From the NCBI RefSeq assembly GCF_038443385.1, contig NZ_CP151726.1:7378001-7442000 (forward strand): 64,000 nucleotides of DNA, given 5' to 3'. A model generated the notes under the pieces. The model saw only the letters and a program-made list of their open reading frames with translations, ran no database searches and was not told the DNA's origin. Made by a program: the position numbers and the translations under genes. The stretch comes from Stieleria varia (GTDB lineage: Bacteria; Planctomycetota; Planctomycetia; Pirellulales; Pirellulaceae). Positions 1 through 64,000 of this stretch are shown one piece after another (position 1 is the first letter of the stretch; each line of letters starts with the position of its first letter).

Positions 1-1
1 A

Positions 2-499
2 ATGAACAATCCCCGCATTGCGGTTTACACAGGCTCGTTTGACCCCATCACGCTGGGGCATATGCACATCATCGAGCGTGCCTCGCGCTTGTTCGATCAG
101 TTGATCATCGGAATCGGGATCAACGCGGACAAGCGTGCCTTGTTCACGCCCCGCGAACGTTTGGATTTGGTCGGCACCGTCACCGGAGGAATGGACAATG
201 TCCAGATCGAGATCTTTGAAGGCCTGGCGGTGGACTTTGTTCGCAGCATGGGCTCACGCATCATGGTTCGCGGCATTCGCCCGCTGACGGACATTGCCGG
301 TGAGTTCACGATGATGATGGCCAACCGTCAGCTCGACGCCGACATCGAAACCGCTTTCCTGATGGCCGACGAACGATTCGCGCACGTCAGCAGCAGCCTG
401 CTCAAACAAATCGCGACGCTGAGCGACGACGATGATCAGTTGGCAAAGTTTGTTCCCCAAGCAATCATCGCTCCGCTGCGTGCCAAGCTGCGAGACTGA
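2..499 (+). CDS. coaD: Phosphopantetheine adenylyltransferase
   Basis: Cytosolic enzyme that transfers AMP from ATP to 4'-phosphopantetheine, giving dephospho-CoA in the CoA pathway. The 165-residue product has the length usual for bacterial CoaD (about 160). The nucleotidyltransferase signature TGSFDPITLGH is at residues 10-20, the conserved MVRGIRP block sits near residue 90, and the SSSLLKQ segment near 130 matches the second substrate-binding motif. The ATG at base 2 gives a normal CoaD N-terminus, so the gene appears complete although its ribosome binding site lies outside the window. It is followed by a palindromic repeat and is convergent with the next gene. Confidence 0.96.
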   Translation: MNNPRIAVYTGSFDPITLGHMHIIERASRLFDQLIIGIGINADKRALFTPRERLDLVGTVTGGMDNVQIEIFEGLAVDFVRSMGSRIMVRGIRPLTDIAGEFTMMMANRQLDADIETAFLMADERFAHVSSSLLKQIATLSDDDDQLAKFVPQAIIAPLRAKLRD

Positions 500-553
500 A
501 GAACGAAGATGTTCGCGTGTGAAGGGAGAATTCTGGCGAAAGCCTCTTAACGT

Positions 554-608
554 GGGGCAGGTTTGCAACCTGCCAAATCCCTGAAAAGGCAGGTTTCAAA
601 CCTGCCCC
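554..608. repeat. Nested palindromic repeat between coaD and beta-helix gene
   Basis: Two 21-bp arms (554-574 and 588-608), each itself a palindrome around GGCAGGTTT/AACCTGCC, are reverse complements of each other with one mismatch. The element lies between two convergent genes, so it may act as a bidirectional terminator. Its shape is that of an extragenic palindromic repeat. Confidence 0.7.
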
Positions 609-633
609 TCGATCCATTCACAACCACTCCGGG

Positions 634-1974
634 TCAGGAACCGTTATCGCTGACAAGGATGTCTTGCGAGTCTTTCACTTCGATCGCGCTTTCGTTCTCA
701 AAAATACAATTCGTGACGCGGCATTTGCGACAGTCGTTGATGATGACCGCCTTGGCGTGTGAATCCATGATCGTGTTGCCCAGAACATTGATGTCATCGC
801 ATCCCTGCAATTCCAACGCGGCCTCCCGCAGCCCTACGCCGTTGATCACGTTGGCCGACAGAATGCATTTGGAACAGTCCTCCAAGCGAACTCCCAGCTT
901 GGCTTGATCACCATCGCCATAGTGGTAGCGAGGGTTGCGGTCCATCGCGTTGCCGGTCAGAGTGATTGCTTCGCAGTCCTGCAGCAGGACATTGGCATGG
1001 TAACCTTTCCAAATGGTGTTGCCGTTGATCGTCGCCCCGCGAGCGTGCAACAAATGCACGTTGACTTGCGTATCCGACAAAACATTGCCGCTGATCGTGA
1101 TGTTTCCGTGCCTCAGTTCCTCCGTCACCCTCACAGGATTGCTTCGCAAGTCAATGCGAATGTTCGCGGAGTCTGCCGCTTCGTGAGCATGCTGGATCGT
1201 ACAGCCCGTGATCGCTACTTCGCCGATCGAACCGTTGCCGGAAACCAACCAGACGTTGGCCGCCGGTGGAGCTGCTTCGTCGCCCATGTTGCCTTCGATA
1301 TCACATCCGGTGATGTGCACGTTGCGGACGTCACCGCCTCGGATCACGATGCCACCGCCCGCGTTGTAGCTGATGTGTGAACCCGTGATGTTGGTCTGGT
1401 GCAGATTGACGGCATCAAAAAACAGTCCCACTCCCGTGTTCTCGTACAAGTGGCAATCGCGAACGATCACATTTCGGTTTCGCCCCACTAAATGAATTGC
1501 GTGTCGCGTTTTCCGGATCGTCAAGTCACGCAGTGTGGGTTGCATGGTGCCGGCAAGTCTGACGCCGCCCGATTCGGGATGATTGCCGACGATTTCCAAA
1601 TCAGCGATGACCGGCGAGTTTTGCCACTGCCAAACTCGCTCGCGAACGGACTGCGGCGCCGCCGTTCCGTCGTGTGTTCCCACAATGTCCAACGCCGGGC
1701 CGGGTCCGTCCATGATGAGCCTCACTCGCCCATCACCGCCGACAGATGCCGAATCACAACGAGCCAAGTCAATCACAATCGGACGAGTGATCCGATACGT
1801 TCCAGAAGGAAACCGAACGCTTCCCTTCAACCGATCCACCATCGCCTGAATGGCCACGGTGTCGTCAGCCACCCCATCGCCCACCAAGTCAGCCGCAATC
1901 ACCGGGCTGGTGACAATCGGGCTGACAATCAAAACCAAAAAACAAACGGCAATCACAGGGCGAAGAAGAAGCAT
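634..1974 (-). CDS. Exported right-handed beta-helix (pectate lyase-like) protein
   Basis: Predicted exported protein of 446 residues. A signal peptide (hydrophobic core LLLRPVIAVCFLVLIVS, cleavage after AA near residue 28) is followed at once by the motif GDGVADDTVAIQAMVD, the hallmark of the pectate_lyase_3/GH28-like beta-helix fold. The rest consists of about 22-residue coils rich in N, G, T and D (ITISGN, VLGNTI, ITGCTI), as in parallel beta-helix (PbH1) repeats. The substrate is probably a polysaccharide, but no catalytic residues can be assigned. The ATG at 1974 is chosen because it places the signal peptide at the N-terminus; the frame stays open to 2052. No partner gene is adjacent. 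Confidence 0.8.
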   Translation of the reverse strand: MLLLRPVIAVCFLVLIVSPIVTSPVIAADLVGDGVADDTVAIQAMVDRLKGSVRFPSGTYRITRPIVIDLARCDSASVGGDGRVRLIMDGPGPALDIVGTHDGTAAPQSVRERVWQWQNSPVIADLEIVGNHPESGGVRLAGTMQPTLRDLTIRKTRHAIHLVGRNRNVIVRDCHLYENTGVGLFFDAVNLHQTNITGSHISYNAGGGIVIRGGDVRNVHITGCDIEGNMGDEAAPPAANVWLVSGNGSIGEVAITGCTIQHAHEAADSANIRIDLRSNPVRVTEELRHGNITISGNVLSDTQVNVHLLHARGATINGNTIWKGYHANVLLQDCEAITLTGNAMDRNPRYHYGDGDQAKLGVRLEDCSKCILSANVINGVGLREAALELQGCDDINVLGNTIMDSHAKAVIINDCRKCRVTNCIFENESAIEVKDSQDILVSDNGS

Positions 1975-2253
1975 GGCACACCTGGCGGGAATCAGAAAGA
2001 GATTGATTTGGGGATCATTGTAGTAGGAACCAAACGAGCGAGGAGTATTCACGTGAATCCCGATCGTCTTCGCAAAACGTTTGCGCTAAGAAACGTACAA
2101 GGCTTACCATCAAAACAGTCCATTCTCATCAGCCCTAAGCCGCTGGCCGTCAGGCCACGGGTCTTGCGTTGGGCTGTTCAAAATTCGGGGTTGTGGCACT
2201 ATGACGCTCCGCAAGTTTCTGTCACCTCTCCCAGCGCAACTGGTGGCCCCAGT

Positions 2254-2328
2254 GAGCCTCAGGCGCTAGCCGTGGGCCTGAGGCTGGTGGGCCCAGTGAG
2301 CCTCAGGCGCTAGCCGTGGGCCTGAGGC
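2254..2328. repeat. Repeat family A, two direct copies
   Basis: Two 31-bp copies of GAGCCTCAGGC-GCTAGCCGTGG-GCCTGAGGC lie 44 bp apart. Each can fold because GCCTCAGGC and GCCTGAGGC are complementary. Further copies are at 2529-2588 (face to face, giving a 60-bp palindrome) and at 14014-14096, next to the IS4 element. Confidence 0.85.
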
Positions 2329-2366
2329 GGATTGTGGTGCCGACCCACGGCTAGCCCGGATGATTC

Positions 2367-2497
2367 ATCAGCCGCTGGCGCGATAGCGTCCGGTTCCCGA
2401 TTACAGGCGTGAGAACCGGACGCTATCGCGTGGCGGCTGATATGCGCTGACTGCTTCGTGCCAATCCGCGTAAACCGTTTCGTGCAAACGTATTGCC
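2367..2497. repeat. Repeat family B (MITE-like hairpin), copy 1
   Basis: A perfect-stem hairpin, ATCAGCCGC ... GCGGCTGAT, with the inner arms CGCGATAGCGTCCGGTT and AACCGGACGCTATCGCG, spans 2367-2441. Together with about 55 bp of flank (to 2497) it reappears in inverted orientation at 62320-62446. A shorter fragment is at 52278-52315. The shared flank shows this is a dispersed element and not only a chance hairpin. Confidence 0.8.
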
Positions 2498-2722
2498 AAG
2501 ACTGTAGGGAGCCAGCGTGAATAATCCGCGCTAGCCGTGGGCCTGAGGCGGATTGTGGTGCCAGCCCACGGCTAGCGCCTGAGGCTCACTCTGATTGCGA
2601 TGCATGGGACAAAAACATGGACTGAAAAACAATGCCAACACCAAATTTTGAACAGCCGAGGCTTGCGTTTTGCAATGGATGCGAGATTCGTGCGCAAGAC
2701 CCGGCCGCCCACGCGTCGCGGC

Positions 2723-5700
2723 TCAGGGCGTCTCGCCGGCTTTCCATTGGATGAGATTGCCTTTTGCATCTCCGCTAACGAGGGTCTTGCCGTCGTCGAC
2801 AAAGGCGACGCTGTAGACATAGTCGGTGTGCCCCTCCAAGGTCAGTACTTTGGTGCCGAAACGAGTCTCCCAGACATCCACTCCGTTGCCTTCAGGACTT
2901 TCTTTGCTCGCCACGCGTGTTCCATCTGGATTCATGGCAAAGAAATCGATGTTGTCAGCACCGTCAAATCGAAACTTCAGACTCGCCTGGTCGATGTCCC
3001 AAAGACTCATTCCCAAACCATAACCGAGTGCTGCGATGATTTGTTTGGAGTCGCGAGTGAATGCGACTTGACAGGGAAAGTACTCGGAACTGGAGGTCGG
3101 GAGTGACTGGCGAGGCGAATCTGCTACCAGCGACGTCAAGTCGATGGTTTGGCGGAGCTCCCCGGTGGAGACATTCCAGACCTTGATCCCGTCGCCGCCG
3201 ACGCTGACCAATTGTCGACCGTCGTCGCTGAACTCAATGTCGCCCGTAAAATCTTTGTGTCCAGACAGCCGTCTGATGGACTTGCCGTCGTCCGACTGCA
3301 GGATCTCTATTTCACCGCTGGACAAGGTCATCGCGACCAACGGTCCAGCGGGGGTGCTCGCGATGCTCTTGCCATCATGCATTTCACCTTCTCGACGCCA
3401 GCTTTGGTTAAGACGTGTCAAGCTGCCCGTGTTGGTGGAAAAGAACCATCGCGAGGAATCGTTTTGGATATCAATGTCAACAACGAATTCCGGAATCGCC
3501 TGCGGAAATAGTTGTCGTTGGTTCTTGTAGGTAAATGCGGTCTGCGGGTAGCCTCCGATCGCCACAAATCCGTTGTCGATGGGTTTGATGAATCGCAATG
3601 CACCCGTCGTCAACATTGTCGGAGGTTCGGGATCGACAGGCCATGTCTTGATTCTCCCATCGGTACCGCTGCTGAAGATTTTCATCCCATCGGGAGTGAC
3701 GCACAGATCGGTGACCACGCAGTGATGCCCCGTGAAAGTTTGAACCAAGTCTCTGGTCGTGACATCCCAGACTTTGACTGTCTGATCGACGCTGCCTGAC
3801 ACGAGTCTGCTACCGTCGCTGGTGAAAGCCAAGCAGGTGATTGTGTCCTTGTGAAGTCCGGAGACCGAACGCATCGCGACACCTGGCGTATCAGGCTTCG
3901 ACGTGTCCCAGATGATCAAATGGGAGCCTCCGGTTGCAATCAGACTGCCACGCGGACTCACTGCCAATGACCGAACATCTTCGATATCATCGGCCAGGAT
4001 TGTCGGTTCGGTTGGGTTGCTCAGATCAATCCGTGACAAACGTCCGTCATCACTGACCCATACGACTGACTCCCCGTCGGCAGAGAACTGGATATCTTGA
4101 ACGGCAGCCCCAGAACTTTGCAGCGACTGTGGCTCGACTTCCACGTCCACGCCGTCGAATTTCCACATTTGGATCACGCCTGATGCGTTGCCGCTGACCA
4201 GTCGCTTGCTGTCGGCGCTGAATTCCGCGCTGTTGATCGCATTGGGATAGACCCCGATGGGCAGCGATCTCGGGTAGATCCCCAGTGATACGCCTGGGGC
4301 GAGTACCTGTTGCCGATAATCACTGGTGTGTTGCAACTCGAGTTTTCCATCAATGTGTCCGACACAGATCTTCTGTCCGTCAGGACTGTACGCGACGCAT
4401 TTGATTTCAGAATACTTGCCCGCACGCGCGCCTTGGATGCCGCCGTGGTATGCATCGACGGTGTATACCCCGTACTGTTCGTTCTCTCCTCCTCCAGCGA
4501 CCAACGAATAGGTGAATGACTCCGAGGAACCCGTTCTGACGGAATGCAGGGAACGTGTCGGTGGGCTTAATGCGATTGATTTGATGGAGTTGTACGGAAG
4601 TTGTAGTTCTGAAAAACCATTTGCAAAGAGCTGTTTCAGATAAAAAAACTCCCAGTCTCGCTGGTCGTCTTGCGTCGATTCGAGGTTTTGAAATGCGGAT
4701 CCGGGGCGACCCCGTTGCCAATTGAGTAGAGCCAGTTTGACTTGGCTGCCGTAGGTGATCGATTGTGCTCGCTGGCTTTCGATTTCGGCCCGTTCACGTT
4801 GCCGATTGGCATTCTCTTGGGCGGTCGTGGCAGCCAGCGCGGACGCTTGCGCGTCTGCAAACGCTGCATTGGCTTCTTGGGTTGCCAATTGTGCTTGTGC
4901 CAACGCGTTCTCGGCCAGTCTTTCCTGTTTGGTTGCCTTGATGCCGAAAATGGTGGCGATGATTCCGACCGCTACGATCAGGTTCACCGCGATCACGCCG
5001 ATCACTTTCCAACGCCGCCGGTCTCGCATGCGACGGTCTCTTGCGATTCGGCTCGCCTCGATCATGCGACGTTCGTCGGGCGTCCAGTCACGCATCCCAT
5101 TATGGCCGGCTTCGACGATCGAAAGGTCTTCATCATCCAAAGGAGTTCCGATTTGACCGTTTTCCCATTGGCCCACACGATTCTCAAGGATCTTGCGCGC
5201 ATGTTGGCCGGGGTATGGCGAGGCCTCAAAACGTTCTCGCACCAGTGGGGCCAATGTGTCGTGGGCCAATCGTGTTGAAACGATTTCATTGACGACTTGC
5301 GCATCCGGCATCGTCAGCAAATAGGCGTCCTGAAATGCCGTCAGTAGCTTGGAAAGGTTGCCTTCGTGATGTTGATACGTTTCCCTCAACTGACTCATGG
5401 CGATTTGATTGGCCGTCCCCAATGGCGTTGTGTGCATCGCTAGAGCATCGATCAACAGATCGGGCGGAGCATATTCACCGCATTCCTGCTCCAACAATCC
5501 GAGTTGCTCCTTGAGGAAATCGGTCATCAGCATTCCTTTACGCCGTGACGCGTAGAGTTCACGTGTGAATCGGGGTGATGCTGAGTTTGCCGCTTTGGCA
5601 GAATCCCACATCCGTGAGAGCAGAATCTGTAGAGTCGGCGCGATATTGCCTTGCGAATCCTCCAGCAGATCATCGCAGATTTGATCCGCCAATCCGTCAT

Positions 5701-7069
5701 CGATACTCAGTTGATAGTGAGTCGCCAGGTCGGGATCGACGATCGGCCCCAGAATGGCATCGATCACACCTTCCCGATCCAGGTGCTCCAAGAAGACTTC
5801 GTTGAACAGGACTTCCCGCTGCTCAAGCTGTTTTTTGACATCGGCCAACCACTCTTTTCTGAAGCCCAGTATCAATCGACCTTGGGGACGTTGCTGCGGG
5901 TTTTCGAACACTTCTTGGACCGCGTCCATGAACCGTTTCATCTCGTCGGAGAGCGACGCGTTGGGACGAGTTTCGATTTCTTCCAGTTGATCCAGGATGA
6001 TGGTCAACGGTCGACCGGTTTTCGCTTCATGCTCAAGCCATGTTTCCTTCGGTGAGCGATCCTCGACAATGTCAGGAAACGCATCGATGACGGTTCCCAA
6101 GAGTCCCCTGTCTCGATCGCGTCTCAGATAGGTGACTTCGTGTTTGGACTCCAGTCGTGGGATCAGTCCCGCGTCGAGCAACGATGACTTGCCCACCCCG
6201 GATCGACCGTAAAAGAGAATGACAGGTGCTGATGTTGGCGTTGTGATTTTTTTGTACAGGTCGCGGATTTCCTTGCCACGTCCAAAAAAGACCGCTGCGT
6301 CTCGCTTGCGATACCAGTTCAAGTAGCGATAGGGTTTTGCCGGCAATTCCATTCTCGGCAGTGGCGGCAAAGCCAGTAGAGGATTCTTGGATGCGGCGGG
6401 CAAGTTCCATCGGGCAACGTGGGGGTGTTTCTCTGCGATCGTCATCGTCCATGGAAACACATCGACGTTCGAATCCGCGTCCGTTGGATCATTGGAAACC
6501 AACCCGAGAGCACGCGTTCGTCCCGTCATCTTGGTCCGGGCTGCCGCTGTCGCCGTCTCAAATGCAGTCTGCAGATCGCAGTGGTTGGCAAGTGCGCGAT
6601 AGAAGCATGTTGAAAAATCGGTGGCCACCTGATCGTTGATCGGCTGGCGCGTGCTGATCACACAAGGCATGCCGGCATCCAGCAAGGCCTGTGTTTGCTG
6701 GGCGGTTGAGCATCCATTGAGAAACGCCAGCTGCAGAGATTGTTGAAGCCCGAGAAAACTTGCCATGCCCTCGGCACCGGCGATTTCCGCATCGCCACCG
6801 ACAGACTCCAACAGCAACTGAGTCGCTCCAGCGTGGCCCGCGAAATGAAAGATCGCGATTCGATCTTGATACCGAGGGTCCAAAAACACTTGAAACACGT
6901 CATCGGCTGCCGCTCCATTGCGTTCAACCACTTCGCAGAGACCCTTGGCAGCGGCCGACTGCAATGCGTCGCGAATCTGCTTCAACTCAACCTTCAGACT
7001 GGCCAGATGTTTACCATCGTTCACATAGTCGTTTGCGAAGGCAAGGAAGATGACGGGTGGTCGAAACAT
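2723..7069 (-). CDS. CHAT protease - nSTAND NTPase - WD40 membrane-anchored protein
   Basis: A 1448-residue multidomain protein. Residues 1-180 form a CHAT (caspase-like) domain with both catalytic residues visible: His79 in FHFAGHAG and Cys120 in LNGCST. Residues 260-620 are a STAND-type NTPase of the nSTAND1 kind: FFGRGKEI, Walker A GRSGVGKSS (288-296), Walker B LTIILDQLEEI (Asp360). A membrane segment (about 688-710) and an Ala/Glu coiled coil (711-790) follow, then WD40 repeats to the end (for example LVSGSVDQTVKVWDV). Known CHAT/STAND proteins couple ligand sensing by repeats to proteolysis of a partner. It is last in a minus-strand run after the Hsp90-like and TPR genes, 101 bp behind the latter. 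The substrate is unknown. Confidence 0.9.
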   Translation of the reverse strand: MFRPPVIFLAFANDYVNDGKHLASLKVELKQIRDALQSAAAKGLCEVVERNGAAADDVFQVFLDPRYQDRIAIFHFAGHAGATQLLLESVGGDAEIAGAEGMASFLGLQQSLQLAFLNGCSTAQQTQALLDAGMPCVISTRQPINDQVATDFSTCFYRALANHCDLQTAFETATAAARTKMTGRTRALGLVSNDPTDADSNVDVFPWTMTIAEKHPHVARWNLPAASKNPLLALPPLPRMELPAKPYRYLNWYRKRDAAVFFGRGKEIRDLYKKITTPTSAPVILFYGRSGVGKSSLLDAGLIPRLESKHEVTYLRRDRDRGLLGTVIDAFPDIVEDRSPKETWLEHEAKTGRPLTIILDQLEEIETRPNASLSDEMKRFMDAVQEVFENPQQRPQGRLILGFRKEWLADVKKQLEQREVLFNEVFLEHLDREGVIDAILGPIVDPDLATHYQLSIDDGLADQICDDLLEDSQGNIAPTLQILLSRMWDSAKAANSASPRFTRELYASRRKGMLMTDFLKEQLGLLEQECGEYAPPDLLIDALAMHTTPLGTANQIAMSQLRETYQHHEGNLSKLLTAFQDAYLLTMPDAQVVNEIVSTRLAHDTLAPLVRERFEASPYPGQHARKILENRVGQWENGQIGTPLDDEDLSIVEAGHNGMRDWTPDERRMIEASRIARDRRMRDRRRWKVIGVIAVNLIVAVGIIATIFGIKATKQERLAENALAQAQLATQEANAAFADAQASALAATTAQENANRQRERAEIESQRAQSITYGSQVKLALLNWQRGRPGSAFQNLESTQDDQRDWEFFYLKQLFANGFSELQLPYNSIKSIALSPPTRSLHSVRTGSSESFTYSLVAGGGENEQYGVYTVDAYHGGIQGARAGKYSEIKCVAYSPDGQKICVGHIDGKLELQHTSDYRQQVLAPGVSLGIYPRSLPIGVYPNAINSAEFSADSKRLVSGNASGVIQMWKFDGVDVEVEPQSLQSSGAAVQDIQFSADGESVVWVSDDGRLSRIDLSNPTEPTILADDIEDVRSLAVSPRGSLIATGGSHLIIWDTSKPDTPGVAMRSVSGLHKDTITCLAFTSDGSRLVSGSVDQTVKVWDVTTRDLVQTFTGHHCVVTDLCVTPDGMKIFSSGTDGRIKTWPVDPEPPTMLTTGALRFIKPIDNGFVAIGGYPQTAFTYKNQRQLFPQAIPEFVVDIDIQNDSSRWFFSTNTGSLTRLNQSWRREGEMHDGKSIASTPAGPLVAMTLSSGEIEILQSDDGKSIRRLSGHKDFTGDIEFSDDGRQLVSVGGDGIKVWNVSTGELRQTIDLTSLVADSPRQSLPTSSSEYFPCQVAFTRDSKQIIAALGYGLGMSLWDIDQASLKFRFDGADNIDFFAMNPDGTRVASKESPEGNGVDVWETRFGTKVLTLEGHTDYVYSVAFVDDGKTLVSGDAKGNLIQWKAGETP

Positions 7070-7170
7070 GGCAGTTGTGGTTTCGCATTCACGTATTCAC
7101 GACGGTGGACGATGAGCCAATCATAGTCTATCCGTTGTCATGTGATCGCAATGCTCGCTGTCGTTGCCAT

Positions 7171-9876
7171 TCAATCATCCTCGTCAGCAAACTCGTCGTC
7201 GTCATCTTCCATGTCGTCATCTTCCATGTCGTCATCGTCCATGTCGTCGTCGTAGTCGCCATCGTAGTCGTCATCGTCTTCATCACCGAATTCTTCTCCG
7301 GCAGCCATTTCTGCCGGGGACAAACGGATGCCTTGCCAAACGATGCCGGGCGAATCCTTGAATCCTTCTTCGATAAGTTGCATGCCTGCAAACTCCGCGG
7401 GCAGTTGAAAACACAGTGATTGCGCCGCCAAGACTTCTTCTTCTGCTTGCTCTTCACTTTCTGCCAACACGCCCCATTCGCCCAAGTAGGCCGGCCAGTC
7501 TTCCTGGTGCATCATTCGTCCGGGGAAGGACTGCCAGGAGTCGTCCAAGGGTTGCGAAACGAGACAACGATAGTAGTTCACCTGACCCGAGTCACGTTTC
7601 TCACGTTGCTCGGCAAAGAACTCCTCTGAGGCACATCCGGCCTGCAGCATTCGAGTCTGAAATCGGCTGACGAGATCCGGTGCGGAAGCCCGAGCGGCAG
7701 CTTCACAACGATGCAGCAGCGCGGAAATGCCTGCGGGCGAGAGCATGTCCGCTTCGTACAGCGGAGTTTCCGATGCCCGTTTCAGGAACTCCGCCGCCAC
7801 GGCATGCTCACCCAATTGTGAATTGGCGCAGCCGGTGATCACATCCAAGTGAAACGCGTCTTGGCCGATCAGCTCTCGTTCACGTGTGATCGCTGCCTTG
7901 GCGCCCGCGGGGTCACCTTGTTCCATCAGCCCGATGCTGCGGTAATAGTCGATCCAAGGTTCGACACCGGCATCGGCTTGGTATTTGTCCAAGTACGACA
8001 GCATGACCTCGAAACGTTCGAGGCTGAAAGCCAACAACGCGGCTTCCCAGGCGACGCGGGTTTCCTCGGTGCCCTCTCGGATACACAAGTCCAGCACGTG
8101 CAAGGCATCCCGTGGCCGATCGGTGTCGCGGTACAGCGACGCCAAGCGCAAGGCGATGTCACCTGCATTTCGCAGCAGCCGAAATCCTCTCGCGTAACAT
8201 CGTTCTGCTTCGCCATGATTGTCTTCGGCCATGAAGTGGTCGCCGCAGCGCATGTAGGTTCTCGGCCCGACATCATCCTGTTGCAGCGTTTTGCGAAAGA
8301 TCGGATCGAGACGTTCGCTGGTGATCGTTGCCCCAAACTCTTCATTGGGTCCAAAGCGGATGCGATTGCCGAGATCTCCCAACAATGAAAGCGCCGCGGG
8401 ATCATCATCGAATTTGCCCACCAATCGGTTCGCCCATTGCCAGACCGTCTCAGCTTCGGCGTGGTCACCGAGCATGTAGCTGATCATGAAAACCAACCCG
8501 CACGCGTCTTCACGATGGGTGATCGTGTCCATGTCGATCGCCATGACCTCATCGCGGAGTCCCTTCAACTGTTCCAGGTATCCTTCCTCGACCACTTCGC
8601 TCAACCGTCGACCGAACTCCGAGATCACGGGCGCCAAAGGTGTGTCCGGTGCCGATGTTTCCTCGCCCTGCTTGTCGGAGGTAAGCTCGGAATCATCGTG
8701 GCTGGACGAACTGCTGTCGCCGTGCCCGTTGGCGGATGTCGCGACAGGACGTCCGTAGATCGCCAGTGGAGTGGTTGGAAAGTCTTCGTCTTGCAGAGCG
8801 GTCAATCGCCGCAACGACAGCCAATCACTTGCCGCGCTGGCTCGTTTTTGCAACTGCTTGCCGAGTTTTTCAGCAAGTCGATCTTGTCCAGAGAGCAAGC
8901 TATTGGCGATCAGTCTCAGGCGAACTTCGAACCACAGGTTGGTGCCGTGCAAATCTTGTAGTTTCTTGTCCCAACGGGTCAGGATCTCAGCCGCTGCTTC
9001 GTACTGCTGCGAAACCGTCAATGCCAAGGCTTCGTTCAGCATTTTCAGATAGTCGTACATGGGGCACTCGCCTTCGGGCGGATGATGCTCCCAAGCCGGG
9101 TTGCTTTGCATCTCGGCGGGTTGGCCGGCGGAAATCAGCAGCGCGTCCAAGTCGTACAGCACACGGATTTTGGCTTCCAACGGCAAAGTGACTTCTTCGC
9201 TCTCGGCCAACTCCAACGCTTCGCGACACAGCTTGATCGCTTCGTCGTGTCGTCCGGCCAAGCACGCCAACGAGGCGAGTTTCTTCTTGACCAACCAGCG
9301 TCGATCGCCGCGGTCGGACAAAGGAGATGAGCCGTCCAGGACCAAGCTGCACTGGTGCGACGCCATCTCGGCATCGTCCGCAGCAAGGTAGACATCGCAC
9401 GAGTATTCGCGAAAGCATCCCACACATGCCAGTTTGCCGGTCTTGCGACAAACGTGCAGTCCGTCGGCGATGCACGCTTGCATTCCTTCGCTGTTGTAAC
9501 CTTCGATCTGCCCCGTGGCTTCGGCCAAGTTCTCGTAGGCGCAGGAACTCATCTGGTACACCAGAGCTTCGTAAAGCTGTGGTGGCATGTCGGGCTGGAT
9601 CTTTCGACATTGCTCTTCGCTTTCCAGCAGCGAGATCAACTCGATCGCCCGTTCTCGCATGGTTTGAAAGTCCAGCAAATACTGGGCTTCGTCCATCTGA
9701 TGGAACACGGAGGTGATATAGAAATAGGCACGCTGCTCGCGTTTTGCTTTTTGCCTCAATTGTCCGTAGAGATCGAACGACGTCTTGTAGATTCCGGGTT
9801 GAATCAACTCACCGGCTTGTTCGGCCAGCGATTCGAGTTGCTTGTCAATTTCGCTGAGGTCATCAAAGTCGTTCAT
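7171..9876 (-). CDS. TPR-repeat protein with long acidic C-terminal tail
   Basis: A 901-residue, apparently cytosolic helical protein with no signal peptide. TPR-like helix pairs (for example YARGFRLLRNAGDIALRLAS, LASLYRDTDRPRDALHVLDL) run through most of the length, separated by a Ser/Asp-rich linker around residue 420. The last 40 residues are almost entirely Asp and Glu with Tyr and Met. TPR proteins often hold Hsp90-type chaperones or CHAT proteases, and both kinds lie on either side of this gene, so an adaptor role is inferred. The ATG at 9876 is chosen; the frame is open to 9960, but the added 28 residues look non-coding. Function is otherwise unknown. Confidence 0.85.
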   Translation of the reverse strand: MNDFDDLSEIDKQLESLAEQAGELIQPGIYKTSFDLYGQLRQKAKREQRAYFYITSVFHQMDEAQYLLDFQTMRERAIELISLLESEEQCRKIQPDMPPQLYEALVYQMSSCAYENLAEATGQIEGYNSEGMQACIADGLHVCRKTGKLACVGCFREYSCDVYLAADDAEMASHQCSLVLDGSSPLSDRGDRRWLVKKKLASLACLAGRHDEAIKLCREALELAESEEVTLPLEAKIRVLYDLDALLISAGQPAEMQSNPAWEHHPPEGECPMYDYLKMLNEALALTVSQQYEAAAEILTRWDKKLQDLHGTNLWFEVRLRLIANSLLSGQDRLAEKLGKQLQKRASAASDWLSLRRLTALQDEDFPTTPLAIYGRPVATSANGHGDSSSSSHDDSELTSDKQGEETSAPDTPLAPVISEFGRRLSEVVEEGYLEQLKGLRDEVMAIDMDTITHREDACGLVFMISYMLGDHAEAETVWQWANRLVGKFDDDPAALSLLGDLGNRIRFGPNEEFGATITSERLDPIFRKTLQQDDVGPRTYMRCGDHFMAEDNHGEAERCYARGFRLLRNAGDIALRLASLYRDTDRPRDALHVLDLCIREGTEETRVAWEAALLAFSLERFEVMLSYLDKYQADAGVEPWIDYYRSIGLMEQGDPAGAKAAITRERELIGQDAFHLDVITGCANSQLGEHAVAAEFLKRASETPLYEADMLSPAGISALLHRCEAAARASAPDLVSRFQTRMLQAGCASEEFFAEQREKRDSGQVNYYRCLVSQPLDDSWQSFPGRMMHQEDWPAYLGEWGVLAESEEQAEEEVLAAQSLCFQLPAEFAGMQLIEEGFKDSPGIVWQGIRLSPAEMAAGEEFGDEDDDDYDGDYDDDMDDDDMEDDDMEDDDDEFADEDD

Positions 9877-9992
9877 GGACGGTTTCCGTGATCGATGGAA
9901 TAAAAGTACGTCAGGCTTTCTAGCCTGACACGGAGTGTTGGACGCAACCCGGAAAGGCAACGCTGTGAAGCATTTTGACGGTCAAAAATACT

Positions 9993-10046
9993 AGCACGAA
10001 GCGCAAGCGAGTGAATAAGGTGACTCACTCACTTGCGCTTCGTGCT
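9993..10046. repeat. Repeat family C hairpin within the Hsp90-TPR intergenic gap
   Basis: Inverted repeat with 22-bp arms (9993-10014 and 10025-10046, one mismatch), core GAAGCGCAAGCGAGTGA. It lies in the 251-bp gap between the Hsp90-like gene and the TPR gene, where it may attenuate or process the transcript. The same element with A for G changes is at 30021-30081. Confidence 0.85.
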
Positions 10047-10127
10047 GGTAATTCCTGCGTTTCAGCAAAGAAAATGTTTTACAGCGTTGCCGGAAAGGCT
10101 GACGCAAATGTCTCTGGCGGTGGTGGA

Positions 10128-12005
10128 TCAGGTATCGCGGCCCCAGAGGACTTCTGCGATCCAATCGAGGTCCTCGGACTGCATTTGTTGTGTCTTTCGA
10201 TCCGAAGCGGCACCGGCGGCATGCAGTGCATTGCTGACAAGCAAACGAACAACGTTGGCCAGTGGGCTGCGTGTGCCACGTTCCAAGGCTCTTTTGACGA
10301 GTCGGTGTTCGCGGTTGAGGATGACTTCGTTTTGATCGGCCGGTGAGTTTTCAAAGTGGGCGTCGATCATGCGTTGGAACCCTCGTGGGATCTCACCTTC
10401 TTTTTTGAGATCTTCGAACGTTTTGGCCAGTTCGTAGCGTTCGTTCAAGAAAGCCATAACGGGTTGGTTTTGTCGATAGGACGCCCACAGCACTTTCGCC
10501 CCCGTGCCACTGAGGAACTCCGACCACTCCGCACTAGCGTCTTCCATGTCGGACATGCCCAAGACGCATTGATCGAACCCGGGACTCGAGGGGCTCGCGA
10601 CACGAACGTCGACGACACTTTCCTGAGTGTCGGCGACCATGGACGCCAACAGCAATTCTTCGAAACTTCTCAACGCGTGCACACACAGCGTCTCGGTGCC
10701 GTCGAACACGTCGCTCAGATACCTTTCTTGGCGACGATCCGCGTTGTACCAAATCACCTGATCGGCTTCGGACTCATAAAGCGGATCGGCTTCGCATCTT
10801 TCGAGGATCTGTTCGAACGTCAGGTCGCCCTGGGTCGTCGAAAACCGGTAGCAGCTTCTCAGCAATTGACGCAGCGGTTCTTCGTCGAGAGCGGAACCTG
10901 CGATCGTGAATCGGTGCCAACTGATGATGGCTTCCAATCGTGCCGGCTGTTTTTCCGCCAATTCGTTCAAGTGGTCATAGATGATCTTGGCCAGCGTCGC
11001 TTTGGTGCGAGCGAACTGACCGTCTCGCACCAGGTCCTCGCGACTGGCGGTGGGCGAGCAATCGGGCAGCTCCAAAATGCCGCGCAGGAAAGATCCCCAG
11101 GAGGGCAACAAGTCTTGGACGTGACGTGAGATCACCATGCGGCGGATGGTGGCGGCAACCACGGAGTCGTCGGTGAAACCCGGCGTGCGTTGAGGCGAGA
11201 TGTACAGGGCACCTTCGATCACCACCGGCTTTTCGACTTTGATCGGAATCACGTCCAGGGGTGTTTCTTCGAAATAGCTGGCCAAGTCCAGTTCGATGGT
11301 TTCTTCGTCATGGCCGCTCTCAAACCAAGACGCTTGGATCACATTGATCCGCTGCGAAGATCCGTTGAGAAAGATCGGCACCGGCAAGAAATCCGCATAA
11401 CGTTTGACCGCCAGTTCCAGCATCTCCGGGTCGATGGCAAAGGACACGTAGTCTTTTTTCAGATGCAGACAAACGCTGGTTCCGTTCTTGTCGCGTTCGC
11501 AGGGGGACAACTCGATTTCCGTCCCAGCGCCGGCGACCCAGCGGACCGGTTCGACGTCGTCCGACTTGCGGCTTTCCACGACGAGTTGGTCGGCCAACAT
11601 GAAGGCGCTGAACAGGCCGATTCCGAATTGACCGATCAGTTCATCGCCCGATCCGCTGACACTCTGGCGAGCTTCCTCGCTGCCGCGTCCTTTCAACAGA
11701 CCGGTGATCCCGATGCCGAGCGTTCCCAAATACGATTCGGCTTCCTCGGCACTGAGCCCGATGCCGTCATCGGTGAAAGTGATCGTTCCATTTTCGGCGT
11801 CTTGGACGATATCGATCCGTCCTTGAAAACTCAGATCGCGACTACGACGACGCATGATCGCGTCATGCGAGTTCTGGATCAGTTCACGAATCGGAGTGTC
11901 CAGCCGGCTGTAGAGCGAGGACCCCATGATCTCGATGATGCCGGCAATGTCGACCTTAAAGGGAATCCGGCGATTCCACATGTTGGTTGGATCCTGGTGA
12001 TTCAA
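10128..12005 (-). CDS. Hsp90-like (HtpG-related) GHKL ATPase
   Basis: A 625-residue protein with an Hsp90 N-terminal ATPase: RELIQNSHDAI carries the catalytic Glu and Mg-binding Asn, DDGIGL is the G1 box, and IGQFGIGLFSAFMLAD is the lid/G2 region. The middle domain keeps the Hsp90-type loop ending in SRED near residue 320. The C-terminal third is not recognisably like HtpG. This is therefore a divergent paralogue, not the housekeeping htpG. It starts 36 bp after rarA stops on the same strand and heads the Hsp90-TPR-CHAT run, so a role in loading or folding the large STAND protein is plausible but inferred. A second in-frame ATG is at 11981. Confidence 0.88.
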   Translation of the reverse strand: MNHQDPTNMWNRRIPFKVDIAGIIEIMGSSLYSRLDTPIRELIQNSHDAIMRRRSRDLSFQGRIDIVQDAENGTITFTDDGIGLSAEEAESYLGTLGIGITGLLKGRGSEEARQSVSGSGDELIGQFGIGLFSAFMLADQLVVESRKSDDVEPVRWVAGAGTEIELSPCERDKNGTSVCLHLKKDYVSFAIDPEMLELAVKRYADFLPVPIFLNGSSQRINVIQASWFESGHDEETIELDLASYFEETPLDVIPIKVEKPVVIEGALYISPQRTPGFTDDSVVAATIRRMVISRHVQDLLPSWGSFLRGILELPDCSPTASREDLVRDGQFARTKATLAKIIYDHLNELAEKQPARLEAIISWHRFTIAGSALDEEPLRQLLRSCYRFSTTQGDLTFEQILERCEADPLYESEADQVIWYNADRRQERYLSDVFDGTETLCVHALRSFEELLLASMVADTQESVVDVRVASPSSPGFDQCVLGMSDMEDASAEWSEFLSGTGAKVLWASYRQNQPVMAFLNERYELAKTFEDLKKEGEIPRGFQRMIDAHFENSPADQNEVILNREHRLVKRALERGTRSPLANVVRLLVSNALHAAGAASDRKTQQMQSEDLDWIAEVLWGRDT

Positions 12006-12041
12006 GATAATAATGACTGAGAGAGAAAAGGAAGCGGAAGA

Positions 12042-13364
12042 TCAGGATCGAAGTTTTTGCTTGATCGTCTTGAGTCTTTGTTGGAGCTCAAGTTCGAAAC
12101 CGCGTGAGACGGGATGGTAATACGTGCGGTCGTCGCCCAAGTAGTCCTGTGTGGCCACGCCGTCGTTTTCGTTGTGACTATAAATGTAGCCATCTCCGTG
12201 CCCCAGTTGTTTCGCACCGCCGTAGTGAGCGTCTCGCAGATGAGCCGGGACCGGTAAGAGCTTCTTTTCTTGGACGTCCTTGACCGCCGCACCGATCGCG
12301 GTGGTCGCGGCATTGCTTTTGGGAGCAAGTGCCAGATAGGCCACCGTTTGGCTAAGCGTCAGTTGACATTCTGGCAACCCGATCCACTCACAGGCTTGCA
12401 TGGCAGCGACGGCAAGCGGCAGGGCTTGTGGATCCGCGTTGCCGATGTCTTCACTGGCCAGGATGACCAACCGACGACAAAGGAATCGGATGTCTTCGCC
12501 GCCCTCGAGCATTCTCGCCAACCAATAGATGGCCGCGTCGACGTCACTGCCTCGGATGCTCTTGATCAGAGCGCTGGCCAAGTTGTAGTGGTCGTCTCCC
12601 GTCGCATCGTATCCCCCCAGTCGCTTGCCCAATGATTCGGCGACCGCCGACTTGTCCACCACCGGCGGACTCGATTGGCAGCTGCCCACCGCGATTTCCA
12701 ATGCCGACAATGCTCGACGGGCATCGCCTTCGCAAGCATCTGCCAAGTAATCAAGTGCGTCTGCCGTCACGGTGACGTCGCAATCACCCAGTCCACGCTC
12801 ATGGTCTGACATGCAGCGATCCAACAGCGATCGAATTTCCTCCTGTGACAGCATGTTGAGTTGAAAGATCTGGCTGCGGCTGAGCAACGCTCCGTTGACA
12901 GCGAAATAGGGATTGCTGGTGGTCGCGCCGATCAGAGAAACAATGCCCGCCTCGACATCGGGCAGCAAAGCATCTTGCTGGCTCTTGCTGAATCGGTGAA
13001 TCTCATCGATGAACAACAACGGACGCGGTGCGCCGGTGGCGACCAAATCACCTGCCCAAGCGAGCACTTCGCGAACGTCTTTGACCCCGCCCGTCACCGC
13101 GCTGAGTTTGCGAATCTCGCTGCCGGTCTCGGTGGCCAGCAGGTGCGCCAATGTGGTCTTTCCGGTTCCGGGAGGACCGAAGAGAATGACGGACCCGAGT
13201 CGACGAGCGTCAATCATCCGCCGCAACAGTTTGCCTGGGCCTAAAATATGCTGCTGACCGACGTACTCACTCAAATTCTGCGGACGCATGCGAGCCGCTA
13301 GAGGCTGCGCGGCGCTGAGAAAATCCTTTTCTTGGGCATCGAACAGCGACGGAATTTGATTCAT
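12042..13364 (-). CDS. rarA: Replication-associated recombination protein A (AAA+ ATPase)
   Basis: The RarA/MgsA AAA+ ATPase acts at stalled replication forks together with SSB and RecA. The 440-residue product has Walker A GPPGTGKTT, the family-specific Walker B region IDEIHRFSKSQQDALLP, and sensor 1 GATTSNPYF, followed by the C-terminal MgsA tetramerisation region (AMQACEWIGLPE, HYGGAKQLGHG). The ATG at 13364 gives the usual N-terminus MNQIPSLFDAQ; an upstream extension to 13487 is judged non-coding. Its start codon overlaps that of the divergent DUF1499 gene. The Hsp90-like gene follows after 36 bp and may share the transcript. Confidence 0.95.
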   Translation of the reverse strand: MNQIPSLFDAQEKDFLSAAQPLAARMRPQNLSEYVGQQHILGPGKLLRRMIDARRLGSVILFGPPGTGKTTLAHLLATETGSEIRKLSAVTGGVKDVREVLAWAGDLVATGAPRPLLFIDEIHRFSKSQQDALLPDVEAGIVSLIGATTSNPYFAVNGALLSRSQIFQLNMLSQEEIRSLLDRCMSDHERGLGDCDVTVTADALDYLADACEGDARRALSALEIAVGSCQSSPPVVDKSAVAESLGKRLGGYDATGDDHYNLASALIKSIRGSDVDAAIYWLARMLEGGEDIRFLCRRLVILASEDIGNADPQALPLAVAAMQACEWIGLPECQLTLSQTVAYLALAPKSNAATTAIGAAVKDVQEKKLLPVPAHLRDAHYGGAKQLGHGDGYIYSHNENDGVATQDYLGDDRTYYHPVSRGFELELQQRLKTIKQKLRS

Positions 13365-13836
13365 GAACATGCCCGCAAAAAGAACGGCTCCTCGAAAAAT
13401 GATTTGGTTCATCATCTTAGCGTCCATCGGGATTCCGCTGGCCCTGGTGGTCTGGCGGGTGGACGACTGGAATCGCGATTGGACCACTAATCACGCGTCG
13501 TTGGAAGACACGGCAGTGCGTCCCGAGTTGCGTCCGCAAATATTTACGGGGGCGGTCGCCGATGTAGCTGACCGGATTGAACGCTGGAGCGAGCAACAAT
13601 CCCACTGGGACTTGGTGCAGCGCAACGACACCGAATGGGAAACGACACTCAAAATGACTCGCACAACGGGACTATTTCGCTTCGTCGACGATGTCACGGT
13701 GCAGTTGCGTTCAGCACCGGAGTCAGAGGGGCATGTGACAATGTACGCGACAAGTCAGTCTCGGATCGGAAAAGGTGACTTGGGGCAAAACCCGAGAAAT
13801 CTCGCCGAACTGGTGCGTGGCGTGAATGCCATGTGA
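13363..13836 (+). CDS. DUF1499 family membrane-anchored protein
   Basis: A 157-residue protein of the DUF1499 family, function unknown. An N-terminal membrane anchor (IWFIILASIGIPLALVVW, about residues 14-31) is followed by the typical DUF1499 pattern, VRPELRPQIFTG, then W-x-L-V and RFVDDVTVQLR with the terminal QSRIGKGDLGQNPRN. The ATG at 13363 overlaps the rarA start codon on the other strand in a single CATG. An ATG at 13399, just before the membrane segment, is an alternative start that would remove the overlap. Confidence 0.85.
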   Translation: MNMPAKRTAPRKMIWFIILASIGIPLALVVWRVDDWNRDWTTNHASLEDTAVRPELRPQIFTGAVADVADRIERWSEQQSHWDLVQRNDTEWETTLKMTRTTGLFRFVDDVTVQLRSAPESEGHVTMYATSQSRIGKGDLGQNPRNLAELVRGVNAM

Positions 13837-13987
13837 AAGCGACGTGCGGCGGAGGAAACAACTGACGGCTACCTTTGCACTGTCACCTCCCCCAGAGAAC
13901 GAGACTGCTGATTTATTGAACCGCAAGGCTGGACTGCTCGAAGTTTGGTGTTGTGTCTTTTCGGGTTTGCGCAAGTTCATGTCCCTA

Positions 13988-14096
13988 CTGCCGGCGCAGC
14001 TCGTAGCCCCAGTGAGCCTCAGGCGCTAGCCGTGGGCCTGAGGCTGCCGGCGCAGCTCGTAGCCCCAGTGAGCCTCAGGCGCTAGCCGTGGGCCTG
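13988..14096. repeat. Repeat family A, 56-bp tandem copies abutting the IS
   Basis: A unit of 56 bp ending in GCGCTAGCCGTGGGCCTGAGG is present twice in tandem (13988-14043 and 14044-14096). The second copy is cut short exactly where the IS4 element begins and is not resumed on the far side of the element. Confidence 0.8.
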
Positions 14097-15720
14097 TTGA
14101 TTTAATCGATATTGGGAACGCAAGGGTGAGCCGTGGGCCGTAAGGCCAATGCCACCTATTCTCTACTCTATCGAGTGGCGCGTTATGTTTTTGGCACGGA
14201 ATTTGCGCTGCTGAATTGGTTTCAATTTGTCCGCCAATTTGTCACCAATTCAATGCTCGATCCCAAATCACACGCCACTGAGAACGAACAGCAATTCTGT
14301 CGCGCAAAAACATTGCTCGCGGATTTGCTTCAGCTCCCTACGATCGTTAAAGAGCTTGAGCAACAAGACGCCAGTTCCGCTGCAAAGATTTACACACAAG
14401 CACCAACACTTTGGCTACTGGTGCTGCAACGTCTCGGGGGAGGCCTCACTCTTGATCAAGCCGTCAGTGATCTGATCGACAATCACAAAGACCTCCTGCC
14501 CCCTAACCGGCGAGTTACTGAAGGGACGCTTTCAAAAAACAATTCCGCTTACAACCAAGCGAGAAAAAAACTGCCGATTAAGGTTGTCCAAGACTTTTCC
14601 AATCGCATTTGCGATCACCTGGCACGCAAGGCCCAGCCAGCTTTTCTTGAGCGGCGTGTGTTCATCCTCGACGGAACGACGATCACACTGCCACCCACAC
14701 CGGCGCTCAAGAAAGCATTTCCACCAGCATCCAACCAGTACGGTGAATCCGTTTGGCCCGTTGCGATGCTCATGGTCGCCAATGAAATGCAGACCGGTTG
14801 CGCGTTAATGCCACAGATCGATCCGATGTACGGCCCCAACAATTCCAGCGAAACCAGACAAGCCGAGAAAGTCATCGACCGACTTCCAGAGAATTCGATT
14901 GTCAAGGCCGATAGCGGTTTCGGCGTGTTCTCAGTGGCTTTTCATTGCCAAACGCGTGGGAAAGAGTTCTTACTGCGTCTGACCAAACAGCGATACAAGG
15001 CATACCTCAAGAACGCCACGCTGGTAGAGGAAGGGCCTGGCTACGTAACGCACCATTTGATCTGGAAGCCATCGAGCAAAGAACGCAGGAACCACCAGAA
15101 TCTTCCTGAGGATGCAGCTTGTGAAGTCTTTATTCACCAAGTCGAATTGGACAACGGTCAAACGCTGGAGTTGGTCACCAACATCGAAGCGGACGCCTTG
15201 TCCGTGGGCGAGCTTTACCGTCGCCGCTACGATGTGGAATTCGACATCCGGGACCTGAAAGTCACGATGGACACCGAGAATATCCGTGCCAAGAGCGTGG
15301 ACACGATGAAAAAGGAGCTGATGGGATCGGTGATCGCCTACAATCTGGTGTCCCAGTTGCGCAAGCAGGCCGCCAAGTTGATTAATATCTCGCCTCGACG
15401 ACTGAGCTTCAGTGGCGCGTGGCAGGACTTTCAGAGTGGCCTGCTTCGCAAGGAATTAACGACACTGGAGCAATGGACGCTTGCGTACCAGAAGACGCTC
15501 ATTGATGCCTCGACGAGAAAGCTTCCCAATCGCAAGACACCGCGGAGCTACCCTCGAGTCGCGCATACTCGCCGCCAAAAGAGCACCAAGTTCCAACGTT
15601 TGGAAAGAAAAATAAAATCCAAAGCCTCCGAATCACCACCCGATTGACGACAAAGTAGGTGGCATTGGCCGTAAGGCCCACGGCTCACCCTTGCGTTCCC
15701 AATTTCGATTAAATCAACAG
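14094..15720 (+). mobile_element. IS4-family insertion sequence with 65-bp terminal inverted repeats
   Basis: A 1627-bp element bounded by inverted repeats of 65 bp (14094-14158 and 15656-15720) that differ at only three positions and begin CTGTTGATTTAATCGA. It carries one transposase gene. No target-site duplication is visible (left flank CCGTGGGC, right flank GCCACTAG), so the insertion may have been followed by a deletion or recombination. The near-identical ends and intact gene suggest it is young. Confidence 0.92.
14133..15647 (+). CDS. IS4-family DDE transposase
   Basis: Transposase of the IS4 family with the complete DDE set: first Asp in FILDGTTI, second Asp in VKADSGFG, and the IS4 signature Y-2-R-3-E-6-K in YRRRYDVEFDIRDLK. 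The longest frame (504 residues) starts with GTG inside the left inverted repeat. The ATG at 14253 would give 464 residues, closer to the family norm, and may be the real start. No frameshift or internal stop is seen, so the enzyme should be active. It is flanked only by the element's own ends. Confidence 0.93.
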   Translation: MGRKANATYSLLYRVARYVFGTEFALLNWFQFVRQFVTNSMLDPKSHATENEQQFCRAKTLLADLLQLPTIVKELEQQDASSAAKIYTQAPTLWLLVLQRLGGGLTLDQAVSDLIDNHKDLLPPNRRVTEGTLSKNNSAYNQARKKLPIKVVQDFSNRICDHLARKAQPAFLERRVFILDGTTITLPPTPALKKAFPPASNQYGESVWPVAMLMVANEMQTGCALMPQIDPMYGPNNSSETRQAEKVIDRLPENSIVKADSGFGVFSVAFHCQTRGKEFLLRLTKQRYKAYLKNATLVEEGPGYVTHHLIWKPSSKERRNHQNLPEDAACEVFIHQVELDNGQTLELVTNIEADALSVGELYRRRYDVEFDIRDLKVTMDTENIRAKSVDTMKKELMGSVIAYNLVSQLRKQAAKLINISPRRLSFSGAWQDFQSGLLRKELTTLEQWTLAYQKTLIDASTRKLPNRKTPRSYPRVAHTRRQKSTKFQRLERKIKSKASESPPD

Positions 15721-15784
15721 GCCACTAGGGACCGACTGTTCAAAATGAACATACAATGGTTGGCGACGACAAAAGTCGGCGCAT

Positions 15785-15813
15785 AAAAAAGGTCGATCCG
15801 GTATGGATCGACC
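15785..15813 (-). terminator. Rho-independent terminator
   Basis: A perfect 9-bp stem (GGTCGATCC and GGATCGACC, 5-nt loop) at 15791-15813 is followed on the minus strand by six T residues (15785-15790). It lies about 115 bp downstream of the 29-residue basic protein gene and probably ends that transcript. Confidence 0.8.
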
Positions 15814-15929
15814 GATCGTTGGGCATCGTGGCCTGGCGGGCCGTTGTACGACATCTATTAGGGCCGACATGTGACGGGGGGCTGTAGCCGATCTAGCGGC
15901 TCAGCCGGACACCTCACGCGAAGCGATTC

Positions 15930-16019
15930 TTATTTCTTGCGGTGACGAATCTTCGCACGCATACGTCGTTTTTTTCGTCCCACTTTACGTCGGCCCTTTC
16001 CGGTTCTTTTCGTACCCAC
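15930..16019 (-). CDS. Small highly basic protein (29 aa), ribosome-associated-like
   Basis: A 29-residue frame starting with GTG at 16019 and ending with TAA. The product begins MGTKRTGKGRRKVGRKKRR and ends KIRHRKK; 19 of 29 residues are Lys, Arg or His. A good ribosome binding site (GGGAGA) lies 11-12 bp before the GTG, and a strong terminator follows. The composition and the KKRRMRAKIRHRKK tail resemble very small basic ribosomal or mitoribosomal-type proteins of the AURKAIP1/COX24 or THX class, which bind rRNA. That assignment is by resemblance only. Below the length limit of most gene callers. Confidence 0.72.
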   Translation of the reverse strand: MGTKRTGKGRRKVGRKKRRMRAKIRHRKK

Positions 16020-16152
16020 CTAGATCGGTCTCCCAATTGGTTGTGTCCGTCACGATTTTGAGGCGGCGGACAAGACAATGTGTTGATGTGTGAATGACTC
16101 GACCGACAGAGAGGACTGTCGGTGATTTCTGTAAAATCCTCCCCCCGTTAAT

Positions 16153-16252
16153 GGGTTACCCGTCTGTGAGTTACCCGTCTGTGAGTTACCCGTTGATGAG
16201 TTACCGGTCGACAGGTTACCAAGTGACGAGTCACCAAGCGACGAGTTGCGTC
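16153..16252. repeat. 15-bp degenerate tandem repeat downstream of proB
   Basis: Six and a half units of 15 bp (consensus GAGTTACCCGTCTGT), identical in the first three units and drifting toward the right end. The period is a multiple of three and is open on the minus strand, where it would read (S/N)xxTGN pentapeptides, but no convincing start codon exists there. It lies 80 bp beyond the proB stop. Confidence 0.85.
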
Positions 16253-16331
16253 CAGAGGTGGCAGCAACGGGGCCAACGGCCTCGTGGGGGCCCAATAGCG
16301 TAACAGAATGGCATCCGCAGGCAAGGTGGAA

Positions 16332-17660
16332 TCAAGAGAGCACCAGGTTACTGCGGTGAACAACACTCTCGTAGGGTCGGTGGCCCAGAATCTCGCCGAT
16401 CTGGTCACTGGGGCTCCCCAAGATTTTGGCCAGCTCATCGGACGGGTAATTGCACAACCCGCGGGCGATTTCGTGACCATTTGGATCTCGGATGGAGACA
16501 ACGGCTCCTTGAGAAAAACGCCCCTCGATCGCTTTGATACCGATGGCCAGCAAGCTGCCACCGCCCACGGTCACGGCTTTTGCGGCCCCCGCGTCGACCG
16601 AGAGCGCCCCGGCGACGGGCGCCGACGCGCTGATCCAGCGACGTCGTCCACGGATCGACTTGGTGGGTGCCAGGAAAAGGGTCCCCACGGACTGCCCAGC
16701 CATGATTTGGTCCAAAACGTCGTCTTTTCGTCCCGGACCGATGATCACGTTGTGTCCGTGCGACGTCGCCAACTGGGCCGCCTTTAATTTACTCGTCATG
16801 CCGCCTTTGCTCATGATCCGTTTGGGCGATGCATTCTTGGCTTGGGTGTCGCTGCTTGCTTTCGGTTTTGGGAGTGCACCGGCTTGGCTCGTTGGGCCAT
16901 CCAGGATGGCGGATGACGGGGAATCGGCGGCCAAAGCAAAGACAGAATCGTCCAAATGCTCGACCAACGGCACCAGCTTGCTGCCCGGCGCGGTAGGTGG
17001 GCCGGTGTAGAGACCATCGATGTCGGACAAGATGATCAACAGGCAATCGCTCAATAATCCCGCTACCTGTGCCGCCATCCGGTCGTTGTCACCAAAGGTC
17101 GTCATCAGCTCTGCGACGGCGACCGAATCGTTTTCATTGACCACTGCGATCGCACCGAAATCGTGGATTTGTGTCAGGGCGTTACGAACGTGCAGGTATC
17201 CGCTCCGTCGTCTGAGGTCGGAACTGGTCAGCAAGACCTGAGCAGCGTGACGTCCTTGAGCAGAGATCGCAGTCTCGTAGGCTTGGATCAGGTCCGTCTG
17301 CCCCACCGCCGCGACGGCTTGCAATTGAGCCAAGCCGCTGGGACGCTCCTCCAAACCCAGCTTTCCCATTCCGGCCCCCACCGCTCCGCTGCTGACCATC
17401 ACCGTTTGACGCCCGGTATCGGCGATCCGACAGAGTTGTTGGCTGAGCAGGGCGATACGATGCCGGTCCAGCTTGCCCTCCGAATCAGTCAAAACCCGTG
17501 TTCCGACTTTGACCACAATCGATTTTGCCTGCGCGATCACGTCTCGCCGGCTGGGTGGGCTGTCAGAGAAGGAATTCGTTTGGGTCACTGGTTTTCTCAG
17601 CGGGGGCCGTTGAATGAGTGGGCTCGGGAGCGACGGAAATCTCGCAACAACTTGGTCCAT
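16332..17660 (-). CDS. proB: Glutamate 5-kinase
   Basis: Phosphorylates glutamate to gamma-glutamyl phosphate, the first step of proline synthesis. The 442-residue product has the amino-acid kinase N-terminus IVVKVGTRVL, the VSSGAVGAGMGKLG loop, the NENDSV and FGDNDRMAAQVA motifs, DIDGLYTG, and the late GGMTSKLKAA site. A C-terminal PUA domain (RWISASAPVAGAL ... LLAIGIKAIEG) completes the family architecture. About 45 extra residues, low-complexity and rich in Ala, Ser and Lys, separate DIDGLYTG from the GGMTSK motif. The ATG at 17660 is chosen; the frame is open to 17765 from a TTG. The proA partner is not nearby. Confidence 0.95.
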   Translation of the reverse strand: MDQVVARFPSLPSPLIQRPPLRKPVTQTNSFSDSPPSRRDVIAQAKSIVVKVGTRVLTDSEGKLDRHRIALLSQQLCRIADTGRQTVMVSSGAVGAGMGKLGLEERPSGLAQLQAVAAVGQTDLIQAYETAISAQGRHAAQVLLTSSDLRRRSGYLHVRNALTQIHDFGAIAVVNENDSVAVAELMTTFGDNDRMAAQVAGLLSDCLLIILSDIDGLYTGPPTAPGSKLVPLVEHLDDSVFALAADSPSSAILDGPTSQAGALPKPKASSDTQAKNASPKRIMSKGGMTSKLKAAQLATSHGHNVIIGPGRKDDVLDQIMAGQSVGTLFLAPTKSIRGRRRWISASAPVAGALSVDAGAAKAVTVGGGSLLAIGIKAIEGRFSQGAVVSIRDPNGHEIARGLCNYPSDELAKILGSPSDQIGEILGHRPYESVVHRSNLVLS

Positions 17661-17884
17661 TGTCACTTCGGCTCGCCGATCATGAAAGGGAGCGGTCGCC
17701 TTCGTTTGCCCGAGTCGACTTTTTTGATCATTCTGACCTGATCGACTATGCGGGCGGTTCGACAAACTCGCAGCGATTTGGACAATAGAGAACTGTGAGT
17801 TTTGCTTTCGGTGTTGTCTGCATTTCCCCTCTGGAACGTTTCGACGTTACCTCGCATCCCCCCAACTCTGGACCCATCATCGGT

Positions 17885-19495
17885 ATGAGCGAATTGCATC
17901 ATGAGTGCGGTGTCGCAGCCATTTATCACTTGTCGGGGCGTGGGCGTAGCCCCATGTGTGGCGAGGAGGGGCCGCGACAAATCTCTCGGTTGTTGCCCAG
18001 AATGCTGCTGGACATCCAAAACCGCGGGCAGCTCGCCGCCGGCATGACCACCCTGAACACGGAACGCCCGGACCTGCTACGGACCCGACGTGACGTCGGT
18101 ACGGTCACGGAAGTCTTTCGGTTGAACCACCGAGCCAAAGCGGAATCGTTGATGAAGTCCTTGGCGGGACGGGCGGCCATCGGACACGTTCGCTACGCAA
18201 CTTGCGGCCAAGACGACCGCAGCTACGCACAACCCTTTGAACGAAAGCACATTCACAAACGCAAGTGGTTTAGCTTTTGCTTCAACGGTCAGTTGGCCAA
18301 TTACGGCGTGCTGAAAGAACGGTTGCTCGCTGACGGTGATCATCACCTGTCACTCGATACGGACACCGAAATCATCTTGCACGAGATCGGCCGCATCCTC
18401 AGCGAAGCGCCCGGTCGCATCGAGTGGATCGACGTGCTGCGTCAAGTCGCTGCGGGATTCGACGGCGCCTACTCGCTGGCGCTGCTGTCGGCCGAAGGAG
18501 AAATGATCGTCGCTCGCGATCCGCTGGGCATCAAGCCGATGTGCTACGTCCACGAGGGACCGCTGTTTGCCGCCGCCAGCGAAAGCGTTGCCCTGCTGAA
18601 CTTGGGTTTCGAGTCCAGCCAAATCAAATCGTTGGCACCCGGACACGCCATCGTCATTCATCCCAAGAAAGGGCTTGAGATCCTGCAGTTCGCGAAATCC
18701 CCCAAGCCGGCGCACTGTTTCTTTGAATGGATCTATTTTGCCAACGTCGCCAGCACGCTAGACGACCGAAGCGTCTATCTGAGCCGAACTCGATTGGGCG
18801 AAGAATTGGCCAAGGCCGAGCGTGAAATGGGACGCGTGCCCCTGGATGACCCTGACACAATCATCGTGCCCGTTCCGGACACCAGCAAAGCCGCTGCAGA
18901 CGCGATGGCCTACGAACTGTCGATTCCGTGTCGCGAAGGACTGATTCGCAATCGCTACGCCGGACGGACGTTCATCGAAGGCGGCCGGGCCAGAAAGGCC
19001 AAGGCGGCCACGAAGTACACGCCGCTGAGAGAAGTCATGGAGGGCAAACGGGTGATCTTGGTGGAAGATTCGATCGTCCGCAGCACAACGATGAACGTGC
19101 TGTTGGATCGGATCCGAGAAGTCGGCGGGGCCAAAGAAATCCACGTCCGCGTGGCCTGTCCGCCCATCATCGCGCCGTGTTTCTACGGCATCGATATGAG
19201 CACCATCGACCAACTGATCGCGCCCAAGTACTTCGGCGTGACAGGCGAACTGACCGAGAGCTCACAGCAGAAACTCGCCGACGACCTTGGCGCCGACACG
19301 CTCTCGTACCTGCCCGTCGAAGCAATCGCCCGCGCCATCGGGTTGCCCGCAGAACACCTCTGCCGAGCTTGCGTCACAGGCGAATATCCAACCGATTGCG
19401 GCCAGCACCTCTACCAAATCGCCCTGGATAACCGCGGTTCGAAACAGGACTCGCAACGAACCTACGAGCAACTCGCAGCTGCGCTACAGAAGTAA
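17885..19495 (+). CDS. purF: Amidophosphoribosyltransferase
   Basis: Transfers the amide of glutamine to PRPP, giving phosphoribosylamine, the first committed step of purine synthesis. The 536-residue product starts [15 protein letters not shown]; Cys8 would be the Ntn glutaminase nucleophile after a 7-residue propeptide. The glutaminase domain shows IGHVRYAT and FNGQLANY; the phosphoribosyltransferase domain has the PRPP loop [13 protein letters not shown]. Late cysteines ([14 protein letters not shown]) fit the Bacillus-type enzyme with an iron-sulfur cluster. The ATG at 17885 is chosen over an upstream one at 17795 because it positions the catalytic Cys. Divergent from proB. Confidence 0.95.
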
Positions 19496-19500
19496 ACTTG

Positions 19501-19542
19501 CTGGAGTATCGGCTTTAGCCGAAATACGCTGAACGACTCCAG
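19501..19542. repeat. Nested palindrome after purF
   Basis: Outer arms CTGGAGT (19501-19507) and ACTCCAG (19536-19542) enclose the perfect palindrome TCGGCTTTAGCCGA (19509-19522). It begins 5 bp after the purF stop and may serve as its terminator, though no T run follows. Confidence 0.6.
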
Positions 19543-19612
19543 CGACGATGACCCACCCTGGCGGCAGAAGCCTGTCCCAGGGTGCTGGTTGCGAACACAG
19601 AAAGAAAAGCAA

Positions 19613-19694
19613 TAGGGCTGACAGGAGTCGAACCTGCACTTCCGAAGAAACTGGAACCTAAATCCAGCGCGTCTGCCAGTTCCGCCACAGCCCC
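19613..19694 (-). tRNA. tRNA-Leu (UAG anticodon)
   Basis: Read on the minus strand, the 82-nt segment folds as a class II tRNA: acceptor stem GGGGCTG with CAGCCCT (one G-U pair), D arm GGCGGAACTGGCAGACGCG, anticodon stem-loop CTGGATTTAGGTTCCAG giving anticodon TAG, a short variable arm around TTCTTCGGAA, and T arm GCAGGTTCGACTCCTGT. The CCA end is not encoded. It stands alone between purF and rplI. Confidence 0.95.
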
Positions 19695-20004
19695 GGTATT
19701 GCCGGTGTCCAAGAAATGATTGCCGACCCAGCGTCGCTGCCCGCCGCATACACGCTGGGTGGTGAATGCGGCGTATCGTGCGAAAACCTAGTTGGCGTTC
19801 GCGTTGTCTTGGCCCCTGAGGCGGCGGGGATGTTGCAAACCCCGGCCGCACTTACCGGCTTGTTGATTGACTCGTAGGTTGGCCACTGCTGGCCGACACT
19901 CAATACGCAGACGGGCACGAGCGCCCATCCTGATGCCATTCCCCCCAACGCGGACTAAAATCAACAAGCCGCTTAGGTCTCGCGACTCACAAAACAGGAG
20001 GCGA

Positions 20005-20541
20005 CTAGCCCTGGACGTCGTCCGAGGCGGTGGGGACCACCCAAACCTTGAGGCTTGCGTCGACTTCGCTGTGCAGGTGAACGCGGACGGTATACAGACC
20101 GAGCTCCTTGAGCGGGCCGTCCAGGCGGATCTGATCGTTGGCCAGGCTGAAACCGGCTTCCTTGAGCGCGCCAACGATTTCTTGCGGACCGACGCTGCCG
20201 TACAAGTGGCCTTCGTCGTTCGCGTTGGCTTCGATCGTGATCGACTGTTTGCCCAGTTCGTCGGCGAGCGTTTGGTAGCTCTTGAGTTTCTCAAGCTCCA
20301 TTTCACGAAGCTTCTCACGGTGCTTGTCGACCATCCGTTTGTGGTGGTCGGTGGCGATGGTCGCCATGCCGTGGGGCAGCAGGTAGTTGAGCGCGTAACC
20401 TGGCTTGACTTCGACAATGTCGCCCTGCTTGCCAAGGTGTTCGATGTTGTGGATCAACAGCAGTTGGATCCCGCCATTTTCGCCGGTGGGCAGTCGTTTG
20501 TAAGGTCGTTTGAACTTGCGTCCGCTACGGGTTTTGGTCAT
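20005..20541 (-). CDS. rplI: 50S ribosomal protein L9
   Basis: L9 binds 23S rRNA at the base of the L1 stalk. The 178-residue product shows the family N-terminal domain (IQLLLIHNIEHLGKQGDIVEVKPGY, core GYALNYLLPHGMA), a long helix, and the C-terminal domain GHLYGSVGPQEIV. It carries about 26 extra basic residues before the usual start of L9, with no internal ATG at the normal position, so the extension is probably translated. It is last in the operon rplY-pth-rpsF-ssb-rplI, 103 bp after ssb. Confidence 0.95.
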   Translation of the reverse strand: MTKTRSGRKFKRPYKRLPTGENGGIQLLLIHNIEHLGKQGDIVEVKPGYALNYLLPHGMATIATDHHKRMVDKHREKLREMELEKLKSYQTLADELGKQSITIEANANDEGHLYGSVGPQEIVGALKEAGFSLANDQIRLDGPLKELGLYTVRVHLHSEVDASLKVWVVPTASDDVQG

Positions 20542-20644
20542 CGGAAAACTCGTTTTTCGATTCTGCTCAGTAAAAGCTGTTGATTGGAAAGTGTCTTAAC
20601 GTGTTGTTCTGAATGGCGGGCATGATCAGTAATCAGATCGCCGA

Positions 20645-21181
20645 TCAGAACGGTATCTCGGGGTCGTTGTATCCTGCTCCGCCGCCGGTCGGCTGGGCTT
20701 CGGCCGCCCCTGCAGATTCCCGGGCTGGCCTGGAGGGTTCTGGCCTGGAGGGTTCTGGTCTGGAGGGTTCCGGTCTGGAGAAGTCGGGTTCGTTCATCGG
20801 GGAGGAATCGTAGTGCATGCCGTGCTCGGCGGTCTGGGCTCCCTCGCGGGTTCGTCCGCTGCTGAGCATTTGCATTCGGTCGCACACGACTCGCAGTTTA
20901 CTTCGTTTCTGGCCTTCCGATTCCCAGGTATCCAATTTCAATCGGCCTTCCACCAAGATCGGCGATCCCTTGCTGAGGTATTCGCTGGCGACTTCGGCGG
21001 TTCGCCCCCAGAGGGTGACATCGACAAACGTTGTTTCGTCGACCCATTCTCCGGTGGCTGTTTTTCGGCGGTCGTTAACCGCCATCCCGACGTCCGTGAC
21101 GGCTGTCCCGCCTGCGGTATACCGCAATTCGATGTCTCGGGTCAAGTTACCGACCAAGATGACGCGATTGTAGCTGGCCAT
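20645..21181 (-). CDS. ssb: Single-stranded DNA-binding protein
   Basis: Binds ssDNA in replication and repair. The 178-residue product has the OB fold typical of SSB (ASYNRVILVGNLTRDIELRY, TTFVDVTLWGRTAEVASEYL) and the acidic tip DPEIPF that recruits partners. The linker contains an exact Ser-Arg-Pro-Glu-Pro pentapeptide repeat encoded by a tandem DNA repeat (about 20727-20782). The ATG at 21181 is preferred over one at 21211 because it gives the standard SSB N-terminus. It lies between rpsF and rplI, the classic arrangement. Confidence 0.96.
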   Translation of the reverse strand: MASYNRVILVGNLTRDIELRYTAGGTAVTDVGMAVNDRRKTATGEWVDETTFVDVTLWGRTAEVASEYLSKGSPILVEGRLKLDTWESEGQKRSKLRVVCDRMQMLSSGRTREGAQTAEHGMHYDSSPMNEPDFSRPEPSRPEPSRPEPSRPARESAGAAEAQPTGGGAGYNDPEIPF

Positions 21182-21268
21182 CGAAGGGGTCCTCTTGTCA
21201 CGGGGAAACAAAAATCACTGTCGGAAAGTGCCACTGTCAAACGAGTGTCGCTGCCGAACGAGCCGAGC

Positions 21269-21676
21269 TCAGTCAACTGCCTCGACGGCGTCATCATCAG
21301 CAGTGTCCGCTGCCGCTTCTGCAATCTCGGTGCGGGGGACGATGTTCTCGCCGCGTGCGTTTGCCAAGATCGGCTCCACCAAACGGGCATCGAGCTTCAA
21401 GGTCATCTGACGCATCACTGGCTCGCAAAGCTGCAGGGCGCGGGCGACTTTGGTCAACGCATCGCCTTCCATCTCGTAGTAGGTCAGCCAGTAGGTGCCT
21501 TTCTGGTGCCCATCGATCGGATAAGCAAGCTTTTGTTCCATCCACAGTCGATTGACGAGGACGGTTCCGCCGGCGTTGGTGATGATGTCGTCGAGTTGCT
21601 TGGCGACGCCACCTGGATCACGCGCGTAGTGGTTGCTGTCCAGGATGCTCAGGGTTTCGTAAGTGTTGATGGCCAC
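21269..21676 (-). CDS. rpsF: 30S ribosomal protein S6
   Basis: Component of the 30S platform, bound with S18. The 135-residue product shows the S6 fold: MAINTYETLSILD at the start, the GGTVLVNRLWMEQKLAYPI segment, the G-x-Y-W-L-T-Y-Y-E-M strand, and an acidic Ala/Asp-rich tail after residue 110. It precedes ssb by 87 bp and follows pth by 57 bp on the same strand. rpsR, often part of this operon, is not present here. Confidence 0.96.
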   Translation of the reverse strand: MAINTYETLSILDSNHYARDPGGVAKQLDDIITNAGGTVLVNRLWMEQKLAYPIDGHQKGTYWLTYYEMEGDALTKVARALQLCEPVMRQMTLKLDARLVEPILANARGENIVPRTEIAEAAADTADDDAVEAVD

Positions 21677-21733
21677 GGCTGTTTCGACTCTCCGTCAGAC
21701 TGGTTCGCGATTTGGATTCAGGTTTTGTTGGAT

Positions 21734-22420
21734 TTAGGATTCGTTTTTGGGGCCGGGCGATTGCTCGCCGGTTTCCGCATCGATCCTGGGCTTCGCGGCC
21801 GATGGTTTGTCGGCCACTGGTTTGTTCTTGGTGTTCACTTTCTTTTCATCGGTGTCGGCAGACGCGTTGAACTTGTTCATCGCGGCACCAATCCCATCAT
21901 TCACCCAGCTGATCGCAGCATAGGCGGCTTGAGTGGTCGCTGATTCTATCGTTTCGATTTCATTCTTGGCGAATTTTCCAAGGACGTAATCGGTCACCGT
22001 CCAGCCATCGGGTGGACGACCAATCCCAATTCGCAACCGGGGAAACGATTCATCTCCCAGATGGCGAATGATGTCTTTCAATCCGTTTTGCCCCCCGGCA
22101 CTGCCGCGAGGTCGGATGCGCAACCGACCCGGTGCGAGATTGAGGTCATCGCACAAGACCAGGATGTCATCGTGTTCCAATTTGTAAAAATCAACGGCTT
22201 TTCGAACACTTTGGCCGCTGGCGTTCATGTAAGTGTGTGGGCACAGCAAACAGACCTTGGTCCCGCTTGCGGATGCCTCTGCTAACTCGCCTTCGAACTT
22301 TACTTTCGAAGGACTCGCGGACAGCAAAGCGGCTATTTTAGCCACTGCGATAAAGCCGACGTTGTGGCGGGTGTCCTCGTATTTTTTTCCGGGATTACCC
22401 AGCCCAACGATCAGCTTCAT
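21734..22420 (-). CDS. pth: Peptidyl-tRNA hydrolase
   Basis: Cleaves peptidyl-tRNA released from stalled ribosomes. The 228-residue product contains the family motifs VGLGNPGKKYEDTRHNVGF with the catalytic His in RHN, PHTYMNASGQSV with the catalytic Asn, and CDDLNLAPGRLRIR followed by GSAGGQNGLKDI. About 40 Lys/Ala/Pro-rich residues extend past the usual end of the enzyme. It is second in the rplY-pth-rpsF-ssb-rplI operon. Confidence 0.96.
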   Translation of the reverse strand: MKLIVGLGNPGKKYEDTRHNVGFIAVAKIAALLSASPSKVKFEGELAEASASGTKVCLLCPHTYMNASGQSVRKAVDFYKLEHDDILVLCDDLNLAPGRLRIRPRGSAGGQNGLKDIIRHLGDESFPRLRIGIGRPPDGWTVTDYVLGKFAKNEIETIESATTQAAYAAISWVNDGIGAAMNKFNASADTDEKKVNTKNKPVADKPSAAKPRIDAETGEQSPGPKNES

Positions 22421-22506
22421 TTGTTCATTTGTCGCGTTTCGGTCCGACAGCGGCAGGCTGCGATCAACCAGTGATCATACACTTAGCCACCGACCGAAGG
22501 CTTGAC

Positions 22507-23091
22507 TCACTCCCCAGCTTCGCCTTCCTCACCCGTGCCTGCATCCTTGGCACCCTTGGGAATTTCGATCGTGTACACGACGGTTTCCACGGGGGTCAAT
22601 AACTCAACGCCTTCGGGCAGCGTGATATCGCCAGCGGAGCGATTTTCACCCGCATCGACATCCAGCACGGTCAAGACGACGTACTCGGGAATGGTAACGG
22701 CCGAGCATCGGATTTCGACTTCGTGAACGTTTTCGACCACGATACCGCCGTGTCGCGCACCCACGGGCTCGCCGCGGAAACGAATCGGCACTTTGACTTC
22801 GACCTTTTCGCTCAAGTCAACGCGTTGCAGGTCGACGTGCAGGATTTCGATTCCCAAGGGATCCCATTGCAGGCTGCTGACCAGTGCGGTCTCGGTGACG
22901 GCACCTTGCAATTCAACAATCTTTGCGTGGTGACGCACGATCGACTCGGCGTCAGCCTGTGAGATCGCCAAGTGCTCGGTATCTTGTTTGTGACCGTACA
23001 AAACAGCAGGCACCCGGCCGCTATTACGCAGGCGTCGCGAGTTTGCCGATCCCAAGAGATCGCGTTTCTCTACTTGCAGAACTTCCGCCAT
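22507..23091 (-). CDS. rplY: 50S ribosomal protein L25/general stress protein Ctc
   Basis: The long form of L25, which binds 5S rRNA. The 194-residue product starts MAEVLQVEKRDLLGSANSRR, with the RVPAVLYGHKQDTEHLAIS segment of the L25 beta barrel and the C-terminal TL5/Ctc domain (VPIRFRGEPVGARHGGIV, LPEGVELLTPVETVVYTIE) and an acidic end. It heads the ribosomal/ssb operon, 86 bp before pth; the promoter should lie in the gap after 23091 but was not identified. Confidence 0.95.
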   Translation of the reverse strand: MAEVLQVEKRDLLGSANSRRLRNSGRVPAVLYGHKQDTEHLAISQADAESIVRHHAKIVELQGAVTETALVSSLQWDPLGIEILHVDLQRVDLSEKVEVKVPIRFRGEPVGARHGGIVVENVHEVEIRCSAVTIPEYVVLTVLDVDAGENRSAGDITLPEGVELLTPVETVVYTIEIPKGAKDAGTGEEGEAGE

Positions 23092-23606
23092 CGCGGGTCT
23101 ACCCTTCTGAGTCCAGTGAATGATTTGGATTCGTCATTGTCGTCGAGATGTCGGCCTGACAGCTCACCACAAAGACGGGGGGCGGGTCACACGTTGACCA
23201 ACGCCAGCCCTCTGATGTTGCCGGGGCATTTGCCGCAGCGAAGCGGGTTAGTATGGCGTAAGACGGGGTCTTCGCAAGCCCAAACGGCGGACGATTCCGT
23301 CAGAGTTGATCAACCCCGTCCCCAAGTGGGCTGTCGAAGAGCCGCCGGTCGGTCACTCATGGCCGACATTCGCGAGTTTAGGGGAACAAGAGTGACCGTC
23401 CTGCTGGCTTTTTCAGTGCATTCGCGTCTCGCAGAGACGCGTCTAAGTGGAGTTCTTTTCGCGTTCCCAGAGACGCGGCTACGTGAATTGTGGGCTCCTG
23501 CTACCGACGAACAGGGCTGTGGGGTACGTTTTGGGGGCGGGGAAAGTTGCCAGCTCACGGGTTGCTGGACCCCGTTTTGCCCATTTTACAGTGACGTCCA
23601 CGCCAA
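23092..23606. other. Intergenic region upstream of rplY and the MBL-fold gene
   Basis: About 515 bp between divergent genes. It includes the palindrome GCGTCTCGCAGAGACGC (23424-23440) and a related half-copy, CCAGAGACGCGGCTACG, about 45 bp further on. Nothing else was recognised; promoters for both flanking genes presumably lie here. Confidence 0.5.
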
Positions 23607-24437
23607 GTGACCTTTGCCCCCGAACGATCCGAATCTGCCGACATCGGCACGGCCGTCCTGCTGGGGACCGGGACGAGCGTGGGGGTTCCGGCGATCGGGT
23701 GCGATTGCGCGGTCTGCCAAAGCAATGACCCCAAGAATCAACGGCTTCGCTGTGCGGTCCTGATCCGGCTGCCCGGCGGCACGGTACTGATCGACACGCC
23801 GCCGGATTTGAGGACTCAGTTGCTGCGTGAACGAGTCCGCTTGGTGCATTCGGTCGTCTATACCCACGAGCACGCGGATCACGTTTTTGGGCTCGATGAC
23901 TTGCGACTGTTTCCTTTTCGGTTGGGGGCACCGATACCGCTTTACTGTCGCCCAGTCGTGGAAGAGGCGATTCGACGCTCGTATTCTTATGCGTTTTCGG
24001 ATCGGCAGCCGACGCATCCCGGCGCAACGCCGAAACTGGAGATTCGTTCGATCGATGAGTCGCCGTTCGATGTAATCGGGACAAAGTTCATTCCGATTCC
24101 GATGAAGCATGGACCGCATTTCAATGTCTTGGGTTTTCGGATCGGTGACTTTGCCTACTGCACCGACACGAACGAAATCCCCGAGTCGTCCATGGAAAAG
24201 TTGGCCGGTGTGCAGACGCTGGTGGTAGGTGCATTGCGATATGAGCCGCACCCGACGCATTTCAATGTGGAGCAAGCCGTCGAGGCGTCGCGTCGAGTCG
24301 GCGCGACGCGGACCTTTCTGACGCATGTTTCGCACGAACTGGATTACTCCGCGACGAACGAAGCATTGCCCCCGGGAATCGAGCTGGCCTACGACGGGCT
24401 GAACATTCCGATTCGGCTGTCACGCACGACTTTCTAG
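23607..24437 (+). CDS. PhnP-like MBL-fold metal-dependent hydrolase
   Basis: Metallo-beta-lactamase fold hydrolase of 276 residues. The metal site HxHxDH is present in THEHADHVFGLDDLR (residues 90-104); LIDTPPDLR precedes it and a second His ligand appears in MKHGPHFNVLG. The N-terminal GTGTSVGVPAIGCDCAVC with paired Cys and the overall plan match PhnP and related cyclic phosphodiesterases. In this genome no phn genes are adjacent, so the substrate is open. The GTG at 23607 is the only start that gives the complete N-terminus. Confidence 0.88.
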   Translation: MTFAPERSESADIGTAVLLGTGTSVGVPAIGCDCAVCQSNDPKNQRLRCAVLIRLPGGTVLIDTPPDLRTQLLRERVRLVHSVVYTHEHADHVFGLDDLRLFPFRLGAPIPLYCRPVVEEAIRRSYSYAFSDRQPTHPGATPKLEIRSIDESPFDVIGTKFIPIPMKHGPHFNVLGFRIGDFAYCTDTNEIPESSMEKLAGVQTLVVGALRYEPHPTHFNVEQAVEASRRVGATRTFLTHVSHELDYSATNEALPPGIELAYDGLNIPIRLSRTTF

Positions 24438-24587
24438 ACGACGACTTCCGGGGGCCGTCAAGCACAACACCCAAACACAGCGGGCTGGCAAGCGAGTAGA
24501 CTTTGCATTCGCAACTTTGCCATCAGGCCATCCTGCCGCGTGCCTTCTCTCATCACTCCTTCCCCCCTGACTGTGAGATCATCGTCG

Positions 24588-24914
24588 ATGCACTCCGCTT
24601 CCGACTCGCGACAGTACAACTCCCGGCTGGGGTTGATTCTGTTTGCGATTTATCTATCGATTTACCTGGGTTTTGTCGTCCTCAGCGCCTTCGCATCGGG
24701 TGTGATGGAAAAGCGAGTCCTGATGGGCTTGAACCTGGCGATCGTGTACGGTTTCGCGTTGATCATTGGCGCGTTTGTGATGGCGATGATCTACGGGCTG
24801 ATGTGCCGCAGCGAGCCGATCCCAAGCACCAAGCCGATCTCAGGCGTTAAGCCCAACCCTGACGTCAATGCGGCAGGAAAGACGAGCACCGCCAACGAGG
24901 AGGCTCAGTCATGA
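24588..24914 (+). CDS. DUF485 small membrane protein
   Basis: A 108-residue DUF485 protein with two membrane helices (LGLILFAIYLSIYLGFVVLSAF and AIVYGFALIIGAFVMAMIYG). DUF485 proteins are encoded directly before ActP-type symporters in many bacteria, and here the stop overlaps the symporter start by 4 bp (ATGA), so the two are translationally coupled. The ATG at 24588 gives an N-terminus typical of the family; an upstream ATG at 24540 is less likely. Confidence 0.88.
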   Translation: MHSASDSRQYNSRLGLILFAIYLSIYLGFVVLSAFASGVMEKRVLMGLNLAIVYGFALIIGAFVMAMIYGLMCRSEPIPSTKPISGVKPNPDVNAAGKTSTANEEAQS

Positions 24915-26842
24915 TCTATGAACCATCGGTCATCGCCGTCGTCGTCTTCTTTGTGTTCGTCGGTGCCACGGTCGGATTGAGTTTCTTTCTCGGTCGCAAG
25001 GCCAAATCATCCGAAGGCTATTTCGCTGCTCACGGGCAGATCCCCTGGGCGGTCAACGGGATCGCTTTTGCTGGGGACTATCTGTCCGCGGCATCGTTCC
25101 TGGGCATTTGCGGAATGATTGCCAATTACGGCTACGACGGATTTCTGTACTCGATCGGCTTCTTGGCAGGCTGGATCGTTGCCTTGTTCGTGATCGCCGA
25201 GCCGATGAAACGTTTGGGCAAGTTCACCTTTGCCGATGCACTGGATTCCCAGTTTGATTCTCGGGGCATCAAAGCGGCTGCGGGGATCAGCACGCTGGTC
25301 GTCAGCGTGTTTTATCTGATTCCCCAAATGGTCGGCGCCGGGTCGTTGATTCAACCGCTGTTGGGGTTTCCGCATTGGGTCGGTGTTGTTCTGGTCGGGA
25401 TCGTGGTGATCACGATTGTCGTCACCGCAGGCATGGTCTCGACGACATGGGTGCAATTCCTGAAAGGGTCGCTGCTGGTGATCTTCAGTGCCGTGCTGGT
25501 GGTGCTGTTGCTGATGCGAGGTTTTGTCGCCGAGCCGGACAGGTTTCGCGAGCTGGGACCGATGCCGGTCGCTGATCTGCAGAATGAAACGGTCGGCGGC
25601 TTGAAAGTGATCCAGGTGACCGACGGTTGGGAGTCGGTTCCACAGTTCGTGCGACTGCAGCGCGACGGCCAATCGGGATACGACATCTATGACGTCGTCC
25701 CGTCGAATGACCAGGAAACCGAAGTCGTTCTGCGTCAAGCACAGGCGGTCACGAAAACATCCGACGGCATTCTGATCAATGGCGCACCACGCGGCGTCGG
25801 TGAGCGAGAGCAACTCCTGCAGCCGGTGGGGACGATTTCCCGATTGCCTGACGGAGAAAGCGAGTCTGGGCCGCTCGGTCCCGTCGAGTTCTTCAACACG
25901 CTCAACGACAGTGAACTGATCTTGTGGAGAAACACAACGGTCGCGCACGCTGACGGCACCAAGACCGTGGTTCACTTTCAAAAACCCACGGCGGGCAGCG
26001 AAGTGCTGCGTCCGGGCGAGCATCCCAAGTTTGCCGGGATTCGCGGCGATGCGCTGATCGGCAAGCTCGATTTTCTCTCGCTGATGTTGGCGTTGTTTTG
26101 CGGAACCGCATCCTTGCCGCACATTTTGATTCGCTACTACACGGTCAAAGACGGTGCGGCGGCAAGGAAGAGCACGATCGTGGGCATCGCGAGCATTGGG
26201 TTCTTTTATGTGTTGACGTTGTTCTTGGGGCTCGGTGCCATGACCAGCGGCGCGATGGACTTGACCGACACCAACATGGCGGCACCTTTGCTGGCACGCA
26301 GCATCAGCACATGGCTGTTCGCGATCATTTCAGCGATTGCGTTCACAACCGTGTTGGGAACCGTCAGCGGTTTGATCTTGGCCAGCAGTGGCGCCGTGGC
26401 GCACGATTTGTTGACCGGCGTAATGGGCATCAAGATGTCCGGTGAAATGCAAGTCCGCGTGGCGAAGTTTGCTGCGGTGGTGGTGGGCGTGATCGCGATT
26501 GCGTTGGGGATCCTGTTCCGTGAGCTCAACGTCGGCTATTTGGTCGGCTGGGCATTCAGTGTTGCCGCCAGTGCGAACTTGCCAGCCCTGGTCATGCTGT
26601 TGTTCTGGAAAGGCACGACGCGACAAGGAATCATTGCCAGCGTGTTGGTCGGCATGATCAGTTCGCTGGGCTGGATTTTGTTGTCCGCGGGAACGTACAA
26701 GAGCGTCTACGGCCTGGACCCGTCGACGGCAATGACACCGTTTGATCAACCTGGGATCGTGACGATTCCGTTGGCATTCGTGACGTTGATCGTGGTGTCT
26801 TTACTGACGCATTCTGATCGTGTGGCGGTGAATGCGGAGTAG
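24911..26842 (+). CDS. Sodium:solute symporter, ActP-like (VC_2705-type long form)
   Basis: Inner-membrane sodium-coupled symporter of 643 residues. The N-terminus (FFLGRKAKSSEGYFAAHGQIPWAVNGIAFAGDYLSAASFLG, start FFLGRKAKSSEGYFAA) and the SLPHILIRYYTV loop are typical of acetate/monocarboxylate symporters. Between membrane helices near residues 205 and 385 sits a soluble insert of about 170 residues (starting FVAEPDRFRELGPMPVADLQ), as in the long VC_2705 subfamily. The substrate is not established. It overlaps the DUF485 gene by 4 bp and ends 6 bp before a convergent lipoprotein gene. Confidence 0.9.
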   Translation: MIYEPSVIAVVVFFVFVGATVGLSFFLGRKAKSSEGYFAAHGQIPWAVNGIAFAGDYLSAASFLGICGMIANYGYDGFLYSIGFLAGWIVALFVIAEPMKRLGKFTFADALDSQFDSRGIKAAAGISTLVVSVFYLIPQMVGAGSLIQPLLGFPHWVGVVLVGIVVITIVVTAGMVSTTWVQFLKGSLLVIFSAVLVVLLLMRGFVAEPDRFRELGPMPVADLQNETVGGLKVIQVTDGWESVPQFVRLQRDGQSGYDIYDVVPSNDQETEVVLRQAQAVTKTSDGILINGAPRGVGEREQLLQPVGTISRLPDGESESGPLGPVEFFNTLNDSELILWRNTTVAHADGTKTVVHFQKPTAGSEVLRPGEHPKFAGIRGDALIGKLDFLSLMLALFCGTASLPHILIRYYTVKDGAAARKSTIVGIASIGFFYVLTLFLGLGAMTSGAMDLTDTNMAAPLLARSISTWLFAIISAIAFTTVLGTVSGLILASSGAVAHDLLTGVMGIKMSGEMQVRVAKFAAVVVGVIAIALGILFRELNVGYLVGWAFSVAASANLPALVMLLFWKGTTRQGIIASVLVGMISSLGWILLSAGTYKSVYGLDPSTAMTPFDQPGIVTIPLAFVTLIVVSLLTHSDRVAVNAE

Positions 26843-26848
26843 GTGTGC

Positions 26849-28204
26849 TTAGAGTCGGCGCCAGATGGCGCGTTGGCGGTCTGGGCCGGCGGCGGCCGTG
26901 ATGGCTTGCCACTGATTGGCGACTTCACTCAACGCTTCTGCCGGTTTTGCTTGGCCGTCCAAGCAACGGACCACCTGAGACTCCAACGCGTCGAAATACT
27001 TGCCGCCGTCGATCAGTTGCAATCCGGGGCGCACGAGAGAAGTTCTCAATCGATCGGCAAGCCAGCGGTTGTATCCAGAAACATTGACCGCTGTGGCCTG
27101 CGTCGAAGTGCGTGACGGCGTCATGGAGCTCATTTGCCCCAGCATGGCGTCACGATTTTCACCGCCGGAGATCCAGGAGAGGAACTGTCTGGACACCCGC
27201 GTTTGACGACACGCGTTGCTGATCGATGCTACCGGCGAGAGTGAGTCAAGCAGGACTCGTGGAGATTGCAACTCGCTCGGCAAATCGCTGGCGGTGATGT
27301 CCAGCTCTATCTTTGCAACATCAGTGGCTGCTGAATTTGGATCTGCAGAGTCTGGATCGGATGCCTGTCCGGCCCAATCCGATCGAGCTTTCGCGGGCTG
27401 AAAACCGATACCGCCCTTCAGTTCCCCCGACCGCAGCGCCGTCCAGATTTCGGCGGACGTCTTGCGTTGCCCTTGATAGAGTCTTGCTGTGTCGAGCATC
27501 TGAGAGAGCACATTGATGTAGGGCTCGGTGTTGATCAGCGGTGAGACATCGTTTCGATCAAACAGCCAAGTATCCAGTACCGTCGAGGCGGCACGCTGCA
27601 GGAACGAGGACGCCGCCCAACCTTCGGCGAGAGGCTCGGCGGCCTTGCCATCGAGCGTCTGGACCCAATCGTGATAGTCCGACCACGTCGGCAGCTCATC
27701 GACTTCCTCGACAGACAACAACGCGGGCACTTTGGAGCCCAGCGAGACGGCAAAATACTGGTCGGCAAATCGACATGCTCCGCTGATCAGCGCGGGATAG
27801 GTCTTGCCCAGCTCGGTTTCATAGTCGTCGAACGACTCGTCCGTTTCGGCGACAATGTGCTCACTGGCGGCCAACTGACTCATGACGATCAGCGGATAGA
27901 TTGCAACGTCGATCGATGCCAGTTTGTCCGAGACGATTTGGCCGATCCCTGACAAACGGGAACGATCCGCAGCGACCACGGTCACGTCCAGCGGCACCGG
28001 TGACAGTGCCCCCCAGCCTCTGCGTACTGCCTCTGCCTCGCTGTCGCTACCAACCAGCAGTAACCGCAGGGGAACGTCGGTACGTGTCTCGCGAGTCGTT
28101 TCGGTAGGCGATTCCGTGGGGCGATGACCGCAGCCCACGGTCGCCGTCGCGGCAGCCACGCCCAGCATCCATTCCCGCCTGCCGATTGAGGTCTCGTGTT
28201 TCAT
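26849..28204 (-). CDS. Extracellular solute-binding-like lipoprotein
   Basis: A 451-residue predicted lipoprotein. A twin-Arg-like start (RREWMLGVAAATATVGCG) leads into a lipobox TVGC, so it may use the Tat route. The body resembles periplasmic sugar-binding proteins of ABC transporters: LRLLLVGSDSEAEAV, VAIYPLIVMSQLA, SQLLARTL-like helices, and Trp-rich pocket residues (WSDYHDWVQTL). No ABC permease or ATPase is adjacent, so its role is unclear. The ATG at 28204 is chosen over a TTG at 28210. Its 3' end is 6 bp from that of the convergent symporter gene; xylB is divergent. Confidence 0.75.
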   Translation of the reverse strand: MKHETSIGRREWMLGVAAATATVGCGHRPTESPTETTRETRTDVPLRLLLVGSDSEAEAVRRGWGALSPVPLDVTVVAADRSRLSGIGQIVSDKLASIDVAIYPLIVMSQLAASEHIVAETDESFDDYETELGKTYPALISGACRFADQYFAVSLGSKVPALLSVEEVDELPTWSDYHDWVQTLDGKAAEPLAEGWAASSFLQRAASTVLDTWLFDRNDVSPLINTEPYINVLSQMLDTARLYQGQRKTSAEIWTALRSGELKGGIGFQPAKARSDWAGQASDPDSADPNSAATDVAKIELDITASDLPSELQSPRVLLDSLSPVASISNACRQTRVSRQFLSWISGGENRDAMLGQMSSMTPSRTSTQATAVNVSGYNRWLADRLRTSLVRPGLQLIDGGKYFDALESQVVRCLDGQAKPAEALSEVANQWQAITAAAGPDRQRAIWRRL

Positions 28205-28335
28205 TTGCAAAAGGAGTCGTGTATCAGCAGTGTGGGAGAGGGGGAGTTCGACTGCGGTGTGCTACGCACTATATTGGCCGACTGTTCGCTCGCGTCTAAG
28301 CCCTCATTCTCCCCCACTTCATTCGAATCATCACC

Positions 28336-29865
28336 ATGAGTCACTACATCGGAATCGACGTCGGAACCAGCGGAACCAAGACGCTCTTGATCGAAGCGGG
28401 GGGGCGTGTGGTCGCCGAAGCCGATGCGAACTACCCGCTGCATCAGCCGCAACCCGGATGGACCGAGCAGGACCCCGAGGACTGGTGGCGGGCAACGGTA
28501 AAGACGGTCCGCGCGGTCATGAAAGCGTCGGGGCTGAAACCGGAGGCCGTCAAAGCGATCGGGCTCAGTGGGCAGATGCACGGCAGCGTTTTCTTGGACA
28601 AAGATCAAAATGTGATCCGTCACGCGTTGCTGTGGAACGATCAAAGGACCGCCGCCGAATGCGACGAAATCACATCCTCCGCCGGCGGCAGAAAAGCGTT
28701 GATCAAGATGGTCGCCAACCCCGCGTTGACCGGATTTCAAGCACCCAAGATCCTCTGGCTGAGAAACAACGAGAAGCGAAATTTTGATCGCTTACGCACG
28801 GTGTTGTTGCCCAAGGACGAGATCCGTCGACGCCTGACCGGTGAACTTGTCACGGAAGTCAGTGATGCAAGCGGCACGCTGTTGCTCGATGTGGTCAAAC
28901 GTCAATGGTCCAAGAAACTGCTTTCAAAATTGGACTTGGACCCGGGGCTGTTGCCCGCCGTGGTGGAGAGCGATGAAGTCACAGGCACACTGACGCCCGC
29001 GGTCGCCAAACAACTGGGGTTGTCAACCGATTGCAAAGTCGTTGGTGGTGCCGGTGATTGCGCTGCAGGCGCCGTCGGTAACGGCGTGGTGAAAAAAGGA
29101 GTCCTGAGCACATCCATCGGAACCAGTGGCGTGATGTTCGTTCACAGCGACGAGCCCCAGTACGATGCCGCCGGTCGGCTTCACACGTTCTGTCACGCGG
29201 TCAATGGCAAATGGCACATGATGGGCGTCAACTTGACCAGCGGAGGTTCGCTGCAATGGTGGGTCGAGTCCGTCCTGCAAGGACTCGCCGGACTTTCTGG
29301 CAAAAAGACATATGCGGCCGCGACAGCGGAAGCAGAAAAGATCGCAGCGGGTAGCAATGGACTGCTGTTCTTGCCGTATCTCAACGGCGAGCGAACACCC
29401 CACGCCGATCCCAATGCGCGAGGTGCGTTTGTCGGTTTGAACCTGACACATGATCGCGGTGCAATGACACGTAGTGTCATGGAAGGCATCACGTTCGCGC
29501 TGCGTGACTCGCTGGACATCATCCAGTCACTCGACGTACCCGTTGGCGAAATCCGAGCATCAGGAGGCGGCAGCAGGAATCCATTCTGGCGTCAGATGCA
29601 GGCGGACGTGTTCGGCAAGAAAATCACCACCCTGACGGTGGAGCAAGGCCCGGCGTTCGGCGTCGCACTGCTGGCGGCGGTCGGCGACGGTGCTTACAAA
29701 GACATCCAATCGGCATGCAATGCGACCATCGAGGTGGCCAGTCAAACGACTCCTGACAAAGATGCGGTCAAGCGATACGACAAACTGTTTCCGATCTACC
29801 GTCGCCTCTACCAAGACCTCGCCGAGTCGATGGGCGAACTGGCGTGCTACCAAGCCGGAAACTGA
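28336..29865 (+). CDS. xylB: Xylulokinase
   Basis: Phosphorylates D-xylulose to xylulose 5-phosphate. The 509-residue FGGY-family kinase has the N-terminal phosphate loop IGIDVGTSGTKTLLIE, the substrate motif GLSGQMHGSVFLD, LWNDQRT, the second ATP site GGAGDCAAGAVGNG, and the C-terminal adenine-binding FGGY signature region SGGGSRNPFWRQMQADVFG. The MHG segment favours xylulokinase over glycerol kinase. xylA is not in the window; the divergent sugar-binding-like lipoprotein could be related to sugar uptake, but that is inference. Confidence 0.93.
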   Translation: MSHYIGIDVGTSGTKTLLIEAGGRVVAEADANYPLHQPQPGWTEQDPEDWWRATVKTVRAVMKASGLKPEAVKAIGLSGQMHGSVFLDKDQNVIRHALLWNDQRTAAECDEITSSAGGRKALIKMVANPALTGFQAPKILWLRNNEKRNFDRLRTVLLPKDEIRRRLTGELVTEVSDASGTLLLDVVKRQWSKKLLSKLDLDPGLLPAVVESDEVTGTLTPAVAKQLGLSTDCKVVGGAGDCAAGAVGNGVVKKGVLSTSIGTSGVMFVHSDEPQYDAAGRLHTFCHAVNGKWHMMGVNLTSGGSLQWWVESVLQGLAGLSGKKTYAAATAEAEKIAAGSNGLLFLPYLNGERTPHADPNARGAFVGLNLTHDRGAMTRSVMEGITFALRDSLDIIQSLDVPVGEIRASGGGSRNPFWRQMQADVFGKKITTLTVEQGPAFGVALLAAVGDGAYKDIQSACNATIEVASQTTPDKDAVKRYDKLFPIYRRLYQDLAESMGELACYQAGN

Positions 29866-30020
29866 TCGATTTGGCGGTAGATTTCGCTGCGGGATTCCAG
29901 TGCGGGATCCCGGAAACTTTCACGCGTTTCTAATCATCGAGTCCTTATGCCTGCAGGCAGGACGCGTCCTGAGTCAGTAACTTGGAGATGGTCCGCAAAC
30001 GAGTGAATCTCTATTACCAG

Positions 30021-30081
30021 CACGAAACGCAAGCGAGTGAACCTTCATTCAGTGCGTCAATTCACTCGCTTGCGTTTCGTG
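30021..30081. repeat. Repeat family C hairpin, second copy
   Basis: Perfect inverted repeat with 21-bp arms (30021-30041 and 30061-30081), core CACGAAACGCAAGCGAGTGAA, in the gap between xylB and the DUF533 gene. It is the A-variant of the hairpin at 9993-10046. Confidence 0.88.
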
Positions 30082-30140
30082 ATGATATGATGCCCCAAAT
30101 GGTCGCGACACCACGTTAAACAAAAACACGGAGACAATCG

Positions 30141-30852
30141 ATGGACGCAATGGATGTTTTGGGAGCGTTGCTGGGGGCGCAAATCCGGCGGCGGTTCTGC
30201 CGGCGGTAATATCCTGAAAGATATTTTGGGTGGACAAGCACAAGCGGCGCCGTCGCCTCAGCCGCGTCGAGCACCCGAGCCGCGTCGAGCACCCGAGCCA
30301 CAGCGAGCCAATCGCCCAAGGACCATCAGCGATGCGGCACAGAGCCTGGAGGATTTGCTGAACGTATCACACGAAGAACACACACAACGTCGGCAAGCTC
30401 CTGCTCCTAGCCCTACGCCTCAGCGAGTCCCGCAGCCAACGCCGCAACGTGCTCCCGCACCGCCGTCGCGCAAGCCGTTGCCCCCGCGCGAAACGCTCAA
30501 TGAGCAGTCGGCCGTCTTAGTTCGAGCGATGATCGGCGCGGCCAAAGCCGATGGGCAAATCACGCAAGACGAGCAGCAGCAAATCATTGATCAGTTGGGG
30601 CACGTCGACGAATCGACCATCGAGTTCCTGCGTCAAGAGTTCTCGCGACCAATCGACGTTAAAGAATTGGCTTGGTCGGTTCCACTGGGAATGGAGGAGC
30701 AGGCCTACACGATTTCATTGATCGCCATTGATTTGGATGAAAACAAAGAGGCGCAGTACCTGGGTGATCTTGCCCACGGATTGCGTCTGCAACCAAGCGT
30801 GTGCAATTCGATCCATCGCAAGTACGGCGCTCCTGAGATTTTCCACGACTAG
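30141..30852 (+). pseudogene. DUF533/TerB-like protein gene with an N-terminal frameshift
   Basis: The C-terminal 200 residues are a DUF533 domain (LVRAMIGAAKADGQITQDEQ, LAWSVPLGMEEQAYTISLIA), related to tellurite-resistance TerB folds. The expected N-terminus is split between two frames: ATG 30141, behind a ribosome binding site (ACGGAG), reads MDAMDVLGALLGA and then leaves frame, while the +1 frame continues KSGGGSAGGNILKDILGG. One extra base within 30171-30183 explains this. In-frame translation from ATG 30154 would give an odd MFWERCWGR start. A Pro-rich linker with RRAPEP tandem repeats lies between the halves. It may be a real mutation, a sequencing error or a slippage site. Confidence 0.75.
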
Positions 30853-30932
30853 TAGTTGGCTCGGTCAAATCCCCGGTCATTCCATTTTTCTCGTTGTCCG
30901 CCCCCCCCCCCTTTCTCATCACGGCAACCTCC

Positions 30933-31550
30933 ATGTCAGAACTACTAGACATCGTCGGACAGCATCTCGACCAAGACGCAATCGCAGCACTGAGCCAGTC
31001 GCTCGGAGCTGATCCGGATCAAACCGAGAAAGCGATCGGCGCCGCTCTGCCGACATTGCTGGGGGCACTGACGCGTAATGCCGAAAATGAACAAGGTCAG
31101 CAGCGACTACACCATGCCTTGGTTCGCGACCACGATGGATCCTTGCTGGACCAACTGGGCGACTGGTTTGCTCCCGGGCAAGCACCGGCGGGAGTGAACG
31201 AGAAAGCGACGCAGGGCAACGCGATTTTGGATCACATCTTGGGCAATCGAAAGGAACGTGTGGAAGAGGGCGTCAGCCGCGCGAGTGGCTTGACCGGCGG
31301 GCAGACCATGAAGCTGATGGTGATGCTAGCACCACTCTTGATGGGAGCACTTGGCAAACGAACACGAGACAAAGAGCTTTCGCCAGGCGGTTTGGGCGAC
31401 TTGCTCAACAGCGAACGCAAAGAAGTGGAGTCGAAAACATTTGGGGGCGGTTTCATAGCCCGGATGTTTGATCAAGACGGTGACGGTGACTTTGACATGA
31501 TGGACATCATGAAATTCGGGATGAGCCGATTCTTTGGCCGTAAGTCATGA
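30933..31550 (+). CDS. DUF937 family protein
   Basis: A 205-residue DUF937 (YidB-like) protein: MSELLDIVGQHLDQDAIAAL, the conserved IGAALPTLLGALTRNA helix, NAILDHILGNRKERVE, then MKLMVMLAPLLMGALGKR, and a C-terminal DQDGDGDFDMMDI stretch that looks like an EF-hand-type calcium loop. Function unknown. The ATG at 30933 is chosen because it lies just after an 11-base C run (30901-30911) and gives the usual N-terminus. It follows the DUF533 gene by 80 bp and is likely cotranscribed. Confidence 0.85.
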   Translation: MSELLDIVGQHLDQDAIAALSQSLGADPDQTEKAIGAALPTLLGALTRNAENEQGQQRLHHALVRDHDGSLLDQLGDWFAPGQAPAGVNEKATQGNAILDHILGNRKERVEEGVSRASGLTGGQTMKLMVMLAPLLMGALGKRTRDKELSPGGLGDLLNSERKEVESKTFGGGFIARMFDQDGDGDFDMMDIMKFGMSRFFGRKS

Positions 31551-32200
31551 CAGGATGACTTCCAGCAGTGTTCAACTGTCGAACCAAGTGTCCTCTGGGC
31601 AACTGCGTTGGCAAATTCATCCCGGCAGGCGACAAAAACCGACCAAGTTGGACATTCTGGCGGTTTGCTCTTGGTAATCTCCTGCCAGGGAGGTACAGTT
31701 CTGCTGACCGGAAAGAAGTTGGATCGATTTCTGACTGGTTAAACTGGCCGAAATGGAACGAGAAACGAAGTTGAATTCAACTTGCGTGTTTCGGCTCAGC
31801 GAGATGTTTTGCTGATTAAGGTCTCAGCCTCTCGCTCCGACGAACGGAGATTCGTCAACTGCTGCTTACCATCGGTCGAGTGTACCGCTCTGGATTGCCG
31901 CTTGAGTTGTTTCGACAACGCCCCGATTTCGAGACTTTCTTGTTGTCCGAAATCCATGAGCATCGCTCTGGGTCGCTTAACCAATAGCCGACCAGGACAC
32001 GCTGCCGAAAAACAACCGGTCCCATGGTGCGCATCAACCCGGCACGCTGCCAAAACAGCCGCCGTCTGAACGCCCAGGGTCTCTCAATCAACACCTTGTG
32101 TTCCGACAAGCGAGGCGATGATCGCTGCCCAAATGATGGGCCGATGATCGACGATCCCACCGCAGCCGGCATACAGAAAATCAAACAAAGCACAAAGAGC
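31551..32200. other. Gene-free leader upstream of the DEAD-box helicase
   Basis: About 650 bp with only short unsupported frames. DEAD-box RNA helicase genes often have long 5' leaders that respond to cold, so part of this may be a leader RNA, but no specific structure was recognised. Confidence 0.4.
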
Positions 32201-33511
32201 ATGAGCACTTTTGAATCGATGGATCTGTTCGCACCCATCAAGCGAGCCCTGGCAGAAGAAAAATACGAAACTCCGACACCCATCCAGGCACAGACGATCC
32301 CCGCGGCGATCGAGGGACAAGACATTCTGGGATGCGCCCAAACCGGCACCGGCAAGACAGCCGCATTCGCTTTGCCGATCCTGGATTTCCTGGGGCATGA
32401 AAAGCCTCCGTTGTCGTCCAAACACGCGACAGCACTCGTGCTGGCACCCACGCGGGAATTGGCGATCCAGATCGGAGAAAGTTTCAAGGTCTACGGCAAA
32501 CACATGCGGTTTCGCTCCGCATTGGTCTACGGCGGTGTCGGTCAAGCACAACAAGTCAAAGCCATGCGGACGGGCGTCGATGTCCTCATCGCCACACCCG
32601 GTCGTCTGCTCGATCTGATGCAGCAAGGACACATCAGTTTGGCCAACGTTGAGATCTTGGTTTTGGACGAAGCCGACCGGATGCTGGACATGGGATTCAT
32701 GCCCGCGCTCAAAAAGATCATCGCCGAACTGCCCAAGGAACGTCAGTCGCTGTTCTTTTCGGCCACGCTGCCCCCCAAGATCCGCGAGTTGTCGCAAGAA
32801 CTGCTGTTCAATCCGATCTCCGTCAACGTGACGCCCAAGACGACCAGCGTACAGCAAATCCAACAAAGTGTTCGAATCGTTCCACGTGGTGACAAAGTCG
32901 CGTTGTTGAGCAAGACGCTCAAGAGCCAAGGGGTCGATCAGACCATTGTCTTCACGCGAACCAAACACGGCGCCAATGCGTTGACTCGCAAGCTGGAGAA
33001 AGAGGGCATTGCAGCCGTTGCGATTCACGGAAACAAAACGCAAAACGCCAGACAAAAAGCCCTCGACGCGTTTCGCCGAAAGAAAGTCACCGTCTTGGTG
33101 GCAACCGACGTGGCCGCACGTGGTATCGACATCGATGGTGTTTCCCACGTCATCAACTTTGACATGCCCAACGAACCCGAGAGCTACGTACACCGAATCG
33201 GTCGCACCGGTCGTGCGGGAGCCGAAGGCGTTGCGATCTCATACTGCATGCCCGACGAACGCGAGATATTGCACGCCGTCGAAAGCTTGATCGGTCAAAA
33301 ACTGACGATCGAAAACCCCGAAGTCAAATTTGTTTCGGGCAAGCCCGTCGCCACCGGTGGACAGACTCAGAGCCGCGGTCGCTCGGGAAACCGACGCAAT
33401 AACTTCAAGTCATCCGGATTCAAGAAAGCCAAGAAAGCCGGTCACACCGGAGGCCCCACCGCTTACGCCAAAGACAGTGGCAAGCGTCGGCATAGGAGTG
33501 CCTCTGCGTAG
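32201..33511 (+). CDS. rhlE: DEAD-box ATP-dependent RNA helicase, RhlE-like
   Basis: Unwinds RNA duplexes in ribosome assembly or RNA decay. The 436-residue product has all core motifs: Q motif (YETPTPIQAQTIPAAIEG), I AQTGTGKT, Ia PTRELA, Ib TPGR, II DEAD, III SAT, IV TIVFTRTKHG, V ATDVAARGIDI, VI HRIGRTGR. A basic Gly/Arg/Lys tail follows, as in RhlE. The ATG at 32201 is chosen; the frame is open to 32024 but the added residues are not helicase-like. A small basic ORF and a cold-shock gene follow on the same strand, which fits a cold-response setting. Confidence 0.94.
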   Translation: MSTFESMDLFAPIKRALAEEKYETPTPIQAQTIPAAIEGQDILGCAQTGTGKTAAFALPILDFLGHEKPPLSSKHATALVLAPTRELAIQIGESFKVYGKHMRFRSALVYGGVGQAQQVKAMRTGVDVLIATPGRLLDLMQQGHISLANVEILVLDEADRMLDMGFMPALKKIIAELPKERQSLFFSATLPPKIRELSQELLFNPISVNVTPKTTSVQQIQQSVRIVPRGDKVALLSKTLKSQGVDQTIVFTRTKHGANALTRKLEKEGIAAVAIHGNKTQNARQKALDAFRRKKVTVLVATDVAARGIDIDGVSHVINFDMPNEPESYVHRIGRTGRAGAEGVAISYCMPDEREILHAVESLIGQKLTIENPEVKFVSGKPVATGGQTQSRGRSGNRRNNFKSSGFKKAKKAGHTGGPTAYAKDSGKRRHRSASA

Positions 33512-33691
33512 TGAAAAGCCACCATTTCGTCTGACCCACACCGCCGACGCAGACGAGGCAGTCATCCGTCGCCGTCACATGTCGTCGCAATCGCTTGTTG
33601 ACGGCTACAGGGTCAAACAGTCGTTCCTCGAAACTAGGGAGTATTTGTTATCGGAAAGAATCAAAACACCATCGTCAAACGTCAACGCGAA

Positions 33692-33850
33692 ATGGAAAAA
33701 CGGCGCAAAGCCGAAGACAAACGAACCCGGCGACTGCAGCGCAAAGAGGCCGAGTTGAATCCGCCACCGGTTGCCATCGTCGAATCAGATGAGACAGACG
33801 AGAACACCCTGTCCGACGAGTCCGATGCACCAGTCGACAACAACGAGTGA
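33692..33850 (+). CDS. Small charged protein (52 aa or longer), function unknown
   Basis: From ATG 33692 the frame encodes MEKRRKAEDKRTRRLQRKEA and then an acidic half ending SDAPVDNNE. The same frame is open upstream to 33638 and reads IGKNQNTIVKRQRE directly before the Met, which looks like genuine protein sequence, yet it has no ATG, GTG or TTG there. Either translation starts at 33692 or the true start was lost. The basic coiled-coil-like first half and acidic second half suggest an RNA- or ribosome-associated factor. It is followed by a strong hairpin. Confidence 0.55.
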   Translation: MEKRRKAEDKRTRRLQRKEAELNPPPVAIVESDETDENTLSDESDAPVDNNE

Positions 33851-33858
33851 CGCATTCC

Positions 33859-33913
33859 GTAGTGGACGAGGTCACGAGTCCCGTGCGATAGGACTCATCA
33901 CCTCGTCCACTAC
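33859..33913. repeat. Long inverted repeat (possible terminator)
   Basis: Arms GTAGTGGACGAGGT and ACCTCGTCCACTAC are fully complementary and the inner parts nearly so, closing a 9-nt loop. It starts 8 bp after the small ORF stop. No T run follows, so it may be a dispersed palindromic repeat used as a terminator. Confidence 0.7.
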
Positions 33914-34180
33914 GCCAGTAAAGCATCGCTGGTTGCTAAACCACACCAACACACACGCGGCGTTTTCCATCACGGTTAGCAATGCACACGGCGGCGAACT
34001 TCGGTTCGTCGACACAGGTCGCCCAGTCGGCGACACATTTGGCCCGTTATCGGTCGCACTGAGGAATGACCTTCCTCGGAGATAACACGGTTTTGAGAGA
34101 CGCCCGCCGAATCACGTGAACGTTTCACGCGAACTGGCGGCGGGTACTACTATTTTTTTGAAGTGAACTGGATAGAGACA

Positions 34181-34384
34181 ATGGAACAAGGCACCATCAA
34201 ACGCATTACGGACAAGGGATTTGGATTCATCGCCACCGCTGGCAAGGACACTGATATGTTCTTTCACAGCTCATCGGTGCAAGGCATTGATTTCAATAGC
34301 TTGCGTGAAGGCCAAGACGTGACTTACACGATCGGACAAGGCCCCAAGGGTCCACGCGCTGAAAACGTGCAACTTCGCGACTAA
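34181..34384 (+). CDS. Cold-shock-domain protein (CspA family)
   Basis: A 67-residue single cold-shock domain that binds single-stranded RNA or DNA. RNP1 is GFGFIA and RNP2 is MFFHSSSV, with the expected GTIKRI start and the VTYTIGQGPKGPRAENV end. The ATG at 34181, behind GATAGAGAC, gives the standard N-terminus; an ATG 18 bp upstream is less likely. It stands alone downstream of the DEAD-box helicase region with its own upstream gap. Confidence 0.93.
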   Translation: MEQGTIKRITDKGFGFIATAGKDTDMFFHSSSVQGIDFNSLREGQDVTYTIGQGPKGPRAENVQLRD

Positions 34385-34678
34385 GCGTCGCCAACGCCAA
34401 GGCTCCGCGATCAGATGCGTACCGAAACCGACTTCAACCATCAGGTCGGTACCGGGCCGGCCCAAAAACCGGCGTCTGACGCGAGCCTGTCTTGGCATCT
34501 CTCCTTCTTTTTGTCGTCACTCTACAGACGACTCTGGCGTGACAACTCCGCTCCTCGGCGGGCTTGGGCCGTTTTTTCCTGAAAACATCTGCCAACACAC
34601 CACGCGAAATCATCCGCGACTCAAGCTAAACTGTGCGATTCGTCCTTGCACAGCTTTTGCGCCGCCCCCCCGGGTCTC

Positions 34679-35824
34679 ATGTCCCAGCTATCGCTCCAAG
34701 ACTATTGCAAAACCCTTCAGGCCAGCGGCTTGATTTCGGTTGATGCGATGCGTGAACGCTACAAGGTTTTTCGCGATATTTGCGACGGCGATCCCAAGTC
34801 AAAATCAGCACTCGCCTTCGCCGACTTTCTGCAGTCCGATGGCAAATTGACCGAGTGGCAAAATGAAAAACTGCTGCGGGGCAAATACCGCGGCTTGAAA
34901 CTCGGCAAATTTCATATCCAGGATCTGCTCGGCGTCGGCGGCATGGGACGCGTTTTTCTAGCCGAAGATGAGATTCTGCAACGCAGGGTGGCGATCAAAG
35001 TCCTGCCCAGCGAGCGATGCCAGGAAAGCGATTCTCTGCAGCGGTTTTACTTGGAAGCGAGGGCATTGGCGCGACTGAATCACAACAACATCGTGCGTGT
35101 TCATGATGTCAGCGCAGAGGGTGCTCGACATTTCATCGTCATGGAGTACGTCGATGGAATCAACCTGTACAAGAAAATTCGCCGTGACGGTCCGTCCACA
35201 CCACGCGAAGCAATTGATTTCGTTCGCCAGTCGGCGTCGGGGTTGCAGCACGCTCACGATGCGGGATTGATTCACCGTGATATCAAGCCGCCCAATTTGT
35301 TGCTCGATCTCGATGGCAACGTCAAGATTCTGGATCTCGGGCTGGCGCGATTGATGGCCGACGACGCGGAGAACGTGGAATCGGGAAACGGTAAAACCGT
35401 CGGCACAGCAGACTTCATGTCGCCTGAACAAACGCGTGGCCTCAGCGACGTGGATCACCGCACGGACATCTACAGCCTCGGTTGCACCCTGTTCTTCTTG
35501 CTCACCGGCCGACCACCATTCAAATCGAGATCGATCAAGCAGAAGCTGATGGCTCACCGCACCGAACTGCCACCGGCGATCAATCCGTTTCGTACCAAGA
35601 AAGGATTGCCAACGATCTCACCGGAGCTAGCGATCTTGTGTGGCCGCATGATGGCCAAACAACCGAGTGAACGATTTGAATCGGCTGCGGCGTTGATCGA
35701 GTCACTCAATGAACTGCCCGAAAAACAACACGAAGAACAACACGAGCAGCTTGACGAATCGGCTGAGATCGCAACCGACGAACAAAAACGAACGGGTTGG
35801 GACGATCCCTTTTGGGACGAGTGA
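34679..35824 (+). CDS. Soluble Ser/Thr protein kinase (PknB-like)
   Basis: A 381-residue kinase without a membrane segment. A helical N-terminal part of about 75 residues (LTEWQNEKLLRGKYRGLKLG) leads into the kinase: Gly loop GVGGMGRV, VAIKVL Lys, catalytic HRDIKPPN, Mg site DLGLAR (Leu for the usual Phe, common in this phylum), activation segment ending MSPEQTRG, and IYSLGCTLFFLLTG. The tail is rich in Gln, Glu and His and ends GWDDPFWDE. The ATG at 34679 is preferred over 34646. No phosphatase or partner is adjacent on the same strand. Confidence 0.92.
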   Translation: MSQLSLQDYCKTLQASGLISVDAMRERYKVFRDICDGDPKSKSALAFADFLQSDGKLTEWQNEKLLRGKYRGLKLGKFHIQDLLGVGGMGRVFLAEDEILQRRVAIKVLPSERCQESDSLQRFYLEARALARLNHNNIVRVHDVSAEGARHFIVMEYVDGINLYKKIRRDGPSTPREAIDFVRQSASGLQHAHDAGLIHRDIKPPNLLLDLDGNVKILDLGLARLMADDAENVESGNGKTVGTADFMSPEQTRGLSDVDHRTDIYSLGCTLFFLLTGRPPFKSRSIKQKLMAHRTELPPAINPFRTKKGLPTISPELAILCGRMMAKQPSERFESAAALIESLNELPEKQHEEQHEQLDESAEIATDEQKRTGWDDPFWDE

Positions 35825-35827
35825 CGA

Positions 35828-36479
35828 TCAAGTGCCATGCTGCTGGGAAAGTGATTCACCAGATTTCCCACAACTCAGCCAACTGACCCACGCCGTCAGT
35901 TGATAGACCCATTGGTCTTCAAAGTTGGAGACAGCTGCCGCGCCGGAAATCAACCGTAGCAGCAAGGGCGCGCACAGCAACAAATAAGTTTGCGTCGCCC
36001 AACGTCGATCGGAGATCATACGTGCCCGGCTTGCCTGCCACGCGGCGATCACCACGAACAGTCCCGTCAACATGCAATGAATCGCGAACCCGAGTCCCGC
36101 AACCGGTCCCGCATAAGCGTGTCCCGACATCGCCAATCCGCTGGGATTCACCCAGCAGAACGACGATCACGACCAACACACGTCCAGCCAACCGATGGGC
36201 ACCACGGAAACGGGCACGTCCGCCGGAAATCATCAGGGCGGTGCTCAACAAGAACGCCAACGGGCTGAAAACAATGTGGGCGTAGAACGCGATGCGATAC
36301 CAGCCGGTAAACGTTTCGCGTCGGCCCAGTAAGAAAGTCGACTCGAAGTCGGCGGGGAAATAGCCGCGGTACTCGTAAAGCATCACGAGCAGGATCTTGG
36401 CCATCAGCAAGCCGATGGCACACACCGCTAGCCTCATCAACTTGCGTCCTCGGCGAGAATCCGCATGCAGCATGTTCAT
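35828..36479 (-). pseudogene. DUF2306-type membrane protein gene, frameshifted
   Basis: Two frames together make one DUF2306-like membrane protein. The first (from 36479) reads LMAKILLVMLYEYRGYFP ... AHRLAGRVLVVIVVLLG and then turns to nonsense near 36150. The second, from GTG 36151, continues NPSGLAMSGHAYAG, FAIHCMLTGLFVVIAAWQA, RRWATQTYLLLCAPLLLRLI to the stop at 35828. A one-base shift at about 36150-36160 joins them. It is read here as a recent pseudogene or a sequencing error. Its 3' end is 4 bp from the convergent kinase gene. Confidence 0.75.
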
Positions 36480-36584
36480 CGAACAGAATCCGCCTTCCTG
36501 AGTTTCAGGCTCTAGCGTATCAGATTCTGTACGAAAGCAGGCTCATTTCGGTTCGGTCAAGCGTTCAGACGACACTCAGGTGGA

Positions 36585-37277
36585 GTGCCATGTATATTCT
36601 TTTCATGCAAACCGGACGACATCATTGCTCAGAATTCCGATAAAGTGACCAGCCAGCCACCAAGTAGATCAAGCGAATTTCAATCGTTCCAAAAGCGATT
36701 GCATGACGGCGATTCGGACGCAATCAAAGCGTTGTTTGATCAGTATTCGCAACGTCTGATTCACTTGGCGAGCAAAAACATTCACCCTGCGTTGCTGAAG
36801 CGATTTGATGGTGAGGACGTCGTCCAGTCCGTGTTTCGTAGTTTCTTTCGGCGTCAAGAACAGGGCGCGTTTCACATCGAGCACTCAGAAGAACTGTGGC
36901 AGCTCTTGGTGACTTTGACACTGTGCAAGACCCGCTCTCAAGCTCGCAAGCACACCGCAGAGAAGCGAGATGCCTCGGCGGACGTCGTGATTTCCGACGT
37001 CAATCAGATGTTCGACCGACAGCCTTCGCACGAGGACGCGTTGGCGCTCTGGGAGGAAATGGAGATGGTTTTGCAAGGACTGCCCGATCGCACCGCTGAA
37101 ATCATTTCGATGCGACTGGAAGGTTTGAATCGTTCGGAAATCGCCAAGCAACTCAACCTGTCGCGACAAACCATTCATCGAATCCTGAAACTCGTCCAGG
37201 AGCGTATTAAACAGCGTTTTGAGCAATTCTCTGCATTCGATACCAAGGATTCTGAAAAAGAAAGCGATTCTGGTTGA
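36585..37277 (+). CDS. ECF-type RNA polymerase sigma factor (kinase-linked group)
   Basis: A 230-residue sigma-70-family factor with region 2 (DAIKALFDQYSQRLIHLA, GEDVVQSVFRSFFRR) and region 4 with a helix-turn-helix (LPDRTAEIISMRLEGLNRSE, LSRQTIHRILKLV). It fits the planctomycete ECF groups found next to Ser/Thr kinases. The first start is a GTG at 36585; a GTG at 36645 would give 210 residues and may be correct. No anti-sigma gene is present; the kinase 95 bp downstream is the likely regulator, through phosphorylation rather than sequestration. This gene heads the 36.6-44.2 kb cluster. Confidence 0.9.
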   Translation: MPCIFFSCKPDDIIAQNSDKVTSQPPSRSSEFQSFQKRLHDGDSDAIKALFDQYSQRLIHLASKNIHPALLKRFDGEDVVQSVFRSFFRRQEQGAFHIEHSEELWQLLVTLTLCKTRSQARKHTAEKRDASADVVISDVNQMFDRQPSHEDALALWEEMEMVLQGLPDRTAEIISMRLEGLNRSEIAKQLNLSRQTIHRILKLVQERIKQRFEQFSAFDTKDSEKESDSG

Positions 37278-37372
37278 CACTTTTTTCCCTCACGGCGATG
37301 AGACCTTTAGAACCGGAATTCAATTCGATCTGTCCACGATCAATGCCTTGAACACCAGCGACTGGAGCTCTC

Positions 37373-40324
37373 ATGTCATCAGCTGATCCACTGGCCGTCC
37401 TGGAGGTCACCGACCGGAATGAGTTGGAAGCTCTCATGATGGATTTTGACCAAACTTGGGAGCCGGACTCGCTGGGGGAATTTGGGCGGCGTGTCATCTC
37501 GCATCCAAACCCACAGTTCCGCGATCTTGCCCTGTCCGAATTGGTGAAAGTCGACTTGCAGCGGAGTTGGTCGGCAGGCAGCGGTCGCATGCTGGAAGCA
37601 TATCTTGAGAAGTTTCCATTCCTCGGAAGCCAGGAATCGGTTGACGTCGATTTGATCGTTGCCGAATTTGAAGCCAGATATGCCGAAGCCAGATGCGGTG
37701 ACGCCCAACCCAATGTCGAACCAGCTGTTCTTTTGAACAGTTACGAGTCTCGGTTTTCGAATCAGTTTCCGCAGTTCCAACAACTCGCTCGCCTCATTTT
37801 GACTTCGAGCGAGACCGATTCGTTGCTGGGTCTCAGAAAAGCTGAACCGGCACAAGCGTCGATCGATACCAGCCGTATCGATCCATTGCGAGATACCAAA
37901 ACAAGCGTTCAAAAACGCAGAACGGTTGTTGACTTGCCCGCCGAGTTCGGTCGCTACCGAATCATCAAGGCATTGGGCGCCGGCGCGATGGGCAAGGTCT
38001 ACCTTGCGCACGACAGCCAACTCGACCGTCAGGTTGCTCTCAAGACGCCCAGCTTTTCTGGTGGTGACGATAACGGCATGGTCACGCGATTTTATCGAGA
38101 AGCCCGTGCGGCGGCCAAGGTTCAACATCGAAACATTTGCCCCATCTATGACGTTGGTGAAATCGATGGACGACATTTCATTTCGATGGCGTTCGTCAAA
38201 GGGAGATGCATGTCGGAGTTCATCAGGCCTGACAAACTACCCCCAGCGAAAACGTCCGCGATTCTGGTCCATCGATTGGCCTTGGCGTTGGCGGAAGCAC
38301 ATCGTCACCAAGTCATCCATCGCGATCTGAAACCGGCCAACATCATGATCGACACCAAGCGTGAACCGATTGTGATGGACTTTGGCTTAGCCCGACAAAT
38401 GGATGTTGAAAGCCGCGTCACCCAAAGCGGAATGGCTGTCGGCACTCCGGCTTACATGTCACCCGAACAGATCCGTGGCAGCTTGGAAGAAGTGGGGGCG
38501 ACTGCGGACATCTATGCGTTGGGCGTCATCCTCTACGAATTGCTTACCGGCCAGTTGCCGTTTCGTGGGGCCATCGCGAAGGTGGTTTATAGCATCGTGC
38601 ATGAAGAGCCCGTCGCACCCACGAAAATCCGTGGCGAGATCGATCCTCAGCTCGAATCGATCTGCGCCACGATGATGGCCAAGAATCGGAGGGATCGATT
38701 TCAGTCGATGAGCGATGTTGCTGAGGCGTTGAAAGGGTACCTAAAAGGTCCAAAGACAACGGTCGAGGCGGATGTCTCGACCGCAGAAAGTTCCAGCGAT
38801 TCAGCCGCTGATTCAAATCTTGCACAACTGACCGAAACCGGTGCATTGAATGCCTTCTTCGCTGCTCAAGACCGCGAGAATCCGATCGCGACGATGATTG
38901 AGTCCGCCCCGGCAATACAAAAGGCGACAAAGACCGCGACGCCACAGCAGAAAGTAGATGCGGGATTTCGTGGGGGTGACCGTGGTCGCAAGTTCCTGCT
39001 CGCGTCCGGCTTCTTTGGCGGTTCGCTGCTACTGGGAATCATCATCTATTTCAAAGGCGGCAAAGTCGAATTGGATGAAAATTCGGATGCGGTGGTCAAC
39101 GTTGATGACGCGGGGAATCTCACGATCAAGCCGGGGTCGGCTGAAACGAACCGTGACGTCGGCTCTCCCGAAAAAATCGCCGGCCCGGTCACCGCAGCCG
39201 ATTCGACGCCATCTGCTAACGATCGTCAGCGTCCTCCGTTGTCAGTTGATTTGCAACTCGACTTGCTCAATGAGTGGCCGCATGCAGATGCCAACTCTGG
39301 GAATTGTTACTTGGCCTCCCTCGCTCCAAACGGACGCCGTCTCGCATTCCGAATCGGTGATGGCCCGCTGCAGATTTTTGACACTGCATCAGCACGTGAC
39401 ATTGCGGTTCCCCCAGAAATGCAGGATGCGATCTCAATTGCGTTTTCTGCTGATGGTCGTCTGGTTGCGACGGGACATGAGAACAAGAAGATTCGCTTGT
39501 GGGACGCCGAGTCGCTCGCTCCTGTTGGCGAACCTTTCGAGTCGCCGATCGAGCCGAGGGTCGCATGGGTCCATTTGTCTGCGGACGGATCGAAACTCAT
39601 TGCCGTGGCAAATGACCGCGAAGTGAAGCTCAAGGGGATGTCAACTTTTCTCACTTGGGAGGTATCGACTCGCAAGTTGATCAGTCGTTTTCAGGCTGAA
39701 ATGGCCGATCAAAACTATTCCAGTAGTATCGACGCTTCAGCCAACGCGCAGACGGTCGCGGTGAACAGCGTCCGAGACGGCGTGAGTCTATGGGATACGA
39801 GCACCGGAAAACGACTGCCGGTGACATTCAATTTCCCTGAGAACATCGCCAACACGAAACGTGTGACGGGAATGGACCTTTCAGCGGATGGTTCTCGGTT
39901 GGCGTACGGTGTGCTCAATGGTGCCCCTTCGTATGCTGCGATATTGGACACTTCGACCGGCGAGGAAATTTGGAATAGTGGCAAACAAGGCGGTCGTGTG
40001 CATGCGGTCCAGTTCTCTGCGGACGGCCAGTGGCTGGTGTCGACGGCAGGTCGGATCAACGCTCACCAGTTGAGTCTGTGGGACACCAAGACAGGAGCCG
40101 AGATAAAACGCTGGAGCTATCCGTTCGAATCAGACAGCGAACACGCGGACCGCGTCAAATTCCTTTCGTTTTCGGACGATGGTTCGCGGTTGATGCTTGC
40201 CGGCCCCTATATCCCCGTGGTCGTTTGGAAAATCAAATCGGCTGTACCAGTGGTTCAAACTCCGAAGCCTGCAGTTGTGAAGGAGTTGAACGAGTCGGCG
40301 CAGGATCAAATCGGGGCGGAATGA
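37373..40324 (+). CDS. Transmembrane Ser/Thr kinase with WD40-type sensor domain
   Basis: A 983-residue kinase. Residues 1-190 are a helical N-terminal region; the kinase (about 191-460) has Gly loop GAGAMGKV, VALK, HRDLKPANI, DFGLAR and SPEQIRG, so it should be active. A Ser/Ala linker leads to one membrane helix near 539-558 (LLASGFFGGSLLLGIIIYF), and the remainder, outside the cytoplasm, forms WD40-like blades (AFSADGRLVATGHENKKIRL, VTGMDLSADGSRLAYG). The blades probably sense a ligand or protein partner. It follows the ECF sigma gene and precedes two FHA genes whose products bind phosphothreonine, giving a plausible relay. Confidence 0.92.
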   Translation: MSSADPLAVLEVTDRNELEALMMDFDQTWEPDSLGEFGRRVISHPNPQFRDLALSELVKVDLQRSWSAGSGRMLEAYLEKFPFLGSQESVDVDLIVAEFEARYAEARCGDAQPNVEPAVLLNSYESRFSNQFPQFQQLARLILTSSETDSLLGLRKAEPAQASIDTSRIDPLRDTKTSVQKRRTVVDLPAEFGRYRIIKALGAGAMGKVYLAHDSQLDRQVALKTPSFSGGDDNGMVTRFYREARAAAKVQHRNICPIYDVGEIDGRHFISMAFVKGRCMSEFIRPDKLPPAKTSAILVHRLALALAEAHRHQVIHRDLKPANIMIDTKREPIVMDFGLARQMDVESRVTQSGMAVGTPAYMSPEQIRGSLEEVGATADIYALGVILYELLTGQLPFRGAIAKVVYSIVHEEPVAPTKIRGEIDPQLESICATMMAKNRRDRFQSMSDVAEALKGYLKGPKTTVEADVSTAESSSDSAADSNLAQLTETGALNAFFAAQDRENPIATMIESAPAIQKATKTATPQQKVDAGFRGGDRGRKFLLASGFFGGSLLLGIIIYFKGGKVELDENSDAVVNVDDAGNLTIKPGSAETNRDVGSPEKIAGPVTAADSTPSANDRQRPPLSVDLQLDLLNEWPHADANSGNCYLASLAPNGRRLAFRIGDGPLQIFDTASARDIAVPPEMQDAISIAFSADGRLVATGHENKKIRLWDAESLAPVGEPFESPIEPRVAWVHLSADGSKLIAVANDREVKLKGMSTFLTWEVSTRKLISRFQAEMADQNYSSSIDASANAQTVAVNSVRDGVSLWDTSTGKRLPVTFNFPENIANTKRVTGMDLSADGSRLAYGVLNGAPSYAAILDTSTGEEIWNSGKQGGRVHAVQFSADGQWLVSTAGRINAHQLSLWDTKTGAEIKRWSYPFESDSEHADRVKFLSFSDDGSRLMLAGPYIPVVVWKIKSAVPVVQTPKPAVVKELNESAQDQIGAE

Positions 40325-40438
40325 AATGGCCACCAGAACCAGATGACGACGATCTCGCACCAAACATTTAACGCGTCTGGTGCCCACCATCCAACCAGTC
40401 CCATCGCGATGCAGAAACAGTAATCCCTCGACAAGCCA

Positions 40439-41290
40439 ATGAACCGAAAATCATCACGCGACACAGACGAAGAACCCGTCATTCAAACGGTCGCCGAGCC
40501 GTTGCAGCAATTCTTGCAAAAGCAGGCTTTGCCGCAAACGCCACCGAAGAACGTTTCGGCCGCCGAGACCTCGCAGTCACCACAGGTGCGCGCATTCCGC
40601 CCCACCAATCGCCAGCCCTTGGCCCTATTGACGATTCTTGATGACGGCAGTCGAGATGAAGGTGAAACGGTTCGACTGCGTGATTCCAAGTTCACGATCG
40701 GTCGTGAGAAAGGCGATCTAGTCATTCCGTTTGATAGCGACATTTCTGGTCAGCACGCAGAACTACGTTGTCAAAAACAGAAGGGGCGTTTCCGCTGGTA
40801 TTTGATTGACCGCAAAAGCACGAACGGGACGTTCGTCCGCGCATTCCGTGCATCGCTCTCTCGCGAAAGTGAACTCGTCCTCGGCGGTCGCCGATACCTC
40901 TTTCAGCTACCCGAAACTAGTGTCGAAGCCACGGAGACAGAAGCTCTGCAGACCAATGCGTATCGAGCGCCGACTCGCACCATGCTGGAACAATTTGTCC
41001 CGCGGCTGACCGAGGCCGGAACCGGCGAGAAGAACTCACGCTCGTTCTCACTTGGAGGCAACGAGATCTTTCTTGGTGGAGATCCTCGCTGCCAAATTGC
41101 GATCGAAGACGATCCGTTCATCAGTCCCAAACACGCCCGTCTGTACCAAGACGAAACGGAACGATGGATGATTGAAGACCAGAAATCATTGAACGGCATC
41201 TGGATTCGAGTCAAAAAATTCCCAATCGACAAACAAACGGAATTTCAACTCGGACAGCAACGTTTTCGCTTCCAGCCCAATGTTGCCTAA
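40439..41290 (+). CDS. Double-FHA-domain protein
   Basis: A 283-residue soluble protein with two forkhead-associated domains that bind phosphothreonine peptides. FHA1 (about 80-155) shows FTIGREKGDLVI, SGQHAEL and KSTNGTFVR. FHA2 (about 200-275) shows FLGGDPRCQIAI, SPKHARLY and KSLNGIWIR, where Asn-Gly is kept but the usual Thr is changed. The first 75 residues are Gln/Pro-rich and likely disordered, a possible kinase target. It lies 114 bp after the kinase gene and 31 bp before the next FHA gene. Confidence 0.92.
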   Translation: MNRKSSRDTDEEPVIQTVAEPLQQFLQKQALPQTPPKNVSAAETSQSPQVRAFRPTNRQPLALLTILDDGSRDEGETVRLRDSKFTIGREKGDLVIPFDSDISGQHAELRCQKQKGRFRWYLIDRKSTNGTFVRAFRASLSRESELVLGGRRYLFQLPETSVEATETEALQTNAYRAPTRTMLEQFVPRLTEAGTGEKNSRSFSLGGNEIFLGGDPRCQIAIEDDPFISPKHARLYQDETERWMIEDQKSLNGIWIRVKKFPIDKQTEFQLGQQRFRFQPNVA

Positions 41291-41321
41291 ACAACCTCAT
41301 TGAAAGAATGGAACACAGAAC

Positions 41322-42986
41322 ATGCCTCAGCAATCCTGGACGATTGGATCCGACTCATCCTGTGACGTTGTTGTCAACAACTCGACCGTTTCTAGCCAAC
41401 ATTGTCGGCTTGTTTCCGATGGTAGTGAATTGACTCTGACGGATCTTGGTTCGACCAACGGCACGTTTGTCAACGGAAAACGCCTCTCGGGACTAAGCAA
41501 AATCTCTACAACGGATCGAATCACACTCGGTCAAACACTGCCAATGCCTTGGCCAGAAAGTCTAAACTTCGTCGATGCCAGGCCGCTGGTGAATCCGTCG
41601 AGATCAAATCGCTCGGCCAAGACACCGCAGATCATCTCACTGGGCCGAGGATCCGACAACACCGTTGTTCTGAGCGGATCGAACATCTCCACGCATCACG
41701 CGCGGATGCTCGTCAATGACGCCGAAATCGTGATTGAAGATCTCGGGTCGACGAATGGTACTTCGATCGGAAAAGTTGAGAACAAGATCAGTCGCGCCAT
41801 CGTTCAAGAGTCTGATACGGTTTTCCTCGGCTCCATCGCGTATCAAGTCTCTGATTTGCTCAGTCGATCGGAACCTAATTCTGTCGCTCCAATGAACCGT
41901 GGAACGAACTCAGCTCAGCCAGAAAATGTAAAATCCAATCGCACCGTCGTATTCGCGGCACTCGCGTGCAGTGCGTTACTGGTCGTTATGATCGGTTGGT
42001 TGGCAATGCGGAATCGAGGCATCTCGCAAACGGAGCCATCCGAGATGCTGATGACTGCGTCAGCGATGCCGGAATCGGAGGACACCAAAATTCCATCTGC
42101 AACAATGAGTGCAGAAAACGTCGAGATTCAGTCGGTGACTGAATCTGCTGAAGTCGGACTGTCGCCCGAGGAAGTATCGCCCGAGGAAGCATTGTCGCGG
42201 TCGATATTCTTGATCGTTTGCGCGGATACTGAGCGCGAGACTCCATTTCGCGTCGGCACCGGCTTTGCGATTGATTCCGAGAGCATCGTGACCACGGCAG
42301 CCGTGATCCAAGCGATGCGAAGTTTGCAACAGGACGGTTACCCCGATGCATTTTTGTTCTCACCCGCAACCGATAGTGAATTGGAAATCGCGTCCGTCAC
42401 CACCCACCCGCAGTTCGAGTCTGCCGATAAAGTAGCACGGGAGGCACAGCAGGAACACGACACGATCTTTGATCAGTTGGAATCACAACCGCCCAACCCA
42501 GAAGCGTTCGAGAGCGTCAAGGATCGCTTGGTCGCGGCACGTATCAAAGCGTTGGAGGCGATTGATCAAAAGACGACTTACGATGTTGGGATCTTAAGAG
42601 CGAGTCGGCCAGTGTCGCATTGGTTGCCCGAGGCAGATGTCGACATCAAACTACGGGCGAATCAAAAGCTGAACGTCGCCGGCTTTGCGTTTGATATCGA
42701 AGACCCGTACTTTGATCGTACGGCTCCCATTGAACTTTCGACGATTGCAAGCCGCTTTGGCAGGCTGGTAAAATCGACTGAAGGTTCGACGAATCGTATC
42801 GTCGCCAAGGGAATTGCCCAGCAGAATGACCTTGCCTACCTTGGCAGCCCCGTGATGAACGCCACGGGGCAAGTCGTGGGAATCTATTCGCGACCGACAC
42901 CGCCGATGGCGGAGAGTGCATTGGCCCCCGATCCATCGTTCGATGCTCCATTGATCCAGCGTGTACTTGAATGTCTGCATCCGTAA
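41322..42986 (+). CDS. Double-FHA membrane protein with degenerate trypsin-like domain
   Basis: A 554-residue protein. FHA1 (1-60) has TIGSDSSCDVVV, SSQHCRLV and GSTNGTFVNG; FHA2 (about 107-165) has LGRGSDNTVV, STHHARML and GSTNGTSIG. One membrane helix follows (about 206-228, VFAALACSALLVVMIGWLAM). The C-terminal part, on the far side of the membrane, has a trypsin/DegP-like frame: GTGFAIDSESIVTTAAVIQ and YLGSPVMNATGQVVGIYS. The catalytic His (usually AAHV or NAHV) reads AAV, and the catalytic Ser block (usually GDSGSP) reads YLGSP, so it is probably inactive and may bind peptides. It lies 31 bp after the first FHA gene. Confidence 0.88.
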   Translation: MPQQSWTIGSDSSCDVVVNNSTVSSQHCRLVSDGSELTLTDLGSTNGTFVNGKRLSGLSKISTTDRITLGQTLPMPWPESLNFVDARPLVNPSRSNRSAKTPQIISLGRGSDNTVVLSGSNISTHHARMLVNDAEIVIEDLGSTNGTSIGKVENKISRAIVQESDTVFLGSIAYQVSDLLSRSEPNSVAPMNRGTNSAQPENVKSNRTVVFAALACSALLVVMIGWLAMRNRGISQTEPSEMLMTASAMPESEDTKIPSATMSAENVEIQSVTESAEVGLSPEEVSPEEALSRSIFLIVCADTERETPFRVGTGFAIDSESIVTTAAVIQAMRSLQQDGYPDAFLFSPATDSELEIASVTTHPQFESADKVAREAQQEHDTIFDQLESQPPNPEAFESVKDRLVAARIKALEAIDQKTTYDVGILRASRPVSHWLPEADVDIKLRANQKLNVAGFAFDIEDPYFDRTAPIELSTIASRFGRLVKSTEGSTNRIVAKGIAQQNDLAYLGSPVMNATGQVVGIYSRPTPPMAESALAPDPSFDAPLIQRVLECLHP

Positions 42987-43019
42987 TTGAGTTTACTTGA
43001 GAGCTTTCGGAGAATCCAA

Positions 43020-44168
43020 ATGACCAAGAACACCATCACGGTATGCCTTCTGTGTCTTGTGGCCGCACACGGGGCGATGGCTCAGGATGTCGTTGTTGTC
43101 GACCCCGTTTATCGATATCCGACTCGAGTCCGCTGGGCGGTCTACGACCCGTACTATGCGGTCACCTCGCGAATCTATGCACAAGCAGATTTGATTCGCG
43201 CACAAGGCGACGCGGCCGTTGATTTTGCACATGCACGAAACCTGCACGCGGACGCGTACAGCAAGGAATTGGACAACTGGAAAAAGGAGCTGCGCATCTA
43301 TTGGGAACGCAAAACGCTTGCCGAACAAAAGAAACTCGAGCTGGACCAGGTTCGTCAAATCGCTCGGATGAAGTACTTGAATGATCAAAAATGGCAAAAC
43401 AGCCGTTTGTGGGATCGATTAAAGAACCATTCCGAGCTCAGTGGGCCCAACATCCGCAACGGTAGCGCTCTGAATTTCATGCTCGCTCGAATTGCCGCAT
43501 CATCATTGCCCTATCAATTTGATCCCAAAACCAGCCGCTACAGCGAAGAAGCGCTGCGGCAGCTGGATCTCAATGACGATCTGCTTTCGCACATCACGTT
43601 GGCACAGGGACCATTCAAGTTTTCAGCGAGTCAGACGGTTGACGGTACCATCAGCCTGTGGCCCTACATTCTACGCTGGGAAGACTTTGAGACCACTCGT
43701 TCGGCGTTTGAGGCAGCTCGTCTGGCGGTCGTGAAGGAATCAGAAGCCAGCGGGCAGGCGTCCGTGGAAAGCATCCAGCGAATGGAAGCGTCACTCATGA
43801 AACTGACGAACGAATTTCACAGTTCGCAGAAAGTCAGACAGTGGGTCAAGCAACGCAATCGCTTCACGCACTTCTATTCGGGAGATCGATTTTTGCAGGA
43901 ATTGGATCGTGAGATCTTGCAGCTTGAAAAATCAGGCGACATTCGTCCGCTGAGCGGGCAAAGCGGATATGACCCGAAAATCGATGCCGATCACGTCGTC
44001 GGCTTGCTTTGTTTCATGAACCGCAACGGTGTCGAATTTGCGCCGGCAAAACCCGGCAGCGAGTTTGCCTATCACAATCTATTCGTTCTGATGCGTGGCT
44101 TGTACTTGACCGTTGCGGAAGACGACGAATCACTCCAACCCGAGAATCTTGGAGAACTCGCCAAGTAG
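43020..44168 (+). CDS. Secreted alpha-helical protein, function unknown
   Basis: A 382-residue protein with a clear signal peptide (MTKNTITVCLLCLVAAHGAM, cleavage after AMA). It is mostly helical and charged, with a coiled-coil-like stretch (WKKELRIYWERKTLAEQKKL) and later helices (SIQRMEASLMKLTNEFH). No known family was recognised. The ATG at 43020, behind CGGAGAATCC, is well placed. It is 33 bp after the FHA/protease-like gene and ends the cluster, so its product may meet the periplasmic part of that protein or the WD40 sensor; this is inference. Confidence 0.8.
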   Translation: MTKNTITVCLLCLVAAHGAMAQDVVVVDPVYRYPTRVRWAVYDPYYAVTSRIYAQADLIRAQGDAAVDFAHARNLHADAYSKELDNWKKELRIYWERKTLAEQKKLELDQVRQIARMKYLNDQKWQNSRLWDRLKNHSELSGPNIRNGSALNFMLARIAASSLPYQFDPKTSRYSEEALRQLDLNDDLLSHITLAQGPFKFSASQTVDGTISLWPYILRWEDFETTRSAFEAARLAVVKESEASGQASVESIQRMEASLMKLTNEFHSSQKVRQWVKQRNRFTHFYSGDRFLQELDREILQLEKSGDIRPLSGQSGYDPKIDADHVVGLLCFMNRNGVEFAPAKPGSEFAYHNLFVLMRGLYLTVAEDDESLQPENLGELAK

Positions 44169-44206
44169 ATCGCCGTATCTGTTGATTTCAAATTCGCCGT
44201 CGCTGA

Positions 44207-44689
44207 TCAGGACGTCGCGACCGCTTGTTTTTGTTCTTCGGCGTGGATCATCTGAGACAGGATATCCTTGAGCGATACTCGGATGTCCCAGTCGGGATAA
44301 TCGCGGCGAAGTTTGGCGAGGTTGCTGATGTAGCAGATGTGGTCGCTTTTTCGATTGTTGTCACCGAGGGAGAAATCGACTTTGTGTCCACCGATCTCTT
44401 CGATCATCGTGATGCACTCCAAGACGCTCGCCGCGTTGTCGCGACGACCGCCAATGTTGTACACCTCGCCGGGGCGCGGATTCTTAGAGAACGCTTCAAA
44501 CGCTTTGACCACGTCGCTGCATTCGATCTGATCGCGAACCTGCTTGCCTTTGTAGCCAAAGATCGTGTACGGCTTGCCGGTCACAGCGACGTGCACGAGA
44601 TAGCTAAGAAACCCGTGCAATTCCACGCCGCTGTGGCTGGCACCGGTCAGGCGATAAGTTAGAACTCGAGCGCGAATGACCGTTCGCAA
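44207..44689 (-). pseudogene. 3' remnant of a nucleotide-sugar epimerase gene
   Basis: The last 140 residues of an NAD-dependent sugar-nucleotide epimerase of the CDP-paratose/CDP-tyvelose type remain: LTGASHSGVELHGFLSYLV, TIFGYKGKQVRDQIECSDVV, NPRPGEVYNIGGRRDNA, YPDWDIRVSLKDIL. The N-terminal Rossmann fold with the NAD-binding GxxGxxG and the catalytic YxxxK are missing, since homology stops near 44650 where the divergent HAD gene begins. It cannot be an active enzyme. The breakpoint marks the left edge of the decayed region to 52.5 kb. Confidence 0.8.
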
Positions 44690-44735
44690 GCTTTTTTGCC
44701 AACCGAAATCTCCTCGATCTGTGGATTCTAGAATA

Positions 44736-45116
44736 GTGCCTGATTATCAAGTTGACGTATTGGGTCTCGACCTGGACGGCGTGATCACCGACGCTCCCGG
44801 ATTTTTCTCCGCCTGGACTCACGCCTGGCCCGGCAAGGTGATTGTGATTACGTATCGCCGCGATCGAGCGAAGGCGATTGCGGATTTGGAGGAGCGGAAC
44901 ATTCGTTATGACGACGTGGTTCTGGTCGATCGATTTGAAGCCAAGGCGGAAGTGATCGCCGAGTACGGTGTCACGATCTACGTCGATGATCAACCGGAAA
45001 TGCTCAAGCACATTCCCGCAGGAGTGCAGGTGATGCTATTTCGCAATGAGGGCAACTACGATTTCGATGACCGCCGCTGGATGTTCAGCGGCGCTACGGG
45101 AAAGCAGGTATGCTGA
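44736..45116 (+). CDS. HAD-like hydrolase family protein
   Basis: A 126-residue protein of the HAD fold: the nucleophile motif LGLDLDGVITDAPG (Asp-x-Asp), the Thr/Ser motif region VIVITYRRDR, a Lys in FEAKAEVIAEYG, and the acidic motif IYVDDQPEML. It lacks a cap domain and is short for an HAD phosphatase, resembling 5'-nucleotidase-like or polynucleotide-phosphatase-type small HADs. The GTG at 44736 is chosen because homology starts there; the frame is open back to ATG 44676, over the epimerase breakpoint. Confidence 0.75.
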   Translation: MPDYQVDVLGLDLDGVITDAPGFFSAWTHAWPGKVIVITYRRDRAKAIADLEERNIRYDDVVLVDRFEAKAEVIAEYGVTIYVDDQPEMLKHIPAGVQVMLFRNEGNYDFDDRRWMFSGATGKQVC

Positions 45117-45140
45117 TACGACAGCAACTCTTCCAAAGTA

Positions 45141-45171
45141 CGCGAAAAGGGGAAGGGGGTTTTAAAACAGG
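45141..45171 (+). repeat. Purine-rich REP-like repeat, copy a
   Basis: CGCGAAAAGGGGAAGGGGG followed by TTTTAAAACAGG. It lies between the HAD gene and the lipoprotein gene, overlapping the open frame upstream of the latter. It is one of at least seven related copies between 45 and 51.3 kb. Confidence 0.85.
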
Positions 45172-45262
45172 TTCTTCCGGGACGAGTGATAATGTCGATG
45201 AGTTCAATACGGTAAAGGGCCCCCGCGTGATCCAAGCAAAGTACGGTCGCCCGCGCTATTGG

Positions 45263-46150
45263 ATGATGTATGTATTGGCGGCATGCTTTTCCGTGCTCCT
45301 GCTCGGCTGCGGGCATGAGTCTCCGCGTAAAGACTTGCTTGGCGCAACGCGGCATGAATTTGATATTCATTGGCCACCGCGTGATCCCAATTCGGAACGC
45401 CCGACCAATACGCCACCTCTTTTGCGGGGAAACGTCTGCTTGGAAGAATCTTCACAAATTGGACCGAGACGCGCTCTTCAAATCACCGTTGCGATCAATC
45501 GACCATCCACCGACTCGGCGCGGGAGCACTGGAACTCACAACTGGCTTTCGCTAACGTTCCTTGGATGGACTCCGTGAGAGTTTGGGATGCGGAAACAAA
45601 GTGGCAATGGCCTAATCTGCCCTACCTGTTGCGTTACCACGGAGAAGAACGCGTCGAGCGATACGGTGGCATCGATCCGGGAAAGCTTGTTGACAACGAC
45701 TTCGCTGCCGTGCTGATACGGAAGTTTGATGCCGACGGACACGAAGAATCTCCAGCGAGTCTCAATATGCCCCTGGTGTCGGCAGAATGGAATGGAGAGA
45801 TGGGAACCGAGACGGACATCCACACCGTGGTGCACACCGCGACCTCTGAAACATTCATCGTTGACGTCGGCGGAAGCGACGAGCATTCGCGGGGTATGTT
45901 GAAACTGTGGCTCATCTACGCCGATTTCCTCGGTTCGCGTCCCCCCAGTTCGTGGCCGAAAGAACCAGAGTGGGCAGGCGGAATCCTTGCGTACTGCGAA
46001 ATCGGATGGGAGAAGCTGCCAAGAGATTCATGCCGCGGAACCGTCCGCTTCAAAGCACCTCCCACTGCAACGGGTTTTGATTGGAAAGAATGGTGCAATG
46101 ACGTGGATTCTCCCGGAAAATCGCGACTGAAAGAAGAAGTGCCAAAGTAA
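45263..46150 (+). CDS. Predicted lipoprotein, function unknown
   Basis: A 295-residue protein with a lipoprotein signal (MMYVLAACFSVLLLGCGHES, lipobox LLGC). The rest is rich in Trp, Pro and charged residues and looks like a beta-sandwich (VRVWDAETKWQWPNLPYLL, VSAEWNGEMGTETDIHTVVH, AGGILAYCEIGWEKL). No family recognised. The frame is open upstream to 45110 through the purine-rich repeat, but the ATG at 45263 supplies the lipoprotein signal and is taken as the start. Confidence 0.75.
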   Translation: MMYVLAACFSVLLLGCGHESPRKDLLGATRHEFDIHWPPRDPNSERPTNTPPLLRGNVCLEESSQIGPRRALQITVAINRPSTDSAREHWNSQLAFANVPWMDSVRVWDAETKWQWPNLPYLLRYHGEERVERYGGIDPGKLVDNDFAAVLIRKFDADGHEESPASLNMPLVSAEWNGEMGTETDIHTVVHTATSETFIVDVGGSDEHSRGMLKLWLIYADFLGSRPPSSWPKEPEWAGGILAYCEIGWEKLPRDSCRGTVRFKAPPTATGFDWKEWCNDVDSPGKSRLKEEVPK

Positions 46151-46279
46151 TTGAATCTCGAGGGATATGATCGGCGTCGAAAAGAGTTTCTGACGCAGTT
46201 AGCCGACGCCCGTGCAGCTTTCATTTTTTGTAGAATCGAAACACAATTGCGATGAGCGTACTCGACACTGAGAGTCGTG

Positions 46280-46726
46280 ATGAGATTCGGACTGAGATCA
46301 CTGATAATCGTCTTGATACTATCAGTTTTTGCCACAGCTTGGTTGCATGAACGTGAACAAACCCTGCCGCTTGATTGGGAACGCTATTCAGCTCAGCGCG
46401 TTCGGCAGGCGACAGAAACTGGTCGCGTCGTCTTGGTCTCGTTAATCGCTCGCTGGGACGTCGCCTGCATTTCGAACGAACCGTATGCAATACACAATCA
46501 AGAGATGATTCGCTTCATCAGAAACAATAAGGTCGTGCTGCTTCGCGCCGACATTACCGACGGGGATTTGGAAGCAACGCGACTGATGCAACGGCTTGGC
46601 CTAAAAAGCGTACCCGCTTTCATCGTGCACTCGCCATGCAGCCCAGACGCTCCCGTTGTTTTGTCCGATCTAACCAAAGAACAAATCCTACGTGATTCAA
46701 TCTCGCAGGCGCGCAATTGTGAATGA
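46280..46726 (+). CDS. Membrane-anchored thioredoxin-fold protein lacking CxxC
   Basis: A 148-residue protein with an N-terminal anchor of the type seen in planctomycetes (MRFGLRSLIIVLILSVFATA) and a thioredoxin-like domain resembling the C-terminus of DsbD: VVLVSLIARWDVACISNE, NNKVVLLRADITDGDLEA, the cis-Pro segment LGLKSVPAFIV, then LTKEQILRDSI. The usual WCxxC is WDVAC, so only one active-site Cys remains and disulfide exchange by the normal mechanism is unlikely. The start is ATG 46280 (a GTG precedes it in frame). Confidence 0.75.
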   Translation: MRFGLRSLIIVLILSVFATAWLHEREQTLPLDWERYSAQRVRQATETGRVVLVSLIARWDVACISNEPYAIHNQEMIRFIRNNKVVLLRADITDGDLEATRLMQRLGLKSVPAFIVHSPCSPDAPVVLSDLTKEQILRDSISQARNCE

Positions 46727-46954
46727 CGGATACCGTCGTGCATCAACTCGTTGCAACGCGTTTTGGCAAAGAAGATTAACGAAGTTCATCAATCCCAAAT
46801 TTCCCAATTCAAATTGGCTTGCAACGTCCGATGCTTTGGCCCCTTGTCCTTCCATTCAAAATCACGGCCGTTGTATTGTCGCTTTTGGTGATCGCTGCCA
46901 CTGCGCTGGGTTGGCCGCGATATTGGAGGCGAACGAAGACATTCGCGATGGGGT

Positions 46955-46980
46955 TCGCAAAGGGGAAGGGGGTTTTAAAT
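46955..46980 (+). repeat. Purine-rich REP-like repeat, copy b
   Basis: TCGCAAAGGGGAAGGGGG followed by TTTTAAAT, in the 300-bp gap before a small membrane protein gene. Confidence 0.85.
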
Positions 46981-47027
46981 GGGTTTTGGTTACACCCTTT
47001 TAGAATCACGTTTTATTGGCAGTTTTT

Positions 47028-47339
47028 ATGCGGTTTCGAATCAGGACGGTGTTGAGCTTGACATTCGTCATTGCAATTTTGCTCGCTTGGTATTTGGACC
47101 ATCAGAGGCTCAAGCACCAATTGGACGCTGCAAATTCGGCAAGGTTGGAAAAAGAGCGAATGCTGGCATTTCAAGAATCTTTGAAACTGTCAGATGCGTT
47201 GCGAGCACAACTAAACGCTGTAGATAATTGTACGGAGGGAAAAGCGAATTCGGTTGGGTCTGATGCGTATCGACGACAGCAAAAGGAGCTGCTTAAACAT
47301 TTGGATGATTTCAGATTGGCCGAAGAGAACGAGCAATAA
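47028..47339 (+). CDS. Small single-pass membrane protein with coiled coil
   Basis: A 103-residue protein. The N-terminus MRFRIRTVLSLTFVIAILLA is a membrane anchor of the MRFxxRT type common in planctomycetes; after it comes a charged coiled coil (HQRLKHQLDAANSARLEKER). Function unknown. Its stop codon lies inside the first copy of the duplicated block, in a GAACGAGCAATAAA motif that occurs as a repeat unit elsewhere, so the last residues (ENEQ) may derive from that block. Confidence 0.65.
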   Translation: MRFRIRTVLSLTFVIAILLAWYLDHQRLKHQLDAANSARLEKERMLAFQESLKLSDALRAQLNAVDNCTEGKANSVGSDAYRRQQKELLKHLDDFRLAEENEQ

Positions 47340-47786
47340 AGGGGACGGATTTTTACAAGCTGATCAAAGTGACTGATGTCGCCAATCAACATTGGTGCCC
47401 GTGCACAGTCGCGGATGCGACGGCAGCATTAAGCGTGGGGCGTCAGCCCCATGGGGTGTTACATTGACACGTCAGCGAAGCCACGAAGCGGCGACAGAAA
47501 CGGGAGGGTATCAATCAGAATCTGTCGCCACCTTCGGGGCTTAATAGGGATCGTTGCGAAACGAAACCTGGGACTCACATCCCAGGCTTTACGCTTCCGC
47601 CGCCTCCGCGGCTCGACATTATGGGAGCGTTCACTTCTTAATACCCGATCCGTCTGCAGACCGCGCAGACGTTGAGTGAGGGGTTCTTTCTTTGGGACGT
47701 TACCAGCGAGAGCTTGCTTGTTTACCTGGTTGCCAAGACTGCCAGTGTGACTTGGGTACGCATAGCGTTTTCATTCTCTTGATCGT
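47327..47786 (+). repeat. Large direct duplication, copy 1 (about 460 bp)
   Basis: The segment matches 50157-50617 along its whole length with scattered substitutions; for example AGTGACTGATGTCGCC, ATGGGGTGTTACATTGACAC and CCGCGCAGACGTTGAGTGAG appear in both. It starts with GAACGAGCAATAAA and AAAGGGGACGGATTTTTACA, a divergent REP-like unit. Partial copies of its right part are at 49960-50060 and 52180-52230. The stretch from 47340 to 48360 has no convincing gene. Confidence 0.85.
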
Positions 47787-48167
47787 TTCAATGGAAGACG
47801 AAATGATCAACCTTGGCGACAGATTCTCGTCGCGATGAGACGTGGGAACATGCCAACTTGTGCCAAAATCTTCGTTGTGTGACTTCACTGACAATTGGCG
47901 AGCCTGATCGGTTTGCGAATGTAAACCAATGGGTGTGAGAGAGCGAGATTGAGAACGCTTGGTCGATGTCATGGCGTTCTCTCTGTGCAGTCCGGCCACT
48001 CTGCTTCTTCACTCACCAGCTCAAACATTGATCATCAGGCTGTATCAGTCCGCTGCGGATGCCATTGATGAATGCGTTCTTGCTCGGCATCCACCCCGTC
48101 ACCTTCTCTTCCAAGACAGTCGTATTCATCACGAAGGTCAAGCGATTCAGTTGGTCAATTACGATTT

Positions 48168-48255
48168 GGTAGAAGATTACGGGTAGAAGATTGCCGGCGG
48201 GGACCGCGCGCGAAGAATCATTCTCTGCGACATTTTTCACCCGTAATCTTCTACC
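48168..48255. repeat. Inverted repeat with 17-bp perfect arms
   Basis: GGTAGAAGATTACGGGT (48168-48184) and its exact complement (48239-48255) enclose 54 bp containing a further partial GTAGAAGATT. It has the form of a small non-autonomous element or a structured RNA; no neighbouring gene depends on it. Confidence 0.8.
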
Positions 48256-48361
48256 ACCTTGGATCTGAGCAATAAGCACTGTCACGGTCGAACTTTGATT
48301 TGGCCGCCTTGGTAAGGTGCTCGCGTGTTTTGGTTCAGCGTGAGTTGGAGTGGAGATCGTA

Positions 48362-48412
48362 GCGAGAAAAGGGGAAGGTGGCGCGAAAAGGGGAAGGGGG
48401 TTTTAAAACAGG
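48362..48412 (+). repeat. Purine-rich REP-like repeat, copy c (doubled)
   Basis: Two head-to-tail half units, GCGAGAAAAGGGGAAGG and GCGCGAAAAGGGGAAGG, are followed by GGGTTTTAAAACAGG. It directly precedes the tyrosine recombinase remnant. Confidence 0.85.
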
Positions 48413-48674
48413 TACTCCGATCGAACCCGACACGATCACCGAGTACGGTCGCCGGGGTATCCAAGCTGCCAGCACCCACAAACCGGGAGCCTGTCACGTC
48501 TTTCGACACAGCATGGCCACCGCGATGCACGAAAACGGAGCGGACCTGACGCTGATCCAGCAAATCCTCGGCCACGCCAAGAGCGACACGACGCAAATTT
48601 ACGCGCGAACGTCATTCCGCAAGCTCTTGGAAATCCACGACAAAACGCACCCTGCAGAGCGAAAAGAAAACTAA
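48378..48674 (+). pseudogene. C-terminal remnant of a tyrosine recombinase (integrase)
   Basis: About 80 residues of the catalytic end of a XerC/D-like integrase: GRRGIQAASTHKPG, CHVFRHSMATAMHENGADL with the HxxR pair, LIQQILGHAKSDTTQIYAR with the GH His and nucleophile Tyr. The N-terminal DNA-binding domain and first catalytic Arg are absent; upstream the frame runs straight into the purine-rich repeat (RKGEGGFKTG). The break is therefore at a repeat junction. A second, shorter copy of the gene's 3' end and flank is at 50878-50997. Confidence 0.85.
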
Positions 48675-48920
48675 CCGCCTCGCCACCCGATGCCGTACAA
48701 TGACCTTCATACAACTACGACAAAAACTCCCCGCCGCCCTGTCTCCAGCAGCACCCGTGCGAGCGAGGGAAGTCGTAGTTGCCATTAGCCCGTGCGAAAT
48801 TGTCTCACCAACGCCCCGCCGCATCAAACGCCACTGCACCTACGAGGCAGTCAGGCAAGTGATGAATTGGAATTGTTGCTTTGACGTAAATACAGCACAC
48901 ATCGACGCGAGGCCCTGAAA

Positions 48921-49943
48921 ATGTGTGATGCTTTAGTGACTCATTCGGCAAACGTAATACTTTGTTTTGTTACCGTGATGCTTTCCGGGGTTGGCGTGCG
49001 AACTTGCTGGTCTCAGGATAGCCAATCAACTGGATATGCCTTTACTTCTCCAATGCCAATCAGCCTAAAGGTCGGCGACGAATTAGCGACCACAATCGAT
49101 GATGTGGAGAACCTTTACTCCAAAGTTCAGTGGGGCCCGACGAAGGGAAGACTCGCAAGAGTCATTGCAGAGTTTTCAAATCCTCAGTCTGCGCAGGCAC
49201 TGAGCGTGAGCGAAGATGTTGACTTGAGGATACTCGGTCAACGGCTTGTTGCGTTTCAGAGGTCGAATGCCGACGAAAAAACGGTGTCGAATGTTCAAAG
49301 CGATTTTGTACATGATGTTTTTCAATTGGCAAAGTCTCGCCCTTCCGCAGCGATGAGTGAGCTTTTAATGAGTCGACTCGATGAAGGGTCATGGGAGAAA
49401 TATCTGAAAGATAGATCGTTTGCTGTCTCGCAAAGCTTTTCCGCGTCTAACGACCGCATTGCTCTAAACGATGGTCGCTTATGGCCAGTTCAAAAAGGCG
49501 TCGTTACTGGCATCGAAGACTTGATGCCCTTAGGCGCTGCACATGATGAGCGGCATCTTTTACTGAGTTTTACTAACGCCAATTCTAGTGATGTCCAGTC
49601 CCTAGTGATAGTTTTTGTGCTTGACCGATCCGGACAAGTGCTTATGAAGCATCACTGCATCGCGTGGTCTGATCGCGTATTCGATCAAGGCGGACAGTTC
49701 GCAATTGAAGTGGGGTTCAACGAATCAGCTGATCAGGCAGTTCTTTGGATCGCTCTGCCGGGCTCATTTGGTGTTGAGTGCCTCGCACTGGCAGAGCAAC
49801 GGGTAGAGTGGTCATTCTTTTCCGCATGGCCAAAGGAACTTTTTGAGATCGGAAACAAACCGGAGAGAAAAACGGGACGGGAGAGAAAAACGGGACGGGG
49901 GTTGAATCGAATCAGTAGCAGGTTACGAAACGGTCACTTCTAA
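48921..49943 (+). CDS. Exported protein of unknown function with repeat-derived C-terminus
   Basis: A 340-residue protein with a signal-like N-terminus (VILCFVTVMLSGVGVRTCWS). The body has no recognised family; it alternates helices and strands (DVDLRILGQRLVAFQRS, SLVIVFVLDRSGQVLMKH, QAVLWIALPGSFGVECLAL). The last 28 residues (KPERKTGRERKTGRGLNRIS onward) are encoded by a doubled purine-rich repeat at 49862-49907, so the original stop was probably lost when the repeat arrived or expanded. Confidence 0.7.
   Translation: MCDALVTHSANVILCFVTVMLSGVGVRTCWSQDSQSTGYAFTSPMPISLKVGDELATTIDDVENLYSKVQWGPTKGRLARVIAEFSNPQSAQALSVSEDVDLRILGQRLVAFQRSNADEKTVSNVQSDFVHDVFQLAKSRPSAAMSELLMSRLDEGSWEKYLKDRSFAVSQSFSASNDRIALNDGRLWPVQKGVVTGIEDLMPLGAAHDERHLLLSFTNANSSDVQSLVIVFVLDRSGQVLMKHHCIAWSDRVFDQGGQFAIEVGFNESADQAVLWIALPGSFGVECLALAEQRVEWSFFSAWPKELFEIGNKPERKTGRERKTGRGLNRISSRLRNGHF
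49862..49907 (+). repeat. Purine-rich REP-like repeat, copy d (doubled variant)
   Basis: Two half units GAGAGAAAAACGGGACGG head to tail, then GGGTTGAAT. An inverted copy of this same variant lies at 51231-51256 beside the truncated transposase. Confidence 0.85.
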
Positions 49944-50156
49944 AATCCCGAACCCTCCTGCGAGCGCGCGGACGTTGATTGAGGGTTTCTTTCTTTGGGG
50001 TGCTGCCAGCTGGATTTTGCTGGTTTAGCTGGTTGCCGAGACTGCCCAGTGCGACTTGGGTGAGCAACGCGGTTTCTTGCTCTTGGTTGGCTCGATTGTA
50101 GACGATGCGATCACTCTGAGCGACTCGAAACAGTCGCGCTTTGAACGAGCAATAAA
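49944..50156. other. Gene-free stretch with a diverged partial copy of the duplicated block
   Basis: Contains CGCGCGGACGTTGATTGAGG, GTTTCTTTCTTTGGGG and GTTGCCGAGACTGCCCAGTG, the right part of the 460-bp block in diverged form. Read on the minus strand these pieces encode recurring peptides such as TPKKETLNQR and LTQVALGSLGN, which suggests decay from a once-coding sequence. Confidence 0.6.
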
Positions 50157-50617
50157 GAACGAGCAATAAAGGGAAGGGGGTTTTAAAAGCTGATTGAAGT
50201 GACTGATGTCGCCAATCAACATTGGTGCCCGTGCACAGTCGCGGATGCGACGGCAGCATAAAGCATTGGGCGTCAGCCCCATGGGGTGTTACATTGACAC
50301 GTCAGCGAAGCCGCGAAGCGGCGACAGAAACGGGAGGGTATCAATCAGAATCTGTCGCCACCTTCGGGGCTTAATAGGGATCGTTGCGAAACGAGACCTG
50401 GGACTTGCGTCCCAGGCTTTACGCTTCCGCCGCTTCCGCGGCTCTACATTGTGGGAGCGTTCACTTCTTAATACCCGATCCGTCTGCAGACCGCGCAGAC
50501 GTTGAGTGAGGGGTTCTTTCTTTGGGACGTTACTAGCGAGAGCTTGCCGGTTTACCCGGTTGCCAAGACTGCCCAGTGTGACTTGGGTAACCAATGCGTT
50601 GCTGTTCGCTTGATCGA
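50157..50617 (+). repeat. Large direct duplication, copy 2, with REP-like copy e
   Basis: Matches 47327-47786. At its left end the unit GAACGAGCAATAAA is doubled (50143-50156 and 50157-50170) and followed by GGGAAGGGGGTTTTAAAA, giving another REP-like junction. Both copies keep a short open frame in the same phase, but with no ribosome binding site or family. Confidence 0.85.
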
Positions 50618-50629
50618 GACGAACGCGAA

Positions 50630-50660
50630 AAGGGCAAGGGGGTTTGGAATTGGGTTTGAA
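50630..50660 (+). repeat. Purine-rich REP-like repeat, copy f
   Basis: GAACGCGAAAAGGGCAAGGG followed by GGTTTGGAATTGG, a diverged copy between the duplicated block and an imperfect hairpin. Confidence 0.75.
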
Positions 50661-50661
50661 T

Positions 50662-50737
50662 GTTTGCACGCGAAGGCGCTAAGACGCGAAGGAGAGAGCA
50701 CCTTTCTTCGCGCCTTCGCGTCTTAGCGTGAGCAAAC
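50662..50737. repeat. Imperfect inverted repeat built on CGCGAAGGCGCTAAGACGCG
   Basis: The left arm (50662-50691) and right arm (50706-50737) share the modules GTTTGC, GCTAAGACGCGAAG and CGCGAAGGCGC in slightly different order, around a 14-bp centre. It has the look of a small palindromic element. Confidence 0.7.
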
Positions 50738-50758
50738 TTGAGGAACGGAGAAACAGGA

Positions 50759-50861
50759 ACAGCACTTTGTTGAGGCATCGTACTGTCTCAAACCGAGCAG
50801 AGGAAAAAGCGGGACTAAGATCGATTCGGTGAACCCGGCGGCAAGCAACAAAGTGCTGTGT
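50759..50861. repeat. 103-bp element with 14-bp inverted ends
   Basis: ACAGCACTTTGTTG at 50759-50772 and its exact complement at 50848-50861 bound an otherwise unremarkable segment without coding capacity. It may be a small non-autonomous element. Confidence 0.6.
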
Positions 50862-50877
50862 CCCCGTAAGCCTGGCG

Positions 50878-50997
50878 ACAAAACGCACCCTGTGGAGCAA
50901 GTAGAAAAGTAGCCGCATGGCAGCCCAATGCCGTACAATGAGCTCCATGCAACTACGACAAAAACTCCCCCGCCGCCCTCTCTCCAACCGCACTCGT
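50878..50997 (+). repeat. Second copy of the integrase 3' end and flank
   Basis: Matches 48638-48760 (both contain GACAAAACGCACCCTG, ATGCCGTACAATGA and AACTACGACAAAAACTCCCC), with about one difference in six bases. It is the tail of a second tyrosine recombinase gene whose body is gone. The flank common to both may include the recombinase's own attachment or terminator sequence. Confidence 0.75.
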
Positions 50998-51002
50998 GGC
51001 CA

Positions 51003-51048
51003 ACGCGAAAAGGGGAAGAACGCGAAAAGGGGAAGGGGGTTTTAAATG
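51003..51048 (+). repeat. Purine-rich REP-like repeat, copy g (doubled)
   Basis: Two half units GAACGCGAAAAGGGGAA-type head to tail, then GGGGGTTTTAAAT, directly upstream of the truncated REP-associated transposase. This is the best-preserved copy. Confidence 0.88.
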
Positions 51049-51228
51049 GGTTTCGCTGCATTGGCGGCCGGTGAATTAAAGGAATTGCGAACCTGCGTCG
51101 ATCGCTCTCGACCCTACGGCAGTGAGCAATGGATCGAGCAAGTGGCTGAAAGGCACGGGCTATGGCACACCTTGCGTCCCGCAGGCCGCCCACGCAAACG
51201 CCCAAAGCCAAAAGTCACTTCAGAGTGA
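51046..51228 (+). pseudogene. C-terminal remnant of a REP-associated tyrosine transposase (RAYT)
   Basis: The 60-residue frame ends like RAYT (Y1/IS200-like) transposases: ELKELRTCVDRSRPYGSEQW, IEQVAERHGLWHTLRP, then AGRPRKRPKPK. The HUH motif and catalytic Tyr, which lie further upstream in this family, are missing. The remnant is bracketed by REP-like copies, direct at 51003-51048 and inverted at 51231-51256, the usual setting of a RAYT gene. This links the purine-rich repeats of the region to RAYT activity. Confidence 0.75.
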
Positions 51229-52133
51229 CCAATTCAACCCCCGTCCCGTTTTTTTTCCTGTTGTTTTTCCTGGTGCATTTGGTTTCCATCAATACCGCGT
51301 TGGCAGATGAGCCTGGAAAAATGAAGATCCAACCAGTCAATCACAATACTGTGCTCTCGCTCATTCAGGGGATCGAAGATCTTGAGCAACGGGAATTTGA
51401 TTTGGGACAATTGAAGAAGATTACATCGGATCTCGGGCCGCCTGCGTTCGCGGACTATTATATTTTTGAAAAGGGGGCGGGAGACTGCGACTTCTGCACG
51501 AAGCTAGGGGGGCTTCCGTTTGTCGACAATAGGTTTAGCTGGCCAGTCGTGAACAATAAGCCGATGACATTTGTCGCACAGCTCTATTTAGGTGAATCTT
51601 GGGATATATTGAACGCCCGCCAAGGGAATCGTACATTTGCATTTGATGTGATTTCAATTTTCGCGGAATCGACGTTTCCAGACGGTAGCAGCCATTCGAT
51701 CCGTGTGTACGGCTCAAACTCTCGTACTGGAAAGCGTGCTTCGGCGAGCGAAGTGCCTGATGGTGTTCGCGTCCTTACTGAGGCTAGAGGAAAGCGATTT
51801 AGGTTAAGCATCTTCCCGAATGCGCAGCACAAAGGAGTTTTCGTCAACAATCACATTGATATTGACATCGCATTCCCAAGAGGTTCATTTGTTTCATGCT
51901 ATACAAAAAATATTCAGCCGAGCGACTGGAGGGCTAACGAAATTAATGAGCAAGGTTCAGGTGTAGCGGTATTTTTCGGCATCGACTTTGTAAACTTACC
52001 AGAATTGGGATTAAATCTTCCCAAGTTACTGCAGGGCGTTCATCCAATTGATCGCAATTGGCTGTCGCTAGGAGGGGGGCAGGTTATTGTTTCGTCGAGC
52101 TCTGGTGAGCTATCATCTTTTTTTCAGCGTTGA
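51225..52133 (+). CDS. Exported DUF1963-like protein
   Basis: About 302 residues. A hydrophobic signal-like segment (FFFLLFFLVHLVSINTALAD) precedes the body, whose GGLPFVDNRFSWPVVNN and MTFVAQLYLGES pieces resemble DUF1963 (YwqG-type) proteins of unknown role; later strands are plausible for that fold (GVAVFFGIDFVNLPELGLN). The start is uncertain: GTG 51225 would let the inverted REP-like copy encode part of the signal peptide (TPVPFFF), while GTG 51273 would avoid this. The frame is open upstream to an ATG at 51162 inside the transposase remnant. Confidence 0.65.
   Translation: MTNSTPVPFFFLLFFLVHLVSINTALADEPGKMKIQPVNHNTVLSLIQGIEDLEQREFDLGQLKKITSDLGPPAFADYYIFEKGAGDCDFCTKLGGLPFVDNRFSWPVVNNKPMTFVAQLYLGESWDILNARQGNRTFAFDVISIFAESTFPDGSSHSIRVYGSNSRTGKRASASEVPDGVRVLTEARGKRFRLSIFPNAQHKGVFVNNHIDIDIAFPRGSFVSCYTKNIQPSDWRANEINEQGSGVAVFFGIDFVNLPELGLNLPKLLQGVHPIDRNWLSLGGGQVIVSSSSGELSSFFQR
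51231..51256 (-). repeat. Purine-rich REP-like repeat, inverted copy
   Basis: On the minus strand it reads AAAAAAAACGGGACGGGGG then TTGAATT, matching copy d at 49886-49907 over 22 bp. It overlaps the 5' end of the DUF1963-like gene. Confidence 0.85.
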
Positions 52134-52566
52134 ACGCACGTAACCGTTCACTTCTTAATTTCCGGTCCCTCCGACGAGCGCGCAGACACTGATTGAGGGT
52201 TTCTTTCTTTTGGGGAGTTGCCAGCAAGAACTTGCTGCTTGGTGCCACAATCGGCGTCGGGTAATAGAACAGACGTTCAGCCGCCACGCGATAGTGTCCG
52301 GTGCTTACACCTGTACTCGAGAAGTTGAGAATGGGTTTGGAATAGCCAAAACGACCCCATCCACTTTACACGCGCTCGGCTATGGGGCGTGAGCTGATCG
52401 GTGAGTCAATTTCCAGCGTGATGGCGGTTCATCGACCATTCAGACCAGCTACGACGGATTGAAAGACTGGTCAATGATCGCTCAAACGGTATTTAACCTT
52501 GACGAATGACCGCTATGTGCCGATGATGGATTTGAATCTGTTTTCCGTTTTGCATAAGCCGTTGCC
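52134..52566. other. Gene-free stretch with repeat fragments before the metal-efflux genes
   Basis: Contains a diverged fragment of the duplicated block (CGCGCAGACACTGATTGAGG, GTTTCTTTCTTTTGGGG; about 52180-52220) and a fragment of repeat family B (GCCGCCACGCGATAGTGTCC, 52278-52315). The right part, before 52566, must hold the promoter of the metal-efflux genes; no operator was recognised. Confidence 0.55.
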
Positions 52567-52971
52567 GTGTTTCAGCATCTACTTCACCTGCTCATTTGCA
52601 TCACCGTGCTGGTTTGTCCAGCGACGGGTGGGCGGTGTTGTGGCGGTGCGGATGATTCGCAATTGGCGACGACGGTCAGCGATTGTGATGATTGTTGCTG
52701 TCACGAAAAAACGGACGACTCGCGAAACGATGCTCCGGTTTCGCCATCGTGTCCCGACGAATGTCACGATTGCTTCTGTGCGGGAGCGTTGCCGCCCGCG
52801 TTTGAAACACCGATGCCGCAACTCGATTTCGATGCGTTCTTCGTCGTGTCGATGGATGCTGCCGTATCGCCTTCTGCTAACAAGGTCTCTCGAACAGACG
52901 ACTTTCCCGACAGCTTCAAGCCGCCGAGTGGGCGTGCGCTGCTGACTTCTTATTGCACACTGCTTTTGTAA
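52567..52971 (+). CDS. Cys-rich exported protein, putative metal-binding
   Basis: A 134-residue protein starting at GTG 52567. A short signal (HLLHLLICITVLVCPATGG) is followed by a dense run of Cys and acidic residues: RCCGG, CDDCCCHEK, CPDECHDCFC, 12 Cys in about 50 residues. The second half is Cys-free and ends SYCTLLL. No family recognised, but the Cys clusters and the position 135 bp before a metal-efflux adaptor gene suggest metal binding or sensing in the periplasm. Confidence 0.65.
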   Translation: MFQHLLHLLICITVLVCPATGGRCCGGADDSQLATTVSDCDDCCCHEKTDDSRNDAPVSPSCPDECHDCFCAGALPPAFETPMPQLDFDAFFVVSMDAAVSPSANKVSRTDDFPDSFKPPSGRALLTSYCTLLL

Positions 52972-53106
52972 CGACTCCCTGCTCTGAGTCTACAGCCTCC
53001 CTCGTTGGATGATTCGTGAAACGTGCTGCGCATGCACGAATTGCGATGCAAGGGTTATGGCTGGCGTTCTCTTTCGTTGCATGTCGTCTCTCCGGAAAGC
53101 ATTGCT

Positions 53107-54774
53107 ATGTCTGAAGCTAAAGTTCTTGAACAACCCGTCACTTCGCCTCAGCCAATCTCCGCCATACCCCTCTCACGCGAGCAACCGCCATCGGATCTGC
53201 CATCGGATGCATTGCCGACTCGTTTGGGAATCGTTGATCGTGCGAGAGGTTTCGTTTTCGGTTGGATGCCCTCCGTCTTGGTCGTCGCTGTGTTGGCTGG
53301 GATGGCTTGGTTCGGTCATCAAAACGATTGGAAACTGCCAAAGTTCAGTAGCGTGGCTGAGGATGTCGCAAATGCCGATCCCGCTTGGTGCGACAGTCAT
53401 GGGGTGCCCGAGGAAGCGTGCATCGTTTGCCAACCGGGCCTGATCGAGGACGCGGCCGAGTTGACGTTCTGCCGAGAACATGGTGTTCACGGATGCGTAC
53501 TGTGTCACCCGAGGCTGGCTGAAACGAAACAGCCAACGGAACCCACCACCAGCGACCTGGCTCGGGCGGAACGTGCCTTGATGTTGACACATCGCAAAGA
53601 AAACATCGCTGTCAGCAGCACTCCTGGAACTCGGATTCAGTTCGCGTCACTCGAAGCGATGACCAAAGCGGGCGTTGACGTCGAGCCCGTTGAGAGGCGT
53701 GCCATCACCGAGGAAATCACTGCGGCTGGCGAGATTCGATACGACGAGACCAAGACGGCCCAAGTCTCGCCGCAAATCGATGGGATCGTGCGGCGAGCGA
53801 TGGTGCAAGTCGGTGACTGGGTGAAAGCCGGCGACGTAATGGCCGTGATCGACTCGCAAGAAGCCGGACGGCTGAAGACCGCGTTGTTGTCTGCGTTGCT
53901 GTACGAACAACTCAAGCAAGATCAACACGATCGCGTTGCCAAGCTGGCCCCGAGCGGTGCCATTTCCGGCAGCCGAGTCATGGAAGCAAAAACGGAATTG
54001 CGGCAGGCAAATGCGAACGTGGAACAAGCGATCCGTGCGTTTACCAACCTGGGTTTGCACGTGGACATCGAGAGACTGCGTGGGGAGGATCTCGCGAAGG
54101 CGAAAGCGATCATTCGTTCGATTGGTGCAGACCACATCAAGGATGTCGAGGACAGCGACAATCTCGTTGCCGTCACCGCGCCCATAGAAGGTCGTGTCGT
54201 CGATCGACTCGCGACGATCGGGCAAGTCGTCGATCGTGGCAGCAATATATTCCGCATCGTCGACACTCGCGCTGTGTGGCTTGATCTGAGAGTCGCGGCG
54301 GAACAAGCATCATTGGTTCGGATCGGTCAAACCGTTCGCTATTTGCCGGACGGTCAAACAACGACACACGAAGGAAGAGTTTCTTGGATTAGCACAGACG
54401 TTGATCCTCAAACGCGCACCGTTCGGGTTCGTACAGAGCTTTCCAACACGGATGAAAGCCTACGAAATGAATCATTCGGCGCGGGACAGATCGTATTGCG
54501 TGAGGAGTCCGACGCGATCGTTGTCCCCGAATCATCGTTGCAATGGGATGGGACAGGACATGTCGTTTTTGTGAGGGACGCGAGGTTCTTTGAAAAGAAT
54601 CGCCCCAAGTTCTTTGTCGCGCGCAGTGTGCGGCCAGGCGTAAGGCGAGACAAATTCGTCGAAATCATCGCGGGCGTTTTGCCAGGCGAAGTGGTCGCGT
54701 CAAGCGGCAGCGACGTGCTGCGGGCTCAGTTGCTCAAGAGCAACCTTGGTGCCGGCTGCACCTGCGGCCACTGA
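53107..54774 (+). CDS. CusB-like RND efflux periplasmic adaptor with N-terminal Cys/His module
   Basis: Membrane-fusion protein of a heavy-metal RND pump, 555 residues. A membrane anchor (about 52-69) is followed by two metal-ligand motifs: W94-C95-x2-H98-GVPE-x2-C105-x2-C108 and C122-x2-H125-x4-C130-x2-C133. The adaptor core has the lipoyl/barrel parts (VSPQIDGIVRRAMVQVGDWV, GRVVDRLATIGQVVDRGSNI) and a long alpha-hairpin, ending GCTCGH. The ATG at 53107 is preferred over upstream ones. The pump gene follows after 34 bp. An outer-membrane factor is not encoded nearby. Confidence 0.92.
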   Translation: MSEAKVLEQPVTSPQPISAIPLSREQPPSDLPSDALPTRLGIVDRARGFVFGWMPSVLVVAVLAGMAWFGHQNDWKLPKFSSVAEDVANADPAWCDSHGVPEEACIVCQPGLIEDAAELTFCREHGVHGCVLCHPRLAETKQPTEPTTSDLARAERALMLTHRKENIAVSSTPGTRIQFASLEAMTKAGVDVEPVERRAITEEITAAGEIRYDETKTAQVSPQIDGIVRRAMVQVGDWVKAGDVMAVIDSQEAGRLKTALLSALLYEQLKQDQHDRVAKLAPSGAISGSRVMEAKTELRQANANVEQAIRAFTNLGLHVDIERLRGEDLAKAKAIIRSIGADHIKDVEDSDNLVAVTAPIEGRVVDRLATIGQVVDRGSNIFRIVDTRAVWLDLRVAAEQASLVRIGQTVRYLPDGQTTTHEGRVSWISTDVDPQTRTVRVRTELSNTDESLRNESFGAGQIVLREESDAIVVPESSLQWDGTGHVVFVRDARFFEKNRPKFFVARSVRPGVRRDKFVEIIAGVLPGEVVASSGSDVLRAQLLKSNLGAGCTCGH

Positions 54775-54808
54775 TCACTGCAATGTTGGACCATGAAAGG
54801 GAATTTTA

Positions 54809-57800
54809 GTGCTTGAACGACTAATTGAAGTATCGCTGCATCATCGCGTTGCCGTCTTGCTGGGCGTCATCGTCTTGATCGCCACCGGCGGCTATGCACT
54901 CAGCCGCCTGGACATCGATGCTTTTCCCGACACGACGCCGGTGATGGTTCAAGTCAACACGACGGCGGCATCGCTTGCACCGGAGGAGATCGAGCGGCAG
55001 ATCACCTACCCGATCGAGCAATCATTGAGCGGATTGCCAGCTTTGGAGAACATTCGTTCGGTGTCAAAGTTTGGATTCTCACAGGTCGTCGTCACTTTCG
55101 AGGACGGCACCGACATTTACTTTGCTCGGCAGGTCGTTGGCGAACGACTGGCGACCGTTGAGCTGCCCATGGGAGTTAGTCGTCCCAAGATGGGCCCCGT
55201 CGCGACGGGACTTGGTGAAGTGTTCCATTACATACTGACTTATCCTGGCGTCGACTTTTCGGCGTTGCCCGACGAAGAGCGATTGCATTTACTGACTGAA
55301 CTGCGGACGACGCATGACTGGGTCGTCAAACCACAGCTAAGAACGGTTCCTGGTACGGCAGAGATTAACAGTTGGGGCGGGTATGAAAAGCAGTTTCAGG
55401 TTCGGCTTGATCCGGCCGGATTGGTGTCACGCGGGTTGACGTTTGGCGAGGTTGTCACGGCACTTCAGCAAAACAACCGTAACGTCGGAGGGGGCAACAT
55501 CGACCGCATGGGCGAAATGCTGCTGGTGCAGGGTCTCGGACGAACGACGGACATCGAACAGATCGGCAACATTGTCATCAAAGCCGTTGATGGAGTGCCG
55601 GTTCGCATTCGCGACGTTTCAACCGTCGATATTGGTCATGAAATTCGCCGCGGAGCGGTGACAGCGGATGGGCGAGGTGAAGCGGTGATGGGACTCGGTT
55701 TCATGTTGATGGGCGAGAACACTCACCAATACACCGAAGCGTTAAAGAAGAGGATCGAAGAAATCAAGTCCAACCTGCCGTCCGGTATGGCCTTGGTGAC
55801 CATGTACGATCGAACCGAGTTGGTCGATTCGGTGATCGACACGGTTCGCAAGAACCTTTTTGAAGGCGGTTTGTTGGTTGTCGCGGTGTTGTTCTTCTTT
55901 CTCGGGAATCTGCGAGCCGGATTGATTGTGGCTTTGGCGATCCCGTTGTCGATGCTGTTCGCATTCACCGGCATGTGGCGTTTCGGAATCGCCGCCAGCT
56001 TGCTCAGTCTCGGTGCGATCGACTTTGGGTTGGTCGTCGACAGTTCCGTCGTGATGATCGAGAACTGTACGCGACATTTGAGCGAAGCCAATCCATTGAA
56101 GCGAAGTCGCTTGGAGATCGTTCGCGACGCAGCCGTTGAGGTGCGTGGACCGACGATGTTTGGTGAGCTCATCATCATGATCGTCTATCTGCCGATCCTG
56201 ACGCTGGAAGGCATCGAGGGCAAAATGTTCCGTCCCATGGCGATGACGGTCATTTTTGCACTGGCCGGATCCATGCTGATGTCGATGACGTTGATGCCCG
56301 TGTTGGCGAGTTTGCTGTTGCCGAAAAAGATGACCGATCGCGAACCATTGCTCGTTCGTTTGCTGAAGCGTCTTTATCACCCCGTGTTGCATTTTACGAT
56401 GCGGCAAAAGTTCGCCGTGATCGGTTTCGCATCAGGCGTTTTGCTGATCGCGTTTGGAATGATCGCTCCGAATCTCGGAACCGAGTTCATGCCACAGCTT
56501 AGCGAGGGTGCCGTTGCCATCAATGTGGTTCGCCTGGCGGGAACCGAACTCGATGATTCCCTGCGTTTCAATTCGCAGATGGAACGTGTGTTGCTCGATG
56601 AGTTTCCCGACGAAGTGGCGCATGTTTGGAGCCGTATCGGTTCGGCAGAGATCGCGACCGATCCAATGGGACTCGAATTGACGGACGTCTTCATCACGCT
56701 GCGTCCCCGCAGTCAGTGGAAACAAGCGTCCAGCCAAAGTGAGTTGACGCGGCGATTCGAGCAGACCCTCCGCGATTTGCCCGGCCAGCGACTCGCCTAT
56801 ACCCAACCGATCAAACTGCGACTGGATGAACTCGGAACCGGCAGTCGTAGTGATATCGCCGTGAAGCTGTACGGTGATGACCTGGATACGCTGTCTGCGA
56901 AAGCAGCTGAGATCGAGCAAGTGCTGCTCGCTGTTGAGGGCTCAGCGGACGTGGGTGCGACCCAATTGACAGGTCAACCGATGCTGCAAATCAAGATCAA
57001 ACAGGACGTGATTGCTCGCTACGGCATCCCTGCGTCATCGGTGCTAGATCTTGTCGAAGCGATCGGGAACCGGCCTGTCGGTGACGTTTTTGAAGGTCAG
57101 TTGCGTTTTCCCTTGGTTATTCGTCTACCGAAGGCGAACCGCGATGACCCGGATGCGATTGCCGCGATTCCGGTGACCACACCGGCGGGCGAGCAGATTC
57201 CGTTGGGGCGTTTGGCAGATGTCGTCTTGACGACGGGGCCTTCGCAAATTGCCCGTGAATGGGGGCAACGACGCGTGACGGTTTCGGTCAATGTGCGAGG
57301 CCGTGATGTCGGCGGTTTCGTTGCCGAAGCTCGGCGAAAGCTTGACGAAAAAATCGTGATGCCATCGTCGCGTTACTACATCGAGTTCGGCGGACAGTTT
57401 GAACACATGATCGCTGCTCGCCAGAGGTTGATGATTGTGGTGCCTGTGGCACTGGTGTTGATTTTTTCATTGCTGTACATGACCTATGGAAACATCGTCG
57501 ATACGGTTCGGGTTTTCACGGGAATCCCCTTCGCGTGGACCGGCGGCATCATCGCCTTGTGGCTTCGTGACATGCCGTTTTCGATTTCGGCAGCGGTCGG
57601 GTTTGTCGCTTTATCGGGTGTGGCGGTACTTGACGACATGCTGTTGGTGTCGTGCATTCGACAGCTTCGCGAAAAAGGCATGGCACTGGAGAAAGCGGTC
57701 GAGCAGGCTGCTTTGACTCGTCTGCGTCCGGTGCTCATGACGACACTTGTCGCGGCGTTGGGATTCATCCCGATGGCATTCAGTACTGGAATGGGTGCCG

Positions 57801-58042
57801 AGGTTCAACGACCGCTCGCAACCGTCGTGATCGGCGGCGTCATCAGTGCGATGGTGATGTCGCTGCTGGTACTGAGAGTGCTGTACATGGTCTTTCAAGG
57901 TCCGATTCATGCGGACGAACACAACTCACCGGGCAATGGCCCAACTCGCAAAGTCGATGGCGAGTCATTGTCTGATGTCGAAGCAATCGGCAGACATTCC
58001 GTTTCAAGGCAACCGAATCGTCTCGGTGTCGATGTTTGCTGA
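54809..58042 (+). CDS. Heavy-metal RND efflux pump (CusA/CzcA family)
   Basis: Inner-membrane proton/metal antiporter of 1077 residues and twelve expected membrane helices. The heavy-metal RND signature DFGLVVDSSVVMIEN is in helix 4; the N-terminus (LERLIEVSLHHRVAVLLGVI) and DIDAFPDTTPVMVQVNT are typical. The late helix reads GVAVLDDMLLVSCIRQLREK, closer to CzcA than CusA, so the metal (Cu/Ag or Zn/Co/Cd) is undecided. Start GTG 54809 has AAGGGA upstream. It lies between the adaptor and a His/Cys-rich lipoprotein with short gaps, one operon. Confidence 0.95.
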   Translation: MLERLIEVSLHHRVAVLLGVIVLIATGGYALSRLDIDAFPDTTPVMVQVNTTAASLAPEEIERQITYPIEQSLSGLPALENIRSVSKFGFSQVVVTFEDGTDIYFARQVVGERLATVELPMGVSRPKMGPVATGLGEVFHYILTYPGVDFSALPDEERLHLLTELRTTHDWVVKPQLRTVPGTAEINSWGGYEKQFQVRLDPAGLVSRGLTFGEVVTALQQNNRNVGGGNIDRMGEMLLVQGLGRTTDIEQIGNIVIKAVDGVPVRIRDVSTVDIGHEIRRGAVTADGRGEAVMGLGFMLMGENTHQYTEALKKRIEEIKSNLPSGMALVTMYDRTELVDSVIDTVRKNLFEGGLLVVAVLFFFLGNLRAGLIVALAIPLSMLFAFTGMWRFGIAASLLSLGAIDFGLVVDSSVVMIENCTRHLSEANPLKRSRLEIVRDAAVEVRGPTMFGELIIMIVYLPILTLEGIEGKMFRPMAMTVIFALAGSMLMSMTLMPVLASLLLPKKMTDREPLLVRLLKRLYHPVLHFTMRQKFAVIGFASGVLLIAFGMIAPNLGTEFMPQLSEGAVAINVVRLAGTELDDSLRFNSQMERVLLDEFPDEVAHVWSRIGSAEIATDPMGLELTDVFITLRPRSQWKQASSQSELTRRFEQTLRDLPGQRLAYTQPIKLRLDELGTGSRSDIAVKLYGDDLDTLSAKAAEIEQVLLAVEGSADVGATQLTGQPMLQIKIKQDVIARYGIPASSVLDLVEAIGNRPVGDVFEGQLRFPLVIRLPKANRDDPDAIAAIPVTTPAGEQIPLGRLADVVLTTGPSQIAREWGQRRVTVSVNVRGRDVGGFVAEARRKLDEKIVMPSSRYYIEFGGQFEHMIAARQRLMIVVPVALVLIFSLLYMTYGNIVDTVRVFTGIPFAWTGGIIALWLRDMPFSISAAVGFVALSGVAVLDDMLLVSCIRQLREKGMALEKAVEQAALTRLRPVLMTTLVAALGFIPMAFSTGMGAEVQRPLATVVIGGVISAMVMSLLVLRVLYMVFQGPIHADEHNSPGNGPTRKVDGESLSDVEAIGRHSVSRQPNRLGVDVC

Positions 58043-58067
58043 TGCTTTACACGAAGGGAGAATGGAA

Positions 58068-58451
58068 ATGAGATTGTTTTTTTCAATGATGTTGGCAGCG
58101 TTGGTATCCGTCGGCATCACTGGGTGTGGGGAGAAAACTCAAGAGGTCGTCCATGAGCATGCGGAAGGTGACCATGCGGAAGGTGAGCATGCGGCAGACA
58201 AGCATGCGGAAGGTGAGCATGCTTCGCACGACCACAGCGGTTGGTGGTGCAATGAACACGGTGTTCCCGAGGAAGAGTGTGCATTGTGCAAGACTTCGCT
58301 GATCGCTGACTTCAAAGCGAAAGGGGACTGGTGCGATGAGCACAATCGCCCTGATTCGCAGTGTTTCATCTGCAACCCAGACAACTTCAGCAAGTTTGCG
58401 TCCCGCTACGAAGCCAAGTTCGGCGAACAACCGCCCAAGCCAACTGAATAA
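58068..58451 (+). CDS. His/Cys-rich lipoprotein of the metal-efflux operon
   Basis: A 127-residue lipoprotein (lipobox ITGC, Cys20). Residues 29-56 are a repeat of HAEGE/HAADK units ending HDHSG, a likely metal-binding arm. Two copies of a Cys/His motif follow: W60-C61-x2-H64-GVPE-x2-C71-x2-C74 and W88-C89-x2-H92-x3-D-x2-C99-x2-C102. The first matches the motif in the adaptor of the same operon almost exactly. It begins 25 bp after the pump gene. A periplasmic metal donor role, like CusF, is inferred. ATG 58062 is an alternative start. Confidence 0.82.
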   Translation: MRLFFSMMLAALVSVGITGCGEKTQEVVHEHAEGDHAEGEHAADKHAEGEHASHDHSGWWCNEHGVPEEECALCKTSLIADFKAKGDWCDEHNRPDSQCFICNPDNFSKFASRYEAKFGEQPPKPTE

Positions 58452-58557
58452 GCGACGCGATGGCGGCAGCCAGTTTGTGGGTTCAGCGACGAGCCGCAGA
58501 AAAACCGGCGGCTCGTGGGGTGGCTCGTGGGGTGGCTCGTCCTGTGGCGGGCAGCGT

Positions 58558-59142
58558 TTACTTGCGTGGTTTCAGGGGCAGACGGTAGAGGAAGATTTCA
58601 TGCGGGGCGTCCGTTTCAACGGATTTGATCGTGATCCTTTGCTCCGGTTGGAACGCTTCGATGGGAAAATCGTGACAGACGATGCGGGTTCCGGCCTTCA
58701 TTTTCTGGATTTGTGGGACCAGTTGATCATTCATCTCGGGCAACAGATACAACGTCAGCACCGTCGCCGGTGCCAGATCCACTTTGAAAATGTCTTTCTG
58801 TTCGATGCGAACCAACGACTGGACGCCCGCTTGTTTGACTCGTTCACGAGATTGATCGATCTTTAACGGGTTGATGTCGAATCCAACCGCGCGACATCGA
58901 TACTTGACCGCCGCGGCAACGACGATCCGTCCATCGCCACATCCGAGGTCGTACAACACGTCGTCCTTTTTGACTTTGACCAAGTCCAGCATCTTGGCGA
59001 CGACATCGTCCGGCGTTGGGACCGTGATGGCACTTTCGACCGGTTCAACGGACCGGTCATCTGCCGTCGAGTGAGCCACAGTGGTGAATAAGCCGACGAT
59101 TGTGACACTCCATGCAATGGCCGCAAAATGAAATCGAAGCAT
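58558..59142 (-). CDS. Exported SAM-dependent methyltransferase-like protein
   Basis: A 194-residue class I methyltransferase fold: motif I VLYDLGCGDGRIVVAAAVKY, the acidic motif GFDINPLKI, and IEQKDIFKVDLAPATVLTLY. It begins with a signal-like sequence (FHFAAIAWSVTIVGLFTTVA) that would place it outside the cytoplasm, where SAM is not expected; the segment might instead be an anchor with the enzyme inside. ATG 59142 is chosen over a GTG at 59151. The target is unknown. It is convergent with the metal-efflux operon. Confidence 0.82.
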   Translation of the reverse strand: MLRFHFAAIAWSVTIVGLFTTVAHSTADDRSVEPVESAITVPTPDDVVAKMLDLVKVKKDDVLYDLGCGDGRIVVAAAVKYRCRAVGFDINPLKIDQSRERVKQAGVQSLVRIEQKDIFKVDLAPATVLTLYLLPEMNDQLVPQIQKMKAGTRIVCHDFPIEAFQPEQRITIKSVETDAPHEIFLYRLPLKPRK

Positions 59143-59239
59143 GGTCTGCACAATCCTATTTGGGGTGCCGTGAAAAACTGGGGACGGGAACCCAGATTCT
59201 AGCTCTTTTGTGCACGCGGGAGGTGTTTTTCTTTTTCAA

Positions 59240-61120
59240 TCAAAACGCTCCGCCTCCGAAACCGCCTCCCATGCCGCCGCCGACGTTGCGGTTTTGGAAA
59301 CGCAAGTCGGATTGGATCTGGTCGGCCAGTTCATTGCCGACAATCGAATGCTGCTTGTCCATTTCGACGCTGTAGGTGTAATGGTGATCCAACGCGTTTG
59401 CGCCGTGTCTCTCAGCCGGGATCGTCATGTCCCACCGCAGGATTCCGGCGGGGCGAGAAAGACGCAGGTACAACGGGTCGTCGGAAAGATTGGTGGTCTG
59501 CTCAGCGGTCAACTGAATGTCGATTGAACCGTCGGTTGCTGCGATCGGCATTCGGTCGAACAGCCGAATGTCGATCGGCGAGGCATGAAAATTACTGACA
59601 ACCAATCGGAAGGCCATTTCATATCGTCGGTTGCCGCCTTGGATGGACTCACGCCGATTGAGCAGTTCTCGTCTTGTCCGCACCTGTCGGTCGCTGCCGA
59701 ATCCCACGATCATCGGCTGCCCGGGTGCGGTGGGCTCAAGAGTGGTTTCTCCGATAAAGCGACCGTCAAGGTAGACGTCTGCATCGCCGCCGGGTAATGG
59801 GATGTCCGAATTGTTCGTGATGCGAGCTTCATGGTACGCGTAGCTGCTCAACAACGGCATGACGACGCGATACATTTCCGTAGGCAATGCTTGCTCCATC
59901 ACAGGCAGTCGGTGCGGTGTTGCTCGGCAGTTTAGATCAAGTTCGCCGGGCACCGAAAACTGCAGGTCCGCAAGATCTTGATCCGCATCGGGGGCGATCT
60001 GACGTTGCACGCTACTGGCTCGTGATAATTCCGCAATTTGCTGATGGGAGGCCATTTGGTTCAGTGCGGCATCCTGTTGCCAGGACATCGGATTTGTGGT
60101 GCCGAGTCCCGGCATCACCGTGGTGGGAAACGCATTGTCCGTCGGCAGGCCCGACTCACTGTCGGCCGTAGATATTCTCAGGGGCACCATTTGCGGGTGA
60201 CTCGTACGATACTCTGGCGACGTGCCGGCTAGAGTGACTTTCACCATGGGCCAATCCTCGCCACTTTGCTGAATCACGTTGGCGTCCATGGCCAATCTCA
60301 CGGGCTCGCCGGCGTTTTGGCCAGGCTTCACGCTGGCTGTCGTGCCAAACACTTTGTAAACCGGCACCCAACTGACGTTGTGTACTTGGTAGGTCAACCG
60401 CAGTGACCCGCCGCCGGGAGAGCGTACGGTCAGGATCACATCGGAGGTCTCCTTGGCGTCGGATCGTAGCCATGGTTTCGGCTGTGACTCAAGCCGCTCG
60501 ATGGCATCGGATATCTCCTGGACTTTTGCCTGCTGCTGAAACAGCTCGGTGGCGAGTTCACGGCGTCGTGACATCGTGAATTCAGCCAACTGAGTTAAGG
60601 CCCCCACATCGAGGCGAGCTTGATTGAGATCGTCTCTTGTTTTCTCTGCGGAGAACGCAACGAGTTTTTCTAATGTTGCGAGATCCTGCTCGACGACCGA
60701 CTCGGTTTGCTGCGCGGTTCGAAGCTCCGTGTCGAGCTTTCGACGCTCATCCGCCCAAGCCTGTTTCTCCTCCTCAATTTGAGGGTTGAGAACTGCGTGG
60801 TGGGTATCAAGGTGCAGGCCGATCAAGTCTATGTCGTGGGCATCCTCCACCCGAACGCTGTCAGCGACGAGTGCCGATGGCAGACCGGTGCAACGGATTC
60901 GTTGAACCTCCATGGACGGCTCAATGACGACGCTTCTTTGCACTCTCGCTTGATCGCGGTACACAGTTGCCGATACCACTTTCGTTGCAACCGTTTTCTC
61001 CACCGCATCGTCACTCCATGAGATTTGGGCGGATGTGGCGGTGAAAAAGCACAGCATCAAGCATGTTGTCGCGGCAAACGCGTTTTGCGTGGTACCCAAG
61101 GTATGCGTAATCATGTCCAT
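59240..61120 (-). CDS. DUF4139 (mucoidy inhibitor MuiA-like) exported protein
   Basis: A 626-residue exported protein with the MuiA/DUF4139 plan: signal peptide near residues 15-31 (ATTCLMLCFFTATSA), an N-terminal DUF4140 strand region (VVSATVYRDQARVQRSVVIE), a coiled coil (EEEKQAWADERRKLDTELRT), and a C-terminal DUF4139 beta-sandwich (SGGSLRLTYQV-like GGGSLRLTYQVHNVSWVPVY, YHEARITNNSDIPLPGGDAD). The tail ends in a Gly-rich GGGMGGGFGGGAF. Family function is poorly known. It lies 97 bp upstream, on the same strand, of the exported methyltransferase gene. Confidence 0.88.
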   Translation of the reverse strand: MDMITHTLGTTQNAFAATTCLMLCFFTATSAQISWSDDAVEKTVATKVVSATVYRDQARVQRSVVIEPSMEVQRIRCTGLPSALVADSVRVEDAHDIDLIGLHLDTHHAVLNPQIEEEKQAWADERRKLDTELRTAQQTESVVEQDLATLEKLVAFSAEKTRDDLNQARLDVGALTQLAEFTMSRRRELATELFQQQAKVQEISDAIERLESQPKPWLRSDAKETSDVILTVRSPGGGSLRLTYQVHNVSWVPVYKVFGTTASVKPGQNAGEPVRLAMDANVIQQSGEDWPMVKVTLAGTSPEYRTSHPQMVPLRISTADSESGLPTDNAFPTTVMPGLGTTNPMSWQQDAALNQMASHQQIAELSRASSVQRQIAPDADQDLADLQFSVPGELDLNCRATPHRLPVMEQALPTEMYRVVMPLLSSYAYHEARITNNSDIPLPGGDADVYLDGRFIGETTLEPTAPGQPMIVGFGSDRQVRTRRELLNRRESIQGGNRRYEMAFRLVVSNFHASPIDIRLFDRMPIAATDGSIDIQLTAEQTTNLSDDPLYLRLSRPAGILRWDMTIPAERHGANALDHHYTYSVEMDKQHSIVGNELADQIQSDLRFQNRNVGGGMGGGFGGGAF

Positions 61121-61362
61121 GGTTTCCTGATGTTTTTTGAGATTCGATTCGTCCGTGGCAGTTCAATCTGTTGCGATTTGCAACAGACGGTGTCGGAACC
61201 GTGTTGCCAAATCAAACGTGCTGATCGATAGGTGCTTGGAATCGTTGATGTTGATGATGCCGTTGCATTCGGCATACCAATTGCATCAATGGAAATGCAT
61301 TCAAGCAGAACTGCCCCGCAGACTTCTTCAACTCGATCCCAACCCGAGCAATCAGGCGTCCT

Positions 61363-62283
61363 ATGTTGAAACGAATTCGATCGATCATCCGGGCGTGTCT
61401 CATTCTCGGTGCGTTCATTCTGATGCCGAGAGCAATGCCTGCCTTGTTGATGGCACAAGACACAAGTCCTGCGTCTTCACGTTCTGTGAAGTCTTGGATT
61501 GCCGATTCACAAATGAGTTCGTCGCAGGAGGAAAATCTGGAACTCGTTTTGCAGGCACCATCACCTTTTGCTTGGGATCATCAGACAACGATTCTGGACA
61601 TACATCGCGATCTCTCCACGGTCGTTCAGGCGGTCATCGATCAGCGTTCGTTCGATGAAATCGGTGTCGACTGTAACCGAGCCACGCGACCAGAATTGGC
61701 GAGTTCAATGTTAGCCAAACGCACTCGAGAGACTCGCGTGATCACGTCCAACTCGGACCCGTTTGGCAGTCCTGTCGTGGACGACGAACCGGCTGGCAAT
61801 GAGTCCGCTGGTAATGAGTCCGCTTCGGACACGCCGTGGTGGAAATCTATTCCGGTCAAGCCTCGGGCGTCAAGCGATGTGACGAGCAACTCAATCAGCC
61901 TGTTGTCTCACTTGGATTCCTTTCTTGCCCCGGTGGATGCGACGATCACCATTCGATCGGGGCAGATCACGATCACCACGATCGAGTCTGCCGAGATGAA
62001 TGGATACTTGAGAGTCTATGATGTCACTTCGCTGGTGGAGAAACTCAACGCGGCAACCAAGACTCCCGTTTTGACGCTGGATGGTTTCGTTCCCAATGAT
62101 TCCAATGGCTGGCAGCTCACCGAATCGCTCCAGCAGATGGTCGAATCGGATTGCTGGGTCAACATGGGTGGAGCTTCAGATTGCAGAATGCATTGCCTTG
62201 GCACGCGGCGATACTTGGTGGTGCGGACTCGACTGATCACCCATTGCCAAGTGCAAGCGTACTTGGATTCCTTGGCACGCTAG
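61363..62283 (+). CDS. Exported protein of unknown function, secretin-like C-terminal motif
   Basis: A 306-residue exported protein; signal peptide RSIIRACLILGAFILMPRAM. An AGNES tandem repeat lies near residue 145. The C-terminal 100 residues (YDVTSLVEKLNAATKTPVL, LTESLQQMVESDCWVNMGGA, RRYLVVRTRLITHCQVQAYL) follow the pattern seen in many planctomycete exported proteins, distantly like the N1-type repeat of secretins: a helix, a W-x-x-x-G-G turn and an LVV strand before a closing helix. Role unknown. Confidence 0.7.
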   Translation: MLKRIRSIIRACLILGAFILMPRAMPALLMAQDTSPASSRSVKSWIADSQMSSSQEENLELVLQAPSPFAWDHQTTILDIHRDLSTVVQAVIDQRSFDEIGVDCNRATRPELASSMLAKRTRETRVITSNSDPFGSPVVDDEPAGNESAGNESASDTPWWKSIPVKPRASSDVTSNSISLLSHLDSFLAPVDATITIRSGQITITTIESAEMNGYLRVYDVTSLVEKLNAATKTPVLTLDGFVPNDSNGWQLTESLQQMVESDCWVNMGGASDCRMHCLGTRRYLVVRTRLITHCQVQAYLDSLAR

Positions 62284-62319
62284 CCTTGATCATTCACGCG
62301 GCTCGCTGCAGTCTTCGCA

Positions 62320-62446
62320 ACACGTTTGCACAAAACGGTTTGCGCGGATTAGCACGAAAACAGTGTGCGCATATCAGCCGCCACGCGATAGCGTCCGGTT
62401 CTCACGCCTATAGTTAGGAACCGGACGCTATCGCGTTGCGGCTGAT
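62320..62446. repeat. Repeat family B (MITE-like hairpin), copy 2
   Basis: Inverted copy of the 2367-2497 element: a flank with CGTTTGCACAAAACGGTTTG, then the hairpin 62373-62446 (arms ATCAGCCGCCACGCGATAGC and its complement) around CACGCCTATAGTTAGG. It lies in the 395-bp gene-free gap before bioD. Confidence 0.82.
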
Positions 62447-62615
62447 GAATAATCCGGACTAGAGACTAGAGAGGCAAAGTCGAGTGAATGTCGCTCGATT
62501 TTCCAAATCGATAGCGTGCTTCATCATACGGTCGGGCAAGTGGCAACCGCTGACCCACGGGCTCGCGGCGTGAATGCGTTTAGTGGATGGTTGATTTTAA
62601 GGGGCCGCACGCTAA

Positions 62616-62662
62616 CGACTCGGAGAGTCGAGCGACAATTGCGACTCGGAGAGTCGAGCGAC
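62616..62662. repeat. 21-bp direct repeat near the bioD 3' end
   Basis: CGACTCGGAGAGTCGAGCGAC occurs at 62616-62636 and 62642-62662, identical. Each copy contains the palindrome GACTCGGAGAGTC. Placed 17 bp beyond the bioD stop, it might terminate that transcript. Confidence 0.8.
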
Positions 62663-62678
62663 GATGGCGACACATCGT

Positions 62679-63425
62679 TCAGGCAAACCACTTCTCGATG
62701 GCACCGATGATATTGTCGGGCAAGGTCGTTTGTTGGTAATCAACCGTGCCGAGGAACTCGACGTTACTGTATCGTCGGATTTGCTCTGCGTTGCCTGTGC
62801 ATGACGAGTCGGTGGTTGATTGCACGGCATTGAGCAGTAACCCTGACACCTCGCAGCCCAGCTGCTGTGCTGCCAGACAGGTGGCGAGGGATTGATGAAT
62901 GGTTCCCAGGCGGTTGGCCGCAACGACCAGGAGTTTCGGTTGGCCCAGCTGACGATAGAGATCGATATTCAGCAGCCCGTCTGCCAGAGGGCTCATGAAT
63001 CCACCGGCTCCTTCGACGATCAACCAGTCGTACCCGGAACGCCATTTGGCTGCACCATCGACCAACAACTTGGCGTCAACCTCGCGGTTTTCGGCTGCCG
63101 CTGCGGCGGGTGGGGCGACCGGCAGGGCAAACCGTTGAGGGCAAACGTCGTCCAATCGCCTGGGCATGCCAGCCGCTCGCCACAATTCAAAGGCATCGGT
63201 GGCAACCATTCCCCCAGAATCCCCGGACTGACCTGGATTCAGTTCCGGTTGACCGTCCACCATCATGATCGTAGCCGGGATACAACCGCTGGCTACTGGC
63301 TTGTACACTCCTACTCGCTGGCATTTTCCGACGAGCGTGCGAGCTAGCAGGGAAGCCACGTAGGTTTTGCCGACGTCGGTGTCCGTGCCCGTTACAAAAA
63401 CGGTTTTTGTCGGATGCGTCTCCAT
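62679..63425 (-). CDS. bioD: Dethiobiotin synthetase
   Basis: Converts diaminopelargonate, CO2 and ATP to dethiobiotin. The 248-residue product has the P-loop VTGTDTDVGKTYVASLLAR, the substrate Lys in VGVYKPVASG, and the catalytic-loop motif VEGAGGFMSPL, then VVAANRLGTIHQSL. The middle part has a short Ala-rich insert (VAPPAAAAAENREV). No other bio gene is adjacent. It is divergent from the amidase gene, with only 32 bp between the two starts, so promoters must overlap. Confidence 0.95.
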   Translation of the reverse strand: METHPTKTVFVTGTDTDVGKTYVASLLARTLVGKCQRVGVYKPVASGCIPATIMMVDGQPELNPGQSGDSGGMVATDAFELWRAAGMPRRLDDVCPQRFALPVAPPAAAAAENREVDAKLLVDGAAKWRSGYDWLIVEGAGGFMSPLADGLLNIDLYRQLGQPKLLVVAANRLGTIHQSLATCLAAQQLGCEVSGLLLNAVQSTTDSSCTGNAEQIRRYSNVEFLGTVDYQQTTLPDNIIGAIEKWFA

Positions 63426-63457
63426 TGTTTTATTGATTGCTCAAAAGGGAAAGAAAA

Positions 63458-64000
63458 GTGACAAGAACGGTTCGCTTGGCATTGCTACAGATGCGGTACG
63501 CAGGATCGCGAGACAAGACATTGGAAGCGACCGAGCGGCTGATTCGCGAGGCGACCCAGGGAGACTCTGGCGCACAAGTCATTTGTTTGCAAGAACTCTT
63601 TTGCGACGCTTATCCTTGCCAAACGGAGGACCACTGTCGATTTGACGATGCGATGCCGTTGGACGGCCCCGTGATCCAGATGATGGCTGGACTGGCTCGC
63701 GAATTGGCCATCGTGATTGTTGTTCCGATCTTCGAAAAGAGGGCGGCTGGCGTGTACCACAACACGGTCGTCGTCGTGGACGCCGATGGCAGCGTTGCGG
63801 GGACATACCGCAAGATGCACATCCCGGACGACCCGCTGTACTACGAAAAATTTTATTTCGCCCCCGGCGATCTCGGTTTCAAACCGATCCAAACGCGATA
63901 CGCAAAACTGGGTGTAGGCATTTGCTGGGACCAATGGTTTCCCGAAACCGCGCGGCTGCTGTCGCTGGCCGGTGCGGAGATCCTATTGTTTCCCACGGCG
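63458..64000 (+). CDS. aguB: N-carbamoylputrescine amidase-like carbon-nitrogen hydrolase (5' part)
   Basis: The first 181 residues of a nitrilase-family amidase, running off the window without a stop. The catalytic triad is visible: Glu in CLQELF, Lys in TYRKMHIPDDP and Cys in GVGICWDQWFPE. The stretches YYEKFYFAPGD and CWDQWFPETARL match N-carbamoylputrescine amidase of the agmatine-to-putrescine route more than other nitrilases. Start GTG 63458 has AAAAGGGAAAG upstream. The partner agmatine deiminase (aguA) is often next to it and may lie beyond the window. Confidence 0.9.
   Translation, partial: MTRTVRLALLQMRYAGSRDKTLEATERLIREATQGDSGAQVICLQELFCDAYPCQTEDHCRFDDAMPLDGPVIQMMAGLARELAIVIVVPIFEKRAAGVYHNTVVVVDADGSVAGTYRKMHIPDDPLYYEKFYFAPGDLGFKPIQTRYAKLGVGICWDQWFPETARLLSLAGAEILLFPTA

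Follow-up and report, generated by a model that had tools for sequence, protein, structure and literature searches.

A non-HtpG Hsp90 of Stieleria varia and its relatives is genetically coupled to a TPR protein, its probable co-chaperone

Stieleria varia carries an Hsp90-like gene that lies outside the HtpG clade and, beside it, a gene for a long TPR protein; that these two form a real two-part system is well supported by their joint distribution over planctomycete genomes. The window analysed, a stretch of 64,000 nucleotides, also holds a neighbouring gene for a CHAT-STAND-WD40 protein. The best explanation, which we consider probable, is a two-gene system made of a non-HtpG bacterial Hsp90 and a dedicated TPR co-chaperone, with the CHAT-STAND-WD40 gene as an independent neighbour.

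Gene layout of the locus

12042-13487, minus strand: RarA/MgsA-type AAA+ ATPase, the upstream neighbour
10128-11981, minus strand: Hsp90-like ATPase chaperone, 617 aa from ATG, of a non-HtpG clade; first core part of the pair
9956-10091, no strand: palindromic repeat between the Hsp90 and TPR genes, a member of a dispersed family, which scans as a terminator
7171-9876, minus strand: TPR partner protein, 901 aa from ATG; second core part of the pair
2723-7069, minus strand: CHAT protease - nSTAND1 NTPase - WD40 protein, 1448 aa; an adjacent gene outside the conserved pair

The sequence-only reading of this DNA had described the last three genes as lying on the same strand in one run. All three open reading frames are indeed present, each on the minus strand of the window, with corrected starts: the Hsp90 start was placed at the ATG at 11981 rather than at the upstream TTG at 12005 because the ATG fits the homologues, and that of the TPR gene was moved from the TTG at 9960, where the mechanical reading frame begins, to the ATG at 9876. 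The order and the strand of the run thus stand, but nothing beyond these, since 251 nt separate the Hsp90 and TPR genes and contain the palindrome, which belongs to a multicopy family dispersed in this genome and is predicted to be a terminator by a terminator scan. The TPR and CHAT genes lie 101 nt apart. No CIRCE heat-shock element was found in the window with up to three mismatches allowed, and the RarA/MgsA-type gene was not found at 28 related Hsp90 loci or at 77 TPR loci.

The Hsp90-like protein

The window protein is a member of the Hsp90 superfamily. It scores 26.9 bits with PF00183 (cut-off 24.4) and 34.6 bits with PF13589 (cut-off 25), and its model matches solved Hsp90 structures over their full length, with TM scores mostly of 0.64-0.73. 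The N-terminal motifs RELIQNSHDA, DDGIG and GQFGIG are intact, as had been claimed, and the middle domain carries SRED. The protein is made up of an N-terminal GHKL ATPase, a middle domain whose SRED motif holds the catalytic arginine, and a C-terminal domain.

It is homologous to HtpG, but it is not HtpG: its score with the equivalog NF003555 is 217.8 bits, under the cut-off of 371, and it falls outside a 49-row HtpG clade with a support of 100 (FastTree, with long-branch warnings). Its best NCBIfam match is the PRK14083 HSP90 family protein (NF010683), an identity that was also rejected, at 280.2 bits against a cut-off of 455. The three members of the window clade that were scanned score 266.8-280.2 bits (L058, 273.0; L085, 266.8), while the Listeria and Streptomyces Hsp90s reach 799.4 and 825.4 bits. 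Directly downstream of these Streptomyces and Listeria genes lies a TPR gene, as is the case for the window Hsp90, but the window partner comes from a different TPR family. The PRK14083 family probably falls within what Chen 2006 and Press 2013 called bacterial Group C or 'hsp90C', an equation drawn by us. None of the 12 aligned C-termini of the clade, the window's included, ends in EEVD.

The TPR partner

The partner is, according to its predicted structure (mean pLDDT 90.4), a long TPR solenoid in the form of a double array with an extra C-terminal alpha/beta domain:

residues about 3-365: predicted TPR superhelix
residues about 380-410: low-confidence linker in the prediction
residues about 415-760: predicted second helical array
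residues 764-852: alpha/beta domain
residues 862-901: disordered acidic tail

The length of 901 aa given by the earlier reading is right from the ATG, and its assignment to the TPR proteins holds, although by sequence TPR_2 (28.0 bits, cut-off 27) and TPR_12 (30.2 bits, cut-off 30.1) barely exceed their thresholds. The model superimposes on MalT domain III with a Z score of 27.0 over 337 residues at 4.0 A. The protein has no sequence match in the PDB, and whole-model searches gave no fold assignment for the alpha/beta domain. The acidic tail is real (D or E at 29 of the 37 final positions), but it was rejected as a defining trait of the family, several members being without it. A sequence search of plasmid records found no member of the TPR family.

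Co-occurrence and linkage

The TPR family was found in 27 of the 347 genomes of the class, all of them among the 28 that carry the window Hsp90 clade, and in none of the 319 without that clade, absences of the Hsp90 clade, the TPR family and the CHAT-STAND orthologue being read in each genome from the best two or three first-look candidates scored. In the 28th genome with the clade (G305) the Hsp90 is truncated at the end of a contig, and the TPR family gave no match. Fisher's test gives a P of about 2e-39 for this co-occurrence, relatedness being ignored. Both families are also present in two genomes from outside the class (G120 and G065), and none of 17 genomes with other Hsp90s has a TPR-family gene. 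In each of the eight genera that mix genomes with and without the pair, the two genes vary together, as read by hand. The Hsp90 and TPR distance matrices correlate with r = 0.90 over 18 genomes, a value uncorrected for the species tree and matched in 0 of 10000 permutations.

The two genes are adjacent at 10 of 28 Hsp90 loci and at 22 of 77 TPR loci; 8 loci are common to both sets, leaving 24 distinct linked loci, the window excluded. In every adjacent case the Hsp90 gene lies upstream of the TPR gene on the same strand. Aquisphaera insulae is one of the cultured planctomycetes with adjacent genes. The pair was not found adjacent in 17 of the 27 genomes that carry it, some of which have broken contigs; in one single-contig genome (G024) the genes lie about 282 kb apart. 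Some genomes combine one Hsp90 of the clade with two TPR copies, which are in tandem at two loci (L065 and L066). Clustering of the open reading frames near both genes at 106 loci (the window, the 77 TPR and the 28 Hsp90 loci, 8 of them counted twice) revealed no further conserved partner: clusters beyond the two families were shadow ORFs or covered at most 17 loci. Subgroups have neighbours of their own, named from a look at their sequences only: an ABC-transporter-type ATPase in 16 loci and a phosphoesterase-like gene in 7.

TPR-like partners of other non-HtpG Hsp90s

Elsewhere, most non-HtpG Hsp90 genes are closely followed by a TPR-like gene. Three partner profiles match at 32 of 40 such loci, a partly circular count, as 25 of the 32 served to train the profiles and 2 of the remaining 7 matches are weak; at HtpG loci they match in 0 of 49 cases. 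Of the 8 non-HtpG loci without a match, 2 are cut by contig ends. At locus L092 the 372-aa downstream ORF, which starts at -4, was counted under the downstream-ORF rule. Several partners outside the window family match Pfam TPR models only under cut-off, or not at all, and the TPR-like families that accompany several of the non-HtpG Hsp90 lineages are quite unlike one another.

One such pair is found in E. coli SE15 (ECSF_RS19960/19965), where an Hsp90-like gene of 611 aa is followed 1 nt downstream by a 768-aa gene. The product of the latter shares 38-76% identity with the partners from Salmonella, Pseudomonas and Xanthomonas and belongs with them to a gammaproteobacterial partner family. This pair has the same order as that of the window, and the profile of the Salmonella, Pseudomonas and Xanthomonas partners (A4) is related to the window TPR family (hhalign probability 88%, E 3e-6); the partner family is nevertheless another one, and the Hsp90 sits on a separate branch. 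Of 5426 complete E. coli genomes, 245 carry a relative of the gammaproteobacterial Hsp90-like gene. Related genes occur in plasmid records, some of which look chromosome-like, and a search of phage records gave 18 matches, the one full-length match being a Salmonella contig filed among phages.

It is conceivable, though we hold it only tentatively, that the non-HtpG Hsp90s of Planctomycetota, Actinomycetota, Pseudomonadota, Bacillota and perhaps Cyanobacteriota work as two-component machines, with a TPR co-chaperone gene particular to each lineage, and that some pairs may load clients for accessory stress or immune functions.

The CHAT-STAND-WD40 neighbour

The 1448-aa protein has the domains ascribed to it by the sequence-only reading: CHAT (PF12770, 49.6 bits, cut-off 24), nSTAND1 (PF20703, 110.4 bits, cut-off 27.1) and C-terminal WD40 repeats (129.2 bits, cut-off 27), with His79, Cys120 and the P-loop GRSGVGKSS in place. 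In TPR-CHAT (Craspase), TPR and CHAT form one protein beside the gRAMP effector; in the window the fusion is of CHAT with STAND-WD40, and a separate gene encodes the TPR protein. Membership of that system was rejected for this reason.

The earlier reading had gone on to propose a counterpart of the eukaryotic Hsp90/TPR/NLR arrangement, in which a STAND sensor armed with a protease is loaded by the Hsp90 together with a TPR adaptor. The adjacency and common strand of the genes in the window, the short distance from the TPR gene to the CHAT gene and the intact CHAT and P-loop residues agree with this, and a bacterial chaperone-NLR link is described for DnaJ-bNACHT25 (PMC12169576); in that system deletion of htpG had no effect. 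The neighbourhood survey suggested at that time divides the proposal in two. Its Hsp90-TPR half is upheld by near-perfect co-occurrence, by adjacency and by analogous pairs in other phyla. For the other half, a CHAT/STAND gene adjoins the Hsp90 gene at 0 of 28 related loci and the TPR gene at 0 of 77, so that the arrangement was seen in this window only. Three of the 346 other genomes yielded orthologues of the CHAT-STAND gene, with 43-44% identity across most of residues 1-760; one of these genomes has the Hsp90-TPR pair, on other contigs, and the other two (G330 and G185) gave no match to the Hsp90 clade or to the TPR family. Because both the neighbourhood and the co-occurrence surveys are negative for CHAT/STAND, the three-gene immune unit was rejected and we regard it as extremely unlikely. 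The CHAT-STAND-WD40 gene looks like a conflict-type gene in its own right, seldom conserved and a neighbour by chance.

Nor was a defence island seen: the neighbours inspected are rarA, proB-like, purF-like, transporter and sugar-kinase genes, and matches to the PADLOC library of 2023 are confined to the ATPase domain, the WD40 region or very weak stretches.

Alternative explanations

We infer that the TPR protein would bind the Hsp90 dimer, by a contact that would differ from the eukaryotic EEVD/carboxylate-clamp contact, and would hold or select clients in the role of an adaptor or co-chaperone. Counting against this explanation are the 17 of 27 pair-carrying genomes without adjacency, the terminator-like palindrome of the window and the absence of an EEVD tail from the Hsp90. 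The same co-occurrence data would also fit if the TPR protein were an obligate client of the Hsp90, the two being a dedicated folding pair whose functional output resides in the TPR protein. The genomes with two TPR copies for one Hsp90 point the same way, as do the conserved C-terminal domain and motifs that the TPR protein has of its own. However, the partners of the several non-HtpG lineages belong to quite different TPR-like families, which suits an adaptor better than a single fixed client, and we consider the client reading rather unlikely.

That the genes merely descend together along the species tree, with no functional coupling, would account for the correlated distances and for the clustering of the pair in some genera (g236, g3), but the two genes vary jointly in the eight polymorphic genera despite the many genomes in which they are unlinked, such as that with 282 kb between them; this makes simple co-inheritance very unlikely. 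The patchy distribution of the pair, and its variation from strain to strain in E. coli, might also mark it as an accessory module for defence or stress: the TPR family is confined to few genomes of the class, the pair is both present and absent within the same genera, a small fraction of E. coli genomes has the gammaproteobacterial-type relative, and related genes appear in plasmid records, though some of these look chromosome-like. Yet clustering at the 106 loci gave no recurring defence-type neighbour, the PADLOC matches are restricted as described above, and the E. coli SE15 pair lies in housekeeping surroundings, so that such a module seems doubtful. The pairing of a non-HtpG Hsp90 with a dedicated co-chaperone remains the explanation that we prefer.

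Significance

The TPR co-chaperones of eukaryotic cytosolic Hsp90 include Hop/Sti1, FKBP51/52 and PP5. The planctomycete pair resembles these systems in that an Hsp90 ATPase is paired with a TPR solenoid protein, and differs from them in the lack of an EEVD C-terminus in its Hsp90 clade, in a partner that is a 900-aa double array with a C-terminal domain and no sequence match in the PDB, and in being genetically coupled. Among bacterial TPR proteins, CnoX works with GroEL, which is another chaperone and not an Hsp90. The likeness lies in CnoX (YbbN) being a TPR protein of proteostasis, described as a thioredoxin-TPR protein of the proteostasis network (PMC10490939).

According to a co-evolution study of 2013, which set aside the hsp90B and hsp90C paralogues, obligate co-chaperones of bacterial Hsp90 have not been identified (PMC3708813). 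Among the papers listed in the literature searched, with subscription papers and preprints sparsely covered, no title or abstract opening describes a bacterial Hsp90-TPR gene pair. In the planctomycete genomes searched, the Hsp90 and its TPR partner are nearly always together, resembling Hsp90 and its TPR helpers in human cells. If lineage-specific Hsp90-TPR machines do exist in several phyla, the principle would not be a eukaryotic invention. With a TPR partner that is coupled to it genetically, the time at which Hsp90 acquired TPR co-chaperones becomes directly testable, and the question can be put to E. coli as well, through the related pair of SE15 and the strains that carry the Hsp90-like gene.

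The Hsp90-like gene and its neighbours

Three same-strand genes stand next to each other, with a transposase gene close by:

2723-7069, minus strand: CHAT-nSTAND1-WD40 protein, 1448 aa
7171-9876, minus strand: TPR partner protein, 901 aa
10128-11981, minus strand: Hsp90-like ATPase, 617 aa
14133-15647, plus strand: DDE transposase (PF01609), just past rarA

All three open reading frames recognized in the sequence-only reading are real; for the Hsp90 gene, ATG 11981 is a better start than TTG 12005, since it fits the homologues. The genes tested around the Hsp90-TPR pair are rarA, the DDE transposase gene, a proB-like and a purF-like gene, a symporter and an FGGY-kinase gene. The genome is a single contig of 9.72 Mb, of which the window covers 7,378,001-7,442,000. 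A whole-genome protein search, in which all 9 first-look candidates were scored, found no second Hsp90 in it, so that the organism seems to lack HtpG.

The Hsp90 sequence has its ATPase motifs in place, and SRED is present in the middle domain. The protein scores 217.8 bits against the HtpG model (curated cut-off 371) and 280.2 bits against the PRK14083 model (curated cut-off 455), and by these cut-offs is neither. In a FastTree phylogeny of 115 Hsp90s, it falls in a clade of 26 rows (support 100), separate from the HtpG clade (49 rows, support 100); a long-branch warning leaves the branching order of the remaining lineages unsure. Chen 2006 recognized three groups of bacterial HtpG, named A, B and C (PMC1525184), and the non-HtpG lineages described here probably correspond to group C.

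Co-occurrence and linkage of Hsp90 and the TPR protein

The same draw of 347 genomes of the class was surveyed for both families; here, as in the CHAT-STAND survey, scoring covered the top two or three first-look candidates of each genome. The close Hsp90 clade, delimited by a best match per genome of E <= 6e-131 (next genome, 1e-63), is present in 28 of them. The TPR family was found in 27 genomes, each of which is among those 28. The sole exception (G305) has an Hsp90 truncated at a contig end and no TPR match even at E 0.001. Outside the class, two genomes (G120 and G065) carry both families, and the TPR family has no match in 17 other genomes checked, which have less close Hsp90s. Eight genera are mixed for presence of the pair (g1, g133, g203, g214, g231, g232, g239, g247), and by-hand reading shows the two genes covarying in 8/8. 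Co-occurrence is near-obligate by computation. Hsp90 and TPR protein distances correlate (r = 0.90 over 18 genomes with both, a value reached in 0 of 10000 permutations, with no species-tree control), equally in 11 linked and 7 unlinked genomes (0.93 in each).

The pair is adjacent in 10 of 27 genomes; in the other 17 adjacency was not found, partly because contigs are short, and on single contigs the genes can lie ~282 kb (G024) or ~30 kb (G478) apart. Counted by Hsp90-clade locus, 10 of 28 adjoin a TPR gene; at three of those that do not, the contig breaks off on the downstream side. In the species-genome collection, which yielded 77 TPR loci, Hsp90 is directly upstream in 22; at least 2.3 kb of upstream sequence without Hsp90 is present in 34, and 21 are too short to judge (table count). 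Eight of these 22 places coincide with eight of the 10, so that the linked loci number 24, not counting the window. By record title the 77 are planctomycete, save for L173, which is listed under Pelobacter; Kuenenia, the label of two bins, is a planctomycete too.

Two tandem TPR copies follow a single Hsp90 at L065 (= L161), L066 (= L163) and L152, possibly reflecting a division of labour among the TPR proteins; two copies occur at L153 as well, on a short contig that does not include Hsp90.

The Hsp90-TPR gap is 251 nt in the window and 21-676 nt (from match ends) at other linked loci. In the window it contains a nested palindrome of inverted arms at 9956-10091, REP- or MITE-like and with a terminator-like hairpin, which scans as a terminator (stem of 20 pairs); the region as a whole shows no excess of terminator-like sites (3, against 5.1 expected). 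With 81 matches genome-wide, both orientations counted, the palindrome is a dispersed repeat, and it may separate Hsp90 and TPR transcripts.

The CHAT-nSTAND1-WD40 gene

The sequence-only reading had joined all three genes into a chaperone-adaptor-NLR system. His79, Cys120 and GRSGVGKSS, on which it drew, are indeed all present, and the CHAT and nSTAND1 domains are well over Pfam cut-offs. The trio, however, does not recur: within the available stretches, a CHAT/STAND gene adjoins Hsp90 at 0/28 loci and the TPR gene at 0/77. Orthologues, 43-44% identical across the greater part of residues 4-760, were found only in G330, G185 and G237, with partial matches in 9 further genomes; of the three, only G237 has the pair, on different contigs from CHAT-STAND. 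Nor did ORF clustering over 106 loci reveal any third gene tracking the pair. Once these families and their shadow ORFs are set aside, no cluster reaches beyond 17 loci, and some of the smaller clusters, among them one of an ABC-transporter-type ATPase and one of a phosphoesterase-like gene, belong to subgroups of TPR loci. The CHAT-nSTAND1-WD40 gene is not part of the conserved pair; the pair itself is real, and the border had been set one gene too far.

The portion conserved among orthologues is the N-terminal CHAT effector plus STAND NTPase. WD40 matches are weak in L251, where the contig ends, and none appears at E 1e-6 in L250 or L252, as expected for a sensor-changing protein; sensor exchange in this family is possible. 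In the bNACHT25 study, a DnaJ chaperone acts with a bacterial NLR-like protein and htpG deletion is without effect (PMC12169576). On present evidence, the NLR-like proposal does not merit follow-up.

Predicted structures

Computation gives predicted folds for both partners. The Hsp90 model (21 sequences, mean pLDDT 81.9) aligns to solved full-length Hsp90s with TM mostly 0.64-0.73 and rmsd ~7 A, and to the ADP-bound E. coli HtpG crystal with TM 0.46. Its final helix (595-613) contains the conserved DLDWIAEALWG and stops four residues short of the C-terminus, where aligned C-termini and model show no EEVD tail.

The TPR protein, whose TPR matches are barely over cut-off, was modelled from 53 sequences (mean pLDDT 90.4). 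In the model a low-confidence linker joins a first helical superhelix (~3-365) to a second array (~415-760); next come a small alpha/beta domain (764-852) and an acidic tail that is disordered and is preceded by a PGVVWQG-type motif recurrent in the family. The first array aligns with MalT domain III (Z 27.0, 4.0 A, 337 residues) and with Rap/NprR peptide receptors (Z ~20 to 23); the second matches O-GlcNAc transferase TPRs at Z 12.6, where repeats may align by arrangement alone. Cysteines C143, C151 and C154, the last two forming a CxxC, are conserved across the family. Invariant cysteines, in DCxACE and SCAEVPH, are also shared by the short TPR-like proteins that accompany PRK14083-type Hsp90s (alignment A3: L009, L202, L207 and others), possibly as a metal or redox site.

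Similar pairs in other bacteria

Comparable genes lie downstream of non-HtpG Hsp90s in Xanthomonas vasicola (774 aa, annotated TPR), Pseudomonas (764 aa), Streptomyces globosus (1033 aa), Listeria (324 and 320 aa) and a Salmonella contig (769 aa); in Pseudanabaena, one gene intervenes before a TPR gene of 474 aa. E. coli SE15 (L256, 5001-9144) has an Hsp90-like gene, a 1-nt gap and a 768-aa hypothetical gene, flanked by fdhD and yiiG; this Hsp90-like gene is strain-variable (245/5426 complete genomes). The E. coli and Salmonella partners are 38-41% identical to those of Xanthomonas and Pseudomonas. Pfam TPR is above cut-off in the Streptomyces, Pseudanabaena and first Listeria partners, below it in the Xanthomonas, Pseudomonas and second Listeria partners, and without match in two of four planctomycete partners scanned.

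A further 40 non-HtpG loci were set against 49 loci of HtpG. Partner-family profiles match 32/40 (30 strongly) versus 0/49, a partly circular count since 25 of the 32 supplied profile rows; L090, L200, L206, L209, L211, L216 and L226 lie outside the training rows (L090 and L211 weak). L007, L086, L088, L089, L198, L215, L217 and L237 have no match to these profiles, L215 and L237 being cut by contig ends. A profile-free rule, which asks for an ORF of 250 aa or more on the same strand with its start no further than 60 nt from the Hsp90 stop, holds at 33/38 testable non-HtpG versus 4/38 testable HtpG loci; since the rule is mechanical, a few of the ORFs counted in either set may be spurious. TPR families lead among ORFs downstream of non-HtpG Hsp90s (n=38; top two in 7/38 each, best 25 of 39 families), and no TPR family is among the best 25 of 47 families downstream of HtpG genes (n=40). 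Profile comparison relates the window TPR family, at a probability of 88% (E 3e-6), to the partner type that occurs in gammaproteobacteria and in certain planctomycetes; with PRK14083-type partners the match is unconvincing (26%).

A possible role for the TPR protein

The TPR protein is probably an adaptor or co-chaperone for this Hsp90. As this Hsp90 has no EEVD tail, contact would have to use a different surface, for which the conserved C-terminal helix is a candidate. In the chief alternative reading, the TPR protein is instead a client of the Hsp90. According to Press 2013, which left out hsp90B and hsp90C, obligate Hsp90 co-chaperones have not been identified in bacteria (PMC3708813); the words "tetratricopeptide" and "TPR" are absent from the main texts of that paper and of PMC1525184. 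The Hsp90-TPR pair, as a candidate chaperone and co-chaperone, deserves follow-up.
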